Of a stretch of DNA of 64,000 bases, positions 1 to 64,000 are shown piece after piece. Under the pieces are notes generated by a model that saw nothing but the letters and a program-made list of their open reading frames with translations, searched no databases and was not told the origin of the DNA. How positions within the stretch are numbered: position 1 is the stretch's first letter; each line of letters starts with the position of its first letter. The stretch comes from Pontimonas salivibrio (lineage in GTDB: Bacteria > Actinomycetota > Actinomycetes > Actinomycetales > Microbacteriaceae). The translations under genes and the position numbers were made by a program. Location: NCBI RefSeq assembly GCF_002950575.1, contig NZ_CP026923.1:806001-870000 (forward strand). Reading direction: 5' to 3'.

Positions 1-1176
1 TCGGACAGCTGGCTAGTGCGAGTAAGAAATCTCAGCGTTCGGTTCCACTCATCAAAGGGTGTTGCCCACGCTGTTGACGATGTGTCGTTTGATATCAAGC
101 CCCATGAAACGCTCGCGCTCGTCGGGGAAACGGGCTGTGGAAAGAGTGTGACAGCTCGCTCCATTCTTCGCCTAGTGCCCGAGCCCCCTGGCGAATATGC
201 CTCAGGGGAAATCTTGTTGAGGAACGACGACGCTACCGTCACGGACATCTTGAAAGCCCCAATGAAAGAGGTTCGCTCCATTCGCGGGGAACGGATTTCG
301 ATGATCTTCCAGGACCCAGGAAAGGCTCTGAACCCAGCCTTGACAATCGGGCAGCAGCTTGGCGAGGTTTTTGGAGAGCATCGCTCAACGATGGTGTTGG
401 ACAACGCGGGCATCGATTCTGTCTCGGCAGGTCACCAGGAAAAAAGAATTGCCAAGCAGCGAGCGGGCGCCCTGCGACGCCGTCTCTTCTGGTTGACGCA
501 AAGAAAGAAATCAATCGCATTGCAGAAATCGATTGATGACGCGGTGATGCGCGCGCTTGCCGACACAGGAATTCCCAACCCGCGGAAAATCATGAAAAGT
601 TTCCCGCACGAGCTTTCGGGCGGAATGAAACAGCGGGTCATGATTGCCCAAGCCTTGGCATGCGATCCTGACCTATTAATTGCCGACGAGCCGACCACAG
701 CACTCGATGTGACCATTCAGGCACGAATTTTAGAGCTCATTCACGAGATGCAAAAGCGACGGGGTACGGCGATTTTGTACATTACGCATGATCTTTCACT
801 CGTTCGGGAGTTCGCAGACCGCGTCGCGGTAATGTACGCGGGGCGAATTGTGGAAACCGGTCCAGCAAAAGAGGTCCTTGCCTCGCCCCAGCATCCTTAC
901 ACTGAGGGACTACTGGGTGCCATTCCTCACTCCCGGACCCCTCGCGGTCAGCTGGCTGCCATTGCGGGTTCGGTCCCGCAGCTTATCGACCCACCGGCCC
1001 AGTGCCACTTTGCCGGTAGGTGCAAATGGGCAGCGCCCGCTTGTGGGTCCACGGTGCCGAATCTGCTTGCTCTGTCCCCCTCCAGAAATGTTGCGTGTTT
1101 CCGTTTCGAGGAAGCCAGCCATTTGTCGGTGTCCGAAGCGGACATGCCCATTCCCGCCGAAAAGTTGAAGGGATAG
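1..1176 (+). CDS. Oligopeptide/dipeptide ABC importer ATP-binding protein (OppD/DppD-like), 5' end probably outside window
   Basis: One of the paired ATPases that drive peptide import through an Opp/Dpp-type ABC importer. From the GTG at 16 the frame gives 386 residues. It has Walker A GETGCGKS, Q-loop FQDPGKALNP, signature LSGGMKQR, Walker B LLIADEPTTALD and H-loop THDLS. The family-specific C-terminal oligopeptide domain follows, with PQHPYTEGLL and Cys residues near the end. The frame is open to the window edge, and the residues before the GTG (SDSWLV) look like protein, so the true start probably lies upstream. An insertion of about 60 mostly charged residues sits between the Q-loop and the signature, which is longer than usual. 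The second ATPase follows 7 nt later and the binding protein after that, so this is the tail of an operon whose permease genes should lie upstream. Substrate cannot be read from sequence. Confidence 0.9.
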   Translation, partial: SDSWLVRVRNLSVRFHSSKGVAHAVDDVSFDIKPHETLALVGETGCGKSVTARSILRLVPEPPGEYASGEILLRNDDATVTDILKAPMKEVRSIRGERISMIFQDPGKALNPALTIGQQLGEVFGEHRSTMVLDNAGIDSVSAGHQEKRIAKQRAGALRRRLFWLTQRKKSIALQKSIDDAVMRALADTGIPNPRKIMKSFPHELSGGMKQRVMIAQALACDPDLLIADEPTTALDVTIQARILELIHEMQKRRGTAILYITHDLSLVREFADRVAVMYAGRIVETGPAKEVLASPQHPYTEGLLGAIPHSRTPRGQLAAIAGSVPQLIDPPAQCHFAGRCKWAAPACGSTVPNLLALSPSRNVACFRFEEASHLSVSEADMPIPAEKLKG

Positions 1177-1183
1177 CGTCACT

Positions 1184-2560
1184 ATGACGATGATTCACGA
1201 AAGTCTGACCCAGGACTACGACGTTGATCGTGGAGCCGTGGTGTCATTGAACGACGTCAAGGTGCACTATCCCGTTAAAGAGGGACTGCTTCAAAAGGTG
1301 ACTGGTCAAGTGCGTGCGGTAGACGGGGTTGACCTGACCATTGCCCGAGGGCAGACACTTGGATTGGTGGGGGAATCCGGTTGTGGGAAAACGACCCTGG
1401 GGCGTGTGATTGCCGGTCTTGTCACGCCAACCGGGGGCGATATCTGGCTGGATCTTGATGCCGAACAACAGCGCGATGTGCAACGGCTGCGATCACTTGA
1501 GTCCTCGGAGATGGAAACTGGTGATCGTGACCTTTGGAAAGCACTTGAGAGTGGCCATCGCCTTGGCGCGATGTCCCGCGAGAGGCAGCGCAAATATCGC
1601 CGAAATACTCAAGTAGTTTTTCAAGACGCTTTTTCCTCCCTGAACCCCCGCCATTTGGTTCGTGACATCGTAGGTAGGCCCTTGCGTGTGCATCGTGAGG
1701 CTTCAGGTGAAGACCTCGACCGCCAAGTGGTTGAACTTTTGGAACGGGTTGGCTTGGGCTCACAGCACTTGCTCCGTTACCCCCACCAGTTTTCAGGAGG
1801 CCAACGCCAACGGATTTCTATTGCTCGGGCGCTCGCGCTCAATCCGGAGTTTGTGATTTTGGACGAGCCGACTAGCGCACTTGATGTTTCGGTACAGGCG
1901 CAAATTTTGAATCTTCTGGTCGAACTGCAGGAAGAGCTCGGGCTCACCTATCTCTTCATCACTCACGATCTTGGAGTGGTGCAGCACATGTCGGACTCGA
2001 TTGCCGTCATGTACCTGGGTCAAATTGCCGAATTCGGACCCACCGCTCAGGTTTTTAACGATCCTCTTCACCCCTATTCCAGGATTTTGCGTGACTCAAA
2101 TCCTTCCTTGGAGGACGACCTGGTTACCAACGAATGGGAGCTTTCTGGAACGGTACCCAACCCGGTTAATCCACCTCGTGGTTGCCGACTCCACCCTCGT
2201 TGCCCGGTCGCTGCCGCCGGCTGCGGGTGGTCCGTTGATGATGTGTTTTTTTCGGTTGAAGACCTGAGCCCACGAACATTCGAGGCGATTTCTCGAGTGG
2301 AGCGCTCGAGCGACTTTGCCGCTGAAGTCCTGTTCGATGACGAAAACTCCGCCCAAGATTTTGCTGATCACGTGCGTCAAATGAGTGCGCACGATGCACT
2401 GGACCAACCCTTAGGGGTGACCGGCCAAACGGTCACGATGGCTTTCAATGAGGTGCCCGACGCCGAGCTTCAAGCGCTGCAACCTGGGCGCTGGACGTCG
2501 TGCACTCGCACTCAGGGCCTAGGCAAACTGCCTCGGCGCGACACTACAGCTACCGACTAA
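1184..2560 (+). CDS. Oligopeptide/dipeptide ABC importer ATP-binding protein (OppF/DppF-like)
   Basis: Second ATPase of the peptide importer, 458 residues. Walker A is GESGCGKTT, the Q-loop [12 protein letters not shown], the signature [10 protein letters not shown], Walker [13 protein letters not shown] and the H-loop THDLGVV. The oligopeptide C-terminal domain has HPYSRIL and a Cys-rich segment ([14 protein letters not shown]). Two things are odd. The stretch between Walker A and the Q-loop is enlarged by an acidic/arginine-rich insertion (around residues 90-135). After the Cys-rich segment there is also an unusual tail of roughly 100 residues with no motif I recognise, making the protein longer than typical OppF (about 330 residues). 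The start ATG follows the upstream ATPase stop by only a few bases. The binding-protein gene starts 21 nt after its stop. Confidence 0.9.
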
Positions 2561-2581
2561 CAAGAAAGAAGGGTAAGCATT

Positions 2582-4288
2582 ATGAGAACAAAGTGGGAAA
2601 GTACAAACTCGACGCGAAACTCGCTTCGAGTAGTGCCCATCGCCGCCGGCGTGGCGGCACTGAGCATGGTGCTTGCGGGTTGTGCCGGTGCTCCTCAAAG
2701 CGGAGGAGCAGCGTCCGGCGAGGTCCGCAACGCCGGCGTGATTGTTCACGCTCAAAACGGTGAGCCGCGAAGCCTGGATCCTGCTCGTACAGAGCAAGGT
2801 GAGAAGGGCGAGCGCTTCATCGACAACGTGTACGAACGCCTTGTGGACGTAGGGCCCGACGGTCCAGACCTGATTCCGTCTTTGGCTACCGAGGTTCCAA
2901 CCCTAGAAAACGGGTTAGTGAGTGAAGACCGTTTGACCTACACGTTCCCGTTACGCGAAGGCGTAGTGTTCCACGACGGCACCGACTTTACCGCTGACGA
3001 CGTGGTGTTTTCGTGGGAGCGGGTCATCACGATGAATCTGCCGGAAGGTCAGGCTGCTGCTCTGGTCGACTCTGTCGAGTCGATGCGCGCCGTGGACGAT
3101 TTCACCTTCGAGGTAACCATCGTTGAGCCAGACGCCTCCTTTCTCTATTCCGTCGTGTTGAACACGGTGGCTTCCGTCGTGAGCCCCGAAGCGGTAAACG
3201 ACAATGGCGGGGTTGAAGAAAACACTCCTAACGAGTGGATGGACACCAACATGGTGGGAACCGGACCCTATTCGTTTGGTGAATGGAAGCGCGGCGAATC
3301 GCTCACCATGATCATCAACGAGGACTACTGGGGCGAGACCGCAAAGGCTGGTGTCCGATGGGACATTACCCCCGAGGAAAGCTCCCGAGTGCTCGCATTG
3401 CAGGCAGGTGACGCAGACATTATCGACATCTCACCCTCCAACGTGAGTGATGTCGAAGGTGTGGAGGGTGTGTCAATCTTTGAAGGTGGCCTGTTGCTCG
3501 AGCCCATCCACTTGGGCTTCAACATGCGCTCCGATGACTTGCCCGCCAGCGATACCATTCCGGCTGACTTTTTCGCCGACAAGCGAATCCGTCAAGCCTT
3601 TAACTATGCGTTTGACTACGACACCTACATCGACTCCTTCTTGGATGGTTACGGTGCACGGTATTCCGCATACATCCCTCAGGGTGTCTTCGGTTACGAC
3701 GAAAACGCTCCCATCTACAACTACGACCTCGATAAGGCCGCAGAACTGATGGAGCAGACACCCTACTGGGACGAGGGTTTCACCGTGTCGGTCCTGGTGC
3801 AGTCGGGTGAGCCGGAGTTCGAAGGTGTTGCCCTGCTGATGAAGGACGGCATTGAACAGTTGAATCCCAATTTCCGGGTCAATGTTGTCAACCAGGCGGA
3901 AACCCAATTCGATGACAATTTAGGTGCCGACCCAGTGCCCTACGCACTGTGGGTGAAGAACGCCGATCCCGGTGCTGACCCGCACCAGTTCTTCGACCCG
4001 CACCAACACCCAGACGGCGATTGGGGTGAAAAGCACGGTATGCGAGATGCTTATGAAAACCCGGATCAAATTGCCGACCTGATTGATGCGGGCAAAGCAA
4101 CTGTTGACCCGGATGAGCGACAAGCGATTTATTCCGAGTTGCAGCAACTGCTCCATGATGACCCGATGTGGGTTTACGCGGCTCAAGAGGGCCTCGCGTT
4201 CCCCTATCGCTCCTGGTTGGGTGATTTCACAGTGAACCCACTGTGGCGTGGCCCGCACTACGAGTATTTCACCAAAGCTGCGGAGTAG
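2582..4288 (+). CDS. Peptide ABC transporter substrate-binding lipoprotein (SBP family 5)
   Basis: Extracytoplasmic peptide-binding protein of the Opp/Dpp importer, 568 residues. The N-terminus is a lipoprotein signal peptide: basic N-region, hydrophobic stretch and lipobox LAGC, giving a lipid-anchored Cys at about residue 34. The mature part has the family-5 pattern: AQNGEPRSLDPAR near the start, then YTFPLREGVVFHDGTDFTADDVVFSWER, MVGTGPY and a C-terminal EGLAFPYRSW. The start ATG has a good ribosome-binding site (AAGAAGG) about 7 nt upstream. The gene closes the operon, and a strong hairpin follows 24 nt after its stop. Family assignment is secure; whether it binds dipeptides, longer peptides or another ligand (nickel, for example) is not visible. 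Confidence 0.93.
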   Translation: MRTKWESTNSTRNSLRVVPIAAGVAALSMVLAGCAGAPQSGGAASGEVRNAGVIVHAQNGEPRSLDPARTEQGEKGERFIDNVYERLVDVGPDGPDLIPSLATEVPTLENGLVSEDRLTYTFPLREGVVFHDGTDFTADDVVFSWERVITMNLPEGQAAALVDSVESMRAVDDFTFEVTIVEPDASFLYSVVLNTVASVVSPEAVNDNGGVEENTPNEWMDTNMVGTGPYSFGEWKRGESLTMIINEDYWGETAKAGVRWDITPEESSRVLALQAGDADIIDISPSNVSDVEGVEGVSIFEGGLLLEPIHLGFNMRSDDLPASDTIPADFFADKRIRQAFNYAFDYDTYIDSFLDGYGARYSAYIPQGVFGYDENAPIYNYDLDKAAELMEQTPYWDEGFTVSVLVQSGEPEFEGVALLMKDGIEQLNPNFRVNVVNQAETQFDDNLGADPVPYALWVKNADPGADPHQFFDPHQHPDGDWGEKHGMRDAYENPDQIADLIDAGKATVDPDERQAIYSELQQLLHDDPMWVYAAQEGLAFPYRSWLGDFTVNPLWRGPHYEYFTKAAE

Positions 4289-4311
4289 ACGGCCTCGCAG
4301 TCTAGGTAAAT

Positions 4312-4347
4312 CAGTAAGGCCGGCGGTGGTGCCCGCCGGCCTTACTG
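4312..4347. terminator. Perfect 15-bp hairpin between convergent genes
   Basis: Arms at 4312-4326 and 4333-4347 are perfectly complementary, GC-rich and separated by the 6-nt loop TGGTGC. There is no clear U-tract on either side. It sits between the 3' ends of the peptide-binding-protein gene and typA, so it probably ends transcripts from both directions. Confidence 0.75.
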
Positions 4348-4399
4348 CAACCCAGAGAGTGTGACCAGAAGGAAAGCCCTACGCCTCGAAGCGGATCTG

Positions 4400-6346
4400 C
4401 TAGGCGTCTTGGCGCTTCAGCCTTGAGGCTGTCCTCGCACGCATGGTTTGATCAAGCTCTACTTTGCGGATGCGAACAATTTCCGGCGTGATTTCCACAC
4501 ACTCATCTTCTCGGGCAAATTCCAAGCACTCTTCGAGAGAAAGTTGGCGTGGTGGGGTGAGGCGCTCGAGCTCTTCCGCGGTGGAGGAGCGGATGTTGTT
4601 GAGCTTCTTTTCTTTCGTGATGTTGACATCCATGTCGTCGGCTCGGGAGTTCTCTCCGACCACCATGCCTTCGTAGACCGCATCACCGGGTTTCACAAAG
4701 AAGCTCATCCGCTCCTGCAGAGCCATCATGGCGTTCGATGTCGCCACACCTTGGCGGTCAGCCACAATTGAACCGGAGCTTCGCATCACGATAGAGCCCG
4801 CCCAGGGGCCGTAGCCGGCGGAAATCGCGTTAGCGATTCCTTGACCGCGGGTGAGGGTCAAGAATTCGGTGCGGAAACCGATGAGCCCCCTGGAGGGAAC
4901 GGTGAACTCAATGCGCACCCACCCGGTGCCGTGGTTGGCCATATTGTCCATCCGGCCTTTGCGCGCAGCTAACAGTTGGGTGATGGCGCCCACAAACTCT
5001 TCTGGGGCATCAATGGTCAGTGCTTCGAGGGGCTCGTGCGTGCTTCCATTGATCACTTTCGTGACTACTTGGGGTTTACCCACAGTGAGTTCAAACCCTT
5101 CACGGCGCATGTTCTCTACCAGGATGGCCAGAGCTAATTCGCCACGGCCCTGAACTTCCCAGGCATCTGGGCGGCCGACGTCAACAACTTTGATCGAGAC
5201 GTTACCGATTAGTTCGCGGTCCAAGCGGTCTTTCACCATTCGTGCTGTCAGCTTGTGACCCTTCACCACACCGGCCAGGGGAGAAGTGTTTGTACCGATG
5301 GTCATCGAGATGGCTGGTTCGTCGACCGTAATGGCGGGCAATGGCCGGACGTCTTCGGGATCGGCGATTGTTTCGCCGATTGTTATGTCCTCAATGCCTG
5401 CCACGGCGACGATGTCGCCGGCCATGGCACTCTCCGCGGGGTATCGCTCTAAGGCACGGGTTTTCATCAACTCGGTGATGCGCACGTTGTGTACGGTGCC
5501 ATCGTGTTTGACCCACGCCACGGTTTGACCCTTTTTCATCGTCCCGTTGAAAATGCGCAGGAGTGCGATGCGTCCTAAAAAGGGTGACGCGTCGAGGTTG
5601 GTCACGTGGGCTTGGAGCGGGTGCTCATCGTCGTAGGTAGGGGCGGGAATATGCGTGAGGATCGCACCAAAGAGGGGTTCTAAGTCGGGGTTATCCGGTA
5701 GCGAACCATCAGCGGGCTGATTCAAACTCGCCGCACCGTCTCGGCCAGCAGCGTAAATGATGGGCAAGTCAAGGAGTGCATCAACATCAACGTCGGGAAC
5801 TTCGTCACTCAGGTCAGAGGCCAAACCCAAAAGGAGGTCTTGGGTTTCCGCCACAACGTCGTCAATTCGCGAGTCTGGGCGGTCGGTTTTGTTCACCAGC
5901 AAGATGACGGGAAGTTTGGCTGCGAGGGCTTTTCGAAGGACGAAACGCGTTTGTGGAAGTGGTCCTTCTGAGGCGTCAACAAGGAGCACGACACCGTCGA
6001 CCATGCTGAGGCCTCGTTCCACCTCACCGCCAAAGTCGGCGTGACCGGGAGTGTCAATCACGTTAATCGTGATGTCTTTACCCTCTGCGTGGATACCGGA
6101 GTAGGTCACCGCCGTGTTTTTGGCAAGGATGGTGATCCCTTTTTCCTTCTCCAAATCACCGGAGTCCATGGCGCGTTCGGTGACTTCGCCGTGAGCGGCG
6201 AAAGAGTTTGTCTGGCCAAGCATGGCATCGACAAGAGTGGTTTTTCCGTGGTCAACGTGGGCGACGATGGCGACGTTTCGCACGTCGTCGCGTGTAGTGA
6301 GAGCGATGAGAGTGTCCTTAGGGCTAAGAGGTGCAGAAGTTTCCAA
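4400..6346 (-). CDS. typA: Ribosome-associated GTPase TypA/BipA
   Basis: Translational GTPase of the EF-G-like TypA/BipA family, 648 residues, normal for the family. It binds ribosomes and influences 50S assembly and stress or cold adaptation. G1 is AHVDHGKTT (about residue 29), the switch region is SGDLEKEKGITI, G3 is DTPGHADFGGEVERG, and G4 is NKTDR. EF-G-like domains and the TypA C-terminal domain (VPSRGLIGFRTEFLT) follow. The start is a TTG: an in-frame stop lies upstream at 6368-6370 and there is no ATG or GTG between it and the G1 motif. A possible -10 (TAAGAT, 6370-6365) and a GCAGGG stretch precede the TTG. It converges on the peptide importer operon. Confidence 0.93.
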   Translation of the reverse strand: METSAPLSPKDTLIALTTRDDVRNVAIVAHVDHGKTTLVDAMLGQTNSFAAHGEVTERAMDSGDLEKEKGITILAKNTAVTYSGIHAEGKDITINVIDTPGHADFGGEVERGLSMVDGVVLLVDASEGPLPQTRFVLRKALAAKLPVILLVNKTDRPDSRIDDVVAETQDLLLGLASDLSDEVPDVDVDALLDLPIIYAAGRDGAASLNQPADGSLPDNPDLEPLFGAILTHIPAPTYDDEHPLQAHVTNLDASPFLGRIALLRIFNGTMKKGQTVAWVKHDGTVHNVRITELMKTRALERYPAESAMAGDIVAVAGIEDITIGETIADPEDVRPLPAITVDEPAISMTIGTNTSPLAGVVKGHKLTARMVKDRLDRELIGNVSIKVVDVGRPDAWEVQGRGELALAILVENMRREGFELTVGKPQVVTKVINGSTHEPLEALTIDAPEEFVGAITQLLAARKGRMDNMANHGTGWVRIEFTVPSRGLIGFRTEFLTLTRGQGIANAISAGYGPWAGSIVMRSSGSIVADRQGVATSNAMMALQERMSFFVKPGDAVYEGMVVGENSRADDMDVNITKEKKLNNIRSSTAEELERLTPPRQLSLEECLEFAREDECVEITPEIVRIRKVELDQTMRARTASRLKRQDA

Positions 6347-6772
6347 CCGAAGCCCTGCGACCCCATCTTAACGGCGATAGTTGTCTCCCGCGCGGGGTCT
6401 CGTGTGGGGGCCACTCTGAGGGGTTCTTTCTGCCACAGCTGCGTAAGCCCATGGTGCGGGGTAATGGCCTGGAACACGTCGTCGGGCGTGTGATCCATGA
6501 GCTGTTGTTCCACACTTACCCAGCATCCCTTTTGCCTGTGAGTCTGGTCAGGAGGACCCTCTTCGTTCTCGCGAACTGAGGAATTGACCAAACTCGGCGA
6601 AGGGGTGACCGCTGAAACAGCGGGGGCAACAGCCAACGTGGCATAGGAGGAGGTTTGGCGGTCTGCTTCGAAGGTTTCGCGCTGCACCGGATTGCTGCGG
6701 CGCAGGAATTCCTTCGAGGCCTGCGAGGTGTGGGCGGATTGTGTGAAGAGTGCGGGCAGGGTGGGACTGACC
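6347..6772. other. Gap between SDR gene and typA with no recognised gene
   Basis: About 425 bases. On the minus strand one frame stays open from 6798 through this gap and on into typA in a different frame. Its part inside the gap translates to ordinary-looking residues (for example QLMDHTPDDVFQAITPHH), but it has no ribosome-binding site or family match I can name. It may be a decayed gene or chance. The typA promoter region should lie at its right-to-left end. Confidence 0.4.
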
Positions 6773-7531
6773 TCAAGCCGACAGCCACCCGCCATCAACG
6801 GGGAGCATCTGGCCGGTCACGTAAGCGGACTGTGGTGAGGCCAAAAACACTGCAACCTGTGCAATGTCTTCGGGGACGCCAAATCGCCCCATGGGGATGC
6901 GTGAGAGGTTGTGTGCCGAGCGCTCCGGGTCGGCAAACACGACTTCCGTCAATTCCGTTCTCACGTACCCAGGAGCAATCCCGTTAACGCGGATGCCCCG
7001 CCCAGACCACTCCTGACTCAGGCTTCTCACTACCCCAAAAACCCCAGATTTTGAGGCAGTGTATGCCGAGGTTTCAGGGATAGCGATGAAGCTGGTCAGG
7101 GATCCAATGAAAACATGTTGGCCGGGTTGGCCGGCAGCCAGCTGGCGCCGAGCAATTTCCTGAGATAGAGCAAACGGGGCAACAAGGTTCACTTCGATTA
7201 CCCTGCGCCACACATCCAGGTCAAAGTCTTCTGCTTTGTGCCTGGCGTGAATACCTGCAGCGTGCACCACGGTGTTGACCATTGCCCCGTAGTGGGTCTC
7301 GATGTCGTCTACAACTTGAGATAACCCAGCGAACTCAGACACATCGAAGGGCACGGCCAGCGACCCCGGGACGCCGCGTGACGCTTCGTTGAGCTGGGCA
7401 ACACTTCTGGACACCATCGCAACATTTGCTCCAGCAGCGGCCATCGCGGTGGCAATGCCCAACCCGATGCCTCGGCCAGCCCCGGTAACCAGGACTATGT
7501 CCCCATCAAGAACCTCTGACCTGGTAACCAT
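6773..7531 (-). CDS. SDR-family NAD(P)-dependent oxidoreductase
   Basis: Classical short-chain dehydrogenase/reductase, 252 residues, soluble. The cofactor motif TGAGRGIG lies at about residues 16-23, the NAG-like turn is HAAGIH, and the catalytic Ser is in GSLTS. The Tyr-Lys pair is YTASK, the PG motif is APGYVRTE, and the C-terminus ends VTGQMLPVDGGW. This is the FabG/gluconate 5-dehydrogenase branch, but the substrate is not readable. The ATG is preceded by GGAGAGGG about 6 nt upstream. It lies downstream of the amino-acid importer on the same strand, with a gap of about 217 nt, so it may have its own promoter. Confidence 0.9.
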   Translation of the reverse strand: MVTRSEVLDGDIVLVTGAGRGIGLGIATAMAAAGANVAMVSRSVAQLNEASRGVPGSLAVPFDVSEFAGLSQVVDDIETHYGAMVNTVVHAAGIHARHKAEDFDLDVWRRVIEVNLVAPFALSQEIARRQLAAGQPGQHVFIGSLTSFIAIPETSAYTASKSGVFGVVRSLSQEWSGRGIRVNGIAPGYVRTELTEVVFADPERSAHNLSRIPMGRFGVPEDIAQVAVFLASPQSAYVTGQMLPVDGGWLSA

Positions 7532-7748
7532 TTGGCCCTCTCCCTGGAAATGACTGCACGTTTGACCAGCTTATGAGCTCTGCTATCAGGGGCGCAGGCT
7601 GGAGCATCTGAGCCTGACCACCCCGTTGTAACCCAGTGACTTGCTCGCAGCGTGCGAGGGGTGCGCCCGGGCGAGGCGCATGGCTCGCGCACGCCGTGGT
7701 GGAAGAGGAAGTTTCCGGTCGACGACCGCTGTCAATGTGAGCCGGCTA

Positions 7749-8534
7749 TTACAGGATCTGCGACAAGAATTTCTTGGTACGTTCCTCTTGAGGATGGTCA
7801 AAGAGCTCGGTGGGCGTTCCCACCTCTACAATTTCACCGTCGGCCATGAAGACGACTCGATCGGCCACCTCGCGAGCAAATCCCATCTCGTGGGTGACCA
7901 CGACCATGGTCATTCCCTCGGATGCGAGCTGTTTGATGGCGTCGAGGACCTCGTTAATCATCTCGGGATCGAGAGCAGAGGTGGGCTCATCAAAGAGCAT
8001 GACCTTGGGTTTCATAGCCAGGGCCCTCGCAATTGCCACACGTTGCTGTTGGCCGCCGGAAAGCTGTGAGGGGAACTTATCGGACTGCTCTGGAATCTTT
8101 ACCCGAGTGAGCAGCTCTAACGCCAGCTCCTCTGCCTGTGCTTTGGGCATGTTCCGCACTTGGCGCGGGCCGATTGCCACATTGGTCAACACCGTGAGGT
8201 GGGGAAACAGGTTGAAGTTTTGGAACACCATCCCTGTTTCTTTCCGGATTTCTTGAATGTTGCGAATGTCCATGGTGAGTTCCGTGCCATCCACGATGAT
8301 CCGCCCTGCGTCGTGCTCCTCCAGGCGGTTGATGCAGCGAATTAGGGTCGACTTGCCTGAGCCCGAGGGCCCAATGACCACGACAACTTCCTGCTTTCCG
8401 ACCCGAAAGTTGATGTTCTTGAGTGCCTCGAAATCTTTAAAGCGCTTATAGACACCGCTCATCACCACAATCGCGTCGGCATCGGCGCGGTTCCCTGACA
8501 TTTGCGTTGCATCGGTAAAGACTTTCTTGTTCAT
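7749..8534 (-). CDS. aapP: Polar amino-acid ABC importer ATP-binding protein (AapP/GlnQ family)
   Basis: ATPase of a polar amino-acid importer, 261 residues. Walker A is GPSGSGKST, the Q-loop [13 protein letters not shown], the signature [14 protein letters not shown], Walker [15 protein letters not shown] and the H-loop THEMGFA. These are the hallmarks of the GlnQ/AapP subfamily. The start ATG overlaps the stop of aapM in an ATGA, so the two are translationally coupled. It is the last gene of the four-gene aap-type operon. The name follows the operon's two long permeases and AapJ-like binding protein. Confidence 0.92.
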
Positions 8535-9718
8535 CGCTGACCCACTCCAAGTCTCTTTTCCAGTCTTTGACTTTCTCTACTCATCACATACGACCCAACC
8601 CAGAACAGAAGACTCACGAATGTCAGCGCCTCATAGATGTAGCCCTGGCCGAGGAAGTCATCCTGTTTTGTAACCGCTTCGCTCACTTTCAACAACTCGA
8701 CAATGCTGAGAGCAGCACCCGCCAGCGTCGTGTCCTTGAACAGGCTGATGAACTGACCGATTTGGGCCGGGATGACGTTGCGGAGGGCTTGCGGGAGAGT
8801 GATCAGGAACGTGATTTTCGCCGTCGAGAGCCCGAGCGCTTTTCCTGCTTCGAGCTGCCCCTTGGGGATGGATTGGAGTCCGCCACGAACAATCTCTGCC
8901 AGATAAGCGGCCGTGAAGAGAGTAAATACTGTTACCGCCCGGAATACCGAACCAGGAGCCACCTCGGAGGGGATAAAGAACTCGAGCGCGACACCGGCAA
9001 GGAGGAGCAACACAAAGAGGGGGGCTCCCCGAATCAGCTCGATATAGGTCGTGCTGATCAGGCGAACGATAGGCAGTGTGGACTTCCTACCCAACGCGAG
9101 AAGCACACCAAGGGGGAAGCACAACACAATTGCGATAATCGCCATATAGAAGTTGATGAGGAACCCTCCCCACAACGACAGCTCAGACTGCATCAGGGTC
9201 AGGGAAATCAGCGCAATCGGGGCAATCAGTAAGACCAGGTGCCACAGGGGAGTTGGAACCCTTTTCAACCAGGTGACGCGATGCCGCGCCGTGTTGACCA
9301 GGCGTCCCACGATGATGGCAACGAGAACGCCGAGCGCCACCGGTGCGGACTCGGTGGGTCCGGCGAGGACGACTAGCAGAATCCCTAAGCCGATAATAAG
9401 CCCAAAACGTTGGATGATGTCCCGTATTCTCGTCGGCCACGACCGTCGCTCTTCGACCGGCTTCGGTTTGCCGCCGAGGGCTGCGGCGAGCCAGAAGGTA
9501 ATCGCGATGAGTGACCCTTCAACCATCCAGAGTGATTCGCCGGGGAACTGACCAACGAGCAACAGTTTCAGGTTCACCTCAATGATTTCCCAGCGCCCGG
9601 TGATGAAAATGAACTCCACGAGGCTCCAGATCACCCAGGCGGATAGTCCACCGAAAACAAGGGTGAGGACTCCGTCCCACCATGTTCGGAAGAGGTTCCG
9701 CCTAAACCACACCATCAT
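8531..9718 (-). CDS. aapM: Amino-acid ABC importer permease (AapM-like)
   Basis: Membrane subunit of the general amino-acid importer, 395 residues. It has several N-terminal membrane segments followed by the HisM/GlnP-type permease core. The EAA loop appears as [28 protein letters not shown], and the core begins around [14 protein letters not shown]. The N-terminal extension of about 170 residues is typical of AapM rather than of short GlnP permeases. It overlaps aapQ upstream and aapP downstream by 4 nt each (ATGA). A second ATG directly follows the first. Confidence 0.9.
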
Positions 9719-10878
9719 CGCTCGACCAGCGCCAATCGCCTATTGAAAATGTTGATGATGAGGCTTGTGGTTAGTGAGATCGAGAGATACACCAACAGCG
9801 TCAGGGTGAAAGCGGGAACCGCGGGAGAACCATTACCGACGGTGATTTGGGCAATTTGCGTCAACTCAAAGTAGCTGATTGCGGCGCCCAGTGATGAGTT
9901 CTTGATGAGGTTCAAGGATTGGTTTCCAACCGCGGGAAGAGCGACTCGAAACGCTTGAGGGAGAATAACCAGACGCATCTTCTTGGGCCCACTCAGGGCC
10001 AGAGCGTCCGCGGCTTCGCCTTGACCACGGGGGACAGCGAGGATTGAGCCGCGCACAATCTCCGCGATGTGGCTACTGGTGTACACCACGAGGGTCACCA
10101 GTAACGCAAAGAAAGATGGGTCAAGCCGTAATCCGCCTTCCGTCCCACGGTCTTGAACGAGGGGCAGCGTCCAGCTGTAACCCAGAGCCAACCATGCCCC
10201 GACTATGACTAGAACGAAGATTGTCGTGCCATAGAGGAGTCCGCGGGCTGGTTTGCCGGTGCGGTCAGAGTATTTCCCCCGCACCCACGCGATGATGACT
10301 GCCGCCGCAAGGGCCGCGAGCAGAACGCTAAGCAGGGTAATCCCCGATCCTTCGAACCAGGGAATCGCAATTCCCCTATTAGAGACAACAAAGAGGTCCA
10401 GGGGTTTCCAAGCATCCTCGATTCGGGGGAATGTTTGGAGCACCACAGCGAGGTTCATGAAGGTGAGGAGAACGAGCAAGGGCAAGTTACGAATGACCTC
10501 GACATAGGCGCCCGCAACTGTCCGAACGAGGAAGTTCTTCGACAATCTCGCCATACCCACGAGGGTGCCAATGAGAATCGCCAGCAAGATTCCAACAACG
10601 GAAACACGAAGAGTGTTGTAAAAACCTTGGACAAAAGCGGACCAGACGGGTGAGCTTTGATTGAAGTCGTTGCCCGGCATGGTGAAGTTGGCGGGGTTGT
10701 CGAGAAAGTCGAGCCCCGTGGGAATCTTGCTGCGCTGAATATTGACTTGGTAGTTGTTGTATAACCAGAAAATGATGCCGACAAAGATTGCGAGAACAGC
10801 GAGTTGGAACAACCACTTGAGGACTCGAATGTCTCGCCACAGTGGGGTTTTCGTAGGTACGCCTGTTAGGGGGCTCAC
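9715..10878 (-). CDS. aapQ: Amino-acid ABC importer permease (AapQ-like)
   Basis: Second permease subunit, 387 residues. An N-terminal membrane segment is followed by a periplasmic-type loop, and a permease core starts around YVEVIRNLPLLVLL. The EAA loop is EAADALALSGPKKMRLVILPQAFRVALP. The start is GTG at 10878; no other plausible start occurs before the first membrane segment. The Shine-Dalgarno AGGGGG lies 6 nt upstream, but both it and the GTG are locked in a 14-bp hairpin (10863-10895). Expression of the permeases is therefore probably set lower than that of aapJ, or made conditional. Confidence 0.9.
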   Translation of the reverse strand: MSPLTGVPTKTPLWRDIRVLKWLFQLAVLAIFVGIIFWLYNNYQVNIQRSKIPTGLDFLDNPANFTMPGNDFNQSSPVWSAFVQGFYNTLRVSVVGILLAILIGTLVGMARLSKNFLVRTVAGAYVEVIRNLPLLVLLTFMNLAVVLQTFPRIEDAWKPLDLFVVSNRGIAIPWFEGSGITLLSVLLAALAAAVIIAWVRGKYSDRTGKPARGLLYGTTIFVLVIVGAWLALGYSWTLPLVQDRGTEGGLRLDPSFFALLVTLVVYTSSHIAEIVRGSILAVPRGQGEAADALALSGPKKMRLVILPQAFRVALPAVGNQSLNLIKNSSLGAAISYFELTQIAQITVGNGSPAVPAFTLTLLVYLSISLTTSLIINIFNRRLALVER

Positions 10879-10895
10879 AGGGAGCCCCCTAACAG
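10863..10895 (-). promoter_or_regulatory. Stem-loop enclosing the RBS and start codon of aapQ
   Basis: Perfect 14-bp inverted repeat, arms 10863-10876 and 10882-10895, with a 5-nt loop. In the minus-strand mRNA the left arm contains the AGGGGG ribosome-binding site and the right arm begins at the last base of the GTG start codon. There is no U-tract, so it is more likely a translation-limiting or 3'-protecting hairpin after aapJ than a full terminator. Confidence 0.75.
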
Positions 10896-10925
10896 TTCGG
10901 TCTTACCGAAAATGCGCCTTACCTA

Positions 10926-12038
10926 TTAACGGTAAGGGGGTGCGTACATCAGACCGCCATCGGACCACAGAGCATTGACTCCGCGCTCAAGTCCGAGAGG
11001 GGCGAGGTGACGCTCGAAGATCTCGCCATAGTTACCAACCTGCTTCACAACTTGGTAGGCAAAATCTTCGGGTAGTCCCAGACCGGGGTCGAGAACAGCG
11101 GAACCCTCGTCGGTAGTTATTTCCACACCGAGGAAGCGCTGAATGGTGACATCCTCAGAGGCGAGGAAGCTGTCCACGTTAGCGCTCGTGATTCCGAACT
11201 CTTCAGCCTGGATGGTGGCGAAGATCGCCCAGTTGACGACCTGTGCCCACTGGGTGTCGCCGTCGAGAACTGCGGGTCCGAGGGGCTCCTTGGAGAAGAC
11301 CTCGGGCAGAATCTCAAGTGCGTCAGCTCCGTCGGGGTATGCCGAGCGGAATCCGGTCAGCTGGCTGACATCGGAGGACCATCCGTCACACTGCCCTGCA
11401 AGGAAAGCTTCCTGCAGCAGGTCGGTGTCATCAAAGGGTCGAACTTCCCAGCCAAGGCCGAGACGCGACGACTCAAGAGCAGCGTTACCCTCGGTCGTGG
11501 TTCCCTTAGCAACACAGACGACAGCGCCGTTCATGTCCGATACTGAGGAGTACCCGCTAGAAGCTTCAACCATCATTCCCTGACCGTCGTAGAAGTTGGT
11601 CTGGAGGAAGGTTGCGGCTTCACCACCGTCGCGCGAAGCGGTCCACGTGGTGTTTCGGACGAGGACGTCAATGGAACCACTCTGAAGCGCGGTAAAGCGA
11701 TCGGCGGTTTCCAAGTCGACCATTTCGACTGCATCGGCACTACCGAGCACAGCCGCAGCGATGGCGCGACAGAAGTCGGAGTCAAATCCGACGTGGGTGC
11801 CATCTTCTTGCAACACGGCAAAACCAGGAAGAGCATCGCGTGTTCCACAACGGACCACACCGGCTTCCTGGACAGCGGTCAGGACAGACTCAGTGCTGGT
11901 TGTTGTCTCTTCCGTTGTCTCTGTCGACGTATCAGCGGCAGTTTCTTCAGCTGGTTCGACGTCAGTGCTTGCTGCGCATCCACTCACCACGAGTGTGGCG
12001 GCTGCGAGAGCAGCCAAGATGCCAACAGTTTTCTTCAT
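10926..12038 (-). CDS. aapJ: General amino-acid ABC importer substrate-binding lipoprotein (AapJ-like)
   Basis: Extracytoplasmic amino-acid-binding protein, 370 residues, first gene of the operon. The signal peptide ends in lipobox VSGC (Cys about residue 21), followed by a Thr/Glu-rich linker. The mature domain carries the SBP family 3 pattern: VRCGTRDALPGFAVLQEDG, GFDSDFCRAIAAAVLG, and DVLVRNTTWTASRD, which is characteristic of AapJ. It ends GVNALWSDGGLMYAPPYR. The ATG has AAGGGG about 8 nt upstream. A 7-bp inverted repeat (10917-10937) overlaps the stop codon, and the aapQ hairpin follows within 50 nt. Confidence 0.92.
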   Translation of the reverse strand: MKKTVGILAALAAATLVVSGCAASTDVEPAEETAADTSTETTEETTTSTESVLTAVQEAGVVRCGTRDALPGFAVLQEDGTHVGFDSDFCRAIAAAVLGSADAVEMVDLETADRFTALQSGSIDVLVRNTTWTASRDGGEAATFLQTNFYDGQGMMVEASSGYSSVSDMNGAVVCVAKGTTTEGNAALESSRLGLGWEVRPFDDTDLLQEAFLAGQCDGWSSDVSQLTGFRSAYPDGADALEILPEVFSKEPLGPAVLDGDTQWAQVVNWAIFATIQAEEFGITSANVDSFLASEDVTIQRFLGVEITTDEGSAVLDPGLGLPEDFAYQVVKQVGNYGEIFERHLAPLGLERGVNALWSDGGLMYAPPYR

Positions 12039-12241
12039 GTATATCCCCTTACGTGATAATCAGAGTTGCCTACACGATGGGGCTGGGAGCCAACATCGTT
12101 GAAGACACCTTCCTCGTAATCTACTCTCTATCTGCGAGCTGGCCTCCATCATCGGCGCTCATTGTTACGTAAGCGTGACGGCTCCGTTTCAGCGGCTCAC
12201 GCTTTAGGATGTTGCCTAGATGCCTTGTTTCCATCGCATCC

Positions 12242-12315
12242 GGGGCGGTAGCTCAGCTGGTTAGAGCAGCGGACTCATAATCCGTCGGTCACGGGTTCAA
12301 GTCCCGTCCGCCCTA
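12242..12315 (+). tRNA. tRNA-Met (anticodon CAT)
   Basis: Complete cloverleaf, 74 nt to the discriminator A; CCA is not encoded (next bases CGG). The D arm is GCTC/GAGC. The anticodon stem GCGGA/TCCGT encloses the loop CTCATAA, giving anticodon CAT. The T arm is ACGGG/CCCGT around TTCAAGT. The acceptor stem ends in an unusual G1-U72 pair. The anticodon stem lacks the three G-C pairs of an initiator, so this is an elongator tRNA-Met, or possibly a lysidine-type tRNA-Ile2. Its last 44 nt recur as displaced fragments at 19507 and 21677. Confidence 0.9.
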
Positions 12316-12377
12316 CGGCCCTTGTCTCCCGAGCTGGGTGGTGTTGCGAGGCCTCGGGGTACTAGCCTTCGGGCACG

Positions 12378-13583
12378 ATGCAGATGTCGCAGCTCCGAAT
12401 CGAGGACGACCCACTGACGGTGATTCAGCGGGATTTCGTAGGGATGTATTCGGGAAATCTGGCTCTGAGCTCCATCCCTGGGGGGCAGGCAGCAGCCGAC
12501 GCCGCCTTGGCTACTCTTGATATCGCAGGTTACGCCGCGAAGCGCTCTGAGGTGCTCCCTCGTGAGGCCCGTGGAGCGAGCGTCCTGTCTCCCTACATTC
12601 GCCACAACCTGCTCACTCTGGGGGCGGTGTGGCAACGGGTACGCCAGGCACCTGCTCGGGACCGCGAGAAATATCAGGATGAACTGCTGTGGCAAGAATA
12701 TGCCCGGCATCTCTACGCCCGAATTGGGGTGCGGCTTTTTCAGAACCTCCGCTTCGATGCCCCGTGGGACCTTCCGGGTGATGGGTGGGAGACTGGAATG
12801 GCCTGTCTTGACGAGGTGGCCTCCGAGCTCGAGCAGGATGGCTGGCTTGTCAATCAGACCCGAATGTGGCTCGCCTCACACTGGAGCGTGCGGCAGGGAC
12901 GCGGTTGGCTGCACGGCCAGGAGCGCATGCACCGTGAGCTCATCGATGGCTCCCGCGCCGCCAATTTGCTGGGTTGGCAGTGGACGGTCGGGGCGGGTAC
13001 AGGCAAACCGTACGGCTTCGCCCGGTGGCAGGTCGAAAAACGCGCCCCCGGGCTGTGTCAGCGTTGTCCGTTGAGCAACCGCTGTCCGATCCAGGATTTC
13101 CCCGACACCGATACTCCGCGGGCTCTCGCGCCAGAGCCGCTGCTACAAAGCGACCCCGATGTAGAGAGCACCGCTGGGCCAAAAACTCCGGTCCACTTCG
13201 GCACGCCCGAGAAAGTGTTGCTCACTATTGACTCCCTCGGCGACGACGACCCCGCTCTATCGGCGCACCCTGATCTTCCCGCTGTGTTTGTCTTCAATGC
13301 CCCAGCGCTTGCCAAGCTCCAGTTGAGTGCCAAGCGAATCGGTTTTTATCTCCAGACCCTCCACGACCTAGCTGCTAGGCGCGAAGTGGAGGTCCTGCTG
13401 GGTGACCCCTACGAGTACGCCGCCGAGAACAAGGTGGCTGTCACCTTCGCCCCGGTTCCGTCGTTTCGTAAGTTCAGAAACCTGGTCGAGATCCACCCCT
13501 ATCCGTGGCTGCGGTCACCGCACAGTGGACCGGTCCAGAGCTTTTCTGCCTGGCGAAAAAGGCTGCCCTCCCCGTCGGCATGA
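12378..13583 (+). CDS. Photolyase/cryptochrome-like flavoprotein with permuted domain order (copy 1)
   Basis: 401 residues. Residues about 35-225 match the photolyase/cryptochrome FAD-binding helical domain: LSPYIRHNLL (as in TSRLSP), ELLWQEYARHL (as in ELIWREF), GWLVNQTRMWLASHW (as in GWMHNRLRM), ELIDGSRAANLLGWQW and a following GTGKPYG. Four Cys (143, 227, 230, 236) are spaced like the Fe-S ligands of FeS-type bacterial photolyases. The alpha/beta domain that normally comes first appears instead at about 278-345: LTIDSLGDDDPAL, LPAVFVFNAPAL, SAKRIGFYLQTL and LLGDP. The protein therefore looks circularly permuted. Role (DNA repair or light sensing) is unknown. It starts 63 nt after the tRNA-Met; TAGCCT at 12363-12368 may be a -10 box 9 nt before the ATG. 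Confidence 0.8.
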   Translation: MQMSQLRIEDDPLTVIQRDFVGMYSGNLALSSIPGGQAAADAALATLDIAGYAAKRSEVLPREARGASVLSPYIRHNLLTLGAVWQRVRQAPARDREKYQDELLWQEYARHLYARIGVRLFQNLRFDAPWDLPGDGWETGMACLDEVASELEQDGWLVNQTRMWLASHWSVRQGRGWLHGQERMHRELIDGSRAANLLGWQWTVGAGTGKPYGFARWQVEKRAPGLCQRCPLSNRCPIQDFPDTDTPRALAPEPLLQSDPDVESTAGPKTPVHFGTPEKVLLTIDSLGDDDPALSAHPDLPAVFVFNAPALAKLQLSAKRIGFYLQTLHDLAARREVEVLLGDPYEYAAENKVAVTFAPVPSFRKFRNLVEIHPYPWLRSPHSGPVQSFSAWRKRLPSPSA

Positions 13584-13661
13584 GGAGTGCGAGAGAGGAT
13601 CAACCGATAGGCATCGCAGAGGCGGTAGCGGTATTCCTCAGCCCGCTAAATGCGTGGTCTG

Positions 13662-13766
13662 CTACCCAAGAGTCTCGTTGAGACCGGCGTCGACGAAGAC
13701 TTCGAGGAGGTGTGTTTGTTCGAGGAGGTCAGCGCCCTGGGCGATGCGCTCGAGGTGTGCCGTTCT
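13662..13766 (-). pseudogene. C-terminal remnant of a TetR-family regulator
   Basis: On the minus strand about 34 codons read RTAHLERIAQGADLLEQTHL, then a stretch ending LLEVFVDAGLNETLG, then a stop. This closely resembles the C-terminus of the intact TetR protein encoded at 41243-41839 (RIAEGGEFLTEARLLETFVDAGLESTL). No DNA-binding domain remains, because the FG-GAP gene occupies the sequence upstream. It is probably a fragment left by rearrangement. Confidence 0.6.
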
Positions 13767-16317
13767 AGCGCACGAGAGGCTGCAAGCTCTCCGCCGTCTT
13801 CGCCCCCAGCGTTCCTCCTGGAGTAACAGAGAAACGATTGCCGAGAACCAGGGCATGACCGGTCTCGCTCAGCGCCGTCACGGTGACCACATAGCTCCCG
13901 GGCAGTAAATCGGGTAAGGCGATGGTCTTTTCTAAATGGCCGCCCCGGTTGAGAAAGCCACTGCCGAGAACTCGGGTGGTGCCCCCGTCAGACGAGCTGG
14001 TAAGTACCAACGAATATGCGCCACCGGGGAATCCTCGGAACGCACCCCAGGTCAGCTTTGCCAGATTGATTGGTTGGCCGGGCGTGGAGCCTAGGGTGAG
14101 GAAAATGCCTGGTGTGCCGGCCACCGAAGACTCGCTTGACCGCGACGAATCCCCAGTATCGTCTGGCGTACGAAAGACATACACGGCACCTGAGGATCCC
14201 GCGTCGTCGTTGTTTTGTGCGGTGAGCTCTGCAGTTGTGAACACTCCACGCAGATCCGAATCTTCGTCAGCCGCGCCGCCGAGAATTGTCGTGCCCGCCA
14301 TAGCGACACTGCTGCCAAATCGGTCCAGGTCATCGAGCACATTGCTGGCATGGAGAGTCTGGGCGTGGCTCCATGTGCTGCCGCTCTTTGTATACACTTC
14401 GACGCTGCCCCGGGTTCCGGCGGGCGCTCCTGCAATCACCCGGTCGTCGACCACGTCGACCGATATCCCAAATGCCTTGTAGCGGTTGGGGCTGGGGCCT
14501 TTGAGGAACGCGGTCTGGGCCCACGTGGATCCATCTCTTTCGAACACGTACGCCGCGCCGGATGCGTCGCGGGAGTTGTCGCTTTGGTCGGGCGCAGAAT
14601 CGCCCCCGGCTGAATCTTCCGCGTGCGCGCCCACGACCGCAACATCACCATCTAGAGCGACGGCAAACCCAAACAGGTCGTCAGCTTCTGTGTTGCTGGC
14701 CTTCAAATATGCCTGCTCCGTCCAAGTCGACCCTGTGCGGGTGAACACATAGGCGGCGCCTGCCTCTGAGGAGTCGTCGTTATCACTACCTCCAACGCCA
14801 GTACTGTCTGAGTCTTCTTCGGATGCGCCTACCAGGAGAGAGTCACCCGACAGTGACACGGCCTCGCCGAACTCGTCGCCGGATCCGCTCGTGGAACCCT
14901 TCACTAGTCCCTGTTGGCTCCATGTTGTTCCGACCCGGTGAAAAATATAGACCGCTCCTTGGTCTGTCAGACCTTCACTCCAGGTCTGTCCGGGCGCACC
15001 GACAGCAATCGTGTCGCCGTCGATATCGACCGCCCATCCCACCCTGTCCTCAGTTGGACAGCAGGCATCAGGATGATCGGCCTTCACATACGCCTGTTGG
15101 CTCCAGGAGGTGCCATCCCGCACAAACACATAGGCTGCTCCCAGATTCGAGGCAGAGTTATTCGACTCGTTCCCATCGATTGATTGAGCGTTCGAGTCTT
15201 CGTGGGGAGCGCCAACCACGATGGTGTCCCCAGAAATCGCGACCGAAAAACCGAAACGGTCATCGGCCCCCGCGTATCTCGCCTTCAAGTAGGCCTGTTG
15301 TACCCAGGTCGAGCCGGAGCGCACAAATACGTAGGCCGCTCCGGCCTGGAGCTCCGTGTTGTCCGATTCAGTGCTGTCAGCAGAGTCTTCTCCCCACGCG
15401 CCCACCACCAACGTGTCGCCAGAGATATCTATACTGGCGCCAAAGTAATCGGCAGCCTCAGAATTGCTGGCTTTGAGGTAGGCGTCTTGGGAGAACGTGG
15501 GGTCGATGACAATGGGGTAAACAGCGGAGCGGTCATCCACTTCCAGCGAGACCGTTGCACCGCGGATCGCAAAGGTGGCGGGAAGTGTGGCCCCTGTCGC
15601 ATCCCACGCGAGTAAACGGTCCCACCGCACACGCTCGACACCTGAGGTGTCCTGGAGCGATACTGCGTGAGCGAGCGGCCGGGGTGTCAGACCAGAAAAC
15701 CTCAGGTCGATAGAGACTGGGCCCTCTCCGGACGGAGAATCTTCGAGAACATAGCCGTGTTCAATACCGTCGTCCACGCGCCAGTATTCGGCCACTGTGC
15801 TGTTGTGCACCAGATGGTGTTGCCAGACGACGAGACCGTCCACCTCTGGCATCGTGGTGTGCTGGATTCTTGCGGATACCTGCCCTCGCCCCACGGACTC
15901 GAGCGTCATGGTCAGGGTAGGGAGCACCGGGCTCGACACCTGTGCCTGAGCTCCGAAGACGGAAGCCGAGAGTCCTGTTGCGTCGGTTAATCGCACTGCC
16001 CCCGATGGGCTTGTTCGAGGAATAGCGAGGCTGTGGGACGCCGAGGGGTGGTTATCTAGTCCCTGGAGCACTCTGTTCGGCTCGGTGAAGGAAGGGGTGC
16101 CAGTCGTCGTTGCAGAATCCTCACCCAAGGGCGGACCGATCGCCGCTAGGGGTGGGTTCACCGGGGAGTCACCGGGCTGGACCGGTGTTGGTGCCATCAC
16201 GCCCGACAGCACCAGGGCTCCCGCGACCAGACATGCGGGGAGCAGCCAGTCCCGGGCCCTCGATTTGCGGGTTCTCACCGGTGTCGAGTGCGTTTCGTTC
16301 GTACCCTGTGTGTCCAT
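13765..16317 (-). CDS. Exported seven-repeat FG-GAP (beta-propeller) protein
   Basis: 850 residues from the ATG at 16317; an in-frame GTG at 16353 would add 12. A basic stretch and hydrophobic segment (LLPACLVAGALVLSG) near the N-terminus form a signal peptide or membrane anchor. Seven integrin-type FG-GAP repeats follow between about residues 280 and 720. Each has a core such as DYFGASIDISGDTLVVGA and a partner strand GAAYVFVRSGSTW, which predicts a seven-bladed propeller. The acidic DSxx loops between blades resemble Ca-binding sites. No LPXTG motif is seen. It lies directly downstream of a histidine kinase/response regulator pair on the same strand, with a palindromic operator in the gap, so that system may control it. 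Surface adhesion or ligand binding is an inference. Confidence 0.85.
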   Translation of the reverse strand: MDTQGTNETHSTPVRTRKSRARDWLLPACLVAGALVLSGVMAPTPVQPGDSPVNPPLAAIGPPLGEDSATTTGTPSFTEPNRVLQGLDNHPSASHSLAIPRTSPSGAVRLTDATGLSASVFGAQAQVSSPVLPTLTMTLESVGRGQVSARIQHTTMPEVDGLVVWQHHLVHNSTVAEYWRVDDGIEHGYVLEDSPSGEGPVSIDLRFSGLTPRPLAHAVSLQDTSGVERVRWDRLLAWDATGATLPATFAIRGATVSLEVDDRSAVYPIVIDPTFSQDAYLKASNSEAADYFGASIDISGDTLVVGAWGEDSADSTESDNTELQAGAAYVFVRSGSTWVQQAYLKARYAGADDRFGFSVAISGDTIVVGAPHEDSNAQSIDGNESNNSASNLGAAYVFVRDGTSWSQQAYVKADHPDACCPTEDRVGWAVDIDGDTIAVGAPGQTWSEGLTDQGAVYIFHRVGTTWSQQGLVKGSTSGSGDEFGEAVSLSGDSLLVGASEEDSDSTGVGGSDNDDSSEAGAAYVFTRTGSTWTEQAYLKASNTEADDLFGFAVALDGDVAVVGAHAEDSAGGDSAPDQSDNSRDASGAAYVFERDGSTWAQTAFLKGPSPNRYKAFGISVDVVDDRVIAGAPAGTRGSVEVYTKSGSTWSHAQTLHASNVLDDLDRFGSSVAMAGTTILGGAADEDSDLRGVFTTAELTAQNNDDAGSSGAVYVFRTPDDTGDSSRSSESSVAGTPGIFLTLGSTPGQPINLAKLTWGAFRGFPGGAYSLVLTSSSDGGTTRVLGSGFLNRGGHLEKTIALPDLLPGSYVVTVTALSETGHALVLGNRFSVTPGGTLGAKTAESLQPLVR

Positions 16318-16354
16318 GTGGCAAGCGAATCCAGCGCAGAAGTATTTCGCCACC

Positions 16355-16380
16355 GACAGGTAGGGAAATCCCTATTTGTC
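16355..16380. promoter_or_regulatory. Palindromic operator upstream of the FG-GAP gene
   Basis: TAGGGAAATCCCTA at 16361-16374 (6-bp arms, 2-nt centre) is flanked by a further GACA/TGTC pair (16355-16358 and 16377-16380). The dyad fits a dimeric NarL/LuxR-type response regulator. It lies between the kinase gene and the FG-GAP gene. Confidence 0.5.
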
Positions 16381-16413
16381 AGACCGGCCCCGCTGAAGGG
16401 CGTGGGGGACCGG

Positions 16414-18087
16414 TTAGACCCGGTAGTGCCGGTGGGTCGCGTGTAGCGGGTGGGGCTCTCCGGTGGGTTGAGCGACAAAAGTATCTAGCCATATCGAGCC
16501 TTGTCCCTGTTGACCGACGCGGTCGTGGCCGTTATTGACAGCATGAATGTCGTAGCCCTGGCCGCGCGAGCGGACCGTCACCTGGAGCTCGGTAGCCTCG
16601 CCGTGGACCACGGCATTATTGGCGATTTCTTCAATGATCTGCACGACGGTGGCCTCTGCACGGCCACTGCTCGCCGGGCGGTCCTCCCAGTCCAGCGCAA
16701 TGTCCAAAATTCCCCGCCACTTCATAATGGCGTCATCGAGACGTTCCAGAGGCTCCAGGGAGTAGTCGAGGAACGCGTCATGGAGCCGACGATTGACTAA
16801 CTCGTGCAGACGCGCAAGAGATGCTGCGGTGACCTCGTCGGCGTCGTGATCATTGGAGTGTTTTCGTAGGGAAAGAATCAGGTTCTGCACTTCCGACTGG
16901 AGGGAATTGTGCAGGTAGGTGGCCACCGCATCGGTACTCGCCGCCTGTTTCGGCGCTGGAGTTCGTGCTCTTTCACTCAGTGTGTCGAGAGCCTCCATAA
17001 TTTCTTCCCTGGCAGCCCCCGCCAGGTTCAGCATGGAATTCAGCACCGGCAGAGCGGCTGTTGCCACCGCAACGAGCACCACAAACACCACCGCCAGTGG
17101 GGAATTAGCGGTGAAATACTCGATTACTCCCAGTGAGGTGACCCACGACAAACCAAGAGACAGAACATACACGGTATTGACCACCCGCCTGTTACCCCAC
17201 CGCGGAGCCACGACGATGCGGTAAAAGACGTGTAGGAACACGAGGATGACTGTCGCCGCTGCGACCCGAAGAAGCGATTGCCCCCAGCCAAGAGCTGTTG
17301 CCAGGTTCACCACTGCGCCACCAGCCGCGAAGCCAGTCACCAAGACGATGGAATAGTCCAGTCGTGTCATCGCCAACACAAGCAATCGACCAGCCCTTAT
17401 GCGAGGGGGTTTCGCGTGGTCAAACCGCCAGAGAGATCGACTTTGGGTCTTAATTCGCGCGATGATTTCATTTTCCAGGGCGCGAGCGGCTCGCCGCATG
17501 TCGCGTGTGAGGCTGCCCGGTTCCGCGCTGTCGTGAGTTCGTGGCAGTGGCACCTTCTTCAGTGCACCCTCGAGATCGGCAAATAGGCCCGTCATCTCCG
17601 TGTGGGGCATCTGGGACGCGCGAGTGAGGGCGAGACGTCGAAAATCAGCGGCGTATTGAGAACGAAAATCCCTGGTGGCATTGGTTGCCAGAGACAGGAG
17701 TACCAGCCAGAGCACTGAGGTCGTCACGGAATTCAACACACGCTGGCTCATGGTGGCGGTGCTGAGGAAGTCAAAGGATGGTCCGAGCCAGAAAACCACT
17801 GTCCCGCGAACCACTGCCCCTGCCGCGATCACCGCAAGGGTGATCCACTGACGGGGCCATCCTGTGGCCGTCATTCGGCGGGTGAGCACCAGGCTTGGCA
17901 AGATAACGGCCAACATCGCTCCCGTCGCAATGAGGCCCAGCAGCAACTCGTTGGCAATATCGACGAGCCCGTCCGTGCTCTGGGTGTCACTAAACGGAAG
18001 GGTTGTCACGGACACGACCCAAAACAGCAGGGTGGCACTGGGGGTGAGAGTCAGGTGTTTGACCTGCTCGATTGCTGCATTAGGCAC
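16414..18087 (-). CDS. Membrane sensor histidine kinase (divergent)
   Basis: 557 residues. Roughly eight hydrophobic segments lie in two blocks (about residues 15-150 and 235-370), separated by a cytoplasmic helical stretch. The C-terminus is kinase-like: DHp helix with YLHNSLQSEVQ (phospho-acceptor His), N-box EEIANNAVVHGEA, and a weak G1 (NNGHD) with G2 GQGSIWLD. The G1 lacks the usual DxGxG, so catalytic function is likely but not certain. The GTG start overlaps the 3' end of the response regulator gene by 8 nt, so the two form an operon. It probably senses a membrane or cell-surface signal and feeds the NarL-type regulator. Confidence 0.8.
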   Translation of the reverse strand: MPNAAIEQVKHLTLTPSATLLFWVVSVTTLPFSDTQSTDGLVDIANELLLGLIATGAMLAVILPSLVLTRRMTATGWPRQWITLAVIAAGAVVRGTVVFWLGPSFDFLSTATMSQRVLNSVTTSVLWLVLLSLATNATRDFRSQYAADFRRLALTRASQMPHTEMTGLFADLEGALKKVPLPRTHDSAEPGSLTRDMRRAARALENEIIARIKTQSRSLWRFDHAKPPRIRAGRLLVLAMTRLDYSIVLVTGFAAGGAVVNLATALGWGQSLLRVAAATVILVFLHVFYRIVVAPRWGNRRVVNTVYVLSLGLSWVTSLGVIEYFTANSPLAVVFVVLVAVATAALPVLNSMLNLAGAAREEIMEALDTLSERARTPAPKQAASTDAVATYLHNSLQSEVQNLILSLRKHSNDHDADEVTAASLARLHELVNRRLHDAFLDYSLEPLERLDDAIMKWRGILDIALDWEDRPASSGRAEATVVQIIEEIANNAVVHGEATELQVTVRSRGQGYDIHAVNNGHDRVGQQGQGSIWLDTFVAQPTGEPHPLHATHRHYRV

Positions 18088-18721
18088 GAGGTGGGGTGCG
18101 ACCGGTGAGGGAGTAATAGGCCTGGACGAGTTTCACCCGTGTGGCAGAACCGCGTGAACGCGGGGGGTCAAAAGCTTTGTGGATTCGAGAAATCGATGCC
18201 TCGACCGCTTTGTCAGTCACCCCAAGGCTTTCCGCAATCTCTCGCGTCGAGTGTCCAGTGGCCACCTGACGGAGGACTTCAAGTTGATGAGCGGTCAGTG
18301 TGGGCCCCGTCCGTTGGTCTGATCGCTGGGCGAGTCGGGGAGATTGTTTCGCCTGCAGGATGGTCTTTACCAGCTGGACCGGCGAGTCAAGGTCTGATTT
18401 GCGCAGAAAACGAGCCCCGACCGGGTCGGCCGGGGCGTCAGTGTGAAGAAGCCGGGGGTCTAGATAGCTCGTCAGCATCACAAGGCCGATGTGGGGCTGC
18501 TGTTTACGTAGCGCCACTGCCACGTGAAACCCCGTCGGGCCTGGCCCTAAATCGAGATCCAAAAGGGCAACGTCTGGTGTGTGGGTCTGGCATAGCTCGA
18601 GCGCCTCGGCTGGCTCTGCCGTCTCGGCTGACACAGTGACGTCTAGAGAGCGCAGAGTTTGGCTGAGAAGACTGCGCGTGAAGTGGTCATCTTCGACGAT
18701 TACGACAGAGGCCCGCGTCAT
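18080..18721 (-). CDS. NarL/LuxR-family response regulator
   Basis: 213 residues. The receiver domain has the acidic pocket VEDDH near the N-terminus, phospho-acceptor Asp in ALLDLDLG (about residue 57), Thr/Ser in LTSY and Lys in RKSD. The C-terminal LuxR-type HTH reads LTAHQLEVLRQVATGHSTREIAESLGVTDKAVEASISRI. It is cognate to the overlapping kinase gene downstream. The ATG at 18721 is preceded at 6 nt by a -10 box TATACT (18733-18728), so the mRNA is probably leaderless. Confidence 0.9.
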   Translation of the reverse strand: MTRASVVIVEDDHFTRSLLSQTLRSLDVTVSAETAEPAEALELCQTHTPDVALLDLDLGPGPTGFHVAVALRKQQPHIGLVMLTSYLDPRLLHTDAPADPVGARFLRKSDLDSPVQLVKTILQAKQSPRLAQRSDQRTGPTLTAHQLEVLRQVATGHSTREIAESLGVTDKAVEASISRIHKAFDPPRSRGSATRVKLVQAYYSLTGRTPPRA

Positions 18722-18727
18722 GTTCTC

Positions 18728-18733
18728 AGTATA
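18728..18733 (-). promoter_or_regulatory. -10 box (TATACT) for a leaderless response-regulator mRNA
   Basis: TATACT on the minus strand, then 6 nt (GAGAAC), then the ATG of the response regulator. Transcription would begin at or next to the start codon. No convincing -35 is visible. Confidence 0.55.
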
Positions 18734-19293
18734 TGAAGGGGTGGGCTAGAGGAGACCGCCGCCATTGCCGCATTCGCTGTCTTACACAGTCTTGGATCCG
18801 CAGCTTATCTTCCCTCTTGATCATCGGCTGACAGCAACGTCATCTTTGAAAGCATCGACCGCTGTGGTAGTCGTCTTGCGCTGAGAATCGTCGTGTGCGT
18901 TGATTCGAACGGTTTGATACTCCGGGAGACACGAGAAGCCCAGTAGCCGATGGTCAGACCCGGGACTTTACTCCAACTCCCGGCCCGGCGCTCGTGCAAA
19001 AGCATCCCCTTCGTCTCTTTGTTGGCGTCGGAATCTTAGTGTGGTGGCCACAAGCGAACAGTACACCGATTTTGCCGAAGCGGCGGATTCGGGAGGGTTG
19101 CATTACCCTTAGGTCGTGACGTCATTAGACCACGAGTCCGATTTTCCGAAGCTGCCGGTGTGCGCCTTCTGGAAGCGTTCGAGTCGAAGCAGTCTCCAAA
19201 GCCCGATACACAGTCGGGGGAGTGAAGATGTCGAGCTCAACAGAGAAACGTTTTTCTCTCGAATAGACTTGAACTCTGTGGCAAGAAAGCCAT
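18734..19293. other. Gene-free stretch before the second tRNA-Met
   Basis: About 560 bases between the response regulator and the tRNA. Short open frames occur on both strands, but none has a plausible start with ribosome-binding site, protein-like composition or recognisable motif. It may contain decayed element sequence. Confidence 0.4.
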
Positions 19294-19370
19294 GGGGCGG
19301 TAGCTCAGCTGGTTAGAGCCCCGAACTCATAATTCGGTCGTCGCGGGTTCAAGTCCCGACCGCCCTACCA
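19294..19370 (+). tRNA. tRNA-Met (anticodon CAT), chimeric 3' half with encoded CCA
   Basis: 77 nt including CCA. The 5' half (acceptor, D arm to GAGC) is identical to the tRNA at 12242. From the anticodon stem on it differs: stem CCGAA/TTCGG around loop CTCATAA, T stem GCGGG/CCCGA with a G-A mismatch at the outer pair, and an encoded CCA that the other copy lacks. A displaced 3' half matching the other tRNA lies about 137 nt downstream. This is the pattern left when an integrative element inserts in the anticodon region and supplies a replacement 3' half. Confidence 0.85.
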
Positions 19371-19379
19371 AGGGGCATC

Positions 19380-19550
19380 GAATGCACATTAAATGCACTT
19401 CACCATCCATCACCTTCCAACACCATCCACGCTAACCCTCACCTGTTTACTGGCATCCGCACCGTCAGCTAACACCCTCTAACACCAGCTAATACCTAGG
19501 CATCGAACTCATAATCCGTCGGTCACGGTTTCAAGTCCCGTCCGCCCTAC
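19380..19550 (+). repeat. 171-bp direct repeat, copy 1, ending in a tRNA-Met 3'-half (attachment remnant)
   Basis: Nearly identical in its last 130 nt to 21550-21720 and of the same length. It contains short iterated motifs (CACCATCCA, GCTAACACC) that could be integrase arm sites. It ends with a 44-nt tRNA-Met 3' half (19507-19550) that differs by one base from the tRNA at 12242. Confidence 0.8.
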
Positions 19551-19654
19551 CGAGCCTCACCGGCCGCTCTAGCGTTAACGTGGGGTTAATGTGCCTGTGT
19601 ACTCTGGAGGGTGGAGCTGACGCCGAAGAGGGCATTGCTCGCTGAGGAGGGCGA

Positions 19655-20503
19655 ATGTCGCTGGCACAAGCGGAAGAGCTTCCCCAAGCCTTTGAGCCCA
19701 AGATTTACGTTCCCCCACGGTTGAGGGGAATCGTCGATTTCATTGGCGAAATGGAGCAGGACCGGCGCGGCCGAGCGCTGATTATGCCCGAGGGTAAAGT
19801 CGAAATCGCCTTTTTTCTCGAGGGCAGTGATGTTGCGGAATTTTATATGGGCGAGGACTCGCCCGCTGATCGTGGCGTCCGCAAAGAAACCTCCCTCATC
19901 TTTTCCGTCGCTAACCGACCACAAATCGTCGCGGGGCAAATTCACGTTTTGCTCGCTCTGATGAGCCCGGCTGCGGCCATGTTGTTGTTCGGAATTCCGG
20001 CTTCTGCACTCGCGAATCGGTCCGTTGAGCCCCGGGAGGTGGGGGTAGACGTTCGACCCCTCGAAGACGTCTTGAGGAGGCTTCCAAACTTTGAGATGCG
20101 ATCGCGAGCTCTCGAGGCCTGGATGGTGAAGAGACTGGGAGCCGTCGCGGACTTGCCGGACTTCATCTCCTTCCGCGGTGCGCTGGTTGATTTGTTCCGA
20201 GATGGCCGGGATGTTCCGAAGGTTGACCAGGTGATGGATCTCACCGGCTACTCGCGGGCGCACGCGAATCGACTCTCGCGCCAATGGATGGGGTTGTCGC
20301 TGGAGAAGACTCTCGCTCTCAAGCGGTATCGGAAGGCGCTGAGGCTCGTCAATTCGCCGATGCCACTGGCTGATGTAGCTGCCGCGGCGGGTTATTTTGA
20401 CCAGGCTCATTTCACCCACAGGTTTACCGAGTACTCCGGAATCTCGCCCAGCAACTATCGACAGACCCTACGGACCGGGGCGGACCACCTTCATCTCGCC
20501 TAG
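19655..20503 (+). CDS. AraC-family transcriptional regulator
   Basis: 282 residues. The C-terminal double HTH (about residues 185-275) shows the AraC pattern: VDQVMDLTGYSRAHANRLSR, then ADVAAAAGYFDQAHFTHRFTEYSGISPSNYR. The N-terminal domain resembles the DUF6597-type sensor seen in small AraC regulators (PPRLRGIVDFI, PEGKVEIAFFL); ligand unknown. The ATG has GAGGAGGG 5-7 nt upstream. It lies between the two 171-bp repeats with two small membrane-protein genes downstream on the same strand, so it is probably cargo of the same element and may regulate them. Confidence 0.88.
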   Translation: MSLAQAEELPQAFEPKIYVPPRLRGIVDFIGEMEQDRRGRALIMPEGKVEIAFFLEGSDVAEFYMGEDSPADRGVRKETSLIFSVANRPQIVAGQIHVLLALMSPAAAMLLFGIPASALANRSVEPREVGVDVRPLEDVLRRLPNFEMRSRALEAWMVKRLGAVADLPDFISFRGALVDLFRDGRDVPKVDQVMDLTGYSRAHANRLSRQWMGLSLEKTLALKRYRKALRLVNSPMPLADVAAAAGYFDQAHFTHRFTEYSGISPSNYRQTLRTGADHLHLA

Positions 20504-20614
20504 TGGCCCTCGGGGGCTCGCGAAACATGCTCATCTCGTACAAGACTGCCCTTCCCTAATTTTGAATAATCGTGACAAGCGCAGCTCGCGCCCACGTCAA
20601 GGAAAGGTTGTTCA

Positions 20615-21019
20615 GTGAGAAAGTTTTTTAGCCCAGTGGGTTGGCTACTGTTCAGTACATTGTTCTGGGGAATGGGCGTCACGATGACGCTGTTCTTCAC
20701 AGAAGAAGCGAACGCGGCCGGAGGCTTCTCGACCGCTGAGGCAGATGTTGCCGCCACAACGTTCTACTCCCTTGTTTTCATGGGTGGTTATCTCCTTGCG
20801 GCTGCAGGGATTGGCTACTTCGCGCGGGGGGCGACCCGCGCTCGCCTCACCTTTGGCATGGGCGTGAGCATCCTTTTCTGGGTGCTTCTCGGATTGCTCG
20901 TTCTCGTCGGGCCTGTTGTTGGTTACAGCAATTTTGCGCCGGACTTTGGAATTATCCCGATGGTGGCAGCCCTCGGCATGATGATTTCAGGCCTGCTCCA
21001 CTGGAACGACGAGGAGTAG
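20615..21019 (+). CDS. Small integral membrane protein, unknown function
   Basis: 134 residues from a GTG with AAGGAAAGG about 9-10 nt upstream. Four hydrophobic segments (about residues 8-28, 49-69, 78-100 and 110-127) and a short acidic tail. I do not recognise a family. The next gene starts 3 nt after its stop and encodes another small membrane protein. They are probably co-transcribed and may form a complex. Confidence 0.7.
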   Translation: MRKFFSPVGWLLFSTLFWGMGVTMTLFFTEEANAAGGFSTAEADVAATTFYSLVFMGGYLLAAAGIGYFARGATRARLTFGMGVSILFWVLLGLLVLVGPVVGYSNFAPDFGIIPMVAALGMMISGLLHWNDEE

Positions 21020-21022
21020 GCG

Positions 21023-21373
21023 ATGAAACTCACCAGTGAACAACTTGTTCCGTGGTTCAACCATCGGGTCTATCCCATGGTGGCGTGGGTTCTCGTCCAC
21101 TTTGTGTTGGGAGCCCTCTTTGTCATGGCATTTGGGATTGCCGGCCATGGGTCGGGAATACCTCTGTTCATTATTTCCGTCGCTGAGACTCTCGGTGTGC
21201 TGTTGTTTGTTATGTCGACGATTGATGACATGAAACGGCTCAGCGAGGATATGGCTGAGGACTTTAGGTCAACCCGATTCGGTTCGTCCTTTGCCGGTTT
21301 TGGAGTCTTCGCCTTCATCTTCTCCGTCCTCATCATTGCCGTGCCGGTAGCGCACGGTCTGCTGTTTTTATAG
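21023..21373 (+). CDS. Small integral membrane protein, unknown function
   Basis: 116 residues with three hydrophobic segments (about 18-40, 46-64 and 90-114). Its ribosome-binding site GAGGAG overlaps the stop region of the preceding gene, so translation is coupled. No family recognised. A hairpin without U-tract follows its stop at 21387. Confidence 0.7.
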   Translation: MKLTSEQLVPWFNHRVYPMVAWVLVHFVLGALFVMAFGIAGHGSGIPLFIISVAETLGVLLFVMSTIDDMKRLSEDMAEDFRSTRFGSSFAGFGVFAFIFSVLIIAVPVAHGLLFL

Positions 21374-21386
21374 CGAGAGGTTGAGT

Positions 21387-21419
21387 CGCCCGGGTTCTTA
21401 CGTCCTTGGAGCCCGGGCG
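21387..21419 (+). terminator. Possible terminator hairpin
   Basis: CGCCCGGG (21387-21394) pairs perfectly with CCCGGGCG (21412-21419) across a 17-nt loop. It lies 14 nt after the stop of the second small membrane-protein gene. No U-tract. Confidence 0.45.
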
Positions 21420-21549
21420 CAACTCTGCAGCTCTACGAGAGCTCAGTGCGCACGGATCGTAGAGAATCAAGAACCAATCAGAGAAAAAGGAATCCCGAGA
21501 CTCATGAAATCCGTAAGAACCGCATACGCGTTACCTGTCGCGGAGTGAT

Positions 21550-21720
21550 GAATGCACATTCAGTGCACATCTTGTCCTCACACACCCCAACACCATCCAC
21601 GCTAAACCTCACCCGTTTACTGGCATCCGCACCGTCAGCTAACACCCTCTGACACCAGCTAATACCTAGGCATCGAACTCATAATCCGTCGGTCACGGGT
21701 TCAAGTCCCGTCCGCCCTAC
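21550..21720 (+). repeat. 171-bp direct repeat, copy 2, ending in a tRNA-Met 3'-half (attachment remnant)
   Basis: Second copy of the repeat at 19380-19550. Its last 44 nt (21677-21720) are identical to the 3' end of the tRNA-Met at 12242, starting in the anticodon loop. The two copies bracket the AraC/membrane-protein segment as left and right attachment-type ends. No integrase gene is found between them. Confidence 0.8.
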
Positions 21721-21933
21721 TGGGCCAAAATTTTTGCAGTGGCGATTATGAGTTGGTTATGAGTGTGTGGCTAGTTGGGGACTGTTTGTCCACAGAGCTG
21801 CCATAGAGCACAGTTTCACGGATCCTCGTCCTGGTCTCACGAGTGCTTGTTTGCTTCGCCACACTGTGAGCATGACTGAACTGCAGCTTCAGGGAATTGG
21901 GTGTTTCTGCTCGGGGAATGGTGGTTGCCCGTA

Positions 21934-21962
21934 TGTCACAAAAATAGTAGTATTTTGTGACA
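21934..21962. promoter_or_regulatory. Operator/promoter of the AbiE toxin-antitoxin operon
   Basis: 10-bp perfect inverted repeat TGTCACAAAA / TTTTGTGACA around a 9-nt centre. A -10 box TAGTAT (21948-21953) lies inside it, a -35-like TTGCCC (21925-21930) lies 17 nt further upstream, and the last base of the repeat is the A of the antitoxin ATG. The position is ideal for autorepression by AbiEi. Confidence 0.7.
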
Positions 21963-22555
21963 TGACGGCACTGACGGCATCGCAGGCGATTCGCGAAACA
22001 CCCCTCGGCTCTTTTGTTCCGCTGAGTGCCCTTCCGGGGCCTTCCGACGCGGCCCGGCAGGCGGCGTCGCGAGCGACGCGGTCTGGCGAATTGGTGACGG
22101 TAAAGCCTGGACTTTACTATCGGGGCGGCAAGACCAGATACGGCACGACCAGACCTCCGGTTGAAGACATTGTCCGTGAGGTGTGGGGTTCCACTGGAGT
22201 CGGACCCGCGGGTTTTTCTGCCGCCAGAGAGTGGGGTGTGACAACGCAGGTCCCGGCGACCTACCATGTCGCAGCGTTGTGGACGGTGGCGCCCATCGAC
22301 GGAGTGACCCAGTATTCGAGGCGTAATAGGGCTCGAGGGGAATTGAATCAGAAAGAGATTGCCCTGGTGGAGTTGTTGCGTGACCCTCGAGTGTTTGTTG
22401 AAAGTGGCTGGCAATCTCTGGTTGATCGCTACACAGAAGCTCAAGCGCGGGGATTGGTTCGTGGAAGCTTTCTTGAACACGCCGTCGCGTCCGAGCGAAA
22501 CCAATCAGTTCGAGGCAATTTCGCGACACTGATGGCCGATGTGGCGCGTTCGTGA
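21962..22555 (+). CDS. abiEi: AbiEi-type antitoxin of a type IV toxin-antitoxin system
   Basis: 197 residues. The N-terminal part looks like the AbiEi winged-helix (SQAIRETPLGSFVPLSALP, then GELVTVKPGLYYRG). The rest fits the AbiEi C-terminal domain (GFSAAREWGVTTQVPATYHVAAL). In this family the antitoxin represses its own promoter by binding inverted repeats and counteracts a nucleotidyltransferase toxin. The ATG at 21962 was chosen because a promoter-operator palindrome ends on it; an open frame extends upstream to 21767 but would read through that operator. The stop overlaps the toxin start (GTGA). Confidence 0.85.
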   Translation: MTALTASQAIRETPLGSFVPLSALPGPSDAARQAASRATRSGELVTVKPGLYYRGGKTRYGTTRPPVEDIVREVWGSTGVGPAGFSAAREWGVTTQVPATYHVAALWTVAPIDGVTQYSRRNRARGELNQKEIALVELLRDPRVFVESGWQSLVDRYTEAQARGLVRGSFLEHAVASERNQSVRGNFATLMADVARS

Positions 22556-23538
22556 CCGCACGTCTTCGCGATCACCCTGACGACCTGACGGCGCTCATTC
22601 AGCAAACGGCTAATGCGCTGGGAGTTCCGGTCTCTCATGTGGAGAAGGACTTCTGGGTGACAGAAGTCCTTCGCGTAGCGAGCGCACCCCGGGAAGTGCG
22701 CCTGACTGATGGGTCAAGGGCTGCTGTCACTTTGACCTTCAAAGGCGGCACCAGCCTCAGCAGGGTGTTTGGAATAATCGACCGTTTTTCAGAAGACGTC
22801 GATCTCATCGCACATTTCCCTGATGGAGCCAGCCCGCAGGCGCGTCATACGTTGCTCAAAGCCGTGGATAGGGCCGTGCAGGAGCATCTTGGTGTGGCGA
22901 CAGAGCACGTAGAGGTCCAGTCTTCGACGGTCGGTGTGAAGCGGTTCACCGCCTACCCCTATCGAATGCACCAGAGCGATCGTAACCTTAAGGATCGAGT
23001 AGTGCTCGAACTGGGCAGTAGGGGAGGGGGTGCTCCTTCTGCCCGCCACCCATACCGCTCTCTTGTCGCGGACTTTGCCCTTGCAGTCCTCGGCGGCACT
23101 ACCTCGGACTGGGAAGAGTTTGCGCCCTTCGACGTCACCGTTCTGGCCCCGGAGCGCACTCTTCTAGAGAAACTCGCTGCTGTCCATGACGCGGCCTCAC
23201 GGCTCGACACCGAGAGACTTTTGCGCGGTGGACGTCATTTCTATGACATCTATCGCCTGCTGCGCGACTCTCGAATTGCTGAGGCTCTTGGCGTCTTGGG
23301 AGAAGAGGGAATCGCTGCCCTTGCCGAGGACATCGATAATCACAGTCTGGCGGGGGAATTTAGTGTCACGCCCCGCCCACCAGGCGGCTATGCCGATAGT
23401 CCGGCCTTCGATGAAGCCCACGAATGTTTCCCCTCAATCAAAGCCGGCTTCGAGGCATCACGTGCCCTCGTCTATGGCGAGGCTGTGACGATGAAGGAGG
23501 TCATTGAGACCGTCAGGCTGAACCGTGTGGTGATGTGA
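22552..23538 (+). CDS. abiEii: AbiEii/AbiGii-family nucleotidyltransferase toxin
   Basis: 328 residues. The N-terminus carries VEKDFWVTEVLR. The nucleotidyltransferase signature follows: FKGGTSLSRVF, then FSEDVDLIA with the metal-binding acidic residues, and later LLEKLAAVHDA and RHFYDIYRLL. These are diagnostic of the AbiEii/MenT-like group, whose members inhibit growth by nucleotide transfer and can abort phage infection. The GTG start overlaps the antitoxin stop by 4 nt. The pair sits just beyond a tRNA-Met attachment remnant and before an IS element, typical of a defence cargo. Confidence 0.9.
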   Translation: MTARLRDHPDDLTALIQQTANALGVPVSHVEKDFWVTEVLRVASAPREVRLTDGSRAAVTLTFKGGTSLSRVFGIIDRFSEDVDLIAHFPDGASPQARHTLLKAVDRAVQEHLGVATEHVEVQSSTVGVKRFTAYPYRMHQSDRNLKDRVVLELGSRGGGAPSARHPYRSLVADFALAVLGGTTSDWEEFAPFDVTVLAPERTLLEKLAAVHDAASRLDTERLLRGGRHFYDIYRLLRDSRIAEALGVLGEEGIAALAEDIDNHSLAGEFSVTPRPPGGYADSPAFDEAHECFPSIKAGFEASRALVYGEAVTMKEVIETVRLNRVVM

Positions 23539-23748
23539 GTCGAGTGCGTGAGGGGGCAAAATTGGACCCTGTCGACCAATCAGACCAAGCGTGTTTCGAT
23601 GCCCTGGGAGACGTCTCTTTCGAAATAGGACAGGTAAAGGGCAACCAGCCCACGTCGCCCTGATTGTTTCCCCACCAAAGGCTCCTCGAAAACTAAAATA
23701 ACCTCAAAGCTAACAAAGTAAGTGCAGGTGTGTGAACCGTACTGGGTT

Positions 23749-24688
23749 TTATAGAGACCCCAGAGTTGTGTTTTCTGCCAGCGCTTGCGCCTGACGGTTT
23801 TCAGCATAGAAGGCTTGCTCGAACTCTGCTGGTGGGACGTCGCCGATGAACCCGTGGAGGCGCTCCTGGTTATGCCAGTGGACCCACCCGAGGGTTGCAA
23901 GTTCTAGCTCTTCAACGCTTTTCCAGGGTCCGGGGTGTTCTGGTCCCCGAACGAGTTCCGCCTCGTAATACCCGTTCACGGTTTCCGCCAGGGCGTTATC
24001 AAAGGAATCACCAACGGTGCCAATCGATGGAACAGCGCCGATCTCGGCGAGGCGCTCCCCATAGCGAATAGACGTGAATTGACTGCCGGCGTCCGAGTGG
24101 CACCGCAAACCAGGGAGCTTTTTGCCCCTGGACCACCTCGCCATTTCAATGGCATCCAGGACGGTTTCTGTTTTCATCGTGGAGGCGACCCGCCACCCGA
24201 CGATCGTTCTGGAGTAGGCGTCAATGATGAAACACACGTATGCCACCCCCGCCCAGGTTACCGAACTTCAGGTCAGTCACCCACAGCTGGTTCGGCGCAG
24301 TTGACGAGAACACCCGTTTCACCAGGTCTGGATGTCTTACCGCCGTCGGGTCTGGTTTCGTTGTCTTTACGCGCTTAGAGCGCTTGACGCCTTCAATGCC
24401 AAGAGATCGCATGAGCCGGGCTATCTGATCCCGCCCAACATCGATCCCTGAGCGTCTCGCTGCCTTCCACAGTTTCCTAGCCCCATAGACCTTCCGGTTG
24501 TTCACCCAGAGGTCAAACAACTCAGCACCAATCACAGCGTCACTCAGTGTTCTCGCTGAAGGGGAACGGTCCCTTGCCGCATAGTAAGTACTTGGCGCCA
24601 CCTGCAAGACCTTGCAGATGAGCCAGGCACCAAGCTTGCGTCCTTCGACAATGTCGTCCTTGTTGCGGTTGACGAAATCAACTACAAC
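23749..24688 (-). pseudogene. IS3-family transposase orfB, frameshifted
   Basis: rve/DDE integrase of the IS3 orfB type. The upstream part (24688 to about 24262) reads DFVNRNKDDIVEGRKLGAWL, then KVYGARKLWKAARR, then NQLWVTDLKF. The downstream part restarts AYVCFIIDAYSRTIVGWRV and includes HSDAGSQF and ETVNGYYEAELV. Removing one of the two C bases at 24261-24262 (plus strand) restores FVTWAGVAYVCF, so a single inserted base caused the break. The three catalytic acidic positions are still visible across the two frames. Expression of full-length OrfAB would also need the usual -1 slip from orfA. Confidence 0.85.
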
Positions 24689-24969
24689 CGTTGTTGGCGG
24701 CCTGGCTCCACCGACGCGCGTTTCAGGATTTCGTTTTCCATCTCCAACACACGCGTCTTCCGACGCAGTTCAATGAGTTCCCGTTTCTCAGAACTGGTGA
24801 GTCCCTCAACACGTCCCGAGTCGACAGCGTCGATCGCCATCCAGCGACGCAGAGTCCCCTCGCTGATCCCTAAACCCTTCGCAACCTGGGCGCCAGGTTC
24901 CCCCACAGCGACCAGGTCAAGGGCTCGACGCCGGAACTCCGGCGGTTTCGCAGCTGGAATCACAGACAT
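24682..24969 (-). CDS. IS3-family transposase orfA (HTH protein)
   Basis: 95 residues, with a helix-turn-helix of the transposase_8 type (FRRRALDLVAVGEPGAQVAKGLGISEGTLRRW) followed by a leucine-rich coiled coil (LIELRRKTRVLEMENEILKRA). It binds IS ends. It overlaps the start of orfB in another frame, as usual for IS3. It is intact, although its partner is broken. Confidence 0.85.
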   Translation of the reverse strand: MSVIPAAKPPEFRRRALDLVAVGEPGAQVAKGLGISEGTLRRWMAIDAVDSGRVEGLTSSEKRELIELRRKTRVLEMENEILKRASVEPGRQQRL

Positions 24970-25026
24970 CCTTCCTTGGAAGCAATACCTCCAAACTTAG
25001 GTGTCCGTCAAACCGGGTCAAGCCCC

Positions 25027-26439
25027 CTACTTTGCGACTTCTTGGGCTGATGTGGGCCAGGGGAAAGAGTGATTGCGCACAACAGTGTCGATGAAATCGA
25101 CGGTACGGGCCACTCCGTCCTCTGCCCGGACAAGACCGCCAACCTGGGCAGTTTTCTGATTGACCGCTTCGTTTCCTTTCATGTCCAGGATCGCCTTTCC
25201 CACGGTTCCTTCGGTCACGGAAGGACTACCCACGATGCCTAGGTAGCGTCCGAGGCCTCGTGCTTCAGTTAATGATCCGTGAAAGGGTTGATCGCCCTGC
25301 ATTGCGCACACGACACTGGGACGTCCGGAGCGAAGGGCGGCGGCGAATGTTCCCGCGCCACCGTGGTGAACGATGACTGAGCATTGCGGGAAGAGCCAGT
25401 CATGCGGGCAAGAGTGGGTTTCGTAGATATTGCTCTGAGCCCACTCGTATAGTGCCTCGCCCCGCGGTGTTGAGGTGTCCAGCGCTTCCCGGCTTAGTCC
25501 AGCCCAACCGCCGAGCAGCACACCGGGTGTGCCCGCTTCATAGAGCGCGCCGATGGCCAAGGTCGAGAGGCGCTGGCGAAACTCAGCATTTGATTTCATA
25601 CTTCCAAACCCGATGTACACGGGCTTTTTCGTCAGAAAACTGACCAGAGACTCCGGTGGGTCAAAAGCTGTGTCTTCTCTCAGAACCCAGGAGCCCGACA
25701 CAATTTTTTCTTTCGGCCATCCTGTCGGCTGCGAAAAAATTGTGGTCGGGGCGGCGCAGACTTGGGGGAAGTCGTGGGGCCAAATTTTGTATTTGGTGCC
25801 ATCGGGATACCGTGTGGGGTCGATACCGACGATTTCCCGAGCCGCGGAAAATTTGGCCCGCCACATCTTGGGGTAGAGGAAGCCTTTGAAGCGGTGAAGG
25901 CTGGAATTGAGCCACCGCGGGACTCTACCGACCGTCATTTGGAACAGCGGATAGTCGGGAGTGGGGTGGTTGATCAGTAGATCAAAGGTCATGACCGGGA
26001 CACGCAAAGCTTCGGCGATGGCTACATAAGCGCCGTACACAATGTTGGGAACCAACAGCACGTCGGGGTTGAACTCTTGTGCGGCCTCGAACGCGCGTTT
26101 CACATCAGAACGTTGCAGGTCAACATACTCGGCACTGTTGATGTACTGGCGTCCGAATTGTGCAAGTTTCATCAGGCCGCTGAGGGATCGATCAGACAGG
26201 TCAACTTCACCAAATAGCTGTTCGACAAAGCCTGCGATACTTTCCTCGGCTGCAACGAAGGGCACACCATGCGATTCGAGAAGGTCGGTGGATGGCGGCG
26301 TCGCAAATACGAGCACCTCACGGCCAATATGTTTCAGGTGAGTGGCTAGGGCTGCGACCGGCTGAATGTCTCCGCGGGACCCCCAAGCGATAAGCATCAC
26401 GCGTTGAGGTGCTCCCTCGGCTCCGTTAGGACCGCCCAT
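25027..26439 (-). CDS. Glycosyltransferase of the GT1/GT28 (sterol/lipid glucosyltransferase-like) family
   Basis: 470 residues. The N-terminal domain begins MLIAWGSRGDIQPVAALATHLKHIGREV, the pattern of UGT80/rhamnosyltransferase-like enzymes that move a sugar onto a lipid or natural product. The C-terminal nucleotide-sugar domain has IGFGSMKS and the PSPG-like CSVIVHHGGAGTFAAALRSGRPSV, with DQPFHG. The ATG has AGGAG 5-6 nt upstream. The stop is 6 nt from the IS3 right end, so the IS landed at or just beyond the 3' end. A TetR regulator lies upstream on the same strand and a dyad is present in the gap, suggesting local control. Confidence 0.87.
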   Translation of the reverse strand: MGGPNGAEGAPQRVMLIAWGSRGDIQPVAALATHLKHIGREVLVFATPPSTDLLESHGVPFVAAEESIAGFVEQLFGEVDLSDRSLSGLMKLAQFGRQYINSAEYVDLQRSDVKRAFEAAQEFNPDVLLVPNIVYGAYVAIAEALRVPVMTFDLLINHPTPDYPLFQMTVGRVPRWLNSSLHRFKGFLYPKMWRAKFSAAREIVGIDPTRYPDGTKYKIWPHDFPQVCAAPTTIFSQPTGWPKEKIVSGSWVLREDTAFDPPESLVSFLTKKPVYIGFGSMKSNAEFRQRLSTLAIGALYEAGTPGVLLGGWAGLSREALDTSTPRGEALYEWAQSNIYETHSCPHDWLFPQCSVIVHHGGAGTFAAALRSGRPSVVCAMQGDQPFHGSLTEARGLGRYLGIVGSPSVTEGTVGKAILDMKGNEAVNQKTAQVGGLVRAEDGVARTVDFIDTVVRNHSFPWPTSAQEVAK

Positions 26440-26542
26440 GTTTCTCCTGCTCCTGCTTCACCAACAACCCTCTCTAGGTCCTAAGAAGCCTGTGATCCGA
26501 CCTTTTGCTCTGTTGACCGTCAAGTCGTCTGAAACATTTTGC

Positions 26543-26576
26543 TTGCCATAGCTATTAACTAGGCCATGCATGGCAA
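26543..26576. promoter_or_regulatory. Inverted repeat upstream of the glycosyltransferase gene (possible TetR site)
   Basis: TTGCCAT (26543-26549) and ATGGCAA (26570-26576) form a dyad with a 20-nt centre, and CCATGCATGG (26564-26573) is a tight palindrome inside it. It lies between the TetR gene and the glycosyltransferase gene, in the latter's promoter region. Confidence 0.4.
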
Positions 26577-26585
26577 TTGGAGCCA

Positions 26586-27200
26586 TCAGTTACCTGTTTT
26601 CCCTTTGGTGGTGCTGGCCGGACGAAATACTCCCTCTTGCATCATCTTTTGATTGGCATTCACCAGCCTCGACGCAACTTGGTCGGAGCTGATTGGACCC
26701 CCCAGGGTTTGTTCGATCTGGCTCATAAAGAGCACTGACCCCAGACCACTAATCGTCATCATGAGTGCGGTGGTTTGCTGGTCGCTGATGTCTTTCAGTC
26801 GCCCCACTGCCTGCATTTGATCAAGGAGAGCCTCTGACTCGAGGAAAGCTGCGTCAAAGAGCCGTTGGGAATATTCTCCGCCCGCGAGCAGCGCCTGCCT
26901 AAAAAAGTTGAGCGAGGTAGTGCCCTTTGCCGCAAGGCTTTGCCAGTTCTCAACCTGGTGCGACTCATCATCCAACATGGCCGCCTTTTCATCGGCAACC
27001 CAATCGCCGAGGGTTTTCGAGATTGCTTCCTTCACCAGCGCATCCTTTCCCCCAAAGTGATGAACGAGTAGCGCGGGTGACACTTCAGCTTGCTTCGCAA
27101 TAGACCGAAGCGACGTGCCAGCAAATCCCTTCTCGGCAAACATCTCAACCGCTATGGAGAGGAGCTGATCTCTCGTGGAGTGTACTGAACGCATGTTCAA
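26586..27200 (-). CDS. TetR-family transcriptional regulator
   Basis: 204 residues. The N-terminal HTH reads RDQLLSIAVEMFAEKGFAGTSLRSIAKQAEVSPALLVHHFGGKDALV, classical TetR. The C-terminal ligand domain is not assignable. The start is ATG at 27200, with a second ATG two codons later. The glycosyltransferase gene follows 147 nt downstream on the same strand, with a dyad between them, making it the likely target. Confidence 0.9.
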   Translation of the reverse strand: MNMRSVHSTRDQLLSIAVEMFAEKGFAGTSLRSIAKQAEVSPALLVHHFGGKDALVKEAISKTLGDWVADEKAAMLDDESHQVENWQSLAAKGTTSLNFFRQALLAGGEYSQRLFDAAFLESEALLDQMQAVGRLKDISDQQTTALMMTISGLGSVLFMSQIEQTLGGPISSDQVASRLVNANQKMMQEGVFRPASTTKGKTGN

Positions 27201-27506
27201 ATACTAAACAGTTGTACAAGCAGAGTCAAACAACCAACTAACGAGGCCGTTTTCCGCCATCTCAGCTGGCCGTGAGACAACGGATGATGATGAGTTTCAC
27301 CCGAATGTCAAGCGCCTTGGGCGGGATGCGGCGATTGCGGGGTTTGCGGGCACCTCATTCGAAGACGCGAACTCAGAATTCGTGTATTCGATCAGCCAAT
27401 CGAGGGAGGAAAGAATTCAAATCCTTGCTGCAGAGCAGGTCAGCTGTTTAGTCAAACACCCTTGTCATCGGGGGGACACCGAAGACCAACGGCTAGCATG
27501 ACCACC
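27201..27506. other. Upstream region of the antiporter gene with a protein-like frame lacking a start
   Basis: About 300 bases. On the plus strand one frame stays open to a stop at 27499-27501 and gives natural-looking residues from about 27271 (ETTDDDEFHPNVKRLGRDAA, later SREERIQILAAEQV), but it has no ATG or GTG start. It may be a decayed gene end. TAGCAT (27494-27499) is a plausible -10 for the antiporter. Confidence 0.35.
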
Positions 27507-28586
27507 ATGACGCTTGCCCGGACCTTGACAATCAATGTTGTGGGCCTGGCCGTAGCCTTAGTGCTCATTGTGGCCTTGTGGGGTCAGCAGCTCGATATTT
27601 TTGGCGTCCTAGTCCTCAGCATTGTGCTGCTCGGCGGGGTGATCTCTGCTGTGCACCACGTTGACGTAATCGCGGCGTATGTCGGCAGAGTTCTGGGCGC
27701 TGTCATCTTGGCTCTTGCGGTCACGATTATTGAGGTGTCCCTGATTGTGTCTGTACTTCTCGCCTCCGGGGAATCAGCGTCAACGTTGGGAAGGGACACG
27801 GTGTTTGCTGCGGTCATGATTGCGACTAATGGAATCATCGGCCTTTCCGTCGTGGCAGCTACCTTTCGATCGTCGACATCATCGTTTAACTCTGAAGGCA
27901 GTGGCGCGGCGCTCGGCGCGATTGCGGTCATTGCCACCTTGAGCCTTGTGATTCCCTCGTTCACGACCGGTTCATCCGGTCCGACCTTCACCACACCGCA
28001 GTTAGTGTTTGTCGGATTAGCGGCACTGAGTGTTTATGTTCTTTTCCTCTACATCCTCACTGTGCGCAACCGCGAACACTTTGAAGACCCGGCAAGCCCC
28101 CCGACGCAATCGTTGAGAGTGGTTCCCTCGCGAGGGACTTTCGCGCTCAGTGTGATTTTTCTCATACTGGCGCTTGTGACCGTGGTGTTACTCGCCCAGG
28201 TGCTCTCTCCCTCGGTAGAAAACGCTGTGACCGGGGCGGGTTTCCCCCTGACTTTTGTCGCCGTTGTCATCGCTCTGGTGATTTTGTTACCCGAGGGCAC
28301 CGCTGCATTTCGGTTCGCCCGGGCAGGACACCTTCAGGCAAGTTTCAACCTCGGCTACGGTTCAGCGTTAGCGAGTATTGGGCTCACGATCCCCGCGTTA
28401 GTGGTGGTGTCGTTTCTTCTGGACTTTGACCTCGTTTTTGGGCTGAGACCAGTGGATATTGTGTTGTTCATCCTGACTCTGGTGGTGAGCACCGTCACAG
28501 TGGCGTCTCACCGGGTGACTCTATTCCAAGGGGGCCTTCACCTGGCGATTTTCTCGGCGTTCTTGTTTCTCGCGGTGAGCCCTTGA
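27507..28586 (+). CDS. ChaA-type calcium/cation:proton antiporter
   Basis: 359 residues, about eleven membrane segments. The conserved CaCA motifs are present: AVTIIEVSLIVSVLLASGE in the first half, with MIATNGIIGLSVVAATFR after it, and IALVILLPEGTAAFRFARAG in the second. This matches the ChaA/CAX exchanger family, which exports Ca or Na/K in exchange for protons. The start is chosen as ATG 27507, because TAGCAT lies 7 nt upstream (leaderless); ATG 27498 and TTG 27462 are in-frame alternatives. Neighbours do not suggest a specific ion. Confidence 0.88.
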   Translation: MTLARTLTINVVGLAVALVLIVALWGQQLDIFGVLVLSIVLLGGVISAVHHVDVIAAYVGRVLGAVILALAVTIIEVSLIVSVLLASGESASTLGRDTVFAAVMIATNGIIGLSVVAATFRSSTSSFNSEGSGAALGAIAVIATLSLVIPSFTTGSSGPTFTTPQLVFVGLAALSVYVLFLYILTVRNREHFEDPASPPTQSLRVVPSRGTFALSVIFLILALVTVVLLAQVLSPSVENAVTGAGFPLTFVAVVIALVILLPEGTAAFRFARAGHLQASFNLGYGSALASIGLTIPALVVVSFLLDFDLVFGLRPVDIVLFILTLVVSTVTVASHRVTLFQGGLHLAIFSAFLFLAVSP

Positions 28587-28852
28587 TCACGGCAATGAGG
28601 CCAGCCCGCGCATTGACACCACGGCGTATTCGACAAGAACCCGCCAGTTTCCACGCTAACCCGTCCCTATCGAGGGGTCCGAATTATCAGAAACCAACTA
28701 AGGGCTGTGTTTCGTAACCGGAACGCAGGATCTGCCTCACCTACCGGTTCCACTGTCGGGCCTTACTTATCCGGAGAAGGACCACTGCATCGGCCAGGTG
28801 CGGGGGTGGGTCGGGAACTTGACAATCGATTTCTTTTTTTTAACGTACTCGG
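28587..28852. other. Intergenic region carrying the promoter of the Tat-exported protein
   Basis: No gene seen. The right end carries a near-consensus promoter (see 28819-28846). Confidence 0.5.
28819..28846 (+). promoter_or_regulatory. Sigma-A-type promoter for a leaderless mRNA
   Basis: TTGACA (28819-28824), 16-nt spacer with a run of T, then TAACGT (28841-28846), then 6 nt to the GTG at 28853. It is the clearest promoter in the window. Transcription should start at the GTG. Confidence 0.7.
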
Positions 28853-29524
28853 GTGAACAAATTTCAACTCAATACTGCTTGTGTTTTTGAAGTTGTGGGT
28901 GAGGAGGTTTTTGCCACTGTCCCTGGACAGGTTGACGTAATTCGTTTGTCAGGTAACTATGCGCGCACAGTCCGCAACCTCGACGCAATGCATTCTCAGG
29001 ATGTTAATTCTGAAGTGCTTCATGAGCTCGAACGGCTAGGTGTTATCGAGCCCGTGAAGGAAGGGTTGTCGCGCCGCTCACTGGTCAAGGGCGGTGCGGT
29101 CCTAGCGGGTGCCGGCATTGCTACCCTCGCCCTGCCCAGCATTGCTGCGGCCAGCTCAGGGATATCTGTTGGAGAGATTGGTTTCTGGTCCTACAACACC
29201 AGCGGCCCCGATGGATATAACATAATCCTCTCGGCAGTTCAGGGTAGCCCGGGTTGGTCTGAGTTCCCCTTCAACCCGACCGAGACACCTCCCTCGGCGA
29301 TAAGCGTGTCTGCGGTTCCTAGCGCCTCGCTTTCGGCCTTCAGCGCACCAGTTGGCGGAACGGTGTTAAGCAGCTATTTCGAGTGGGTCGGTGCGGAAGT
29401 CTCCACCGGGAGAGTGTCAGTGGATACGTACCGGGGGGGCGGGGGTTTCCTGCAGGCTTCGTTCACCTGGGGCGGTATGACCTACTCGGCCTCCTTTAAC
29501 GGGGACGATTCGGCCTATTTGTAA
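28853..29524 (+). CDS. Tat-signal protein with an N-terminal cytoplasmic domain, unknown function
   Basis: 223 residues. The first 70 or so form a small compact domain (VFEVVGEEVFATVPGQVDVI, then HELERLGVIEPV) that vaguely recalls a PqqD-like or winged-helix fold, not securely. Then comes a twin-arginine signal, SRRSLVKGGAVLAGAGIATL with an AxA-type site near SIAAASS, in the middle of the protein rather than at its N-terminus. The exported part (about 120 residues) is Ser/Gly/aromatic-rich and beta-like (SYFEWVGAEVSTGRVSV, FTWGGMTYSASF), with no family I know. It has a strong leaderless promoter. A small frame of 70 codons follows 3 nt later and may be its partner. Confidence 0.7.
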   Translation: MNKFQLNTACVFEVVGEEVFATVPGQVDVIRLSGNYARTVRNLDAMHSQDVNSEVLHELERLGVIEPVKEGLSRRSLVKGGAVLAGAGIATLALPSIAAASSGISVGEIGFWSYNTSGPDGYNIILSAVQGSPGWSEFPFNPTETPPSAISVSAVPSASLSAFSAPVGGTVLSSYFEWVGAEVSTGRVSVDTYRGGGGFLQASFTWGGMTYSASFNGDDSAYL

Positions 29525-29527
29525 GAA

Positions 29528-29740
29528 GTGTCCCGGGTAACCGGGCTTCCAGTTTCTCTGGATCCAAGTGATGTGATCCCAGGGTGGCAGGACCACCTAG
29601 TTTTGCCGCACGCGGGAATGTGTACTTTAGCCGCTTGGCGAAAGCACATCGAGCCAAAAGTTCCGTCGGCTATCGTTCTGGTGGGGCGACCTAAGGCCCC
29701 CGGAAAGTGCGGTCACGCGCTGAGACAGGCCGGGCTTTGA
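29528..29740 (+). CDS. Small hypothetical protein following the Tat protein
   Basis: 70 residues from a GTG 3 nt after the preceding stop, so coupled translation is possible. Composition is protein-like (SLDPSDVIPGWQDHLVLPHAG, then AAWRKHIEPKVPSAIVLVG) but matches nothing I recognise. There is no ribosome-binding site of its own. It could equally be a decayed gene or chance. Confidence 0.35.
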   Translation: MSRVTGLPVSLDPSDVIPGWQDHLVLPHAGMCTLAAWRKHIEPKVPSAIVLVGRPKAPGKCGHALRQAGL

Positions 29741-30140
29741 TGTAGGTCGGGGGCGAAGTGTGGACTAAACCTTCCAGAGGCACATGCGGATGAGAAATTG
29801 GGCACTGTCCGTTTTTCACGCTCACTGCGGTGGGGCCTGCGCTATCAGGCTTGTCGGAGTAAGTAGGCAGAGGGTGAGGTTTCGGGCTCTGAGGGGTGCC
29901 CGCGGGTCACGTGGCATAGATTCTGGCTCTCGGGCTGTACACCCTGAGGCTTACGGGCCCTCGAAAGGCTGGATACTTGGGTGAGCAATCATTACGGTCA
30001 CGTAGTCGCCCACGACAGGGCACTCGAGGTTCGCGGCACTCCGCGGCGCCTGATTGAAACTAGACTGAGCCACACCGGTTATGTCGCGCAGGAGCATCCA
30101 CTCCTGCATCCTGTGGGTTCGTAGACCTGGAAGGTTTCCT
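29741..30140. other. Gene-free 400-base stretch before the MFS gene
   Basis: Short frames on both strands are not convincing. TAGACT at about 30061 could be a -10 box for the MFS gene, leaving a leader of about 70 nt. No riboswitch fold was recognised. Confidence 0.35.
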
Positions 30141-31784
30141 ATGGCGGCATCAACATCCACGCGGTGGGTCGGACTTCTCTTCATTTCGTTGGCCATCTCT
30201 TTGGTCATCATTGACGGCACAATCGTCAACACAATCTTTCCTGAAATCATCAAGGATCTAGGGTTGAGTTCCACCGAGGTTCAGTGGGTGCAAGAAAGCT
30301 ATGTGCTGGTCTTTGCCTCCACCTTGCTGATCTGGGGTTCGCTCGCCGACCGGATGGGGCGTCGGCGGGTTCTGCTTATCGGAATTGTGGTGTTTATCGC
30401 CTCTTCCGTGTGGGCAGGTTACGCCGATAGTGCGAGCAGCTTGATTTGGGCTCGGGTGGTGCAGGGGTTTGGTGGGGCCATGGTGTTACCCACAACACTG
30501 TCATTGGTGAACGCGACGTTTCAGGGGAAAGAGCGGGGAATTGCGTTCGCTGTGTGGGGCTCCACTATTGGGGGAATGGTCGCTGTGGGGCCGGTTTTGG
30601 GCGGCTGGCTCGCCACCGATTTCACCTGGCGCTGGGCCTTTCTCATTAACGTGCCGCTGGGAATCCTGATCATTATCGGGTTGCTGTTGTTTGTGATGGA
30701 ATCGAAGTCGCCCGGGGAGCGCAAGTCGATTGATTGGCTGGGCGGTCTCCTATCGGTCCTTCTTTTCGGTCCGCTTGTTTTTGGCCTCATCGAAGGCCGC
30801 GTGTATGGCTGGTGGGAGGTCAATCCCGAAAATGTGTTCTCGCTGGGCAGTTTTCGTTGGGCCGAGTCGGGAATATCGGTGATCCCCGTGGCCTTAGTTC
30901 TCTCCTTGCTTGCAGGAATTGCCTTTGTCTGGTGGGAAACGAAGCGGGCCAGAAAAAATCAAGGGGTGTTATTAGATCTCAATTTGTTCACCATCCCATC
31001 ATTTCGCAACGGTTCTGTGGCGGCCCTCATTATTTCGATGGGGGAATTCGGGCTCCTCTTTGCTATTCCGTTGTGGCTGCAAAATGTCGTGGGGATGTCT
31101 CCCATTGGTGCCGGTCTGGTACTGCTCTGGCTTGCAGGGGGAGCGTTTGCCGCGTCCGGTATTGGCGGAGCACTGTCGGGCAAGCTGCCTCCGGAACGGG
31201 CTGTGCAGTTAGGGGTCTTGCTCGAAATCGTTGGCATTATGGGCTTCGGTGTGGTGGCCTCCACAGACACCGGATGGCAGGCAATTGCACCGTTTCTGTT
31301 CCTCTATGGGGTGGGAGTTGGACTGGCAACGGCTCAACTGACGGGGGTCATCATGGTCGATGTCCCGATGGAACAAACGGGGCAGGGATCTGGTTCACAA
31401 TCCACTGTTCGCCAGATTGGTTCCGCCCTGGGGATTGCGGTGATCGGAACAATGCTGTTTACGGGGACCGAATCGTCGTTGGAGGATCGTTTGGATGATC
31501 TGGGTGTTCCCACTACAGACCAAGCGGTAATTGTGGAAGCTGTCGTGGAGTCTGCCGGAGCCGTGATTCCCCAGCTATCGGGGATTGCAGTGGCCACAGG
31601 TATGGACGCAGCAACGGCAGACGCCATTCAGGAAGCCAGTGGTGAAGCCTTCACCGATGGTGCCCAGCTGGCGGCCTATGCCGCGGCAGGGTTCCTTGCA
31701 CTGGGATTCTTTTCTACTTTTCGACTGGGTGGAGCGGTGTCGGGTACTCAAACAGGCAATCTGCCTAAGGCTAGAAAGGTCTAG
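30141..31784 (+). CDS. DHA2-family MFS drug/proton antiporter (EmrB/QacA type)
   Basis: 547 residues with about 14 membrane segments, the size of 14-TMS DHA2 exporters. Motif D1 is SLVIIDGTIVNTIFPEI, motif A follows as GSLADRMGRRRVLLIG, and motif C-like glycines lie in GPVLGGWLATDFTWRWAFLINVP. Exports drugs, toxic compounds or metabolites using the proton gradient; substrate unknown. The ATG at 30141 was chosen because GGAAGG lies about 6 nt upstream and the first membrane helix follows at once; the longer frame from 30081 lacks these. Confidence 0.9.
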   Translation: MAASTSTRWVGLLFISLAISLVIIDGTIVNTIFPEIIKDLGLSSTEVQWVQESYVLVFASTLLIWGSLADRMGRRRVLLIGIVVFIASSVWAGYADSASSLIWARVVQGFGGAMVLPTTLSLVNATFQGKERGIAFAVWGSTIGGMVAVGPVLGGWLATDFTWRWAFLINVPLGILIIIGLLLFVMESKSPGERKSIDWLGGLLSVLLFGPLVFGLIEGRVYGWWEVNPENVFSLGSFRWAESGISVIPVALVLSLLAGIAFVWWETKRARKNQGVLLDLNLFTIPSFRNGSVAALIISMGEFGLLFAIPLWLQNVVGMSPIGAGLVLLWLAGGAFAASGIGGALSGKLPPERAVQLGVLLEIVGIMGFGVVASTDTGWQAIAPFLFLYGVGVGLATAQLTGVIMVDVPMEQTGQGSGSQSTVRQIGSALGIAVIGTMLFTGTESSLEDRLDDLGVPTTDQAVIVEAVVESAGAVIPQLSGIAVATGMDAATADAIQEASGEAFTDGAQLAAYAAAGFLALGFFSTFRLGGAVSGTQTGNLPKARKV

Positions 31785-32008
31785 CCCCTCACACGTCTTG
31801 TGTGCACCCTGTAGGTCAGCTCACGACCCCCCTGGAATGGGCCAAGCGGCTGAGGAAGCAACACTTGCAGTCCTTGTTTCGCAATGTGAGCCCCCGTAGA
31901 GTCCAGCGGGCTGGGGACGCCGGGAACACGCCGTAATCCAGGACACAATGGTTGTGGAGCCTGGGGGTAGTGTCCAGGAGGAATCAGCGTCGAATGGTCT
32001 CGAGTGTC

Positions 32009-33817
32009 CTAGACCAGGGTTTCTCGCCAAGCCTGGTGCAGTGTGGCAAATCGGCCTGTTCCGCTGAGCAGTTCTGCGGTGGGCCCGTCTTCGACGATGC
32101 GGCCACCGTCCATCACAAGGACACGGTCAGCAATCGCCACCGTTGAGAGTCGGTGGGCGATGATGATTGCTGTCCGGTCCGCGAGGAGAGTTTTTAGGCC
32201 GTGTTGCACAAGCCGTTCGCTCGGAATATCGAGTGATGCGGTGGCCTCATCGAGTATCAGAACACGGGGGTCGGCGAGAAATGCCCTGGCAAAAGACACG
32301 AGTTGTCTCTGCCCCGATGACAGTCGGCCGCCCCTTTTATTCACATCGGTGTCGTAGCCCTCGGGGAGAGCGGAAATGAAGTCGTGGGCGCCGACCGCTC
32401 GTGCGGCTGATTCAACCTGGGCATCATCTGCTCGGGGATTACCCAAACGGATGTTGTCGGACACGCTACCGCTGAACAAGTAAGCCTCTTGGGTGACCAG
32501 AGCGATGGCTCGACGAAGGTCACGATTGCTGATGTCTTTCAGGTCCCTGCCGTCGAGAGTGATCGTGCCGGACGTAGGGTCGTAGAACCGGGCAATCAGT
32601 TTTGCCACACTCGACTTCCCCGCGCCCGTGGCTCCCACTAACGCGACCGTTTGGCCGCCGGGAATCGTCAGGTCAAAAGACGGCAGAACTTCGACGTCAT
32701 CGGAGTACCCAAAACTCACTCCATCGAATCGTATGGTGCCAGGCCCTGCCACGAATGGCGCCGGATTGGCTGGGTCAGCAATATCCGGGGCCTCCTCGAG
32801 GACCCCGGAGATCTTTTCCAGAGCAGCCGACGCTGACTGAAAGGAGTTATAAAACATCGCGAGACTGTCGATTGGGGTGAAAAAGTTCCTCGTGTACAAC
32901 ACTGCCGCCAAAAGGACCCCCACCTCGAGGGTGCCTTCGATTACCCGAAATGCTCCGAGCAGGACCAGTGTGGCGACGGTGAAGGTTCCGATGACTTTCA
33001 GGAGGGGTTCGTAGATACCAAATACTTGGATGGTGCGACGGGTTGCCTCCCGGTAGTCCTCGACTTTGTCCGCGTAGGTGTCACGATTCACCGACTCACG
33101 GCGGAAGGCTTTGACCGCTCGAATACCGGCCATGGTTTCCACAAACTGGATGATCACTCTCGCGGAGTGGGTTCGCGAAGCCCGGAATTCTCGACGGGAG
33201 GCGTGGGAGAACCACCAGGTGACCGCCATGATGGGGATGATTGCGCCGACCAAGGGCAGGGCGCTTTCGGGGTCGAGGGTGAGTAGCGCTGTCGTGGTAA
33301 AGGTCATAAACAGCACACCGGATACAAGGTTGGTTAACCCGCCACCGAGGAGCTCCCCAAGCGTGGCAATGTCGCTTGTTTGCCGGGCAATGATTCGCCC
33401 TGAAGTGTAGGTCTCATGAAAGCCCATGCTTAAGCGTTGGGTGTGCGCGAAAAGTCGCAACCGAAGGTCGGCCATGATGTCCTGGCTAAACGCGATGGAT
33501 TTCTTGGTGTAGGCCGCGAGAAGAAGCGCGCCGCCAAAGCCGGTCAGGAGAAAAGCACCGGCAATCAGGACTATCGGTACAAAATCATTGTCTTCGACCA
33601 CGGCGGGAAGCCCCCGGTCAATTCCACGCGCAATCAGTGCGGGCCCCGCCACTTGCATCGCCGCGCTAGCCACAATTAACCCCGCGATGGCGAGCACCTG
33701 GCGGCGATAGGGCGGAAGCAGATCCATCAGGAGGGAAATCGATCGGCGTCTAATCTGCCGGCTTTCGTCGCGGCTCAGATCACCGCGGTCCTCTCCCTTC
33801 ACCCCCTGCATGCTCAT
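32009..33817 (-). CDS. ABC exporter half-transporter (catalytically canonical subunit)
   Basis: 602 residues. An N-terminal exporter membrane domain with six helices (about 40-330) is fused to an ATPase domain. Walker A is GATGAGKSS, the Q-loop VTQEAYLF, the signature LSSGQRQLVSFARA, Walker B VLILDEATASLD with the catalytic Glu, and the H-loop AHRLST. The ATG overlaps the stop of the partner gene by 4 nt (ATGA). The partner has a degenerate Walker B, so the two form a heterodimeric exporter of the TM287/288 or LmrCD type. Lipid or drug export is the usual role. Confidence 0.92.
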   Translation of the reverse strand: MSMQGVKGEDRGDLSRDESRQIRRRSISLLMDLLPPYRRQVLAIAGLIVASAAMQVAGPALIARGIDRGLPAVVEDNDFVPIVLIAGAFLLTGFGGALLLAAYTKKSIAFSQDIMADLRLRLFAHTQRLSMGFHETYTSGRIIARQTSDIATLGELLGGGLTNLVSGVLFMTFTTTALLTLDPESALPLVGAIIPIMAVTWWFSHASRREFRASRTHSARVIIQFVETMAGIRAVKAFRRESVNRDTYADKVEDYREATRRTIQVFGIYEPLLKVIGTFTVATLVLLGAFRVIEGTLEVGVLLAAVLYTRNFFTPIDSLAMFYNSFQSASAALEKISGVLEEAPDIADPANPAPFVAGPGTIRFDGVSFGYSDDVEVLPSFDLTIPGGQTVALVGATGAGKSSVAKLIARFYDPTSGTITLDGRDLKDISNRDLRRAIALVTQEAYLFSGSVSDNIRLGNPRADDAQVESAARAVGAHDFISALPEGYDTDVNKRGGRLSSGQRQLVSFARAFLADPRVLILDEATASLDIPSERLVQHGLKTLLADRTAIIIAHRLSTVAIADRVLVMDGGRIVEDGPTAELLSGTGRFATLHQAWRETLV

Positions 33818-35649
33818 CGGTTGGCCTCCTGGGTGGTGGCCTCGCTGGGAGATTCTGTGGTGTCGTCGAGTGAAGAGATGACAGCTCGATAACTGGGGGA
33901 GGAGGCCAGCAGTTCGGTGTGGGTTCCCACAGCAGTGATTTGGCCGTTCTCGAGCAGTGCGACGCGGTCAGCGAGCATGACCGTAGAGGGGCGGTGAGCA
34001 ACCACCAGGGCCGTCGTGGTCGCAAGAACTTTGCGAAGGGCGGCCTCCACCCGTGCCTCTGTCTCGATGTCGAGGGCGGAAAGGGGGTCATCTAAGACAA
34101 GAACCTCCGGTTCGGCCGCGATCGCCCTGGCCAGGGCAATCCTTTGGCGCTGCCCCCCAGACAGGCTGAGCCCCTGTTCGCCAATCACCGTGTCCACCCC
34201 ATCGGGCAGGGAATACACAAATTCCGCCTCCGCGATGGCCAGAGCCTGGTCGAGGATGGCGGTTGCTTCGACGCTGCGGGGGTCGACGGGGTCTGAGCGT
34301 CCAAAGAGCACGTTGTCGCGGATGCTGGCGGAAAAGAGCGTGGCATCCTCAAATGCCATGGCGATTCGGGTGCGAAGCACCACCAGATCAAGCTCCCGAA
34401 CATCCACGCCGTCGAGGAGTATCCGGCCGCCGGTCACGTCATACAGCCTCGTGGGTAGCGCTGTCAGGGTGGTTTTGCCGCTCCCCGTTACTCCCACAAG
34501 CGCCATGGTTTCCCCGGGATGAAGCTCCAGGGAGACACCGTTGATGAGGTCTGGAGAGTCAGCGGGTGCGTCCTGGTGTCGGAAGTGAACGTCCTGGAAC
34601 ACTAAGGAGCCGGCGCGGCTCTGAGGAGTGCGAGGTGTGACTGCGGTGTTGATCGGATTGGGAGTATCCAGCACCTCAAAAATCCGGTTCAAGCCACTAT
34701 TAGCTTCCAGTGCCAGCGCGGAGAGAAAGCCGAGAGAAGAAATTGGACCCGCAAGAACGGCCGCCGTGGCAAAGAAGGCGAAAAGTTGCCCGGTCGAGAG
34801 GTCACCGACACTCGCCAACCAGACACCGACGAACAGTGACACGGCGAGAGCGAAGTCGGGGATCCACGTCAACCAAAACCCCAGCTTTGCTTGGGTAGTT
34901 CCTTTCGTGACCTCCAGCTCTCGACCCCGCTGAACGTAGGCGGAATAAGACTCGAAGGCGTCGTCGCCTCGGCCAAAGGATTTGAGGATGCGAATCCCAT
35001 GAACCGACTCCTCCACCAGGGTTGCCACATCGCCCCACTGGTCTTGGGCATCACGGGCCAGCTGTTCAAAGCCGCGCCGAAAACGCGAGCCAAAGAACAC
35101 CATCGGCAAAGAGCACATAACAAACACTCCGGCCAGGAGTGGGCTCCACGAAAAAAGGATTGCAGTACCCAACACGATGGTGATGGCATTCGCCACCAGC
35201 ATCACCAGGCCAAACGACATCCAGCGGCGAATCAGGCTCACGTCATTTTGCGCTCGGGACAGCAACTGGCCGCTGTTCCAGCGGTCGTGGAACGCAACGG
35301 GAAGGTCCTGGAGGTGGCGGTAGATGTCGTTTCGAATGTTGGAGTCAATCTTGGTGCCCGGAGTGAGCACAGTCACTCTGCGCAGATAGATAAACAATGC
35401 TTCTGCCAGGCCGAGAAGGGCGACCAGGCCGGCTGCCGGCCACACCGCCTCAGGGTCCCCGGTGGAAAGTGGGCCATCCACCACGTATTCCAATGTGAGC
35501 GGAATCGCGAGGGCAAATGCGCTGGCAATCAGTGCAACACCCATACCGAGGACAAGTAGGGGTAGTTCTTTTCGTGCGTAGCGGACTACCCGGGCTAAAC
35601 CTCGAACAACACTTGGATTACCCACGGGGGCTGAGGGGGAAGAAATCAT
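33814..35649 (-). CDS. ABC exporter half-transporter (degenerate-site subunit)
   Basis: 611 residues, with a six-helix membrane domain and an ATPase domain. Walker A is GVTGSGKTT, the Q-loop AFEDATLF, the signature [16 protein letters not shown] and the H-loop AHRPST. Walker B reads VLVLDDPLSALD: Asp replaces the catalytic Glu, so this subunit contributes the non-hydrolytic site of a heterodimer. It is the first gene of the pair, coupled to its partner by a 4-nt overlap. No regulator is adjacent on this strand. Confidence 0.92.
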   Translation of the reverse strand: MISSPSAPVGNPSVVRGLARVVRYARKELPLLVLGMGVALIASAFALAIPLTLEYVVDGPLSTGDPEAVWPAAGLVALLGLAEALFIYLRRVTVLTPGTKIDSNIRNDIYRHLQDLPVAFHDRWNSGQLLSRAQNDVSLIRRWMSFGLVMLVANAITIVLGTAILFSWSPLLAGVFVMCSLPMVFFGSRFRRGFEQLARDAQDQWGDVATLVEESVHGIRILKSFGRGDDAFESYSAYVQRGRELEVTKGTTQAKLGFWLTWIPDFALAVSLFVGVWLASVGDLSTGQLFAFFATAAVLAGPISSLGFLSALALEANSGLNRIFEVLDTPNPINTAVTPRTPQSRAGSLVFQDVHFRHQDAPADSPDLINGVSLELHPGETMALVGVTGSGKTTLTALPTRLYDVTGGRILLDGVDVRELDLVVLRTRIAMAFEDATLFSASIRDNVLFGRSDPVDPRSVEATAILDQALAIAEAEFVYSLPDGVDTVIGEQGLSLSGGQRQRIALARAIAAEPEVLVLDDPLSALDIETEARVEAALRKVLATTTALVVAHRPSTVMLADRVALLENGQITAVGTHTELLASSPSYRAVISSLDDTTESPSEATTQEANR

Positions 35650-35770
35650 GAGAGACTCACGACCCTAACGCTCGTGGCTCAACCACAGCCGTGTTGAGGG
35701 GCTTCCTCATCGCTTTCGGCGACGTTCGTAGGGCTGCCGGATGTGACCGCGGGGCGTCCTGTGTCACGCT

Positions 35771-37156
35771 TTAGCGCTGTTGTGAGCGCCGGGTGTCGGT
35801 GTTCGGCCGGCCACCCCCAGTGCGAGTAGTTCGACTCGTCTGAGTACTGCGGCCGCGAGCTGTTTGGCTCGTCCCACCACGACGAGCTCTGTTGCGTTGC
35901 GCGTTAGCGCCAGTGGAGGTGCCCTTACCTCGGTGTGCTCCACCGTGATGTTGGTGTTCTGCGGGCATGGGCTTCACATACGGTGCAACCTCACCCACAA
36001 GGGCGAGCACTTCTGGTGACCGTGACGTGACACTGATGGGGGCCACAGTAATGCCGGCTTTTCTCAGCAAAGTGCTCAGGTCACTTTTCTGGGTGGGCAG
36101 ACACAGTGTGATGACATCACCCTCGGCCCCGGCACGAGCCGTCCGCCCGGAGCGGTGCAAATACGCTTTGTGTTCCATCGGAGGGTCGACGTGAATGACC
36201 AAATCCACGTTGTCCACGTGAACACCTCTGGCGGCAACATCTGTGGCCACGAGAACTTTGGCGGATCCGTCACTGAAGGCCGCGAGGTTTCGATCTCTGG
36301 CGGGTTGGGACAGGTTGCCATGGAGGTCAACGGCGGGGATTCCCGCTTGGGTGAGTGCTTTAGCGAGCTTTTTGGCATGGTGTTTAGTCCGCATGAACAG
36401 GATCCTTCGCCCTGTGCCGGAGGCGAGAGCATAAAGCAGTTCCTTTTTTGATTCTGCGCTGGGGGTGTCGAACACGTGGTGGGTCATGTGGGTAACGGGG
36501 GAGTTCGCCTCATCCACCGCGTGCATCACTTCGTTGTGCAAAAAACGATCAACGAGCTTGTTGACCCCGTTATCGAGGGTTGCTGAGAACAGCAATCGCT
36601 GGCCTGTATTGGGTGTGGCGTTTAAGATCCTGGTCACTACGGGCAGGAAGCCAAGGTCAGCCATGTGGTCGGCCTCATCCAACACCGTCATCTCAACGGC
36701 GTCTAAGTGCAGCAGGCCTTGACCCATCAAATCCTCTAAGCGTCCTGGTGTGGCCACCACAATGTCGACGCCTTCGCGAAGGGCCTGAACTTGGCGGGTT
36801 TGGGACACTCCACCAAAGATCGTGGTCACTCGAAGGTTGACTGCTTCCGCAAGCGGCCGCATCGCATTGGTGATTTGGGTGGCCAGTTCCCGGGTGGGAG
36901 CCAACACGAGACCCAGTGGGCGACTGGCCCTTCGGCTCCCTCCGGAGAGTTCCCCGGAGAGTCTTGCGACAAGGGGAATGGAAAAGGCCAGGGTCTTACC
37001 AGAGCCTGTTTTGCCCCGACCCAAGACATCTTTGCCGGCCAAGGTGTCGGGCAGGGTGTCGATCTGTATGGGAAAGGGGCTGTCGATACCGGCCCGGGTG
37101 AGGGCGGCGACAATTGTGGCGGGCACGCCAAGTGAGGAAAAACTGTGGGTGTTCAT
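35771..37156 (-). CDS. DEAD-box RNA helicase (RhlE-like)
   Basis: 461 residues from the ATG at 37156. Motif Q lies in FSSLGVPATIVAAL...SPFPIQ, motif I is GKTGSGKT, Ia PTRELA, II VLDEADHM, III SAT, V ATDVAARGVHV and VI HRSGRTARAG. An Arg/Gly/Thr-rich tail (about 400-461) fits RNA binding. It unwinds RNA in ribosome assembly, decay or cold adaptation. The longer frame to 37270 is rejected, because the helicase domain starts right after MNTHSF and no signal supports the extension. A leader with two hairpins precedes it. Confidence 0.9.
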   Translation of the reverse strand: MNTHSFSSLGVPATIVAALTRAGIDSPFPIQIDTLPDTLAGKDVLGRGKTGSGKTLAFSIPLVARLSGELSGGSRRASRPLGLVLAPTRELATQITNAMRPLAEAVNLRVTTIFGGVSQTRQVQALREGVDIVVATPGRLEDLMGQGLLHLDAVEMTVLDEADHMADLGFLPVVTRILNATPNTGQRLLFSATLDNGVNKLVDRFLHNEVMHAVDEANSPVTHMTHHVFDTPSAESKKELLYALASGTGRRILFMRTKHHAKKLAKALTQAGIPAVDLHGNLSQPARDRNLAAFSDGSAKVLVATDVAARGVHVDNVDLVIHVDPPMEHKAYLHRSGRTARAGAEGDVITLCLPTQKSDLSTLLRKAGITVAPISVTSRSPEVLALVGEVAPYVKPMPAEHQHHGGAHRGKGTSTGANAQRNRARRGGTSQTARGRSTQTSRTTRTGGGRPNTDTRRSQQR

Positions 37157-37442
37157 AATCAGTAAGGGCTTTCTGGTGATGATGTTCATCACGTAGTGCC
37201 AGACGAAGCCTGGCAGGGGGCGAGTGCATCGAGTGATGCATCCGATCGCCGCAAGAAAATTGTCAACCACACTGTGGTGAGGGAGCGTTCTACGACGCAG
37301 GGAACAACGAGCTGTTCACCGGTGTTCTCACCATAGCGCAGATCGTGACGCGTTGGGCTATCGGCGTCTGTGTGGTCATCAGGCTGAACTATCCGGCCGA
37401 TAATCGGTGACCTGTTCTGTGGAAGTAAGGGTTGCTCTGTGG
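37157..37442 (-). promoter_or_regulatory. Leader region of the helicase gene with two hairpins
   Basis: About 286 bases without a gene. GCCAG/CTGGC (37198-37214, 7-nt loop) and TGCATC/GATGCA (37225-37240, 4-nt loop) form two tandem stem-loops within 85 nt of the helicase ATG. Structured leaders are common for cold-induced helicases; this role is inferred. Confidence 0.4.
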
Positions 37443-37862
37443 TTACTCGGTGGAGGAATTCTGCGAGACCTGGGGCTTTTTCTTGAGCGCGCCTGTAGCC
37501 CAGAGCGCCCACAAAACCAGCAGGGGCTGAAAGAACAGACGGGTGAGCCGGGCAGTGTCAGTGTCGAGGCCGAAGGCGTCGGTTTGGGTGAGGTATTGCG
37601 AGATGTTTCCCGGGAAGATGGCGACAAAGAACGCAGCGGTGATCCAACCCACCTGGCGTCGATACCGCCTGGCGACCAGGAGCGATACCCCGAGAGTGAT
37701 TTCCACGACACCAGAAGCCAGCACGACGAAATCAGCGTTGAGGGGCAACCAGGGGGGAACTTGGGCCTGAAATTCTTCCCGCCCAAAGGTGAGGTGACCC
37801 AATCCGGCGAAGAGTAGGGCAGCGCCCAGGGCAAGGCGGGCGAGGGTTCGGACACCGTTCAT
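37443..37862 (-). CDS. DoxX-like small membrane protein
   Basis: 139 residues and four hydrophobic segments (about 8-24, 45-63, 70-86 and 108-125). It begins ARLALGAALLFAGLGHLTF and has PPWLPLNADFVVLASGVVEITLG, the pattern of the DoxX/DoxD-like (MauE-related) family. Function is generally unclear; redox partners are reported for some members. The ATG follows TAAGCT (37874-37869) by 6 nt, so a leaderless mRNA is likely. It is divergent from the second photolyase-like gene, with 92 nt between the starts. Confidence 0.8.
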   Translation of the reverse strand: MNGVRTLARLALGAALLFAGLGHLTFGREEFQAQVPPWLPLNADFVVLASGVVEITLGVSLLVARRYRRQVGWITAAFFVAIFPGNISQYLTQTDAFGLDTDTARLTRLFFQPLLVLWALWATGALKKKPQVSQNSSTE

Positions 37863-37954
37863 GGTGAAAGCTTAGGTGTCCCAGCTTGTCGGCCGAAGGC
37901 GGGGAGGGATTTGCCTGGGAGCAGTCATCACTTCGGCTGGGTAGCCTCCTTTTT

Positions 37955-39151
37955 ATGGAGTTTCGCGACATCCCGGTAGTCGATGACCCGGAGAAGGTCA
38001 TCGAACGCCATTTCGACGGGCTCTACTCTGGGCCTGTGGCGTTGAGCCCCATCCCGGGTGGGCAAACGGCCGCCGATCAGGCCTTGGCCACCCTAGACAT
38101 CGCGGGTTATGCCGCGACTCGCTCTGAAGTGCTACCGAAAGAGCGCCGCGGGGCGAGTGTCCTCTCGCCCTACATTCGACACAACCTGTTACCCCTCGGG
38201 GAGGTCTATCAGGCTGTGAAGGACGCGCCGGCTCGTGATCGGGAAAAGTTTCGAGACGAATTGTTGTGGCAGGAATACGCCAGGCATCTTTATGCCCGGG
38301 TGGGTACGAGGCTGTTTTCGAACCTGCGTTTTGAGGCCACCTGGGATACGCCGGGAGATGGCTGGAATCGTGACATGGCCTGTGTGGATGAGGTTGCCTC
38401 CGAGCTGGAAACCGACGGTTGGTTGGTCAACCAGACCCGCATGTGGTTGGCCTCGCATTGGACGGTTCGCAACGGCGCAGGGTGGCTTCACGGTCAAGAG
38501 CGGATGCACCGAGAGCTCATCGATGGTTCGAGGGCTGCCAACCTTTTAGGTTGGCAGTGGACCGTGGGATCAGGAACCGGTAAGCCTTACGGTTTCGCCC
38601 GCTGGCAGGTCGAAAAGCGGGCACCGGGTTTATGTGAGCGCTGCCCCCTCTCAAGCCAATGCCCAATCGAAGAGTTCCCCGACTCCACACCACTGCGGGA
38701 ATTGGCGGATGAGCCACTATTGAGGCACGACTCGGATCCAGAGGCGACCGCAGGTCCCGACCGACCAATCAGGCTTCGCTCGCCGGAATATGTGTTGTTG
38801 ACCATTGATTCTTTGGGTGATGACGACCCGGCCCTGCAGGCCCACCCCGAGCTTCCCGTCGTTTTCGTGTTCAATGAGCCCGCTCTCACCCGTCTTCAGC
38901 TCAGCGCAAAGCGCATCGGTTTTTACCTGCAAACCTTGGCGGATTTGTCGACCAGGCGCGACGTTCGAGTGCTGTTGGGTGATCCTTATGTGTTCACCGA
39001 ACAATATTCAGTGGCCGTGACGTACGCCCCGGTACCGTCGTTTAAGAAATTCACCCGATTGGCGGAGGTTCACCCCTACCCGTGGTTGAGACGACCACAC
39101 GGTGGGTCAGTGAGAAGCTTCTCGGCCTGGCGTCGGGGGCTCGGCAAATGA
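37955..39151 (+). CDS. Photolyase/cryptochrome-like flavoprotein with permuted domain order (copy 2)
   Basis: 398 residues, co-linear with copy 1 and without indels up to the C-terminal few residues. It shares the FAD-domain motifs (LSPYIRHNLL, ELLWQEYARHL, GWLVNQTRMWLASHW, DGSRAANLLGWQW) and the four Cys at 143, 227, 230 and 236. The alpha/beta domain again follows rather than precedes (DSLGDDDPAL, LPVVFVFNEPAL, SAKRIGFYLQTL, LLGDP). The ATG at 37955 was chosen because it aligns with copy 1 and has TAGCCT 7 nt upstream, giving a leaderless transcript; an in-frame start at 37886 would add 23 unmatched residues. TetR and desaturase genes lie downstream. DNA repair or blue-light sensing is inferred. 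Confidence 0.8.
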   Translation: MEFRDIPVVDDPEKVIERHFDGLYSGPVALSPIPGGQTAADQALATLDIAGYAATRSEVLPKERRGASVLSPYIRHNLLPLGEVYQAVKDAPARDREKFRDELLWQEYARHLYARVGTRLFSNLRFEATWDTPGDGWNRDMACVDEVASELETDGWLVNQTRMWLASHWTVRNGAGWLHGQERMHRELIDGSRAANLLGWQWTVGSGTGKPYGFARWQVEKRAPGLCERCPLSSQCPIEEFPDSTPLRELADEPLLRHDSDPEATAGPDRPIRLRSPEYVLLTIDSLGDDDPALQAHPELPVVFVFNEPALTRLQLSAKRIGFYLQTLADLSTRRDVRVLLGDPYVFTEQYSVAVTYAPVPSFKKFTRLAEVHPYPWLRRPHGGSVRSFSAWRRGLGK

Positions 39152-39187
39152 TGCAGAGCATGCGCGATGAAGAAAATTACTAAAAAA

Positions 39188-39235
39188 TTGTTTACTTAAG
39201 AATACTATTTTCATTTGTTACAGGGTGATAAACAA
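39188..39235. promoter_or_regulatory. AT-rich dyad upstream of a TetR gene
   Basis: TTGTTTA (39188-39194) and TAAACAA (39229-39235) face each other across an AT-rich 34-nt centre. This strongly AT-biased patch stands out in the window. It is a possible operator or decayed promoter. Confidence 0.35.
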
Positions 39236-39283
39236 TGACGTTTTTTCTTGTCCTCTGCCCTCCTTCGGCTTAGTCTCAAAAGA

Positions 39284-40027
39284 ATGACGACATCGGCACC
39301 GAAAACCCACAGAGGCCGAGGTCGGCCAAGGGGTGACTCTCTTGAGCGCCCAATCAAAGATGAGCTGATCGACGCCACCGTTCGAATCGTCGGTGAGAAC
39401 GGCACTACGGATTCCAGCTCTGTCCTTGTCGCTCGTGAAGCCGGAGTCCAACCCAGCACCATTAACTACAACTTCACTAGTTGGGCGCACCTCATCGCCC
39501 ACGCAGGCTGGGCCGCCTACTGCGACTTAATTGACAGTCTGTGGCAACGCGTCCTCGATGCACCTGCCACCCCGGAGGATCGGCTGCGGGCTTTTCTCCT
39601 CGCACACCACCAGTGGGCGGTGGAGCACCCCGGGTGGGTGGCTTTTTTCAGCTTCCCCCGCTCCGCACAGCGCGCGTCGTCTTACATGTTTGAGCTCTTC
39701 GGCGACGAGCTACGTGAGCGCATTGCGCTCAGCAACACAAGGCTCTACCGGTTAGCAGCAGATGTCCGAGACGGGCGGGTAACAGCTGATAACTCTTGGG
39801 CAGAAACAGCCGATCCTGAGCAGATCATTGCCGACACGGAAGTGATTGCCCACACAACGGTCTTGACCTGGACGTCAATTGGTATCACCGTCTCGAGTGG
39901 TCTCGAACAGCTCGAGCAGATGGGCGGTGACGCGGCACGCATCACTCGCCAAACGGTTGAACGGGCGCTGGACGACATGATTCATCGCCTGCGCTCAGCC
40001 GGGGGACCGCACTTGCAGGCTTCTTAA
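39284..40027 (+). CDS. TetR/AcrR-family transcriptional regulator
   Basis: 247 residues. The HTH is IKDELIDATVRIVGENGTTDSSSVLVAREAGVQPSTINYNFTSWAHLI, with a long C-terminal ligand domain. The ATG at 39284 was chosen because TAGTCT (39271-39276) lies 7 nt upstream and TTGTCC (39248-39253) 17 nt before that, giving a leaderless promoter. It lies between a photolyase-like gene and a desaturase; its stop codon overlaps the desaturase stop on the opposite strand (shared TTAA). Light- or lipid-related regulation is possible but unproven. Confidence 0.88.
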   Translation: MTTSAPKTHRGRGRPRGDSLERPIKDELIDATVRIVGENGTTDSSSVLVAREAGVQPSTINYNFTSWAHLIAHAGWAAYCDLIDSLWQRVLDAPATPEDRLRAFLLAHHQWAVEHPGWVAFFSFPRSAQRASSYMFELFGDELRERIALSNTRLYRLAADVRDGRVTADNSWAETADPEQIIADTEVIAHTTVLTWTSIGITVSSGLEQLEQMGGDAARITRQTVERALDDMIHRLRSAGGPHLQAS

Positions 40028-41115
40028 CGGCCCATCATCTGCGGTGCAGGGCAATCAAATGGATCCCTGGCCTGTAAGCCCACCCTGTTGAGGTAGGCAA
40101 CCACTGTGCCGTACGAACGCCAGAGAGTCGTCTCGGTATAAGAGATGGAATGCTCTTTGCAGTAGTCCTTCACCATGGCGGCAGCCTTTGCCAGTGAGGG
40201 TCGAGGCATGTTGGGAAAGAGGTGGTGTTCCACCTGGTAGTTCAACCCACCCATGAAGACGTCCATCATCCGACCGCCACGAATGTTGCGGCTGGTGAGA
40301 ACCTGTCGTCTCAGGAAATCAACTTTTTCTCCACGGGGAATGATGGGCATGCCTTTGTGGTTGGGGGCAAACGAAGCGCCCATGTAGACACCAAACACCG
40401 CGAGCTGGGTGCCAAGGAATACGAGGGCGACACCCCAGGGCATCACCAGAAACACCAAGGCAAAAAGCAGACCGTGGCGAACCAACAGCATGGTGATTTC
40501 ACTGGCCCGACCCTGCAAGGGCTCCTTGGAAAACGCCCGCTTGAAACCTTGAACGTGGAGGTTTAGTCCCTCGAGCGTGAGCAGAGGAAAAAATAGCCAG
40601 CCCTGTCGTTTGGTGATCGCGCGTTGCAACCCTTTAGTTTTCGACGCGTGCTCCTCCTGGAACACGATGACATCGGATTCGATATCGGGGTCTTTGCCGA
40701 CCGTGTTGGGGTTGGCGTGGTGTCGTGAGTGCTTATTCATCCACCAGGAGTAGCTAATTCCCACCACGAGGTTGGCGAGAATTTTGCCGCCACGGTCGTT
40801 GGTGGTGCCCTTTTCAAAGACCTGTTTGTGAGCCATTTCGTGGGCAAGAAAGGCAAACTGTGTGAAGACAATAGCCATCACCGGCGCCAACGCAACCTGC
40901 CACCAGCTTGCGCCAATCCACACCATCGCGCCAATAGTGACCAGCATCACGACACTCAACGCCACAATGATTCGGGTGTAATAGGCACTTTGTCGGGCGA
41001 GCAGTCCAGCCTCACGAACGCGAGAAATCAGACCGGCGAAGTCGGACGTGTAGGGGTGGTCGGCCGGGTTCGCGCTTCGGCCGCCGCGGGTGGGAGTAGT
41101 GATGACCACCGACAT
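40024..41115 (-). CDS. Membrane fatty-acid/acyl-CoA desaturase
   Basis: 363 residues. The three His boxes of membrane di-iron desaturases are HEMAHK (about 95), HSRHHANPN (about 127) and QVEHHLFP (about 305), with hydrophobic segments between them. This matches the DesA3/linoleoyl-CoA desaturase-like group, which inserts a double bond into acyl chains using O2. The ATG at 41115 (MSVVITT) has GAGGA about 6 nt upstream, better than the frame start at 41130. It converges with the TetR gene. Confidence 0.9.
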   Translation of the reverse strand: MSVVITTPTRGGRSANPADHPYTSDFAGLISRVREAGLLARQSAYYTRIIVALSVVMLVTIGAMVWIGASWWQVALAPVMAIVFTQFAFLAHEMAHKQVFEKGTTNDRGGKILANLVVGISYSWWMNKHSRHHANPNTVGKDPDIESDVIVFQEEHASKTKGLQRAITKRQGWLFFPLLTLEGLNLHVQGFKRAFSKEPLQGRASEITMLLVRHGLLFALVFLVMPWGVALVFLGTQLAVFGVYMGASFAPNHKGMPIIPRGEKVDFLRRQVLTSRNIRGGRMMDVFMGGLNYQVEHHLFPNMPRPSLAKAAAMVKDYCKEHSISYTETTLWRSYGTVVAYLNRVGLQARDPFDCPAPQMMGR

Positions 41116-41242
41116 AAATCCTCGTCTCAAACCTGTTGTGACTTCTCAGCCGGGGAGACGAGTGTTCCGCCTAGATGCCCTTCAATCTAACCCATTGGCC
41201 TGTGCGCGGGCATAAGAAACGCTACAGGCGAAAGCGACGGTG

Positions 41243-41839
41243 TTAGTCCGCTGCGGGAAGGTGTGCCTGGCGGTTCGCGAGAGTCGATTCCAGGCCCGCA
41301 TCCACAAAAGTTTCCAACAAACGGGCTTCGGTGAGAAATTCGCCGCCTTCGGCAATACGTCCCGCGGCAGCGGATACCGCCCCGTAAATCATTCCGCACA
41401 AAGACCTGGCATCTTCCACTCCGAGTTGGTCCAACGGCCGAACGAGCTGCTCCATGAAGAAACCGTGCATGGCTTTCACAACGCCGAGGTGCTCCTCGGG
41501 GAGCGATGAGCGGCCAATCGTCATAATCGCCTGGTGCTCACCGGTCGAAAGATACGCCAGACAGTAGTGAATCCACGCGCGAATTTGTTCGGTGGGCTCA
41601 TCGATTGCCCCCACAATCCGCTCGACCTCATTACTCAAATCCGCCATGTCGTTGAGGACAAGTTCACCCAAGACGTGCGCGCTGGAAGAAAAGTATTGAT
41701 AAATCGCGGGGCGCGAGAGACCAGTGCCTTCAGCGAGGGCACTCATTGTCACAGCCTCCGGACCGTGACCCGCCACAATTGCCCGGGCAACATCGACAAT
41801 TGTCGACTGCCTTTTGTCGTAGGTGGGAGTGTGCATCAC
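41243..41839 (-). CDS. TetR-family transcriptional regulator
   Basis: 198 residues. The HTH is RQSTIVDVARAIVAGHGPEAVTMSALAEGTGLSRPAIYQYFSSSAHVLGE. The C-terminus (RIAEGGEFLTEARLLETFVDAGLESTL) is mirrored by the gene fragment at 13662-13766. A consensus -10 TATAAT (41851-41846) lies 6 nt before the GTG at 41839; ATG at 41836 is the next codon. A leaderless mRNA is likely. It lies upstream of desaturase and downstream of the hemL end; target unknown. Confidence 0.9.
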   Translation of the reverse strand: MMHTPTYDKRQSTIVDVARAIVAGHGPEAVTMSALAEGTGLSRPAIYQYFSSSAHVLGELVLNDMADLSNEVERIVGAIDEPTEQIRAWIHYCLAYLSTGEHQAIMTIGRSSLPEEHLGVVKAMHGFFMEQLVRPLDQLGVEDARSLCGMIYGAVSAAAGRIAEGGEFLTEARLLETFVDAGLESTLANRQAHLPAAD

Positions 41840-41928
41840 CCCAGAATTATACGAATACCGCCGGGGGGATTGCTGTCAACACTGCGCAAAACCACTGCTC
41901 TGGGGGAAACTCTCAGGGCGTGGGCAAC

Positions 41929-43233
41929 TTAGTGGCCGGCGGCAGCTCGTGCGGCCGGCACTAACGCGTCGGACAAAATCTGTAAATCGTCCTGGTTGTG
42001 TGCGGCGGAAACAAACCACGCCTCGAAAGCCGACGGAGGGATGCTCACCCCATGGTCGAGCAGCGAGTGGAAAAAGCGTGCAAAAGCTTTCGTGTCTTGA
42101 GCTTTCGAGTCGTCAAAATTGTGCACCTCATCGGCTGTGAAAAACACCGAGAAGAGATTGCCCGCCCGTTGTAGGCGGTGGGCAACACCCTCCTTGGTTA
42201 ATGCTTCGGAAACGATTTCGCCTGCTTGGTGCGCGTAGGAATCCAGATGGTCGTAGACATCTCGTTGGCACAGCTGCAGAGTGGTGAGGCCCGCAATACT
42301 GGCGACCGGGTTGCCACTGAGCGTGCCTGCTTGGTACACCGGCCCGGTGGGGGCCAGCAGTTCCATCACGTCTTTGCGGCCACCGACCGCGGCCAAGGGG
42401 AAGCCTCCGCCAATCACCTTGCCGAAGGTCAGCAAATCGGGGACGCGACCAGCGGGTCCATCGACGAGGCCCCACCAACCGGCCGAGGACACCCGAAAAC
42501 CGGTCATGACCTCGTCGAGGATGACCAGTGCACCGTGTTTTCCCGCCAAATGAAACAACGCGTCGGCAAACTCAGTGGTTGGTGGAACAACGCCCATGTT
42601 TGCCGCTGAGGATTCCGTAATCACGGCGGCGATGCGGTCAGAGTGTTCGTCAAACACGTGGCGCAATGCGACAGGGTCGTTGTAGGGGACCACGATGGTG
42701 TCTTCAACGTGACCGGGTGGCACACCCGGCGAATTCGCCATTGCCAGCGTCGCCACACCAGAGCCGGCTTGTACGAGCAAGCTATCCATGTGGCCGTGAT
42801 AGCAACCGGCGAACTTCACAATCAGGTTTCGCCCGGTTGCTGCTCGTGCCAAACGAAGGGCAGTCATCACCGCCTCGGTCCCCGAGGAGACAAAGCGCAC
42901 CCTCTCCACCGGTGCCACCCGTCGGATGATTTCCTCAGCGAGGAGGACTTCGTGTTGGTGCGGGGCGCCAAAACTCGATGAATCGGCCGCTACTTCAGTG
43001 ACTCGGTGCACCACCTCAGGGTGGGCATGACCCATGATCATGGGACCCCAGGAGCCAATGAAGTCCACGTAAGAGTTGCCATCGATGTCGGTCACACGGG
43101 AGCCCGCACCGCTTTTCATATACATCGGAGTTCCCCCGACGGCGGAGAATGCTCGCACCGGTGAGCTCACCCCACCGGGAATGCTCGACTGCGCCCGCTC
43201 GTGCCAGCGCTCCGATTCATTGCGTGGCGTCAT
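41929..43233 (-). CDS. hemL: Glutamate-1-semialdehyde 2,1-aminomutase
   Basis: 434 residues, cytosolic PLP enzyme that turns glutamate-1-semialdehyde into 5-aminolevulinate. Features: IPGGVSSPVRAFSAVGGTP near the N-terminus, SGTEAVMTALRLARA, the Tyr-Gly-His segment KFAGCYHGHMDSLL, and PLP Lys in LLTFGKVIGGGFPLAAVGG. The ATG at 43233 lies 2 nt after the hemB stop, with AAGGAG upstream; the longer frame to 43296 would overlap hemB. It is the last gene of the hemA-C-D-B-L operon. Confidence 0.95.
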   Translation of the reverse strand: MTPRNESERWHERAQSSIPGGVSSPVRAFSAVGGTPMYMKSGAGSRVTDIDGNSYVDFIGSWGPMIMGHAHPEVVHRVTEVAADSSSFGAPHQHEVLLAEEIIRRVAPVERVRFVSSGTEAVMTALRLARAATGRNLIVKFAGCYHGHMDSLLVQAGSGVATLAMANSPGVPPGHVEDTIVVPYNDPVALRHVFDEHSDRIAAVITESSAANMGVVPPTTEFADALFHLAGKHGALVILDEVMTGFRVSSAGWWGLVDGPAGRVPDLLTFGKVIGGGFPLAAVGGRKDVMELLAPTGPVYQAGTLSGNPVASIAGLTTLQLCQRDVYDHLDSYAHQAGEIVSEALTKEGVAHRLQRAGNLFSVFFTADEVHNFDDSKAQDTKAFARFFHSLLDHGVSIPPSAFEAWFVSAAHNQDDLQILSDALVPAARAAAGH

Positions 43234-43235
43234 GC

Positions 43236-44234
43236 TCAGGCTCCTTCTTCGTTTCCGCCCCGGTGGGCATGTCGCGTGGCGTATTCCAAGGCCCAATACG
43301 TGCAGACAATGTCGGCTCCCGCTCGACGCACAGACGTGAGGGCCTCATCGATTGCCGCATCACGGTCCACAATGCCTTCCCGTGCGGCCAGTTCAATCAT
43401 CGCGGTTTCCCCAGAGACGACGTAAGCAGCAACGGGAACATCCGACATCGTCGCAGCGTCGGAAATGACATCCAAGTAGGACAGCGCGGGCTTCACCATC
43501 ACCACATCGGCACCTTCGTCGAGGTCGAGAGCGATTTCTCGCCTTGCTTCCTTTCTGTTGCGCGGATCTTGTTGGTAGCTTTTTCGGTCCCCATCCAACG
43601 TCGACTCCACGGCATCCCGAAATGGCCCGTAAAACACCGAAGCGTATTTCGCGGCATAGGCGAGCAGTGCGGTGTCGGTGTGGCCCGCCTTGTCGAGACC
43701 TGCTCTGACCGCAGCGACTTGGCCGTCCATCATGCCGCTCAGACCCAACATGTGAGCCCCAGCTTTCGCTAAGGACACCGCCATCGACTGGTAGCGCACA
43801 AGGGTTCGGTCATTGTCCACCTTACCCACCTCGTTCAACACTCCACAATGGCCGTGGGACGTGAACTCGTCGAGACAGAGGTCGGCAATCACCACGAGCT
43901 GGCCGGCTGAGGCCTCCACCGCTGCCGATACGCCGCGGTGGAGAATACTGGCCGGATTGTCACACTGGCTCCCCTCGGGGTCACGCACAGACGGCACACC
44001 AAAAATCATGACGCCGCCCAGTCCGGCGGATACCGCCTCTCTGACCAGCTCCTCCATGCTCTCCACTGTGTGTTGCCACACACCGGGAAGACTCGAAATG
44101 GGTTGGGGTGAAGCAATCCCTTCTTTGACAAACACCGGAAGGATCAACTGACGAGGGTCAATGTGTGTCTCGGCGACCATCTCCCGAAGCGCTTGGTGTG
44201 CTCTTAACCGTCGGGGGCGATGTTGAAGGGTCAC
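43236..44234 (-). CDS. hemB: Porphobilinogen synthase (delta-aminolevulinic acid dehydratase)
   Basis: 332 residues. Condenses two 5-aminolevulinate to porphobilinogen. The active-site lysines lie in [15 protein letters not shown] and [11 protein letters not shown]. The Cys-containing metal loop is [14 protein letters not shown], resembling the zinc-binding form although one of the three Cys positions seems to differ. The gene overlaps hemD by 4 nt and hemL follows 2 nt after its stop. Confidence 0.95.
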
Positions 44235-44998
44235 TCTGCTGTGTCCTCACTGTGGCGGGTTGTGAGTGCCTGTGCAACGGTGTCGGCCACCGCGGCCGGC
44301 GACGAAGACGGAGACGTAGCAGAAACCCTTAGACCCAGTCGCGCCATTTCGGCTGCTGTGGTGGGTCCGGTAGCAATTAACGCCACCGACGGGTGAGGGT
44401 CGGGGCAGTGTTGCTGGAGCGCCCTTGCGGCACTGGGGGAGCGCAAGACCACGGCATCCAACCGTCCTTCTCTTACTTGCCTGGCAGAAGGGGGTGGTGT
44501 GTCAACCACGGTGGTGGTGTAAAAAACCTCTTCGTGCATCACAAAACCCTTCGGTTGAAGCCGATCGGGAATAGAGCCCATCGAAATGGAACCTGAAGGT
44601 AGCACCACTGGTGCGGGCTCATGGACGGCGATTGCGTCGGCGACATAGCGTGAGGTGCCCTCCTCGGCGAGCAGTACCTCCGTCGCGCCTAATTCTCGTG
44701 CGCGTCTAGCCGTCGATTCGCCGATTGCGGCGAAACGTATCGACGGGTTTTCGGCGATTGTCGCCTCTAACAGTCCCGCGGGAAGTTGCTGCTGCCAAAA
44801 ATCGATCGCGTTTAGTGAGGTGACGACCAGCCATTTTGGCCCTGGTGCACCCAGTAGCTCAACAAGTCTCATGGCGCCGGCTTCGTTGGCCACAGCTGCC
44901 ACCTCGAGCCAAGGCTCAACAATGGTCTGGATGCCCTTAGCGTCCAGTGCAGCCCTATCGTCCTCATTACGCCGGGGTCTTATCAGAAGCACATTCAT
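44231..44998 (-). CDS. hemD: Uroporphyrinogen-III synthase
   Basis: 255 residues from ATG 44998, which overlaps the hemC stop by one base (TGATG). Two-lobed HemD fold: [22 protein letters not shown] and [15 protein letters not shown] in the first lobe, and [17 protein letters not shown] and [16 protein letters not shown] in the second. It cyclises hydroxymethylbilane with ring-D inversion. The frame extends 27 codons further upstream, but inside hemC and without a signal. Confidence 0.92.
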
Positions 44999-45978
44999 CA
45001 GCGCAGACCTTCCTTCCCGAGAGCTCGGCCCAATGCCGTGGACCCAAGGGCGTGTGCGTGCTCGAGGCCGAAATTCCACGCGAGCAACTCATCACTGACG
45101 AGGGTGTCAAGTGGAGCGCGAATTTCGCCCGATGAGCTCACCATCTCCCCGGTGTTCGCATCGGCCAGTTCCGCATTTAAGCGAAGGGTTCCACTTGACC
45201 CGGAGGCATCGGGCTCCCACGTGGAAAGGGCGGATACTGCCGTGTGACATCCCGCATTCAGACCAATCAACACCGCCTGCTCCGCCCTCGTGGCAACACG
45301 CGTTACGGGGTTATCCACCGTGTGTAGCAGGGCAATGGTGTCGTGGTCGTCTGCGCGGCACTCCACCGCAAGTGCGGCTTGGCGTGGCGCGGGAAGAAAA
45401 ATCGCCCCATCCAGTTCTTCACTGATGTACTCCAGAGCATTGATCCGGGCGAGGCCTGCCCGAGCGAGCACTGTCGCGTCATACTCACCCCGTAGGACCT
45501 TGTCGATTCGGGTTGTGATGTTGCCTCGAATGGACTGTGGGTTGAGATCGGGCCGTGCCCGACGAATACTGGCTGCCCGGCGGGGTGACGACGTGCCCAC
45601 CACGCTGCCAGGTGCGAGGTCGGCCAACTTGAGGTGACCGCGGCTCACCAGGACATCGCCCGGATTCTCCCGGGGTGGCACAGCCGCCAACGCGATGCCT
45701 TCGTGGGGCGCGGCCGGAAGGTCTTTCATGGAGTGCACAATCACATCGACACGGCCCGCGAGTAATTCTTCTCGCAAGCGGGACACAAAAATCCCCGGAA
45801 CGGGCGCCTTGGAGAGTTCCCCTGTGTAGGTGTCTCCCTCTGTTGTGACGAGCACCTCTTTCCAATTCACGGCCGTCTCAATCTCAGCCGTCTTACGCTT
45901 CGCGTCGAGCTGAGTCATCACCCAACCGGTTTGGGTTCTCGCGAGTTGGCTTCCGCGGGTGCCGACCCTAAGAGTCAT
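44998..45978 (-). CDS. hemC: Hydroxymethylbilane synthase (porphobilinogen deaminase)
   Basis: 326 residues. Motifs are LRVGTRGSQLARTQT, VHSMKDLPA, VGTSSPRRAASIRRARPDL, RGNITTRIDK and the dipyrromethane cofactor Cys in LNAGCHTAV. It polymerises four porphobilinogen. The gene overlaps hemA by 11 nt and hemD by 3 nt, so the operon is tightly coupled. Confidence 0.95.
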   Translation of the reverse strand: MTLRVGTRGSQLARTQTGWVMTQLDAKRKTAEIETAVNWKEVLVTTEGDTYTGELSKAPVPGIFVSRLREELLAGRVDVIVHSMKDLPAAPHEGIALAAVPPRENPGDVLVSRGHLKLADLAPGSVVGTSSPRRAASIRRARPDLNPQSIRGNITTRIDKVLRGEYDATVLARAGLARINALEYISEELDGAIFLPAPRQAALAVECRADDHDTIALLHTVDNPVTRVATRAEQAVLIGLNAGCHTAVSALSTWEPDASGSSGTLRLNAELADANTGEMVSSSGEIRAPLDTLVSDELLAWNFGLEHAHALGSTALGRALGKEGLR

Positions 45979-47296
45979 GGTGGGCTCGCGACAGGGCAGT
46001 GTCAGGGTGTGCGACGTCCTGGTCTGCGCCTTGGGGGGTGGAAGTCACAGCCTGTTCAGGGTTGAGGTCGAAAAGCAACAATAGTGCCGTCGAATATTCG
46101 TCCTCGCGACCGTCTTTGGCCAGTTGCCGCGCGCGCACCGTGGGGGTATGAAGTAGAGCCCTCGTCACACGACGCACCGCACGTTCAATTTCATCGACCT
46201 GCTCGGGGGTGAAGCGCCCTCTGGCCCGAGAGATTTCCTGATTGATGCGAGATTCCATGTCACTGCGAAGAGCGGTAATGAGTGGGTCTACGCGGCGAAC
46301 CCTTTCGGTTTCTTCAAAAAGCTGGGCGCCTTCTTCCACGATTCGATCAGCTTTCACAATCGCGTCGCGGTGTTCTGCGGGATTATCTTCGCGCAGCTGA
46401 TCCAATGTGATCAGTGTGCAACCTGGAAGGGACGCCACCCGGGGGTCAATATCGGCGGACAGGGCCACGTCGACGAGCAGCAACTCGGAGACCCTTATGG
46501 AGTGTGCCACCGCGTGACTCACCATGTCTAACGGCAGGGCATAGCCGGATTGCCCGCTGGCGCTAATGACCCAGTTCACCTCCTGAAGGACGCCCGGTAG
46601 TTCGTCGCGATCAACAGCAGTGATGTCATGCAGTGACGCGAATTCGGCCCCTCGACCCGAGCGCGAGTAGACGCTAATTGACCCCACACCTCGTTTGCGC
46701 AGCGCTTGAACGACAACCCTCGCGTAGGCGCCTGTTCCAATGATGAGAGCGGACGGTTGGACCGGTTGCCCCAGTGTGCGCTCTGCGCGGTCGAGAGCAG
46801 TGTGGACAAGAGAGCGTCCGGAAGCCCCTACGCCCGTGTGGGTGGTGACTGACTTTGATACTGAGTGGGCTCGTTGGAACAGTCGCTGTAGCCGTGGCGA
46901 CACCATCTGTTCCTGCTGTGCGGTGTGCAGCATGCGTTTGATCTGACCGCCGATTTCACTTTCACCCAACACCATTGATTCGAGGCCCGAGGCCGTCGAA
47001 AAAAGGTGACGGACAACACTGCCGCCCGTCAGCACTCGGAACACTTTGGCAATTTCTGACTCGTCGGAATCGAGGTGTCGCGCGATGAGGGAAATCAAGT
47101 CGGAGAAGGTCTGCCCGGGATTGTCGGTGTCGATATAAATTTCGGCACGATTGCAGGTGGCCACGACAACCGCGCCGTGAACAGGTTCTGACCAAGTTGC
47201 CAATTCGTGGCGAAGAGCTTCTTGGGACACGTCAAAGTGGTTCAGCAGACTCAGCGGCGCATCGTGAAAATCGGCGCCCAAAAACACCACAGACAT
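45968..47296 (-). CDS. hemA: Glutamyl-tRNA reductase
   Basis: 442 residues, first gene of the minus-strand heme operon and usual control point of the C5 pathway. The catalytic Cys lies in VVATCNRAEIY (about residue 49), the tRNA/catalytic domain is GLESMVLGESEIGGQIK, the NADPH domain is ALIIGTGAYARVVVQAL, and the helical dimerisation domain is C-terminal. The ATG follows a -10 TATAAC (47310-47305) by 8 nt. It shares the short divergent region with hemE, where a strong palindrome sits. Confidence 0.95.
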   Translation of the reverse strand: MSVVFLGADFHDAPLSLLNHFDVSQEALRHELATWSEPVHGAVVVATCNRAEIYIDTDNPGQTFSDLISLIARHLDSDESEIAKVFRVLTGGSVVRHLFSTASGLESMVLGESEIGGQIKRMLHTAQQEQMVSPRLQRLFQRAHSVSKSVTTHTGVGASGRSLVHTALDRAERTLGQPVQPSALIIGTGAYARVVVQALRKRGVGSISVYSRSGRGAEFASLHDITAVDRDELPGVLQEVNWVISASGQSGYALPLDMVSHAVAHSIRVSELLLVDVALSADIDPRVASLPGCTLITLDQLREDNPAEHRDAIVKADRIVEEGAQLFEETERVRRVDPLITALRSDMESRINQEISRARGRFTPEQVDEIERAVRRVTRALLHTPTVRARQLAKDGREDEYSTALLLLFDLNPEQAVTSTPQGADQDVAHPDTALSRAHHDS

Positions 47297-47312
47297 ACCC
47301 CCACGTTATAAG

Positions 47313-47347
47313 GGGGCCTGCTGACACTGTGTCAGCGGTCAGGCCCC
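47313..47347. promoter_or_regulatory. Nested palindrome in the hemA-hemE divergent promoter
   Basis: GCTGACAC-T-GTGTCAGC (47320-47336, 8-bp arms, 1-nt centre) is nested in outer arms GGGGCCTG (47313-47320) and CAGGCCCC (47340-47347). It lies between the -10 boxes of hemA and hemE and upstream of both start sites. It therefore acts more likely as a DNA operator than as an RNA structure. Confidence 0.6.
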
Positions 47348-47368
47348 AGCCAGACTCACAATAAAGAG

Positions 47369-48448
47369 GTGACTTTGGCTCCTAACCACCCCCTCAATTC
47401 GGGCGCTACGGCGCCTAGTGGTCTGGTGCGGCAGTTAAGAAGTCAATCGAGCACGTCGCGCCCGGTGTGGTTTATGCGCCAAGCCGGACGATCTCTTCCG
47501 GAATACCGCGCGCTTCGTGAGCGCTACGCCATGTTGGAAAGCTGCGTCACCCCTGACGTGGCAGCGGAAATTACCCTTCAGCCGGTGCGCAGACACGGTG
47601 TTGATGCCGCGATTTTCTTTTCCGACATCGTGGTTCCTTTTCTCCTCGCCGGTATCGATGTGGAGATTCAGGCGGGTGTCGGACCCGTCATTGATGCGCC
47701 GGTGCGAAGCCACCAGGATCTGGGTCGGCTGCGGCCTTTGGAGCGAGAAAGCCTGGAGCCTATTTCCCAGGCTGTGGCTCAAGTGGTTGACGAATTGGGG
47801 TCCACGCCGCTCATTGCTTTTGGTGGCGCACCGTTCACCCTCGCCTCCTACTTGATTGAGGGTGGTCCCTCGAAAGACTTGGCCAACACGAGGGCGATGA
47901 TGCGTGATGATCGTGAACTGTGGAACGCCGTCTTACAGTGGTGTGGCGATATTACGGCGGAATTCATTGCCGCCCAGGTTGAGGCAGGCGCCAGCGCACT
48001 CCAACTTTTTGATTCATGGGCGGGCAAGCTCGGGGCAGAGGATTATCGACAGGCTGCCGCACCCCATTCGAAAGCCCTGTTGAGTCAACTGGACCACCTT
48101 GTCGACGATTCGGGTCAGCGAGTGCCGCGGATTCATTTCGGTCTAGGCACAGGCGAGTTTTTGCCCGACATGCTGGCTGTCGGAGTCGATGCCATTGGGG
48201 TGGACGCCGCTCTCACCCTTGCGAAGGCCAACGGGTTACTGGGTGGCACGGTTCCCCTGCAGGGAAATATTGATGTGTCGATGCTTGATGCCCCGTGGGA
48301 GTCACTCCGCGCACACATTGATGAGGTTCTCGCTTCCGGCGCGGAAGCACCGGGACATGTGGTGAACCTCAGCCACGGTGTCCCCAAAGACACAGATCCT
48401 GGGGTGCTGACACAGATTGTCGACTACGTCCGCGAGGCGAGCTCGTGA
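47369..48448 (+). CDS. hemE: Uroporphyrinogen decarboxylase
   Basis: 359 residues. Motifs are RPVWFMRQAGRSLPEYRALR near the N-terminus, FFSDIVVPFLLAG, IAFGGAPFTLASYLIEGG and VVNLSHGVPKDTDP. It decarboxylates uroporphyrinogen III to coproporphyrinogen III. The GTG at 47369 lies 6 nt after CACAAT (47357-47362), consistent with a leaderless mRNA. The stop overlaps the hemY start (GTGA). First gene of the plus-strand operon. Confidence 0.95.
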   Translation: MTLAPNHPLNSGATAPSGLVRQLRSQSSTSRPVWFMRQAGRSLPEYRALRERYAMLESCVTPDVAAEITLQPVRRHGVDAAIFFSDIVVPFLLAGIDVEIQAGVGPVIDAPVRSHQDLGRLRPLERESLEPISQAVAQVVDELGSTPLIAFGGAPFTLASYLIEGGPSKDLANTRAMMRDDRELWNAVLQWCGDITAEFIAAQVEAGASALQLFDSWAGKLGAEDYRQAAAPHSKALLSQLDHLVDDSGQRVPRIHFGLGTGEFLPDMLAVGVDAIGVDAALTLAKANGLLGGTVPLQGNIDVSMLDAPWESLRAHIDEVLASGAEAPGHVVNLSHGVPKDTDPGVLTQIVDYVREASS

Positions 48449-49869
48449 TCGAGGGCTCCACCGGCCGCCCACCAGAGATGTCCTCTACGACACAGGTCGA
48501 CCGAGTCGTCATCGGCGCCGGTTTTTCGGGTGTGCTGGCCGCTTTGGAGGCACACGCCGCTGGCGAAAGCGTTGTCCTACTCGAAGCTTCCGATCGCATG
48601 GGCGGGGCGCTGTGCGGGCACGAACTTGATGGAGTGACCGTTGACGTGGGGGCAGAATCGTTTTCTGTGGTGACCCCAGATGTCACTGAGTTGCTCGTGT
48701 CGTGGGGTCTGGCTAGCGACATTGTCTCCCCGGAGCCCACTCCGCCCAGAATTGTCCTGGCCCAATCATCCGAGCCAGTCCCGCGGGGCGTAATGGGAAT
48801 CCCGGCAGGAATCGACACTCTTTCACAGAGTGGTTTGTGTGACGCGGGTGAGTTGGCAGAGGTAGCGAAGAATGACTCGCAGCCCATTCCTGACTGGGCT
48901 GGCTGGTCTGTGTCCGACGTGGTGGTTTCTCGCCTCAGTCGCCCTGTTCTTGATCGCCTTGTGGCCCCCGTGATTTATGGGGTTTTTGGAACACACCCCG
49001 ATTCGCTTGAGGCCAAAGCGGTGTTTCCCGAATTGCTCGCCAGAGCTGAAGCATGCGGTTCGCTCTTAGAGGCAGCGTCCACCCTTCGGGCGAACGGGCC
49101 CTCCATGGGCCAAGCCGTCCAGTCGCTCCGGGGCGGCCTGCACCAGTTGGCCGAGGTGTTGGCCCAACGCTTGGCCGACCGAGATATCCCTGTTCACCTT
49201 TCCACTCCCGTGTCGGCAATCACTTCGGTGGCCGGTGGCCACCTGGTGCATGCCTCAGTGCCCTTCACTGCACAACGGGTCACCCTCGCTGTGGGACCAT
49301 CGGCACTGCGCAACCTGTTGGGTGAACACGACGACTTACTGCCCATGCTGGAGGCCTTAGAGCCCGTCAAGAGCCGCGTGTGCATCGTCAGTGTTGACGA
49401 CGACACGCTCAATAGTTTTCCTGTTGGCTCTGGTGCCCTCATTGCCGATGAGGTGGGGGTCGGAGTGAAAGCCCTCACGCACGTGAACGCCAAATGGGCC
49501 TGGCTCTCACAGGTGTTACCCGCCAACCGGCACATCATCAGATTGAGCCTGCACCACAATCACTCCCAGGGTGTTCCAGGCGGTGACGATTCGGTGCGCG
49601 GCTCGGATGCTGAGCGGCAGGCTGTCACGGACGCCCTTTGGCGTGTCCTGGCCGTACCCGAGGAGGCTGTGCGCGAGATGGCGTTTCACAGTTGGAGTGA
49701 CGTGTTGATGCGCCCACGCCCAGGCTTTAGCGAGCACGTCTCGTTCCTAAAAACCCTGGCAGCCGCCCGAGGTATTGACATTCGTGGCGGAGTGGGTAGC
49801 GGAAACGGCCTACTGCGTATCGCCAAGAGCTCTTCAATTAACACCACACAGGAGGTACACCGTGTCTGA
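48445..49869 (+). CDS. hemY: Coproporphyrinogen III oxidase (HemY/CgoX flavoprotein)
   Basis: 474 residues, FAD protein. The dinucleotide fold is VVIGAGFSGVLAALEAHAAG, followed by VVLLEASDRMGGAL. The C-terminal FAD motif region (IDIRGGVGSGNGLLRIAKSS) is close to the end. Context with hemQ and hemH indicates the coproporphyrin-dependent branch, where it oxidises coproporphyrinogen III to coproporphyrin III. The GTG overlaps the hemE stop; ATG 48478 (MSSTTQ) is a reasonable alternative start. The 3' end overlaps hemQ by 8 nt. Confidence 0.9.
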   Translation: MIEGSTGRPPEMSSTTQVDRVVIGAGFSGVLAALEAHAAGESVVLLEASDRMGGALCGHELDGVTVDVGAESFSVVTPDVTELLVSWGLASDIVSPEPTPPRIVLAQSSEPVPRGVMGIPAGIDTLSQSGLCDAGELAEVAKNDSQPIPDWAGWSVSDVVVSRLSRPVLDRLVAPVIYGVFGTHPDSLEAKAVFPELLARAEACGSLLEAASTLRANGPSMGQAVQSLRGGLHQLAEVLAQRLADRDIPVHLSTPVSAITSVAGGHLVHASVPFTAQRVTLAVGPSALRNLLGEHDDLLPMLEALEPVKSRVCIVSVDDDTLNSFPVGSGALIADEVGVGVKALTHVNAKWAWLSQVLPANRHIIRLSLHHNHSQGVPGGDDSVRGSDAERQAVTDALWRVLAVPEEAVREMAFHSWSDVLMRPRPGFSEHVSFLKTLAAARGIDIRGGVGSGNGLLRIAKSSSINTTQEVHRV

Positions 49870-50545
49870 AGCGTTGGAAGAAATCAACGACACTATTCGC
49901 TACACCAATTGGACGGCCTATCGGGTGCAATCGGGCATCAGTGATCCGCTTCAAGCCGCCGCTGATTGGGAGGCGCTGGTCGCCACTTGGGCGGCCCAAG
50001 ACATCACGCTCCGCGGAGCCTACGACCTTCGCGGGTTTAGTGGTGAAGCAGATCTCCTGTTGTGGTTACACGCCCCGGAAGCACAACAGATTCAAGAAGC
50101 TCTCCACCAATTTGATGCCACAGACATGGGGGCACTGACCGAATCGACCTGGTCCGGCATGGCACTGCACCGACCAGCCGAATTCAACCGCCGCCATGTG
50201 CCCGGTTTCATGATGGGCAAAGATCCCGCGCAGTGGTTGTGTTTCTACCCCTTCGTTCGCTCCTACGACTGGTATTTGCTGGAAGAGGCAGAGCGTCGCG
50301 AAATGCTGGTCGAACACGGCAAAGAGGGCTCCAAATACCCGTCAATCATTTCCAGCACGGTCGCCTCGTTTGGTCTCGGTGATTACGAGTGGCTGCTCGC
50401 CCTCGAATCCGATGTGCTCCACGACATTGTCGACATGATGCGTGATCTTCGTTACACGAAAGCCCGACTGCACGTTCGAGAAGAAGTCCCGTTCTTCACC
50501 GGACGCAAAATGACCACACACGAAATGGGGGAGTTGTTTTCATGA
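49862..50545 (+). CDS. hemQ: Coproheme decarboxylase (HemQ/ChdC)
   Basis: 227 residues. The chlorite dismutase-like fold includes NDTIRYTNWTAYRV, then YPFVRSYDWYLLEEAERREMLVEHGKEG with the proximal heme His, and FGLGDYEWLLALESD. It decarboxylates coproheme to heme b, the last step of the coproporphyrin branch. The start is GTG 49862 with a strong GGAGGT 6 nt upstream; the longer open frame from 49775 is inside hemY. It overlaps hemY by 8 nt and hemH by 4 nt. Confidence 0.94.
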   Translation: MSEALEEINDTIRYTNWTAYRVQSGISDPLQAAADWEALVATWAAQDITLRGAYDLRGFSGEADLLLWLHAPEAQQIQEALHQFDATDMGALTESTWSGMALHRPAEFNRRHVPGFMMGKDPAQWLCFYPFVRSYDWYLLEEAERREMLVEHGKEGSKYPSIISSTVASFGLGDYEWLLALESDVLHDIVDMMRDLRYTKARLHVREEVPFFTGRKMTTHEMGELFS

Positions 50546-51639
50546 GTTATGACGCCATCCTGTTGGCCTCTTTCGGCGGACCAGAAGGTCCCGACGAGGT
50601 AATGCCCTTTCTGGAGCGAGTCACCGCCGGCCGGGGTGTTCCCTATGAGCGCCTGGTTGATGTCTCCCACCACTACATGGCACTCGGTGGGGTAAGCCCC
50701 ATCAACGCGCAAAACCGCGAGCTGCTTGACGCCTTGCGTGCGAGGTTTCCGGAGCGCGGGATTGACGTGCCGATTTACTTTGGTAACCGAAACAGTGAAC
50801 CGTATTTTGCCGACGTGATTCAGCAAATGTATGACGATGGTCACCGTCGGGTTCTGGCGTGGGTGACCTCGGCCTATTCGTCTTATTCGGGTTGCAGGCA
50901 GTACCGCGAAAACTTTTACAAAGCCCTCCAGGACACTGAATTGTTGGGCAAAATGACGATTGACAAAGTGCGCCACTATTTTGATCACCCGGGTTTCGTG
51001 ACCCCTGTGGCGGAAGATATTGCCAATCAGCTGGCGAGGATGGTGAGTGAAGGCGTTGATCCAAAAGATGCCGTCATCATGTTTGCGACCCACTCTGTGC
51101 CGAACACCATGGGCGAAACCAGTGGCCCACCGGCGAGGCGCGGCGAGTTCGAACAACCAGGCGGTGCATATGCTGCACAACACCTGGCCGCCGCCGCGTT
51201 GGTGATTAACGAAGTGGAGCGTCGAGGTCAGGTCGCACCCGAATGGGAGCTGGTCTACCAGTCACGTAGTGGAAGCCCATCCGTTCCCTGGTTGGAACCC
51301 GATGTGAATGACGCCATTCGTGAGGCCAAGGCTCGCGGCAAAAAAGCCGTGTTGGTGTCGCCTCTAGGTTTTGTGAGCGACCACGTCGAAGTCATTTGGG
51401 ACCTCGACAACGAAGCGAAAGAAACCGCTGATGTAGAAGGTCTCTGGTTTGCCAGGACGGCCACAGCGGGGACACATGAAGCCTTTGTTGATGGCATCTG
51501 CGATCTTCTCCTCGAGCGGCTCGCCGGAGCAGAGAAAGTGGCGCTATCACCGCTTGGGCCATGGCCAGAGTTTTGCGCAGTGGGGTGTTGTCCTAACAGC
51601 CGGCGCGAGTTACCGACCGTGGCAGAAGTAACCGCATAG
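50542..51639 (+). CDS. hemH: Coproporphyrin ferrochelatase (HemH/CpfC)
   Basis: 365 residues. LLASFGGPEGPDEVMPFLERV at the N-terminus, YFGNRNSEPYFADV, then ATHSVPNTM with the catalytic His, and VSPLGFVSDHVEVIWDLD with the acidic partner. It inserts iron into coproporphyrin III. One Cys mid-protein (YSGCRQY) and the C-terminal FCAVGCCPNS give four Cys, as in the 2Fe-2S ferrochelatases of actinobacteria. It overlaps hemQ by 4 nt. Last gene of the operon. Confidence 0.95.
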   Translation: MSYDAILLASFGGPEGPDEVMPFLERVTAGRGVPYERLVDVSHHYMALGGVSPINAQNRELLDALRARFPERGIDVPIYFGNRNSEPYFADVIQQMYDDGHRRVLAWVTSAYSSYSGCRQYRENFYKALQDTELLGKMTIDKVRHYFDHPGFVTPVAEDIANQLARMVSEGVDPKDAVIMFATHSVPNTMGETSGPPARRGEFEQPGGAYAAQHLAAAALVINEVERRGQVAPEWELVYQSRSGSPSVPWLEPDVNDAIREAKARGKKAVLVSPLGFVSDHVEVIWDLDNEAKETADVEGLWFARTATAGTHEAFVDGICDLLLERLAGAEKVALSPLGPWPEFCAVGCCPNSRRELPTVAEVTA

Positions 51640-51655
51640 TCGACACATGGTTCCA

Positions 51656-51699
51656 TCTGGTGGTGTCCTCTGCGTGTTGGCATGAAGGGCACCACCGGA
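51656..51699. terminator. Bidirectional terminator-like hairpin between hemH and crtYd
   Basis: GGTGGTGTCC (51659-51668) pairs with GGGCACCACC (51687-51696) with one G-U, extendable by three pairs, around an 18-nt loop. It lies between convergent genes. No U-tract. Confidence 0.5.
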
Positions 51700-51799
51700 A
51701 TGACCATCCCCAGGGTGTGCGAGGCGGGAGCCCTTTCCTTCAGGCCCCGTTAGCAGCGCGCCCAGAGCAGCGCATCCGGTATCGCTGTTCGCCTTAGAC

Positions 51800-52114
51800 C
51801 TATCGGGGCTTTGGTACTTCTTCACGTTCGGGACTCATTGTGAGCCAGACCGCCAAGGTGACCACGATGAGGGCAAACCCAAACGCGAGATCCTCGACCG
51901 GTGCGAAGGCGATGCGCACACCGAGAATCATCTCGGGGTCGTACTGAACGATTCCACGGCCGGTTAACCAACCATTTGTAAGTACTTGGAAAAATACGAG
52001 GATCACCCAGGCAAACCAGAAGCGGCCCTGGGTAAGCAACTTGGTGCGCAGAATGAAAAGATCCAGAATAACGGCGACCGCGACGCCCGTTGCCGCGAGC
52101 ATTGTGTAGGTCAC
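51800..52114 (-). CDS. crtYd: Lycopene cyclase domain protein (CrtYd-like subunit)
   Basis: 104 residues with three membrane segments. FVEDLAFGF-type motif is seen as FAPVEDLAFGFALIV, preceded by LTQGRFWFAWVILVFFQVLTNGWLTG, as in heterodimeric actinobacterial cyclases. With CrtYc it forms the ring-closing enzyme. Given blh next door, the product is most likely beta-carotene rather than an epsilon-ring carotenoid. Start overlaps the crtYc stop by 4 nt (ATGA). Confidence 0.88.
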   Translation of the reverse strand: MTYTMLAATGVAVAVILDLFILRTKLLTQGRFWFAWVILVFFQVLTNGWLTGRGIVQYDPEMILGVRIAFAPVEDLAFGFALIVVTLAVWLTMSPEREEVPKPR

Positions 52115-52446
52115 GAGGCTGCCCTTCGAGCTCGCAGAATCTCCAAAAAGCGGGTCACGCCCTCAAGTGTCAATACCGCGGCAATGGGGATGATAATGAA
52201 AAAGAGGTATTCCTCAAGGGGGACGTTGAGTGGCCCCACAATGCCCAACATTTGGGACCGGTCAAAAAACCAGTGGCCTTCAGAAATGGCCCACGCATCC
52301 CACAGGATAAAGGGCGGTGCCGCGACGGCTACCGTAGCGAATAGGCGACCGGGCCGGCGATAAACCCTCAAGTCAAAGGCCCACTCAAGCCAACCAGAAG
52401 CGAGAAGCACGAAGCCCAACATCGCCATGTAGGACCATTCGAGCAC
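52111..52446 (-). CDS. crtYc: Lycopene cyclase domain protein (CrtYc-like subunit)
   Basis: 111 residues from GTG 52446, three membrane segments. The conserved NVPLEEYLFFIIIPI contains the PxEE motif of the family, and WDAWAISEGHWFFD precedes it. The start at 52446 is preferred over GTG 52452 because TAATGT (52458-52453) lies exactly 6 nt upstream, as for other leaderless genes here. It is divergent from blh with 43 nt between starts, so both are likely co-regulated. Confidence 0.88.
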   Translation of the reverse strand: MLEWSYMAMLGFVLLASGWLEWAFDLRVYRRPGRLFATVAVAAPPFILWDAWAISEGHWFFDRSQMLGIVGPLNVPLEEYLFFIIIPIAAVLTLEGVTRFLEILRARRAAS

Positions 52447-52489
52447 CCCCACACATTACCCTGCAATGCCCGAAGATTAAGCTGGAATC
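52447..52489. promoter_or_regulatory. Compact divergent promoter of crtYc and blh
   Basis: -10 boxes TAATGT (52458-52453, minus) and TAAGCT (52478-52483, plus) each lie 6 nt from their start codons, so both mRNAs are probably leaderless. The two promoters overlap in 43 nt, implying shared control. Confidence 0.6.
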
Positions 52490-53476
52490 ATGCACGACTC
52501 CGTAGTTACCCTTTTCCGGCGAACTCGCGATGTGTCGACGGCGGCGGCCCTCGCAACAGCAGGGGTTTCTGGGATTTTGCTTGCCTTGGGGGTGGGCGGT
52601 TCTGCCGACTGGCAAGTGTGGCTGGCCGTCATTGCTCTTGCCGTGGGTATTCCCCACGGGGCGATGGATCATGTGGTCACAGTGCCGGGTATGCAACCGG
52701 CCCGGATGGCCCTTTTTATCGTTGCTTACCTCTCAGTGGTCGCCCTCGCTGTCTTAGCGATTTTGACCTGGAATGTGTTGGGGTTTGCACTTGTGGTGTT
52801 GATGAGTGCCGTACATTTCGGCATTGGTGATGCGGCTTTTCTGAAAGAACTCTCACGCTCCCAGTCACCCCCCAAGAGACAGGCCCCCTGGTGGGTGTAC
52901 GCAATACCCGCAGGGGCACTACCGGTTGTCGTGCCGTTAACCAGTGATCAAGCAGACGATGCGCTGGAGTTTGTGAACCCCGTTCTTCAGCAATGGCATC
53001 AAGGCGCGGGGCCCTACGTGCTGTGGCTTAGCCTTCTCGCCGGGGTTGTGGGCGTCATATGGCTGGCAGGGAGGCGACAGTACCGGGATGCCCTAGACGT
53101 GATTGCACTGGGTGCGCTGGCGCTACTCTCGCCACCCCTTGTCGCCTTTGCCGTGTATTTCGGTTTTTGGCACGCGCAGCGTCACACTGCTCGTTTGGTC
53201 TTAGAAATGCCGGACGCCATTACTCACGCGAAAGATCATTCACCGGCCGCCGGGTTTGTGAAAGCCGTCCTACCGGGCCTTCCTGCGCTTCTCGGCACCA
53301 TGGTGGTGGCCGTGGCCATCACCATGATCACCGGCGGAACGCTTGAGCGTGATTACCTGTGGATTGTGTTGGTGATCGTCTGGGCCCTCACCGTTCCGCA
53401 TATGGCTCTCACCTGGCGGCTCGATAAGAGAGCACTCGCAGTCGCTGGCGAATTACCCCAGATGGCTCGACGTTAA
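52490..53476 (+). CDS. blh: Brp/Blh-family beta-carotene 15,15'-dioxygenase
   Basis: 328 residues, multi-pass membrane protein. The His residues that bind the iron lie in GIPHGAMDH (about residue 55), SAVHFGIGD (about 108), FGFWHAQRH (about 225) and TVPHM (about 303). It cleaves beta-carotene into two retinal molecules, the chromophore of microbial rhodopsins. No rhodopsin gene is in the window, so it must be elsewhere. The 3' end overlaps the convergent DivIVA-like gene by 4 nt. Confidence 0.92.
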   Translation: MHDSVVTLFRRTRDVSTAAALATAGVSGILLALGVGGSADWQVWLAVIALAVGIPHGAMDHVVTVPGMQPARMALFIVAYLSVVALAVLAILTWNVLGFALVVLMSAVHFGIGDAAFLKELSRSQSPPKRQAPWWVYAIPAGALPVVVPLTSDQADDALEFVNPVLQQWHQGAGPYVLWLSLLAGVVGVIWLAGRRQYRDALDVIALGALALLSPPLVAFAVYFGFWHAQRHTARLVLEMPDAITHAKDHSPAAGFVKAVLPGLPALLGTMVVAVAITMITGGTLERDYLWIVLVIVWALTVPHMALTWRLDKRALAVAGELPQMARR

Positions 53477-54486
53477 GAGGTTTTCGACTCCGATTCGGTG
53501 TCGCCGTCAGCTTCGTCGTCGTCTGAATCGCTTTCCGGATGGGTGTCCTCAGCCAGGAAATTCTCGTCAATGGTCGCTTCGACTTGCGACAGCTGAATGA
53601 AGGCGTCTACGGAGCTCACGCCGGCATCGTCGGTGAGGCTTTGTGTGGGGGGCTCCATTTGGTTGACTCGCTCAAGTTGTTCGGTGACGGAGCGCCGCAT
53701 TCTGTTCACAACCGCCATTGAGCCGCTCACATCTTGGCTCACCTGGTTCATTTGGTCGACGGCGTCACCCAGGATGCGTTTCGCATAGTCCATGGCTTGG
53801 GTGGCGATTTCTTCGGCCCGCCGTTTTGCCTCCCGTACGATTTGTTCGGCATGGGCTTGGAGCTCACGGCTCCGCCGCTCGGTTGACTGGGAATAACGAT
53901 CGGCTTCAAGGTAAGTCTTTCTTGCGTAGGCGTCAGCCTGGTCGCGCACCTCAGCCTCTTTTCGCTCTAACTCTAAGGTGGCGAGTCGGATCTGGTTGTC
54001 CGACGATTGGGCCCGTTCTTCCGCGGTACGAAGAATTTCTGACGCTTCAGACTTCAGCTTTTCGGCTCGGGAGTTCGCGAATCGCACAATTTCTTCGGCA
54101 CGGCTTTCCGCGCGGGTGACTTCTTTGTTGGCTTTGTCAATGCGCTCCTGGGATTGACGGTCGCTCTCGGCGGCTTGACGGTGCGCTTCTGCGACGAGAG
54201 CTTTCGCCTCAACCTCGGCGGCGTTTCGGCGTTGCTCAGATTCTTGGTTTGCTTCTTCCCGGATTCTGGTTGCATCGGTGCGAGCGGCTGCAAGAACAGC
54301 GTTGGCTTCAGCACCAGCATCCTCTACCTGTTTGGCTGCGTTCAGGCGCAACTGGGTGTAGGCGGCCTCAGTCTCTTCAAGCTGAGCGCGCACCTGAGCG
54401 AGCTCAGCATCGAGCCGCTCGAGAACCGAGACGACTTCGTCTGGGTCGTAGCCACGGAGAACTCTCCGAAAATCCCTTCCATCCAC
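53473..54486 (-). CDS. DivIVA-like coiled-coil protein
   Basis: 337 residues. A short N-terminal segment, DFRRVLRGYDPDEVVSVLERLD, matches the DivIVA domain. A very long Ala/Glu/Arg-rich coiled coil follows (about 25-250), then a Ser/Asp/Glu-rich acidic tail of about 40 residues. Actinobacterial relatives mark poles and division sites or organise the envelope. It is longer in the coil than Wag31, so it may be a separate DivIVA-domain protein. The GTG at 54486 follows TAAAGT (54498-54493) by 6 nt: leaderless. Confidence 0.82.
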   Translation of the reverse strand: MDGRDFRRVLRGYDPDEVVSVLERLDAELAQVRAQLEETEAAYTQLRLNAAKQVEDAGAEANAVLAAARTDATRIREEANQESEQRRNAAEVEAKALVAEAHRQAAESDRQSQERIDKANKEVTRAESRAEEIVRFANSRAEKLKSEASEILRTAEERAQSSDNQIRLATLELERKEAEVRDQADAYARKTYLEADRYSQSTERRSRELQAHAEQIVREAKRRAEEIATQAMDYAKRILGDAVDQMNQVSQDVSGSMAVVNRMRRSVTEQLERVNQMEPPTQSLTDDAGVSSVDAFIQLSQVEATIDENFLAEDTHPESDSDDDEADGDTESESKTS

Positions 54487-54544
54487 ACCTCTACTTTAGG
54501 CGAGCAATGTGTCGTGTAGGTAACAAAAGCGTATTCATTTCGGG

Positions 54545-55591
54545 TTATTTGGGCGATTGCGTGGTTTCTTGTTCCACAATGACGCGTGTACTGGGCAGGG
54601 CGTCGGGGTAGTTTTCTCTCAGCCACGCCACAATGTGTTCGCGAATCAAACAGCGCAGCGCCCATTGCTTACTCGAATCCTCTGCAGAGGCCACGAACCG
54701 AACCTGCAAATACCCGCCGGTGGCATCGGTAACAAGGCAATCCGCAGTGCGCCCATCCCATAGGTCGGTCGTGTTAATAAAGCGGTGGAATTCCTCACGC
54801 ACAGCTTCGACGGGTACCCGCCAATCCATATCCACCATCACCACTCCGTACACCTTGGGGGAGTGCCTTGTCCAGGTTTCAAACGGGTGGCTCGTGAAAT
54901 AGGTGGAGGGAACAATGAGGCGTCTCTCGTCCCAGATGTAGACCACAACGTAAGACAGGGTGATTTCGCCTACTGTTCCCCACTCTCCCTCTACGACGAC
55001 CACGTCACCGACACGGATCGCGTCACTGAAGGCGAGTTGTATTCCAGCGAAGAGGTTGCCGAGTACCGACTGGGCGGCGAGGCCGCCAATCACGCCAAGG
55101 ACTCCGGCGGAAGCCAACACGCCCGCCCCTAGGCCACGTATGTCCGGGAAGGTAAATAACGCCAACCCAATAGTGACAATGCCAATGACTGCATTTCCGA
55201 GCCGCCGCAGCAAACGAAGCTGCGTGGCAATTCGCCTGGTGTCCGCGTTGTTGAGGTCACCCTGTTCGAAGGTGTTAATCACGCGGGAAATCGAGTAGTT
55301 GACCACTTCTTGAAGCAGGAAACCTGCCGAAAGAATCAACAAAATGAGGAGGGCCTGTGTGGTGATTCGCCACCACAACTGGTCGCTTTGGGCGATTGAC
55401 GCCACGCTGATAAGGCTTGCCAGGACGACAACGGTGAAACGAAGGCGAGGCCTGATGTCTTCGTATGCGGGTGGCAACCAGGGCACTTTTCGGCCAATGA
55501 TTTTTACTACCAGCCACAGGATGAACAGCACCGCCAGGCTGAGCCCAAGGGCAATGCCCGCTTGGGTGGCAATCCCAATCCACAACTCCAC
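54545..55591 (-). CDS. MscS-family mechanosensitive channel
   Basis: 348 residues. Four N-terminal membrane helices precede the pore helix GVLASAGVLGVIGGLAAQSVLGNLFAGIQLAFSD and the beta domain IRVGDVVVVEGEWGTVGEITLSYVVV. This is the MscS signature; a cytoplasmic alpha/beta domain follows. Opens on membrane tension to release solutes. The GTG has GAGGAGG 6-7 nt upstream. Confidence 0.9.
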   Translation of the reverse strand: MELWIGIATQAGIALGLSLAVLFILWLVVKIIGRKVPWLPPAYEDIRPRLRFTVVVLASLISVASIAQSDQLWWRITTQALLILLILSAGFLLQEVVNYSISRVINTFEQGDLNNADTRRIATQLRLLRRLGNAVIGIVTIGLALFTFPDIRGLGAGVLASAGVLGVIGGLAAQSVLGNLFAGIQLAFSDAIRVGDVVVVEGEWGTVGEITLSYVVVYIWDERRLIVPSTYFTSHPFETWTRHSPKVYGVVMVDMDWRVPVEAVREEFHRFINTTDLWDGRTADCLVTDATGGYLQVRFVASAEDSSKQWALRCLIREHIVAWLRENYPDALPSTRVIVEQETTQSPK

Positions 55592-55659
55592 AGTGTCCTC
55601 CTCAGCGTTTCGTGTAAAACCGTGCGCGTGCGAGAAAACGCCAGTCTAGAAGGCTCAGG

Positions 55660-56145
55660 TTAGGAGCTCTTGGCCTTGGCGTCTTTTTCTGAGCGACGAA
55701 CCAGCACAATGGCAAACACCAGTGCGAGGACAACTCCGGCGTTCACGCCCAGTTCCAAAATGGCGCGCTGGAACTCCTCCGTGGTTTTGCCTTGATTGAG
55801 TGTGAGCGACGAGCCCACCGAGAGAATGTGTCGCACGCTGGCAATCACACCGATGACAAGAAACTTGCTGAGTTGGAAAAATCCGTCGGTGAAACGTGCG
55901 ACGACGGTGCGAATGATTTCCAAGATGATGACGATAAACAACACGTCGTTAATCGCTTCCAGCATTCCGTTGGGAAAAAACGGCCGGATGGTGATTACCC
56001 GCCAGACGGTGACGCCCACGGCGGCAACAGCCACAACGAGCAAAATGAGCCCCAACACGGCGTGCACAACATCCTCGATACCGTCGAGTACCCGCTTTGG
56101 GACGATCCCTGTGTTGTCGCGTGGAACATCTGTGTTCTTGGTCAT
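55660..56145 (-). CDS. PsiE-like membrane protein
   Basis: 161 residues from ATG 56145 with GGAGGT 8 nt upstream. Four hydrophobic segments, with VLDGIEDVVHAVLGLILLVVAVAAVGVTVW and IILEIIRTVVARF in the PsiE pattern (phosphate-starvation-inducible family). Function unknown. A longer frame to 56478 runs through the upstream divergent gene and is rejected. Confidence 0.8.
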   Translation of the reverse strand: MTKNTDVPRDNTGIVPKRVLDGIEDVVHAVLGLILLVVAVAAVGVTVWRVITIRPFFPNGMLEAINDVLFIVIILEIIRTVVARFTDGFFQLSKFLVIGVIASVRHILSVGSSLTLNQGKTTEEFQRAILELGVNAGVVLALVFAIVLVRRSEKDAKAKSS

Positions 56146-56220
56146 ATGTGACCTCCCTGGCCCCAGACTAGGGGTCGTTGCTGACCAACAGAAGAGGGTT
56201 CGTGCAATTAGCCTGGGGGA

Positions 56221-56808
56221 GTGGAAACCATCCCGTGGGACGCAGGAAGTTGGCGCAATCCCCCCTCTGACGCCGCGGTGGACCGTGATGCACTGAAGGT
56301 GCGCACGAAAGAAGCCACCGATATGTGGCGCCACACCAGTTACGGATTCGTTCACGACTCTGGGCATGCCCTGTTGGCGCCCCTGCCGGATGGTCAGGCG
56401 ATGGAATGTGATGTTGAGGCCCGCTATGAAAAACAGTTTGACCAAGCCGGGCTCATTGTATTTTCCGCACCCACTCACTGGATTAAATGTGGGATTGAGT
56501 TTGCGGACGGTTCAGCCCAGTTGGGCGCTGTGGTGACCAGCGAGGTATCTGATTGGTCAGCCGCTCCGGTCCCACACTGGTCAGAAGGAATCACTCGTTT
56601 TCGGGTCAGTCGAATGGGTGACGCCTTGACTATTCGAGCAAAGCGACCGGGAGAGCCGTGGCAGCTGGTGCGTTTGGCGCCCATCGAATCGAGCCGACAG
56701 TGGTGGGCCGGTCCTTACGCGGCAAGCCCGACGAGAGCGGGTCTTGAGGTCAGCTTTTCTCAGTTGAGTCTCGGCGCGGCCGATTCGGCCTTGCATGGCG
56801 AGGATTAG
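56221..56808 (+). CDS. DUF1349 domain protein
   Basis: 195 residues, soluble, beta-rich. WDAGSWRNPP near the start and YEKQFDQAGLIVFSAPTHWIKCGIEF are typical of the YesU/DUF1349 concanavalin-like family, possibly sugar-binding. The GTG at 56221 follows TAGCCT (56209-56214) by 6 nt, so the mRNA is probably leaderless. Next gene begins 75 nt after its stop. Biological role unknown. Confidence 0.82.
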   Translation: METIPWDAGSWRNPPSDAAVDRDALKVRTKEATDMWRHTSYGFVHDSGHALLAPLPDGQAMECDVEARYEKQFDQAGLIVFSAPTHWIKCGIEFADGSAQLGAVVTSEVSDWSAAPVPHWSEGITRFRVSRMGDALTIRAKRPGEPWQLVRLAPIESSRQWWAGPYAASPTRAGLEVSFSQLSLGAADSALHGED

Positions 56809-56883
56809 TCGGGCGTGTGAACCGCCCGTGTCCTTCACGCCTGGCATAGCCTGAGAACAGCACACCACAGAGTGAGGTTGAGA

Positions 56884-57702
56884 ATGACCGAAGAGGCCGT
56901 TGCCCGTTACGCCACATTCGCTGAGCGGCGCCACCAGGCAGCGCTTAGTCCCCAAGGGTCGTTAGCGTTAGTGAATACCCAGTGGGTGACTGACGAACAA
57001 ACCGTCTGGGCTGCTCCCGGTGTGTGGGCACCCCGGCCCGATGGTGAGCCTGGTCTAATGGTGAAAGCTGTGGCCTCCGACAGCATCACGGTGGACGGGG
57101 TGTTGGTTGACGGTGAGGCGTCAGTGTCACCAAAGGGTGACAAGCCTGCATCCGAGGTTCGCTTTTCTGACACCGTGAGCGCCACGGTGATTGCGGGTGA
57201 ACCTGGTTTCGCCCTCCGAGTCTTCGACCAGCAATCAGATGATGCCACCGGCTTTTCCCACATCGATCGCTACGACTACAACCCCGACTGGGTGCTCAAT
57301 GCCGCGTGGAGGGAAATACCGGGTGGTTCGATTGTGGGCTTTGAACATCTCAAAGACGACGGCAACGCACGCGATGAGGTAGTTCCTGGCGATATTGTCC
57401 TCGAGTTTGAGGGCGAGTCCTACACGCTCAGTGCATTTAAGGCAGGAACCGCCCTGCAACTGGTTTTTGCTGATACCACGAGTGGTGTCGAGACGTACAG
57501 CGTGGGACGCTTTCTTTTTTGCGCCCCGCAACCCGATGGCACGATTACGTTGGATTTCAACTACGCCATATTGCCCCCGTGTGCCTTTAGTTACCAGTAC
57601 AACTGTCCACTACCTCCGGCCAATAACCGGTTACCCTTCCCCATTCGTGCCGGTGAGAAACAGGTGATGGCGACCTCTGGTGGGCTCTTGCACCCGGAGT
57701 AA
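56884..57702 (+). CDS. DUF1684 domain protein
   Basis: 272 residues from ATG 56884 (GAGGTTGAGA upstream). The C-terminus shows the DUF1684 signature: YSVGRFLFCAPQ, LDFNYAILPPCAFSYQYNCPLPP and PIRAGEK. Family function is unknown. Two small hairpins follow the stop. It shares direction with the DUF1349 and DUF3145 genes, but gaps suggest separate or loosely coupled units. Confidence 0.85.
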   Translation: MTEEAVARYATFAERRHQAALSPQGSLALVNTQWVTDEQTVWAAPGVWAPRPDGEPGLMVKAVASDSITVDGVLVDGEASVSPKGDKPASEVRFSDTVSATVIAGEPGFALRVFDQQSDDATGFSHIDRYDYNPDWVLNAAWREIPGGSIVGFEHLKDDGNARDEVVPGDIVLEFEGESYTLSAFKAGTALQLVFADTTSGVETYSVGRFLFCAPQPDGTITLDFNYAILPPCAFSYQYNCPLPPANNRLPFPIRAGEKQVMATSGGLLHPE

Positions 57703-57720
57703 CCCTCAGACCACTGCGGC

Positions 57721-57756
57721 CTCAGGCTCTAACCTGAGAATCACACGCTTGTGATT
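57721..57756 (+). terminator. Two tandem hairpins after the DUF1684 gene
   Basis: CTCAGG/CCTGAG (57721-57738) and AATCAC/GTGATT (57739-57756), each 6 bp with 6-nt loops, directly adjacent. Placed 18 nt after the stop. No long U-tract. Confidence 0.4.
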
Positions 57757-57854
57757 TAGGCGGGCGTTGTGTCACACTACATACATAACTGCACAGCACT
57801 TCGCGCGTTTCTGTGGTCGATGGGGAAGTCGAGCCAACAGGAACGGAGGAGAAC

Positions 57855-58358
57855 ATGGTGGCACCGACGGTAAGTGGGGTGCTTTTTGTGCATTCTGCTC
57901 CGCGCGCCCTTGCTCCACACATCGAGTGGGCCCTGGGTAGTGCGTTGGGCACTCAAATCACTTTGGAGTGGGTAGACCAGCCAGTACTCCCCGGTTCCCT
58001 TCGCGCCGAATACACCTGGTATGGCCCGGTCGGCACAGGCGCGATGTTGGCCAGTGCGCTTCGCGGTTGGGAACACCTGCGCTACGAAGTCACCGAAGAT
58101 GCTTCACCTGGTGTTGATGGGATGCGCTTCCTGCACACCCCGGATCTGGGTGTTTTTGCTGCCCCCATGGATGCTGCGGGAAACCTCGTCATCCCGGAAG
58201 ATCGTGTCCGCTACGCCATCGAAGTGGCCGCGGGAGACGCCAGTGAAATCGCGAAAGAGCTCACGCTCGCCTTGGGTGGAGCCTGGGACGAAGAACTCGA
58301 GCCCTTCCGTCACGCCGGCGACCACGAACGTGTGGTGTGGTTACACCGCGTCGGTTAA
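57855..58358 (+). CDS. DUF3145 family protein
   Basis: 167 residues from ATG 57855, with GGAGGAG 5-6 nt upstream. GVLFVHSAPRALAPHIEWAL at the N-terminus, LRAEYTWYGPVGTGAMLASAL, and WLHRVG at the end match the actinobacterium-specific DUF3145. Function unknown; conservation in Actinobacteria is known. Its 3' end overlaps the convergent YhgE/Pip gene by 18 nt. Confidence 0.85.
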   Translation: MVAPTVSGVLFVHSAPRALAPHIEWALGSALGTQITLEWVDQPVLPGSLRAEYTWYGPVGTGAMLASALRGWEHLRYEVTEDASPGVDGMRFLHTPDLGVFAAPMDAAGNLVIPEDRVRYAIEVAAGDASEIAKELTLALGGAWDEELEPFRHAGDHERVVWLHRVG

Positions 58359-60305
58359 CCCCAGCGTTTCGCGCATTGCACGCGCCCTTAAGCGCCCCAA
58401 AACAAGGCGTGCAAGCACGAGCGACACAGCGGTTATCGCCAACAGTCCTGCCACGCCGGCGCTAATGCGTCCGGAATCACCGCCGGCGATTGCGGCAATC
58501 AGGGCGTCTGCACTCCACGCCATCGGGCTGAAGCCGCCCAAGGTTTGGTAGAGGCCAGGAAGCGCTTCCAAAGGAATAAGGGTGCCCAGGGTGATGACTT
58601 GGATGACCCCCGCGGCAATCGAGAGTGAGGCGAGTAGTTGGGGTTTCCACAACCACACGAAGTAGTGCGCCGCAGTGAACCCCAGCGCCGTACTGGAGAC
58701 CACCAGTGTTGACCAACCCAGGTCGCCAAGTGCTAAGCCGCCAAGGGTGTGCATGAGCGCGATTGCCACAATGGCTTGAATCGCCACAGTGCCCAGCACC
58801 GGCAGAAGCGACTTTCGCACAATCCGCGCCGTTGTCGCCGTGGAGCCCAATATTCGGTGACTCAAAGAGGGAAGTCGCAGTGTTCCAAGGAGCGCCACGA
58901 ACCACAATGCGACGGGAACGAACACACTGGTGAGTGTTTCTTGAAAGCCGATGCTCTCCGGCCGGTCGTCCTGCACGAAACCAATGGGGGAGAGGAGCGT
59001 GTCGAGCTCAGAGTCGGAGGGTTCTTCTAATCCCTCGTCAGCAATATCGCTCGCGGCATCGGAAAGCCCATCGGCAAACTCTTCCATGCCCTCAGCAAGC
59101 TCCGCGGTGCCTTCCTCGAGATCGCCGATGCCGTCATCGAACTCTTCAACACCATCGGCGAGGTCAATCAGTCCAGAGCGAATATCGTCGGAGCCTTCCT
59201 GCAAGGAATAGCTGTTTTCTGCCAGGGCGTCTGCGCCCTCATCGAGACCGGTAATTCCTGTGCGGACACCAGAAATTGCGGTGTCGACATTTGTGGCCAG
59301 GGTGGTCCCACCGGCAGCAGCCGTGGAGAGATCTGTGATGAAGTCTCCGAGTTTCTTGTCCAACGCGGCGTTCCCGGTGACCGCGGGCAGGCCTCTCAGT
59401 TGCCCGAGTGTGGGGTCCGAAACAGTGTTTCCCTCACCGTCGGTATAAGTAATTGCCGTCAGGTCCACGCCGTCACCAAGGTAAGCGCTGAGTGCTCCAC
59501 TGAGCCCGCTCACTCCGTCGGTGTAAGCCTCGACCCCGTCGGCCAGCGCCGGAAGTTGCTTGGTGCCCCGGTTGAGCTCTTCCGCCCCATCAGCCAGTTT
59601 TCGCAGACCATCAAGGTATTTGTCCAGTCCGTCGTCAAATTCGATGTAGCCGTCAGCGAGGTCTGAGGTTCCCTCCGCGAGTTCTTCCGAACCCTCCTTC
59701 ACATCGCTCACACCATCAGCGAGTTCCTGGGTCGCCTCGGCGACCTCCTCTGCACCTTCGGCCGCCTCAGTGATGCCATCACCTAGGTCAACTATGGCGG
59801 TGAATAGGCCTGCGGTGATTTCTCGGCCGAACTCGGCGCTGATGGTCGAGGCAATGGTGGCACCTAGCTGGTCGGAAAGCACACCGGCGAGGTAACTGTG
59901 TGAGGGGTCGGTGGTAATGGAAAAGGTGGCTTGTTCGGGGGAATCTGTGTCAAGCGAGAGTACTGCTTCAGAGAAGTTCTCGGGGATTTCTAAGACGGCA
60001 TACACCTCGCCTGCGGCGAGGAGTTCGGCAGCTTGTGAGCTGCCGGTAATGACCCAATTAACTTCAAAATCATCGTTGGAGACCAGTTCGGTGACCAGTG
60101 GCCTGGAAGCAAGGATGATTTCTTCCTCACCGTTGTCATCGGTGCGCTCCACCAGTTCGTCATTGTTCACGAGGGCGACGGGGATGCGCTCGATTGCGGT
60201 GTCTGCGGAGGTCACAACACCGAGCAGAGTGGCAATGAGAATCAATGGGAGTGCTACCGCGCCGGCCCACCACGACAGACGTTGGCGACGAGTGTCTCTG
60301 ATCAT
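58341..60305 (-). CDS. YhgE/Pip-family membrane protein
   Basis: 654 residues from ATG 60305. One N-terminal membrane helix (WWAGAVALPLILIATLLGVV) precedes a large external domain. Long stretches carry repeated A-D-G-x-x-E/D-L units (ELADGVSDVKEGSEELAEG and similar), which probably form helical stalks. About five membrane helices close the protein (from VALWFVALLGTLRL). The family includes phage-infection protein Pip and is related to ABC-2 type permeases. The ATG overlaps the MMPL stop (ATGA). Upstream MMPL carries a degenerate ABC-ATPase domain, which makes a joint envelope complex plausible. Confidence 0.88.
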   Translation of the reverse strand: MIRDTRRQRLSWWAGAVALPLILIATLLGVVTSADTAIERIPVALVNNDELVERTDDNGEEEIILASRPLVTELVSNDDFEVNWVITGSSQAAELLAAGEVYAVLEIPENFSEAVLSLDTDSPEQATFSITTDPSHSYLAGVLSDQLGATIASTISAEFGREITAGLFTAIVDLGDGITEAAEGAEEVAEATQELADGVSDVKEGSEELAEGTSDLADGYIEFDDGLDKYLDGLRKLADGAEELNRGTKQLPALADGVEAYTDGVSGLSGALSAYLGDGVDLTAITYTDGEGNTVSDPTLGQLRGLPAVTGNAALDKKLGDFITDLSTAAAGGTTLATNVDTAISGVRTGITGLDEGADALAENSYSLQEGSDDIRSGLIDLADGVEEFDDGIGDLEEGTAELAEGMEEFADGLSDAASDIADEGLEEPSDSELDTLLSPIGFVQDDRPESIGFQETLTSVFVPVALWFVALLGTLRLPSLSHRILGSTATTARIVRKSLLPVLGTVAIQAIVAIALMHTLGGLALGDLGWSTLVVSSTALGFTAAHYFVWLWKPQLLASLSIAAGVIQVITLGTLIPLEALPGLYQTLGGFSPMAWSADALIAAIAGGDSGRISAGVAGLLAITAVSLVLARLVLGRLRARAMRETLGLTDAV

Positions 60306-63190
60306 TGGACACCGCCCAGCTGCAGTGCGGCAGGAGTCACATCGACGACTCGACGTGCCATATTCGAGGGCAGAGCCCGAGCCGGCGGGAGGACACACAA
60401 CACCACAAGTTGGTCTTCAGCAGCAAAGCTGTCGATTGCGTGCCACCACAGGGCATGGTCGTCCAGGCTGGAAACGGGATCACCGGCGCCCACAATGGTG
60501 ATCGGTGCACGATCTACCAGCGCAAGTGCCGCCCACACCAGGATTTGTTGGGCTCTGGGTAATACCCCTGCTCTGGTGTTCTCATCGAGAGTGATGACCC
60601 CGGTTTCTGGGGGCAGTTGCCCACTGAGGGTATTGAGGTGTCGAAGAGTGTCTTGCACGATGGTGGCTCGAGAGGCAGTAGATCGGCTACCGGCACTCCC
60701 GGCATACGCTAATCGCTGGTCGATGGCGCTTCCCAGGGCATCCAGGAGGTCGTCATCTCTTCTGGACCAGACCGAAACTTTGCGCGCGACGCGCCCAGAT
60801 TCACTAGGCAGAGGGTGGCCTGCGACCTGGAGCGCCCCGGAGCGGGGTGGCAGATAGCCCGAAAGGGTGGCGGCTAGTGCACTGGTGTGTTGGGGTTCGC
60901 CCACCAGGTCAATACGTGCACCGGGCTCCCATTCGAGTGAGAGTGGCTGCTCGGGCCCCGACTGGGTGACCAAGAAATCGGCGTGGACGGCAAGGTGTTG
61001 GTGTTGGCGCGCCCACTGGGTGTCTCGGATGTGGTCTCGAAGCTGTTCGCCCTCCACATCCGCCTGTGGCACTCGTGAGTTCCAGGAGTTGGGAAGCCAC
61101 CAAGCTTTTCGCCCAAAGAGTGCCATCAGGGCGGGAATGAGGGTCATCCGGACGATAAACGCGTCAAAGGCAATCCCGACCGCCAAGCCCAATGCGATGG
61201 GTTTAATCGTGTTGGAGCCTTCTGGGACGAAGGAGAAAAAGACGAAAAACATGATGAGGGCGGCAGCCATCACCACCCGTGCACCCTGGGAGTAGCCCTC
61301 CTCGATGGCGTGTCGCCAATTTCCGGTGTGCACTTGGACTTCGCGCATGCCGGAGACCATGAACACTTGGTAGTCCATCGCTAAACCAAAGAGCACCGCC
61401 ATCAGGATGATGGGCATGAAGCTCAAAATGGGGCCAGGGGTCACGTGTAGCAGGTCTGCCCCGTAACCCCACTGGAACACCACGACAACGACTCCGAACG
61501 CTGCAGTGACTGAGAGGGCAAAACCCAACGCCGCTTTCAGGGGGACCACGATCGATCGGAAGACGGCGAGTAGTAACACGATGGCGAGTCCGACGACGAC
61601 GACGCCAAAGGGCAGCAGCGCATTTTGGATGCGCTCAGACACATCGACACCGATGGCAGTCACACCGGTGACAGCCATCGGGGCGTCGTATTCCTGCTCC
61701 CAGTCGGGAATGCGCTCCCGGATATCTGCCAGGAGTGCTTTTGTCTCCTTCGAATCGGGTGCGTACTCCGGGACGATTTGGAAGATGCCCGTGTCGAGAC
61801 CGGGGGAGGGGAACCCTTGGCTGACATACGCCACGCCTGGAATCTGGCCGAAGTCTTCTTCCATCGCCTCCAGGTCGTCTATTAGCTCTTCGCTTCGGGT
61901 GATGTCGACGGCGATGAGGAGCGGGCCGTTATATCCCGGGCCAAACCCTTCACTGATGAGGTCGTACGCCTGGCGCTGTGTGGAGTCCTCTGGTTCTTGA
62001 CCCCCACCGGGAAGGTTGAGATCTAACGACAGTGCGGGTAGAGCAATTGCCCCAAGGCCCAGCACGGTAATGAGTGTGACGGCGAGAGGGCGCTTTGCCA
62101 CCATGCGCACCCAACGCCTGCCAAAACTGGGGTTGTCCGCCGAGTAGGCGGCCACCCGGGCTGCTTGTGAACCCGGTTGAGGACGCAGTTTTTCCCCCGC
62201 GAGACCCATGAAGGCGGGCAGGAGGGTGATGGCTGCCACGACGGCGATAGCCACCGCGAGAGCGGCCGAAGCACCCAACACACTGAGGAAGGGCAATCCT
62301 ACGACAAAAAGACCCAGAAGGGCCACAATCACGGTCACTCCCGCGAACACCACAGCATTTCCCGCTGTTCCCACCGCGATCCCGGCTGATTCTTCAGCGT
62401 CTTCCCCGGCGGCTAACTGCGTTCGGTGTCTAGAGAGGATAAATAGTGAGTAGTCGATACCCACTGCAAGACCCAGCATCACGGCAAGTAGTGGCCCAGA
62501 GCTGGAAATAGTGAGCTCGCGGGCGGCGAAGAACAACACACCCAGCACAATGCCCACCCCGATAATGGCACTCGCGAGGGGCATCCAGGCGGGTCGAAAG
62601 GACCGGAAGGTCACGATGAGGACTAGTCCCGCAAAGGCGACACCGAACACTTCAGCGATGGTGAGGCCGACCTCTTGGTCTTGAAACACGGCTCCGCCGA
62701 ATTCAACCCGAAGTCCTAGGGGTTCCACAATTGCTCTGGTTGCTTGAAGCTCAGTCAAGAGTTCATCGGTCACTTCGGGGCCGGCCGCCTCGAATTGAAT
62801 CTGGATGTACGCCGTGGTGGCGTCCTCGGAGAGGGCCTGTTCGGCGAATTCCTCAAAGGGGTGCACCGCTTCTTCGATGCCGTCAAGATCTTTAATGGTT
62901 GTCGCGAGTTCGATGATGCCGAGACGGTTCGACGGTGTCGTGAGCCGCTCACCCTCTGGCGCGACGATGACTGCTTGTGCGGATGCTCCGGCGAAAGTGG
63001 GAAAAACCGCTTCGAGTCGGTCAAAGGCTTCCTGAGATTCACTGCCGGGAATACGGAATTCCTCATCGGTGGCTCCGGCGAAACCAAAGCCGATACCGCC
63101 AATCGCGATGAGGGCGACAAGCCAGCCGAGGAGAACCCGGCCCGCGTGACGGTAGCTCGCCTTACCCAGGCGATAGAGGAAAGTGGCCAT
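60302..63190 (-). CDS. MMPL/RND-family transporter fused to a degenerate ABC-ATPase-like domain
   Basis: 962 residues. Residues 1 to about 695 are a standard MMPL transporter: about 12 membrane helices, FGFAGATDEEFRIPGSES early, and GLAMDYQVFMVSGMREV and GIDYSLFILSRHRTQL as proton-relay segments. Residues about 740-962 are extra and resemble an ABC ATPase that has lost catalysis. Walker A is LVGEPQHTSAL (no GK[ST]), the signature-like segment is LPRAQQ (877-882), the Walker B-like segment is ITIVGAGDPVSSLDD (897-911), and there is no H-loop His. It is coupled to YhgE/Pip downstream and a TetR gene lies directly upstream. Lipid or envelope export is the family role. Confidence 0.9.
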   Translation of the reverse strand: MATFLYRLGKASYRHAGRVLLGWLVALIAIGGIGFGFAGATDEEFRIPGSESQEAFDRLEAVFPTFAGASAQAVIVAPEGERLTTPSNRLGIIELATTIKDLDGIEEAVHPFEEFAEQALSEDATTAYIQIQFEAAGPEVTDELLTELQATRAIVEPLGLRVEFGGAVFQDQEVGLTIAEVFGVAFAGLVLIVTFRSFRPAWMPLASAIIGVGIVLGVLFFAARELTISSSGPLLAVMLGLAVGIDYSLFILSRHRTQLAAGEDAEESAGIAVGTAGNAVVFAGVTVIVALLGLFVVGLPFLSVLGASAALAVAIAVVAAITLLPAFMGLAGEKLRPQPGSQAARVAAYSADNPSFGRRWVRMVAKRPLAVTLITVLGLGAIALPALSLDLNLPGGGQEPEDSTQRQAYDLISEGFGPGYNGPLLIAVDITRSEELIDDLEAMEEDFGQIPGVAYVSQGFPSPGLDTGIFQIVPEYAPDSKETKALLADIRERIPDWEQEYDAPMAVTGVTAIGVDVSERIQNALLPFGVVVVGLAIVLLLAVFRSIVVPLKAALGFALSVTAAFGVVVVVFQWGYGADLLHVTPGPILSFMPIILMAVLFGLAMDYQVFMVSGMREVQVHTGNWRHAIEEGYSQGARVVMAAALIMFFVFFSFVPEGSNTIKPIALGLAVGIAFDAFIVRMTLIPALMALFGRKAWWLPNSWNSRVPQADVEGEQLRDHIRDTQWARQHQHLAVHADFLVTQSGPEQPLSLEWEPGARIDLVGEPQHTSALAATLSGYLPPRSGALQVAGHPLPSESGRVARKVSVWSRRDDDLLDALGSAIDQRLAYAGSAGSRSTASRATIVQDTLRHLNTLSGQLPPETGVITLDENTRAGVLPRAQQILVWAALALVDRAPITIVGAGDPVSSLDDHALWWHAIDSFAAEDQLVVLCVLPPARALPSNMARRVVDVTPAALQLGGVQ

Positions 63191-63756
63191 TAGCGGCTGG
63201 CCTCCGGCTGTTCAAGTCGCAACATTTGGCCGAGCACCTCGCGCAATCCTTCTCTGGCAGCCTCGTCATCGAGCCCCGGTACCCCCAAGATGCCACTGGA
63301 GACCAGGGCGTAGGTGGCTCCTGAGACGGCGATGCCAAAACGCAGTCGGTCTTCTTCGCCATCGGTCATCTCACCCACCATTTCAGCCATTTGTGCCATC
63401 AGCTGGTGTGCGCGGCCAAGCGATTTACTCTCCTCGGCGAGGTAGGGGTGGGCGACGATGATGTGGGTGGCGAGGCGGTGGTTGATCAGGAAATCGACGA
63501 AGTTGTCAATAAACACCCGCCGGGAGCCGGCGTCGTGGGTTGCGGATTCGTTGGAGCGCTCCAACAGGGCGGAAAGAGCTTCGAGTGCTGGTGCGAGTGC
63601 CACATCGACGAGGTGGTTTTTATTGTGAAAGTGATAGAGCACGTTGGCTTTGGATGACCCGGCGTGGTCGGCCACATCCTGAATCGTGGTGTGGGCGATT
63701 CCCTGGTGGGCGAAGCGCTCCAGGGAGACCTGCAGGATGTGATCGTGATTGGACAC
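63190..63756 (-). CDS. TetR-family regulator of the MMPL-YhgE operon
   Basis: 188 residues from GTG 63756. HTH is HILQVSLERFAHQGIAHTTIQDVADHAGSSKANVLYHFHNKNHLV. This start is preferred because TAGGCT (63769-63764) lies 7 nt upstream and the operator then covers the -35 region; GTG 63786 is an in-frame alternative. The stop shares its base with the MMPL start, so the three genes form one operon that the regulator likely represses. Confidence 0.88.
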   Translation of the reverse strand: MSNHDHILQVSLERFAHQGIAHTTIQDVADHAGSSKANVLYHFHNKNHLVDVALAPALEALSALLERSNESATHDAGSRRVFIDNFVDFLINHRLATHIIVAHPYLAEESKSLGRAHQLMAQMAEMVGEMTDGEEDRLRFGIAVSGATYALVSSGILGVPGLDDEAAREGLREVLGQMLRLEQPEASR

Positions 63757-63789
63757 GACCTCGAGCCTAAAGTGAAGAGACACCACATC

Positions 63790-63805
63790 CTGACCAGTTG
63801 GTCAG
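63790..63805. promoter_or_regulatory. TetR operator (autoregulatory)
   Basis: CTGACCA-GT-TGGTCAG, 7-bp arms with a 2-nt centre, at the expected -35 position of the TetR promoter. This tight dyad is typical for TetR-family self-regulation. Confidence 0.7.
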
Positions 63806-63846
63806 TTTGTGCGCCAATTCCCAGTCAGTCCTGGGCAAAAGCCAAG

Positions 63847-64000
63847 CTAGTTGCTACGGAAAGCAACAACCGCGTTGTGCCCACCGAAACCGAAGGAGTT
63901 GGACAACGCCAGTAATGGCCCATCGGGAAGCGTCCGGGGGCTTGTGACGACATCGAGTGGAATCTCTGGGTCCTGGTTATCCAGGTTGATGGTGGGAGGG
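63847..64000 (-). CDS. fabF: Beta-ketoacyl-ACP synthase II, C-terminal end (partial)
   Basis: The last 50 residues only; the gene runs off the right edge. They read NLDNQDPEIPLDVVTSPRTL, then PLLALSNSFGFGGHNAVVAF and a stop, the C-terminus of KAS II with the conserved SNSFGFGGHN loop. It extends acyl chains in fatty-acid synthesis. It lies upstream of the TetR operator on the same strand. Confidence 0.9.
   Translation of the reverse strand, partial: PPTINLDNQDPEIPLDVVTSPRTLPDGPLLALSNSFGFGGHNAVVAFRSN

Follow-up and report, generated by a model that had tools for sequence, protein, structure and literature searches.

The 64,000-nucleotide (nt) window analyzed here (positions 806001 to 870000 of C1, the single contig of the 1.76-Mb genome of Pontimonas salivibrio, NZ_CP026923.1) contains a real and well-conserved gene for a photolyase/cryptochrome protein in which the two domains stand in reversed order and which has Fe-S-type cysteines. 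The coding sequence (CDS) occupies positions 12378 to 13583 of the + strand, from ATG to TGA, and encodes 401 amino acids (aa), beginning with MQMSQLRIEDD and ending with RLPSPSA. The closest relatives of the protein are found in marine and freshwater Microbacteriaceae, e.g., Pontimonas, Aquiluna, and Rhodoluna.

Coding evidence

Compared with its ortholog in TMED98, which is 86% identical, the gene has an overall dN/dS of 0.088, a low value that led us to reject a frameshifted gene or pseudogene. By part, dN/dS is 0.058 in the FAD half, 0.146 in the linker, and 0.075 in the alpha/beta half. Mean conservation among 61 aligned relatives follows the same division: 75 to 80% in the FAD half, 70% in residues 277 to 401, and 49% in the interdomain linker (residues ∼241 to 277; positions 13098 to 13208, + strand), which is the least conserved stretch besides the N-terminal end. 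An antisense reading was also considered and rejected; the minus strand of the interval is interrupted by stops.

All of the motifs named by the first-pass annotation are present in the open reading frame (ORF). Its residue numbers were exact for the four cysteines (143, 227, 230, and 236) and displaced for some of the motifs, which lie at residues 70 to 79 (LSPYIRHNLL), 102 to 112 (ELLWQEYARHL), 155 to 165 (GWLVNQTRMWL), 190 to 202 (DGSRAANLLGWQW), 285 to 294 (DSLGDDDPAL), 301 to 311 (PAVFVFNAPAL), 317 to 328 (SAKRIGFYLQTL), and 340 to 344 (LLGDP).

Order of the two domains

That this is a member of the photolyase/cryptochrome superfamily with its domains reversed, as the first-pass annotation had claimed, is borne out by Pfam, by the Pfam matches of relatives, and by a ranking with profile hidden Markov models (HMMs). 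The FAD-binding (catalytic) domain comprises residues ∼34 to 240 (positions 12477 to 13097, + strand) and was identified by Pfam, phmmer, and Foldseek. Separate profile searches for the two domains had been suggested at the outset, and the two halves answered differently. The sole Pfam match in the protein is FAD_binding_7 (PF03441) at residues 136 to 209, with an E value of 3.8e-9 and a score above the gathering score; the alpha/beta family PF00875 (DNA_photolyase) gave no match in the protein itself, although it did in relatives (see below). Among PDB chains, phmmer matched residues 34 to 210 to the Thermus thermophilus photolyase (1iqr; E = 2.9e-12), and further matches were to the A. nidulans (1owl) and Escherichia coli (1dnp) proteins. 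An AlphaFold2 model made with 45 relatives had a mean pLDDT of 91.3 and a pTM of 0.92. With the whole model, Foldseek returned photolyases and cryptochromes exclusively at E < 0.001, including 1iqr and the Fe-S proteins PhrB (4dja) and CryB (3zxs). These alignments spanned ∼200 to 260 columns with TM scores of ∼0.43, values that fit a match of one domain of the two, as expected if the domain order differs.

The C-terminal photolyase-type alpha/beta domain comprises residues ∼278 to 395 (positions 13209 to 13562, + strand) and was assigned from the AlphaFold2 model, the HMM ranking, and the PF00875 matches of relatives. A structure prediction had also been proposed as a check, and its outcome for this half was divided. 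Residues 278 to 395 are modeled in beta-alpha order, strands alternating with helices (strands at 279 to 283, 302 to 307, 337 to 342, and 353 to 356; helices at 318 to 332 and 344 to 350), with pLDDT mostly above 90. Foldseek with the isolated domain model, however, gave nothing at E < 0.1. The best E value was 0.12, and many of the weak matches were HUP-type Rossmann folds, among them universal stress proteins (USPs), PPAT, a class II photolyase, and mouse CRY2. This isolated domain is the weakest point of the case for inverted order.

The profile comparisons speak more clearly. Two Deinococcus relatives, P0002 (residues 300 to 395, E = 7e-4) and P0006 (E = 2e-4), are matched by PF00875 at the equivalent position, in both cases under the curated cutoff, and in neither does a USP or other Rossmann family compete there. 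A search of the 1,961 ORFs of all fetched loci with an HMM of 20 classical photolyase N-domains ranked true photolyases first, followed by an almost unbroken run of inverted proteins matched in their C-terminal halves. (One row of this ranking, L121, + strand, 5132, is labeled “INVERTED” through its locus only and is a different ORF.) In the reverse search, of a C-terminal profile against classical proteins, the best three background matches were classical photolyases, although at weak E values (0.02 to 0.2). Aligned directly by hhalign, the C-terminal and classical N-domain profiles scored 16.4 (P = 0.0036, at low Neff), compared with 0.3 to 10.5 for 20 column shuffles, one of which reached 10.5; the register is exact from beta1 through beta3. 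The HMM ranking and the Deinococcus relatives thus indicate, if indirectly, that the C-terminal domain is homologous to PF00875. Placement of the alpha/beta domain last is also supported by Deinococcus sp. QL22, in which the halves are separate genes with a 4-base overlap, split exactly at the domain junction (L118:2896-4187; plasmid unnamed3, NZ_CP097153.1). The FAD half has 257 aa and carries the Cys set; the second half is a 173-aa “hypothetical protein” beginning MSAVVWIHGDSLSITDPALSAQPDAPALFVFD. On three other Deinococcus plasmids the halves are fused, again with the FAD half leading, and Bacteroidota relatives also keep the FAD domain first. The protein had been described as circularly permuted. 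This holds for the order of the domains: the inversion amounts to a circular permutation with its breakpoint between the two domains, each of which has a normal internal order.

Cysteines and active site

Residue conservation was scored in an alignment of 81 relatives, full-length or partial, with invariance counted where a residue is present. The codon of Cys143, a candidate distal Fe-S ligand, is at positions 12804 to 12806 (+ strand); the residue is Cys in 80 of 80 relatives and falls in the column of the distal Cys of FeS-BCP proteins. Cys227, Cys230, and Cys236 form a CxxCx5C cluster (positions 13056 to 13085, + strand) that is present in 81 of 81 relatives and is aligned with the FeS-BCP cluster. 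In an alignment with FeS-BCP proteins encoded by this genome and by neighboring ones, all four occupy the columns of the Fe-S cysteines, and in the same order: the distal Cys precedes the GWxxxxxRM helix and is followed by CxxC and then by the third Cys of the cluster. The cysteine spacing had been called close to the FeS pattern, which is true of the columns but less so of the distances. The spacing is 84-3-6, and its last gap of +6 compares with +13 in the aligned FeS-BCP proteins; it is nearly that of RS9916 Phr4, whose cysteines C169, C254, C257, and C263 are spaced 85-3-6 (PMC9426592). Because the cysteines are homologous to those of FeS-BCP proteins and Phr4, we infer that they probably bind a [4Fe-4S]-type cluster.

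Alignment to E. coli Phr, in the usual numbering (alignment output, in which Met1 is counted, minus one), equates E102 with E274, W105 with W277, N159 with N341, M163 with M345, W177 with W359, N196 with N378, W200 with W382, and W202 with W384. Besides the four cysteines, the invariant residues are E102, W105, Q106, N159, Q160, W164, W177, D190, N196, W200, and W202; residue 163 is Met in 78 of 80 relatives. The residues at the N159 and M163 positions are His and Leu in the (6-4)-type FeS-BCP proteins. Asn and Met in their place point to a CPD-type rather than a (6-4)-type active site and argue against (6-4) function. Two residues depart from the class I pattern: Gln106 and Gln160 are invariant where class I has Arg (R278 and R342 in E. 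coli), and they are a signature of the clade. Arg278 and Arg342 of class I enzymes contact DNA, and so the exchange for Gln leaves room for a loss of repair.

Trp177 and Trp200 are the first and last codons of positions 12906 to 12977 (+ strand), with Asp190 and Asn196 between them. The equivalent of E. coli W306 is not conserved in the inverted actinobacterial family, and hence a Trp dyad remains. Such a dyad is also reported for the NewPHL of Dinoroseobacter shibae (PMC8948257), and the Asn that faces FAD N5 (here N196) is kept in class I, DASH, and NewPHL proteins (PMC12083526).

Phylogeny and distribution

Trees were made from the FAD-domain columns with the Cys143 column removed. The actinobacterial inverted proteins form one clade, supported at 97/96 and 100/100 in two trees, and the NewPHL-like, class I, and FeS-BCP proteins form separate clades. 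The FAD domain of the 401-aa protein branches with class I and NewPHL, far from FeS-BCP. Together with the CPD-type residues, this contradicts the proposal that the protein is a permuted member of the FeS-BCP subfamily. In the best tree a single branch sets off all of the inverted proteins, though with low support (47/42), and a grouping of the Cys-bearing inverted proteins of Actinomycetota and Deinococcus was not rejected (p-AU = 0.245).

Relatives were found at 54 loci in the searched genome contigs, in 8 of 60 near genomes (the own genome excluded; matches at E < 1e-120), and in ∼25 of 397 Actinomycetota genomes sampled evenly from the phylum (∼6 to 7%). Their identities to the 401-aa protein are ∼49 to 86%, mostly across the full length. 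Among viral contigs and phage records an inverted member was absent; the phage records gave matches to the FAD domain only. The same P. salivibrio genome also has a classical photolyase (C1:264608) and an FeS-BCP/CryB-type protein (C1:1484040).

A paralog lies in the window 25 kb from the gene, at positions 37955 to 39151 (+ strand; the ORF may start at 37886). It has 398 aa, is 75% identical, and has the same motifs and Cys set. Since the 12378 copy groups with the TMED98 protein (86%), the two look like paralogs rather than a recent duplication.

Two further sets of proteins lack the Cys cluster. On Persicobacter plasmids (Bacteroidota; L122:2857-5524 and L123:2734-5539) an inverted-type protein is followed directly by a class I photolyase gene; the two open frames overlap, and both regions are unannotated in the records. 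The Microbacteriaceae genomes G022 and G025 encode NewPHL-like proteins (L015 and L016) that are 41 to 46% identical to an alphaproteobacterial NewPHL-like protein.

Genomic neighborhood

Among the loci compared there was no operon conserved across the inverted family, and no regulator gene was consistently adjacent. In the window, a tRNA-Met gene (positions 12242 to 12316) precedes the photolyase gene. The family gene often adjoins a tRNA gene for Met, Thr, or Lys (the window, L040, L057, L058, L060, L061, L062, L070, and L124), and such sites may be variable points of insertion. Directly downstream and convergent (positions 13765 to 16353, − strand) is a gene for an 862-aa protein with five FG-GAP repeats.

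In Cryobacterium the neighbor is a rhodopsin gene (Pfam Bac_rhodopsin, E = 3e-39). It is directly upstream of and codirectional with the inverted photolyase gene at six loci (L073, L076, L077, L078, L079, and L089), adjacent and divergent at L074, and ∼2.8 kb away at L072. In Rhodoluna-type genomes the neighbors are tRNA-Lys and peroxiredoxin genes. Genome G028 (1,430,433 bp) has a classical photolyase gene at 0.807 Mb, the inverted gene at 1.105 Mb, and an FeS-BCP gene at 1.330 Mb, positions proportional to the Rhodoluna lacicola tags rhola_00007890 (phrB), rhola_00011000 (cpf2), and rhola_00013030 (cryB). The R. lacicola paper names rhola_00011030 as a peroxiredoxin (PMC8591293). Because gene order (family gene, tRNA-Lys, peroxiredoxin) and proportional position agree, R. 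lacicola CPF2 is very probably the ortholog in the inverted family.

Function

On balance, we favor the reading that the 401-aa protein is a light-driven CPD repair flavoprotein with inverted domain order and an Fe-S cluster, possibly acting on a single-stranded substrate. In this reading a photolyase-type alpha/beta domain in reduced form follows the FAD domain, at whose end the four cysteines would hold a [4Fe-4S]-type cluster. Blue or UV-A light would drive DNA repair: FAD would be photoreduced through the two-Trp chain of W200 and W177, and excited FADH− would transfer one electron to the UV lesion, which W105, W202, N159, and M163 would hold in place. The lesion would most likely be a cyclobutane pyrimidine dimer (CPD), and the DNA may be single stranded, as it is for NewPHL. 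The C-terminal domain probably covers the FAD site rather than acting as a normal antenna module. Several points count against repair. The replacement of R278 and R342 by Q106 and Q160 could weaken DNA binding, and repair may be redundant because a classical photolyase and an FeS-BCP member are encoded elsewhere in the genome. In addition, the isolated C-terminal domain had no significant fold match, and the protection that phr4/5 gave E. coli was not light dependent (PMC9426592).

The main rival reading is that of a bacterial cryptochrome sensing blue light, in which a light-induced redox change of FAD would be signaled through the Fe-S cluster or the C-terminal domain, repair having been lost. 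We regard this as possible, if somewhat unlikely. It would account for the two invariant Gln residues in the active site, for the presence of two paralogs in a genome whose other cryptochrome-photolyase family (CPF) members can provide repair, and for the rhodopsin gene codirectional and upstream at six Cryobacterium loci and divergent at a seventh. Moreover, cpf2, the likely ortholog, appears among the putative light sensors of R. lacicola, where its transcript pattern follows those of actinorhodopsin and phrB (PMC8591293). However, the CPD residues N159, M163, W105, W202, and E102 are invariant or nearly so, no regulator gene accompanies the family consistently among the loci compared, and the characterized relatives with the same domain order serve UV survival (PMC9426592). 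A more specific version, that the actinobacterial clade with its double Arg-to-Gln exchange and Fe-S cysteines is a distinct inverted blue-light photoreceptor working with rhodopsins, seems to us doubtful. If true, such a rhodopsin-linked photoreceptor could be the blue-light sensor that underlies the growth response of actinobacteria in fresh and marine waters to light.

Fe-S cysteines do not define the lesion: CryB of R. sphaeroides, which belongs to the FeS-BCP group and has an Fe-S cluster, has been studied as a cryptochrome. This bears on a third reading, a (6-4) photolyase, which we think improbable for the 401-aa protein. The Fe-S cysteines of Phr4/5 and Phr6 led to the proposal of this function in Synechococcus, and the loss of phr4 matters there for survival of UV-C and not of UV-B (PMC9426592); the Cys set described here is positionally homologous to that of FeS-BCP (6-4) photolyases, but where those have active-site His and Leu it is accompanied by Asn and Met, as in CPD photolyases. 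It is highly improbable that an unrelated Rossmann-like domain (e.g., a USP-like HUP domain) makes up the C-terminal segment, which would be a replacement instead of an inversion: the best Foldseek matches of the isolated domain are USPs and other folds at E values of 0.1 to 1, with photolyase and cryptochrome matches equally weak, and the hhalign P is only 0.0036, but the classical HMM puts many inverted C-terminal halves directly after the photolyases, the two Deinococcus relatives match PF00875 and no USP or Rossmann family, and the beta1-to-beta3 register is exact.

Comparison with known systems

The first-pass annotation knew of no described permuted member, but NewPHL (2020) and Phr4/5 and Phr6 (2022; PMC9426592) had already been described, and the 401-aa protein is an actinobacterial branch of this known inverted-order kind. 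NewPHL (Emmerich et al. 2020, NAR; reference 48 in PMC9426592) is reported in PMC8948257 and PMC9426592 to have CPD function, inverted order, and a Trp dyad; examples are the proteins of D. shibae and Methylobacterium mesophilicum, and Phr7. Inverted order and a CPD-type active site are common to NewPHL and the 401-aa protein, but the NewPHL-like proteins P0003, P0007, L015, and L016 are without the Cys cluster, differ in the sequence of the C-terminal domain, and fall into a well-supported clade of their own.

Judged by their published descriptions, Phr4/Phr5 and Phr6 of marine Synechococcus and Cyanobium (PMC9426592, mBio 2022) are closer in their cysteines. They too have the FAD domain first and the alpha/beta domain second, and the Phr4 spacing nearly equals that found here. 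The cyanobacterial proteins are mostly encoded by two ORFs, whereas the Pontimonas protein is encoded by one; the two-gene split of QL22 parallels phr4/phr5 and phr6. In Synechococcus, phr4/phr5 protect cells against UV-C, and a (6-4) function was proposed for Phr4/6 from their Fe-S cysteines (PMC9426592). The active-site residues argue against carrying this assignment over to the actinobacterial clade.

The FeS-BCP or prokaryotic (6-4) photolyases and CryB (PhrB, 4dja; CryB, 3zxs) have the four cysteines in the same columns and match the FAD half in Foldseek. They differ in their normal order, the His/Leu site, the last Cys gap of +13, their distant clade, and their DPRP-type N-terminal domain, which Pfam did not find in the 401-aa protein. 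With class I CPD photolyases (E. coli and T. thermophilus Phr) the protein shares the CPD active-site residues and the FAD fold, but class I has the normal order, no Cys cluster, a Trp triad, and Arg in place of the two Gln. R. lacicola CPF2 was reported as an uncharacterized cryptochrome-photolyase family protein in a 2021 paper that does not mention a permuted architecture (PMC8591293).

In the literature searched, there appears to be no description of how large and how conserved the actinobacterial clade is, of its Gln-modified CPD-type site, of the fused and split Deinococcus forms, or of the rhodopsin neighborhood. The inverted-order Fe-S photolyase type is no peculiarity of cyanobacteria; among Actinomycetota it is common in planktonic and cold-adapted members, and it is also present in Deinococcus. 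Its single-ORF, strictly conserved members occur in the culturable hosts Rhodoluna and Cryobacterium, which makes testable both the role of the Fe-S cluster and the choice among (6-4) repair, CPD repair, and light sensing.

Follow-up and report, generated by a model that had tools for sequence, protein, structure and literature searches.

Tandem integrase-less cassettes at tRNA-Met genes in Pontimonas, probably moved in trans

In the genome of Pontimonas salivibrio, two direct repeats that end in part of a tRNA gene bracket a small group of genes with no integrase among them, which raises the question of how such a unit could move, or whether it is only the remnant of something that once did. 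The question bears on gene gain in streamlined marine bacteria that have no prophages: in the paper describing the genome of this strain, phage-derived genes were reported to be absent, and its toxin/antitoxin-rich islands were given no mechanism (PMC6106888). We analysed a stretch of 64,000 nucleotides around the repeats (the window, to which all coordinates without a locus name refer; the tRNA genes, repeat blocks, units and genes of the AraC unit described below lie on its + strand). The source genome is complete, in one contig of 1,760,810 bp; all other genomes of the genus are incomplete, MAG-grade assemblies, whose contigs often break in the repeat.

The repeats lie at 19380-19550 and 21550-21720, each 171 nt long, as the first-pass annotation had described them, and are offset by 2170 bp. 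Their longest ungapped match covers 140 nt at 96% identity (19417-19556 and 21587-21726), and a 22-nt outer block at 19380 and 21550 lengthens it to 171 nt. Each repeat consists of a non-coding arm of ~124 bp (arm 1, P-arm-like, 19380..19503; arm 2, delimited by repeat comparison, 21550..21673) followed by the 3' half of a tRNA-Met(CAT), a putative attachment core (core 1, 19504..19550; core 2, 21674..21720). The tRNA-Met half had thus been correctly recognised, with a length of 47 nt instead of the 44 first given. A third copy of the half (51 nt) is found inside a tRNA gene, 182 nt upstream of the repeat.

The arm does contain the iterated motifs that had first been likened to integrase arm sites. 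Copy 1 has three 8-mers on the same strand at exact 10-bp spacing (CTAACACC/CTAACACC/CTAATACC), that is, three CTAACACC-like 10-bp units, and words of the GTGCACAT type form an outer pair; dinucleotide shuffles matched the three-word score in 0 of 1000 cases for copy 1 and in 4 of 1000 for copy 2. When arms are aligned, the words CTAAC(A/G)CC / CTAACACC / CTAATACC stand beside the core, in exact 10-bp steps on one strand, and mean column identity is 91% across 12 aligned repeat copies from 9 genomes. Only a subset of units shows conservation on the opposite (P') side. Attachment sites of tyrosine integrases have arm-type sites beside a core that lies in the tRNA anticodon loop. Judged by its sequence, the arm and core layout matches such a site, with a 3'-half core running from the anticodon loop and phased arm-type repeats adjacent to it. 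At 5 of 41 unit left ends, one or two inverted copies of the anticodon-loop core (TTATGAGT) occur 24-36 bp past the tRNA half (window 21745-21763; L040:3353, L043:3334, L044:3382, L116:3984); possibly they are an element of the opposite arm.

The same 170-bp block could in principle be a structured RNA or a tRNA-derived repeat with no role in recombination, as it holds a tRNA half and folds locally. Folding of the alignment, however, gave 0 compensatory changes in 26 predicted pairs, which makes a structured RNA unlikely; no Rfam family reached the gathering level other than the tRNA genes themselves, and the block marks the borders of the units exactly. We regard this explanation as very improbable.

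Both tRNA-Met(CAT) genes upstream of the repeats were identified by ARAGORN and Rfam. The first (12242..12316) is elongator-like and typical of the genus: it is 100% identical over 75 nt to the tRNA-Met of L043 and L048, and this tRNA is nearly identical throughout the genus. The second (19294..19370) is divergent, with an encoded CCA, and is the upstream anchor of the array. The adjacent gene had been taken as the source of the cores. Since the tRNA half of the repeat shares 94% identity with the 12242 gene and 84% with the 19294 gene, the closest parent of the cores, by sequence identity, is a tRNA-Met of the 12242 type and not the neighbour. The 19294 gene has an altered anticodon stem, and it had no match at E<=1e-22 among 298 other genomes of the family, in which no donor was found.

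The first reading of the locus as a single isolated element had to be given up: there are at least two tandem units here, and they belong to a genus-wide family of arrays. The order is tRNA (19294), cargo-free unit, AraC unit, and a further unit opening with an AbiEi/AbiEii pair. The cargo-free unit, of arm and core only (19371..19550), is placed before the AraC unit because the upstream core-to-core distance is merely 182 bp. The AraC unit runs from core 1 to core 2 (19551..21720) and bears the cargo originally proposed for it, namely an AraC-family regulator of 282 aa (19655..20503; Pfam HTH_18, E 2e-15, HTH_AraC, 4e-11) and two small membrane proteins of 134 aa (20615..21019) and 116 aa (21023..21373), recognised from their ORFs and hydropathy, with 2-3 hydrophobic segments and no Pfam match. 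The start of the next unit (21721..23538) contains the AbiE genes at 21962-22555 and 22552-23538 (PADLOC: AbiEi 2.5e-86, AbiEii 8e-62; Pfam AbiEii 7e-30); this unit has no right-hand repeat, and no further core was found in the window. An insertion sequence of the rve type (IS3-like, by Pfam), with transposase genes at 23749-24969, is also found in the unit after repeat 2. Besides AraC with membrane proteins, the cargo of the units comprises nucleotidyltransferase pairs (AbiE-like and DUF6036), toxins of the RHH/ParE and Fic kinds, and secreted proteins of the beta-propeller type. In some units the right-hand repeat is degenerate or missing, so part of each array has decayed.

Arm and core together are present in 12 of the 19 sampled genomes of the genus, several of which have two or more copies, and the sequence of arm 1 is conserved in 12 genus members. 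In three cases (L043, L110, L113) the units form tandem arrays behind tRNA-Met, and the repeats are linked to tRNA in other genomes too, contrary to the early concern that elsewhere they might be unrelated to it. An arm-only search of 396 genomes of the order matched the window genome alone, the arm being absent from the 395 others, and a search of the family gave arm-covering matches in the genus only, with the tRNA half alone matching elsewhere. The repeat is where many contigs break off (L046, L047, L110), and one assembly (G310) is 10% contaminated, as might be expected of an assembly or binning artefact in the relatives; however, the complete window genome itself has the structure, and the patterns recur in independent genomes and on unbroken contigs with tRNA flanks (L110, L111, L112, L113). 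We give an artefact next to no weight.

Do the units move? A comparison of sister strains had been suggested at the first pass, and it revealed both an empty site and a site with different cargo. In L112, tRNA-Met is followed by a 1.4-kb unit, arm and core, and then a photolyase-like gene; the window is the empty counterpart, with no cassette behind the 12242 tRNA and the same photolyase-like gene directly after it. L111 and L121 have a common left flank, up to the end of the tRNA, and a common right flank, with different units between them. Units are also reshuffled: the AraC unit, which is internal in the window, is located directly behind tRNA-Met in L121, with homology that starts in the core and 93.7-94.8% identity between the two units, and a unit with a ParE-type toxin-antitoxin pair opens the array in L043 but has an internal position in L040 and L044.

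As a yardstick of core DNA we took, for each pair of genomes, their xerC/xerD regions. Identities of the units and of these regions were 94% vs 68-70% (window/G310), 98% vs 65-69% (G300/G308), 95.7% vs 74% (G162/G294), 98.2% vs 69.7% (G299/G303) and 92% vs 71% (G294/G307). Thus, between species that share 65-74% identity in their core DNA, the identity of single units is 92-98%, indicating recent transfer. The suggestion that the element might be a relic is for this reason unlikely to apply to the family as a whole.

Such exchange might also occur with no current recombinase, if RecA recombined DNA at the identical stretches of tRNA (75 bp) and core (47 bp) and the arm were carried along passively. 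The near identity of the tRNA genus-wide would favour this. So would a difference inside the AraC unit, which in L121 has an extra 1.5 kb with three small ORFs (L121 7293-8812 vs window 20504-20546): in the window, the homologous stretches on either side overlap by 43 bp, which points to a deletion or insertion on a short repeat. Yet flanking genes at 65-74% identity are too divergent for ordinary exchange driven by flanks, insertion would require crossovers inside a single 47-bp core, and RecA would account neither for the phased motifs nor for a non-coding arm being so strongly conserved. We consider RecA alone an improbable cause.

The AraC unit has no integrase, as noted at the first pass, and neither does the window; the window genome has only two tyrosine recombinases, XerC and XerD, one beside ParA (XerD-like) and the other with XerC-like surroundings, and it lacks serine recombinases of PF00239. 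Among the 19 genomes of the genus we found neither a cognate integrase nor any integrase-bearing element at tRNA-Met; as the relatives are incomplete MAG-grade assemblies, a cognate enzyme may lie in the parts that these lack.

The genus does hold non-Xer integrases, none of which, on the evidence so far, is cognate to the arm. One (L109, in G302:C4) is encoded ~5 kb from an arm copy on the same contig, but we do not take it as cognate: its element has a repeat of its own that differs from the arm (ATGTGGCACAACGTGTGGCAC, two 21-bp copies 12.8 kb apart), and one end lies near a 3' fragment resembling tRNA-Pro(GGG), identified by eye. Between the ATGTGGCACAACGTGTGGCAC repeats, L109 1-12923 holds integrase, excisionase-like and HNH genes, and the arm copy also lies inside the element, as does a PDC-S11 candidate defence gene. 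A second integrase (L108, in G310:C182), which likewise has an arm copy within reach on its contig, was assigned to another element, since a partial sequence resembling tRNA-Arg, identified by eye, lies near it, and a third is ~42 kb from an array and interrupted by a stop. The surroundings of the remaining ones lack the arm; four have a Lys, Pro, Ser or Thr tRNA no more than ~150 bp away, and the others are near Arg or Leu tRNAs or have no tRNA that we could find.

These results bear on whether the units are CIMEs or relics built up by accretion, that is, decayed elements that keep their att sites and move only in cis, carried along in tandem by an intact element that integrates beside them. 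Tandem accretion is known for islands of the ICESt1 type (PMC5704250) and has been put forward for those ssrA islands of Dehalococcoides that lack an integrase (PMC3146451), and some of the cores and arms are indeed degenerate. Against this, the movement between species involved single units and not composites, none of the 19 genomes had an intact element at tRNA-Met, and the genus elements that do bear integrases sit beside Lys, Pro, Ser or Thr tRNAs. This origin seems rather unlikely to us, although less so than the alternatives considered above.

We think it likely that the locus belongs to a family of tRNA-Met cassettes, confined to this genus and devoid of integrases, that a helper integrase from outside the sampled genomes moves in trans; the packets probably use the enzyme of another mobile element to move. 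Each unit spans core to core, with the ~124-bp arm just upstream of the right-hand core. A tyrosine integrase targeting tRNA-Met would bind a circular unit at its arm and core and recombine it with a tRNA-Met core; integration would restore the tRNA on the left and leave the arm and the displaced 3' half on the right. Repeated insertion would make the array grow, and the reverse reaction would excise single units. Since no unit encodes the integrase, it must on this model act in trans, supplied by a helper that may be a phage or conjugative element. Weighing against the model, no integrase, circle or helper was seen, P'-side conservation is confined to a subset of units, and the arm was found neither in viral contigs (IMG/VR), where we searched four exact arm, core or P'-side patterns, nor in a phage collection, which gave tRNA-half matches only. 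A protein search of the viral contigs with the L109 integrase returned nothing relevant. It may be, as a more tentative extension, that a single tRNA-Met-specific integrase supplied by a phage or conjugative helper shuffles cassettes between species, the cassettes themselves bringing nothing but their cargo and the common docking site of arm and tRNA-Met core, amounting to genus-wide, integron-like gene capture on a tRNA.

The general kind of system is already known, from additive tRNA islands, tandem ssrA islands with integrase-less members, and CIMEs. Additive flexible islands (fGIs), as the cited passages describe them, are strain-variable sets of cassettes targeted to a tRNA, with a repeat of the tRNA 3' end left behind (PMC4119200, PMC7771536, PMC10872708); examples are Alteromonas fGI1, Ca. 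Actinomarinales fGI1 and Methylophilaceae fGI-2. The Pontimonas locus shares the tRNA target, the 3'-end direct repeat after each cassette, and the presence or absence of cassettes at one locus (L112 vs window; L111 vs L121). In those passages, however, fGIs are defined by the tRNA fragment alone, whereas units with unrelated cargo here have a ~124-bp arm in common; they differ also in that no integrase was found here in any sampled member. Tycheposons are likewise tRNA-anchored cargo elements of streamlined marine bacteria but, as described, include a tyrosine recombinase gene (PMC10872708), which the Pontimonas cassettes lack.

The ssrA islands of Dehalococcoides are also arranged in tandem behind one RNA gene, with a conserved motif beside the repeat, and about half of them have no integration module (PMC3146451). 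Unlike the Pontimonas cassettes, with units of ~1-3 kb and no integrase in any member, they include 16 islands with the serine recombinase DsiB (PMC3146451). CIMEs (ICESt1 relatives of Streptococcus thermophilus) are bracketed by att sites, tandem, and devoid of integration and transfer genes (PMC5704250), and in our integrase search the Pontimonas units too kept attL/attR without such genes. By definition, though, CIMEs derive from an ICE or IME and are mobilised in cis (PMC5704250), and no parent element is known for the cassettes, none being present at tRNA-Met in 19 genomes. With integrons the cassettes share small cargo units that each have a recombination site, a recombinase encoded outside them, and frequent toxin-antitoxin cargo; they differ in having no intI, attC hairpin or attI, the genome encoding XerC and XerD only and the repeat having no covarying hairpin, and in a site made of a tRNA half plus an arm. 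What is new is the one-sided non-coding arm shared across unrelated cargo, together with the lack of an integrase in all members sampled. Such a shared docking site predicts unit borders and flags recently moved cargo, antiphage and toxin-antitoxin genes included, and it can serve as bait for the helper.

An independent example of the attachment-site layout, which favours our main reading, comes from the viral contigs: one (IMGVR_UViG_3300048855_000067; L130, L132) has an int-bearing, prophage-like element between tRNA-Met and a copy of its 3' half, which starts at the same anticodon-loop position, CTCATAATCC, as the cassette core. The integrase adjoins the tRNA, and arm words of the GTGCCCG type are found on both sides.

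Finally, the window contains two paralogous photolyase-like genes (12378-13583 and 37886-39151), located near the two ends of a variable region that extends from the tRNA-Met at 12242 to a helicase gene (35771-37270). In L112, the first of them has an ortholog that matches FAD_binding_7, and in G213 and G104 the helicase lies next to copies of the arm or core.
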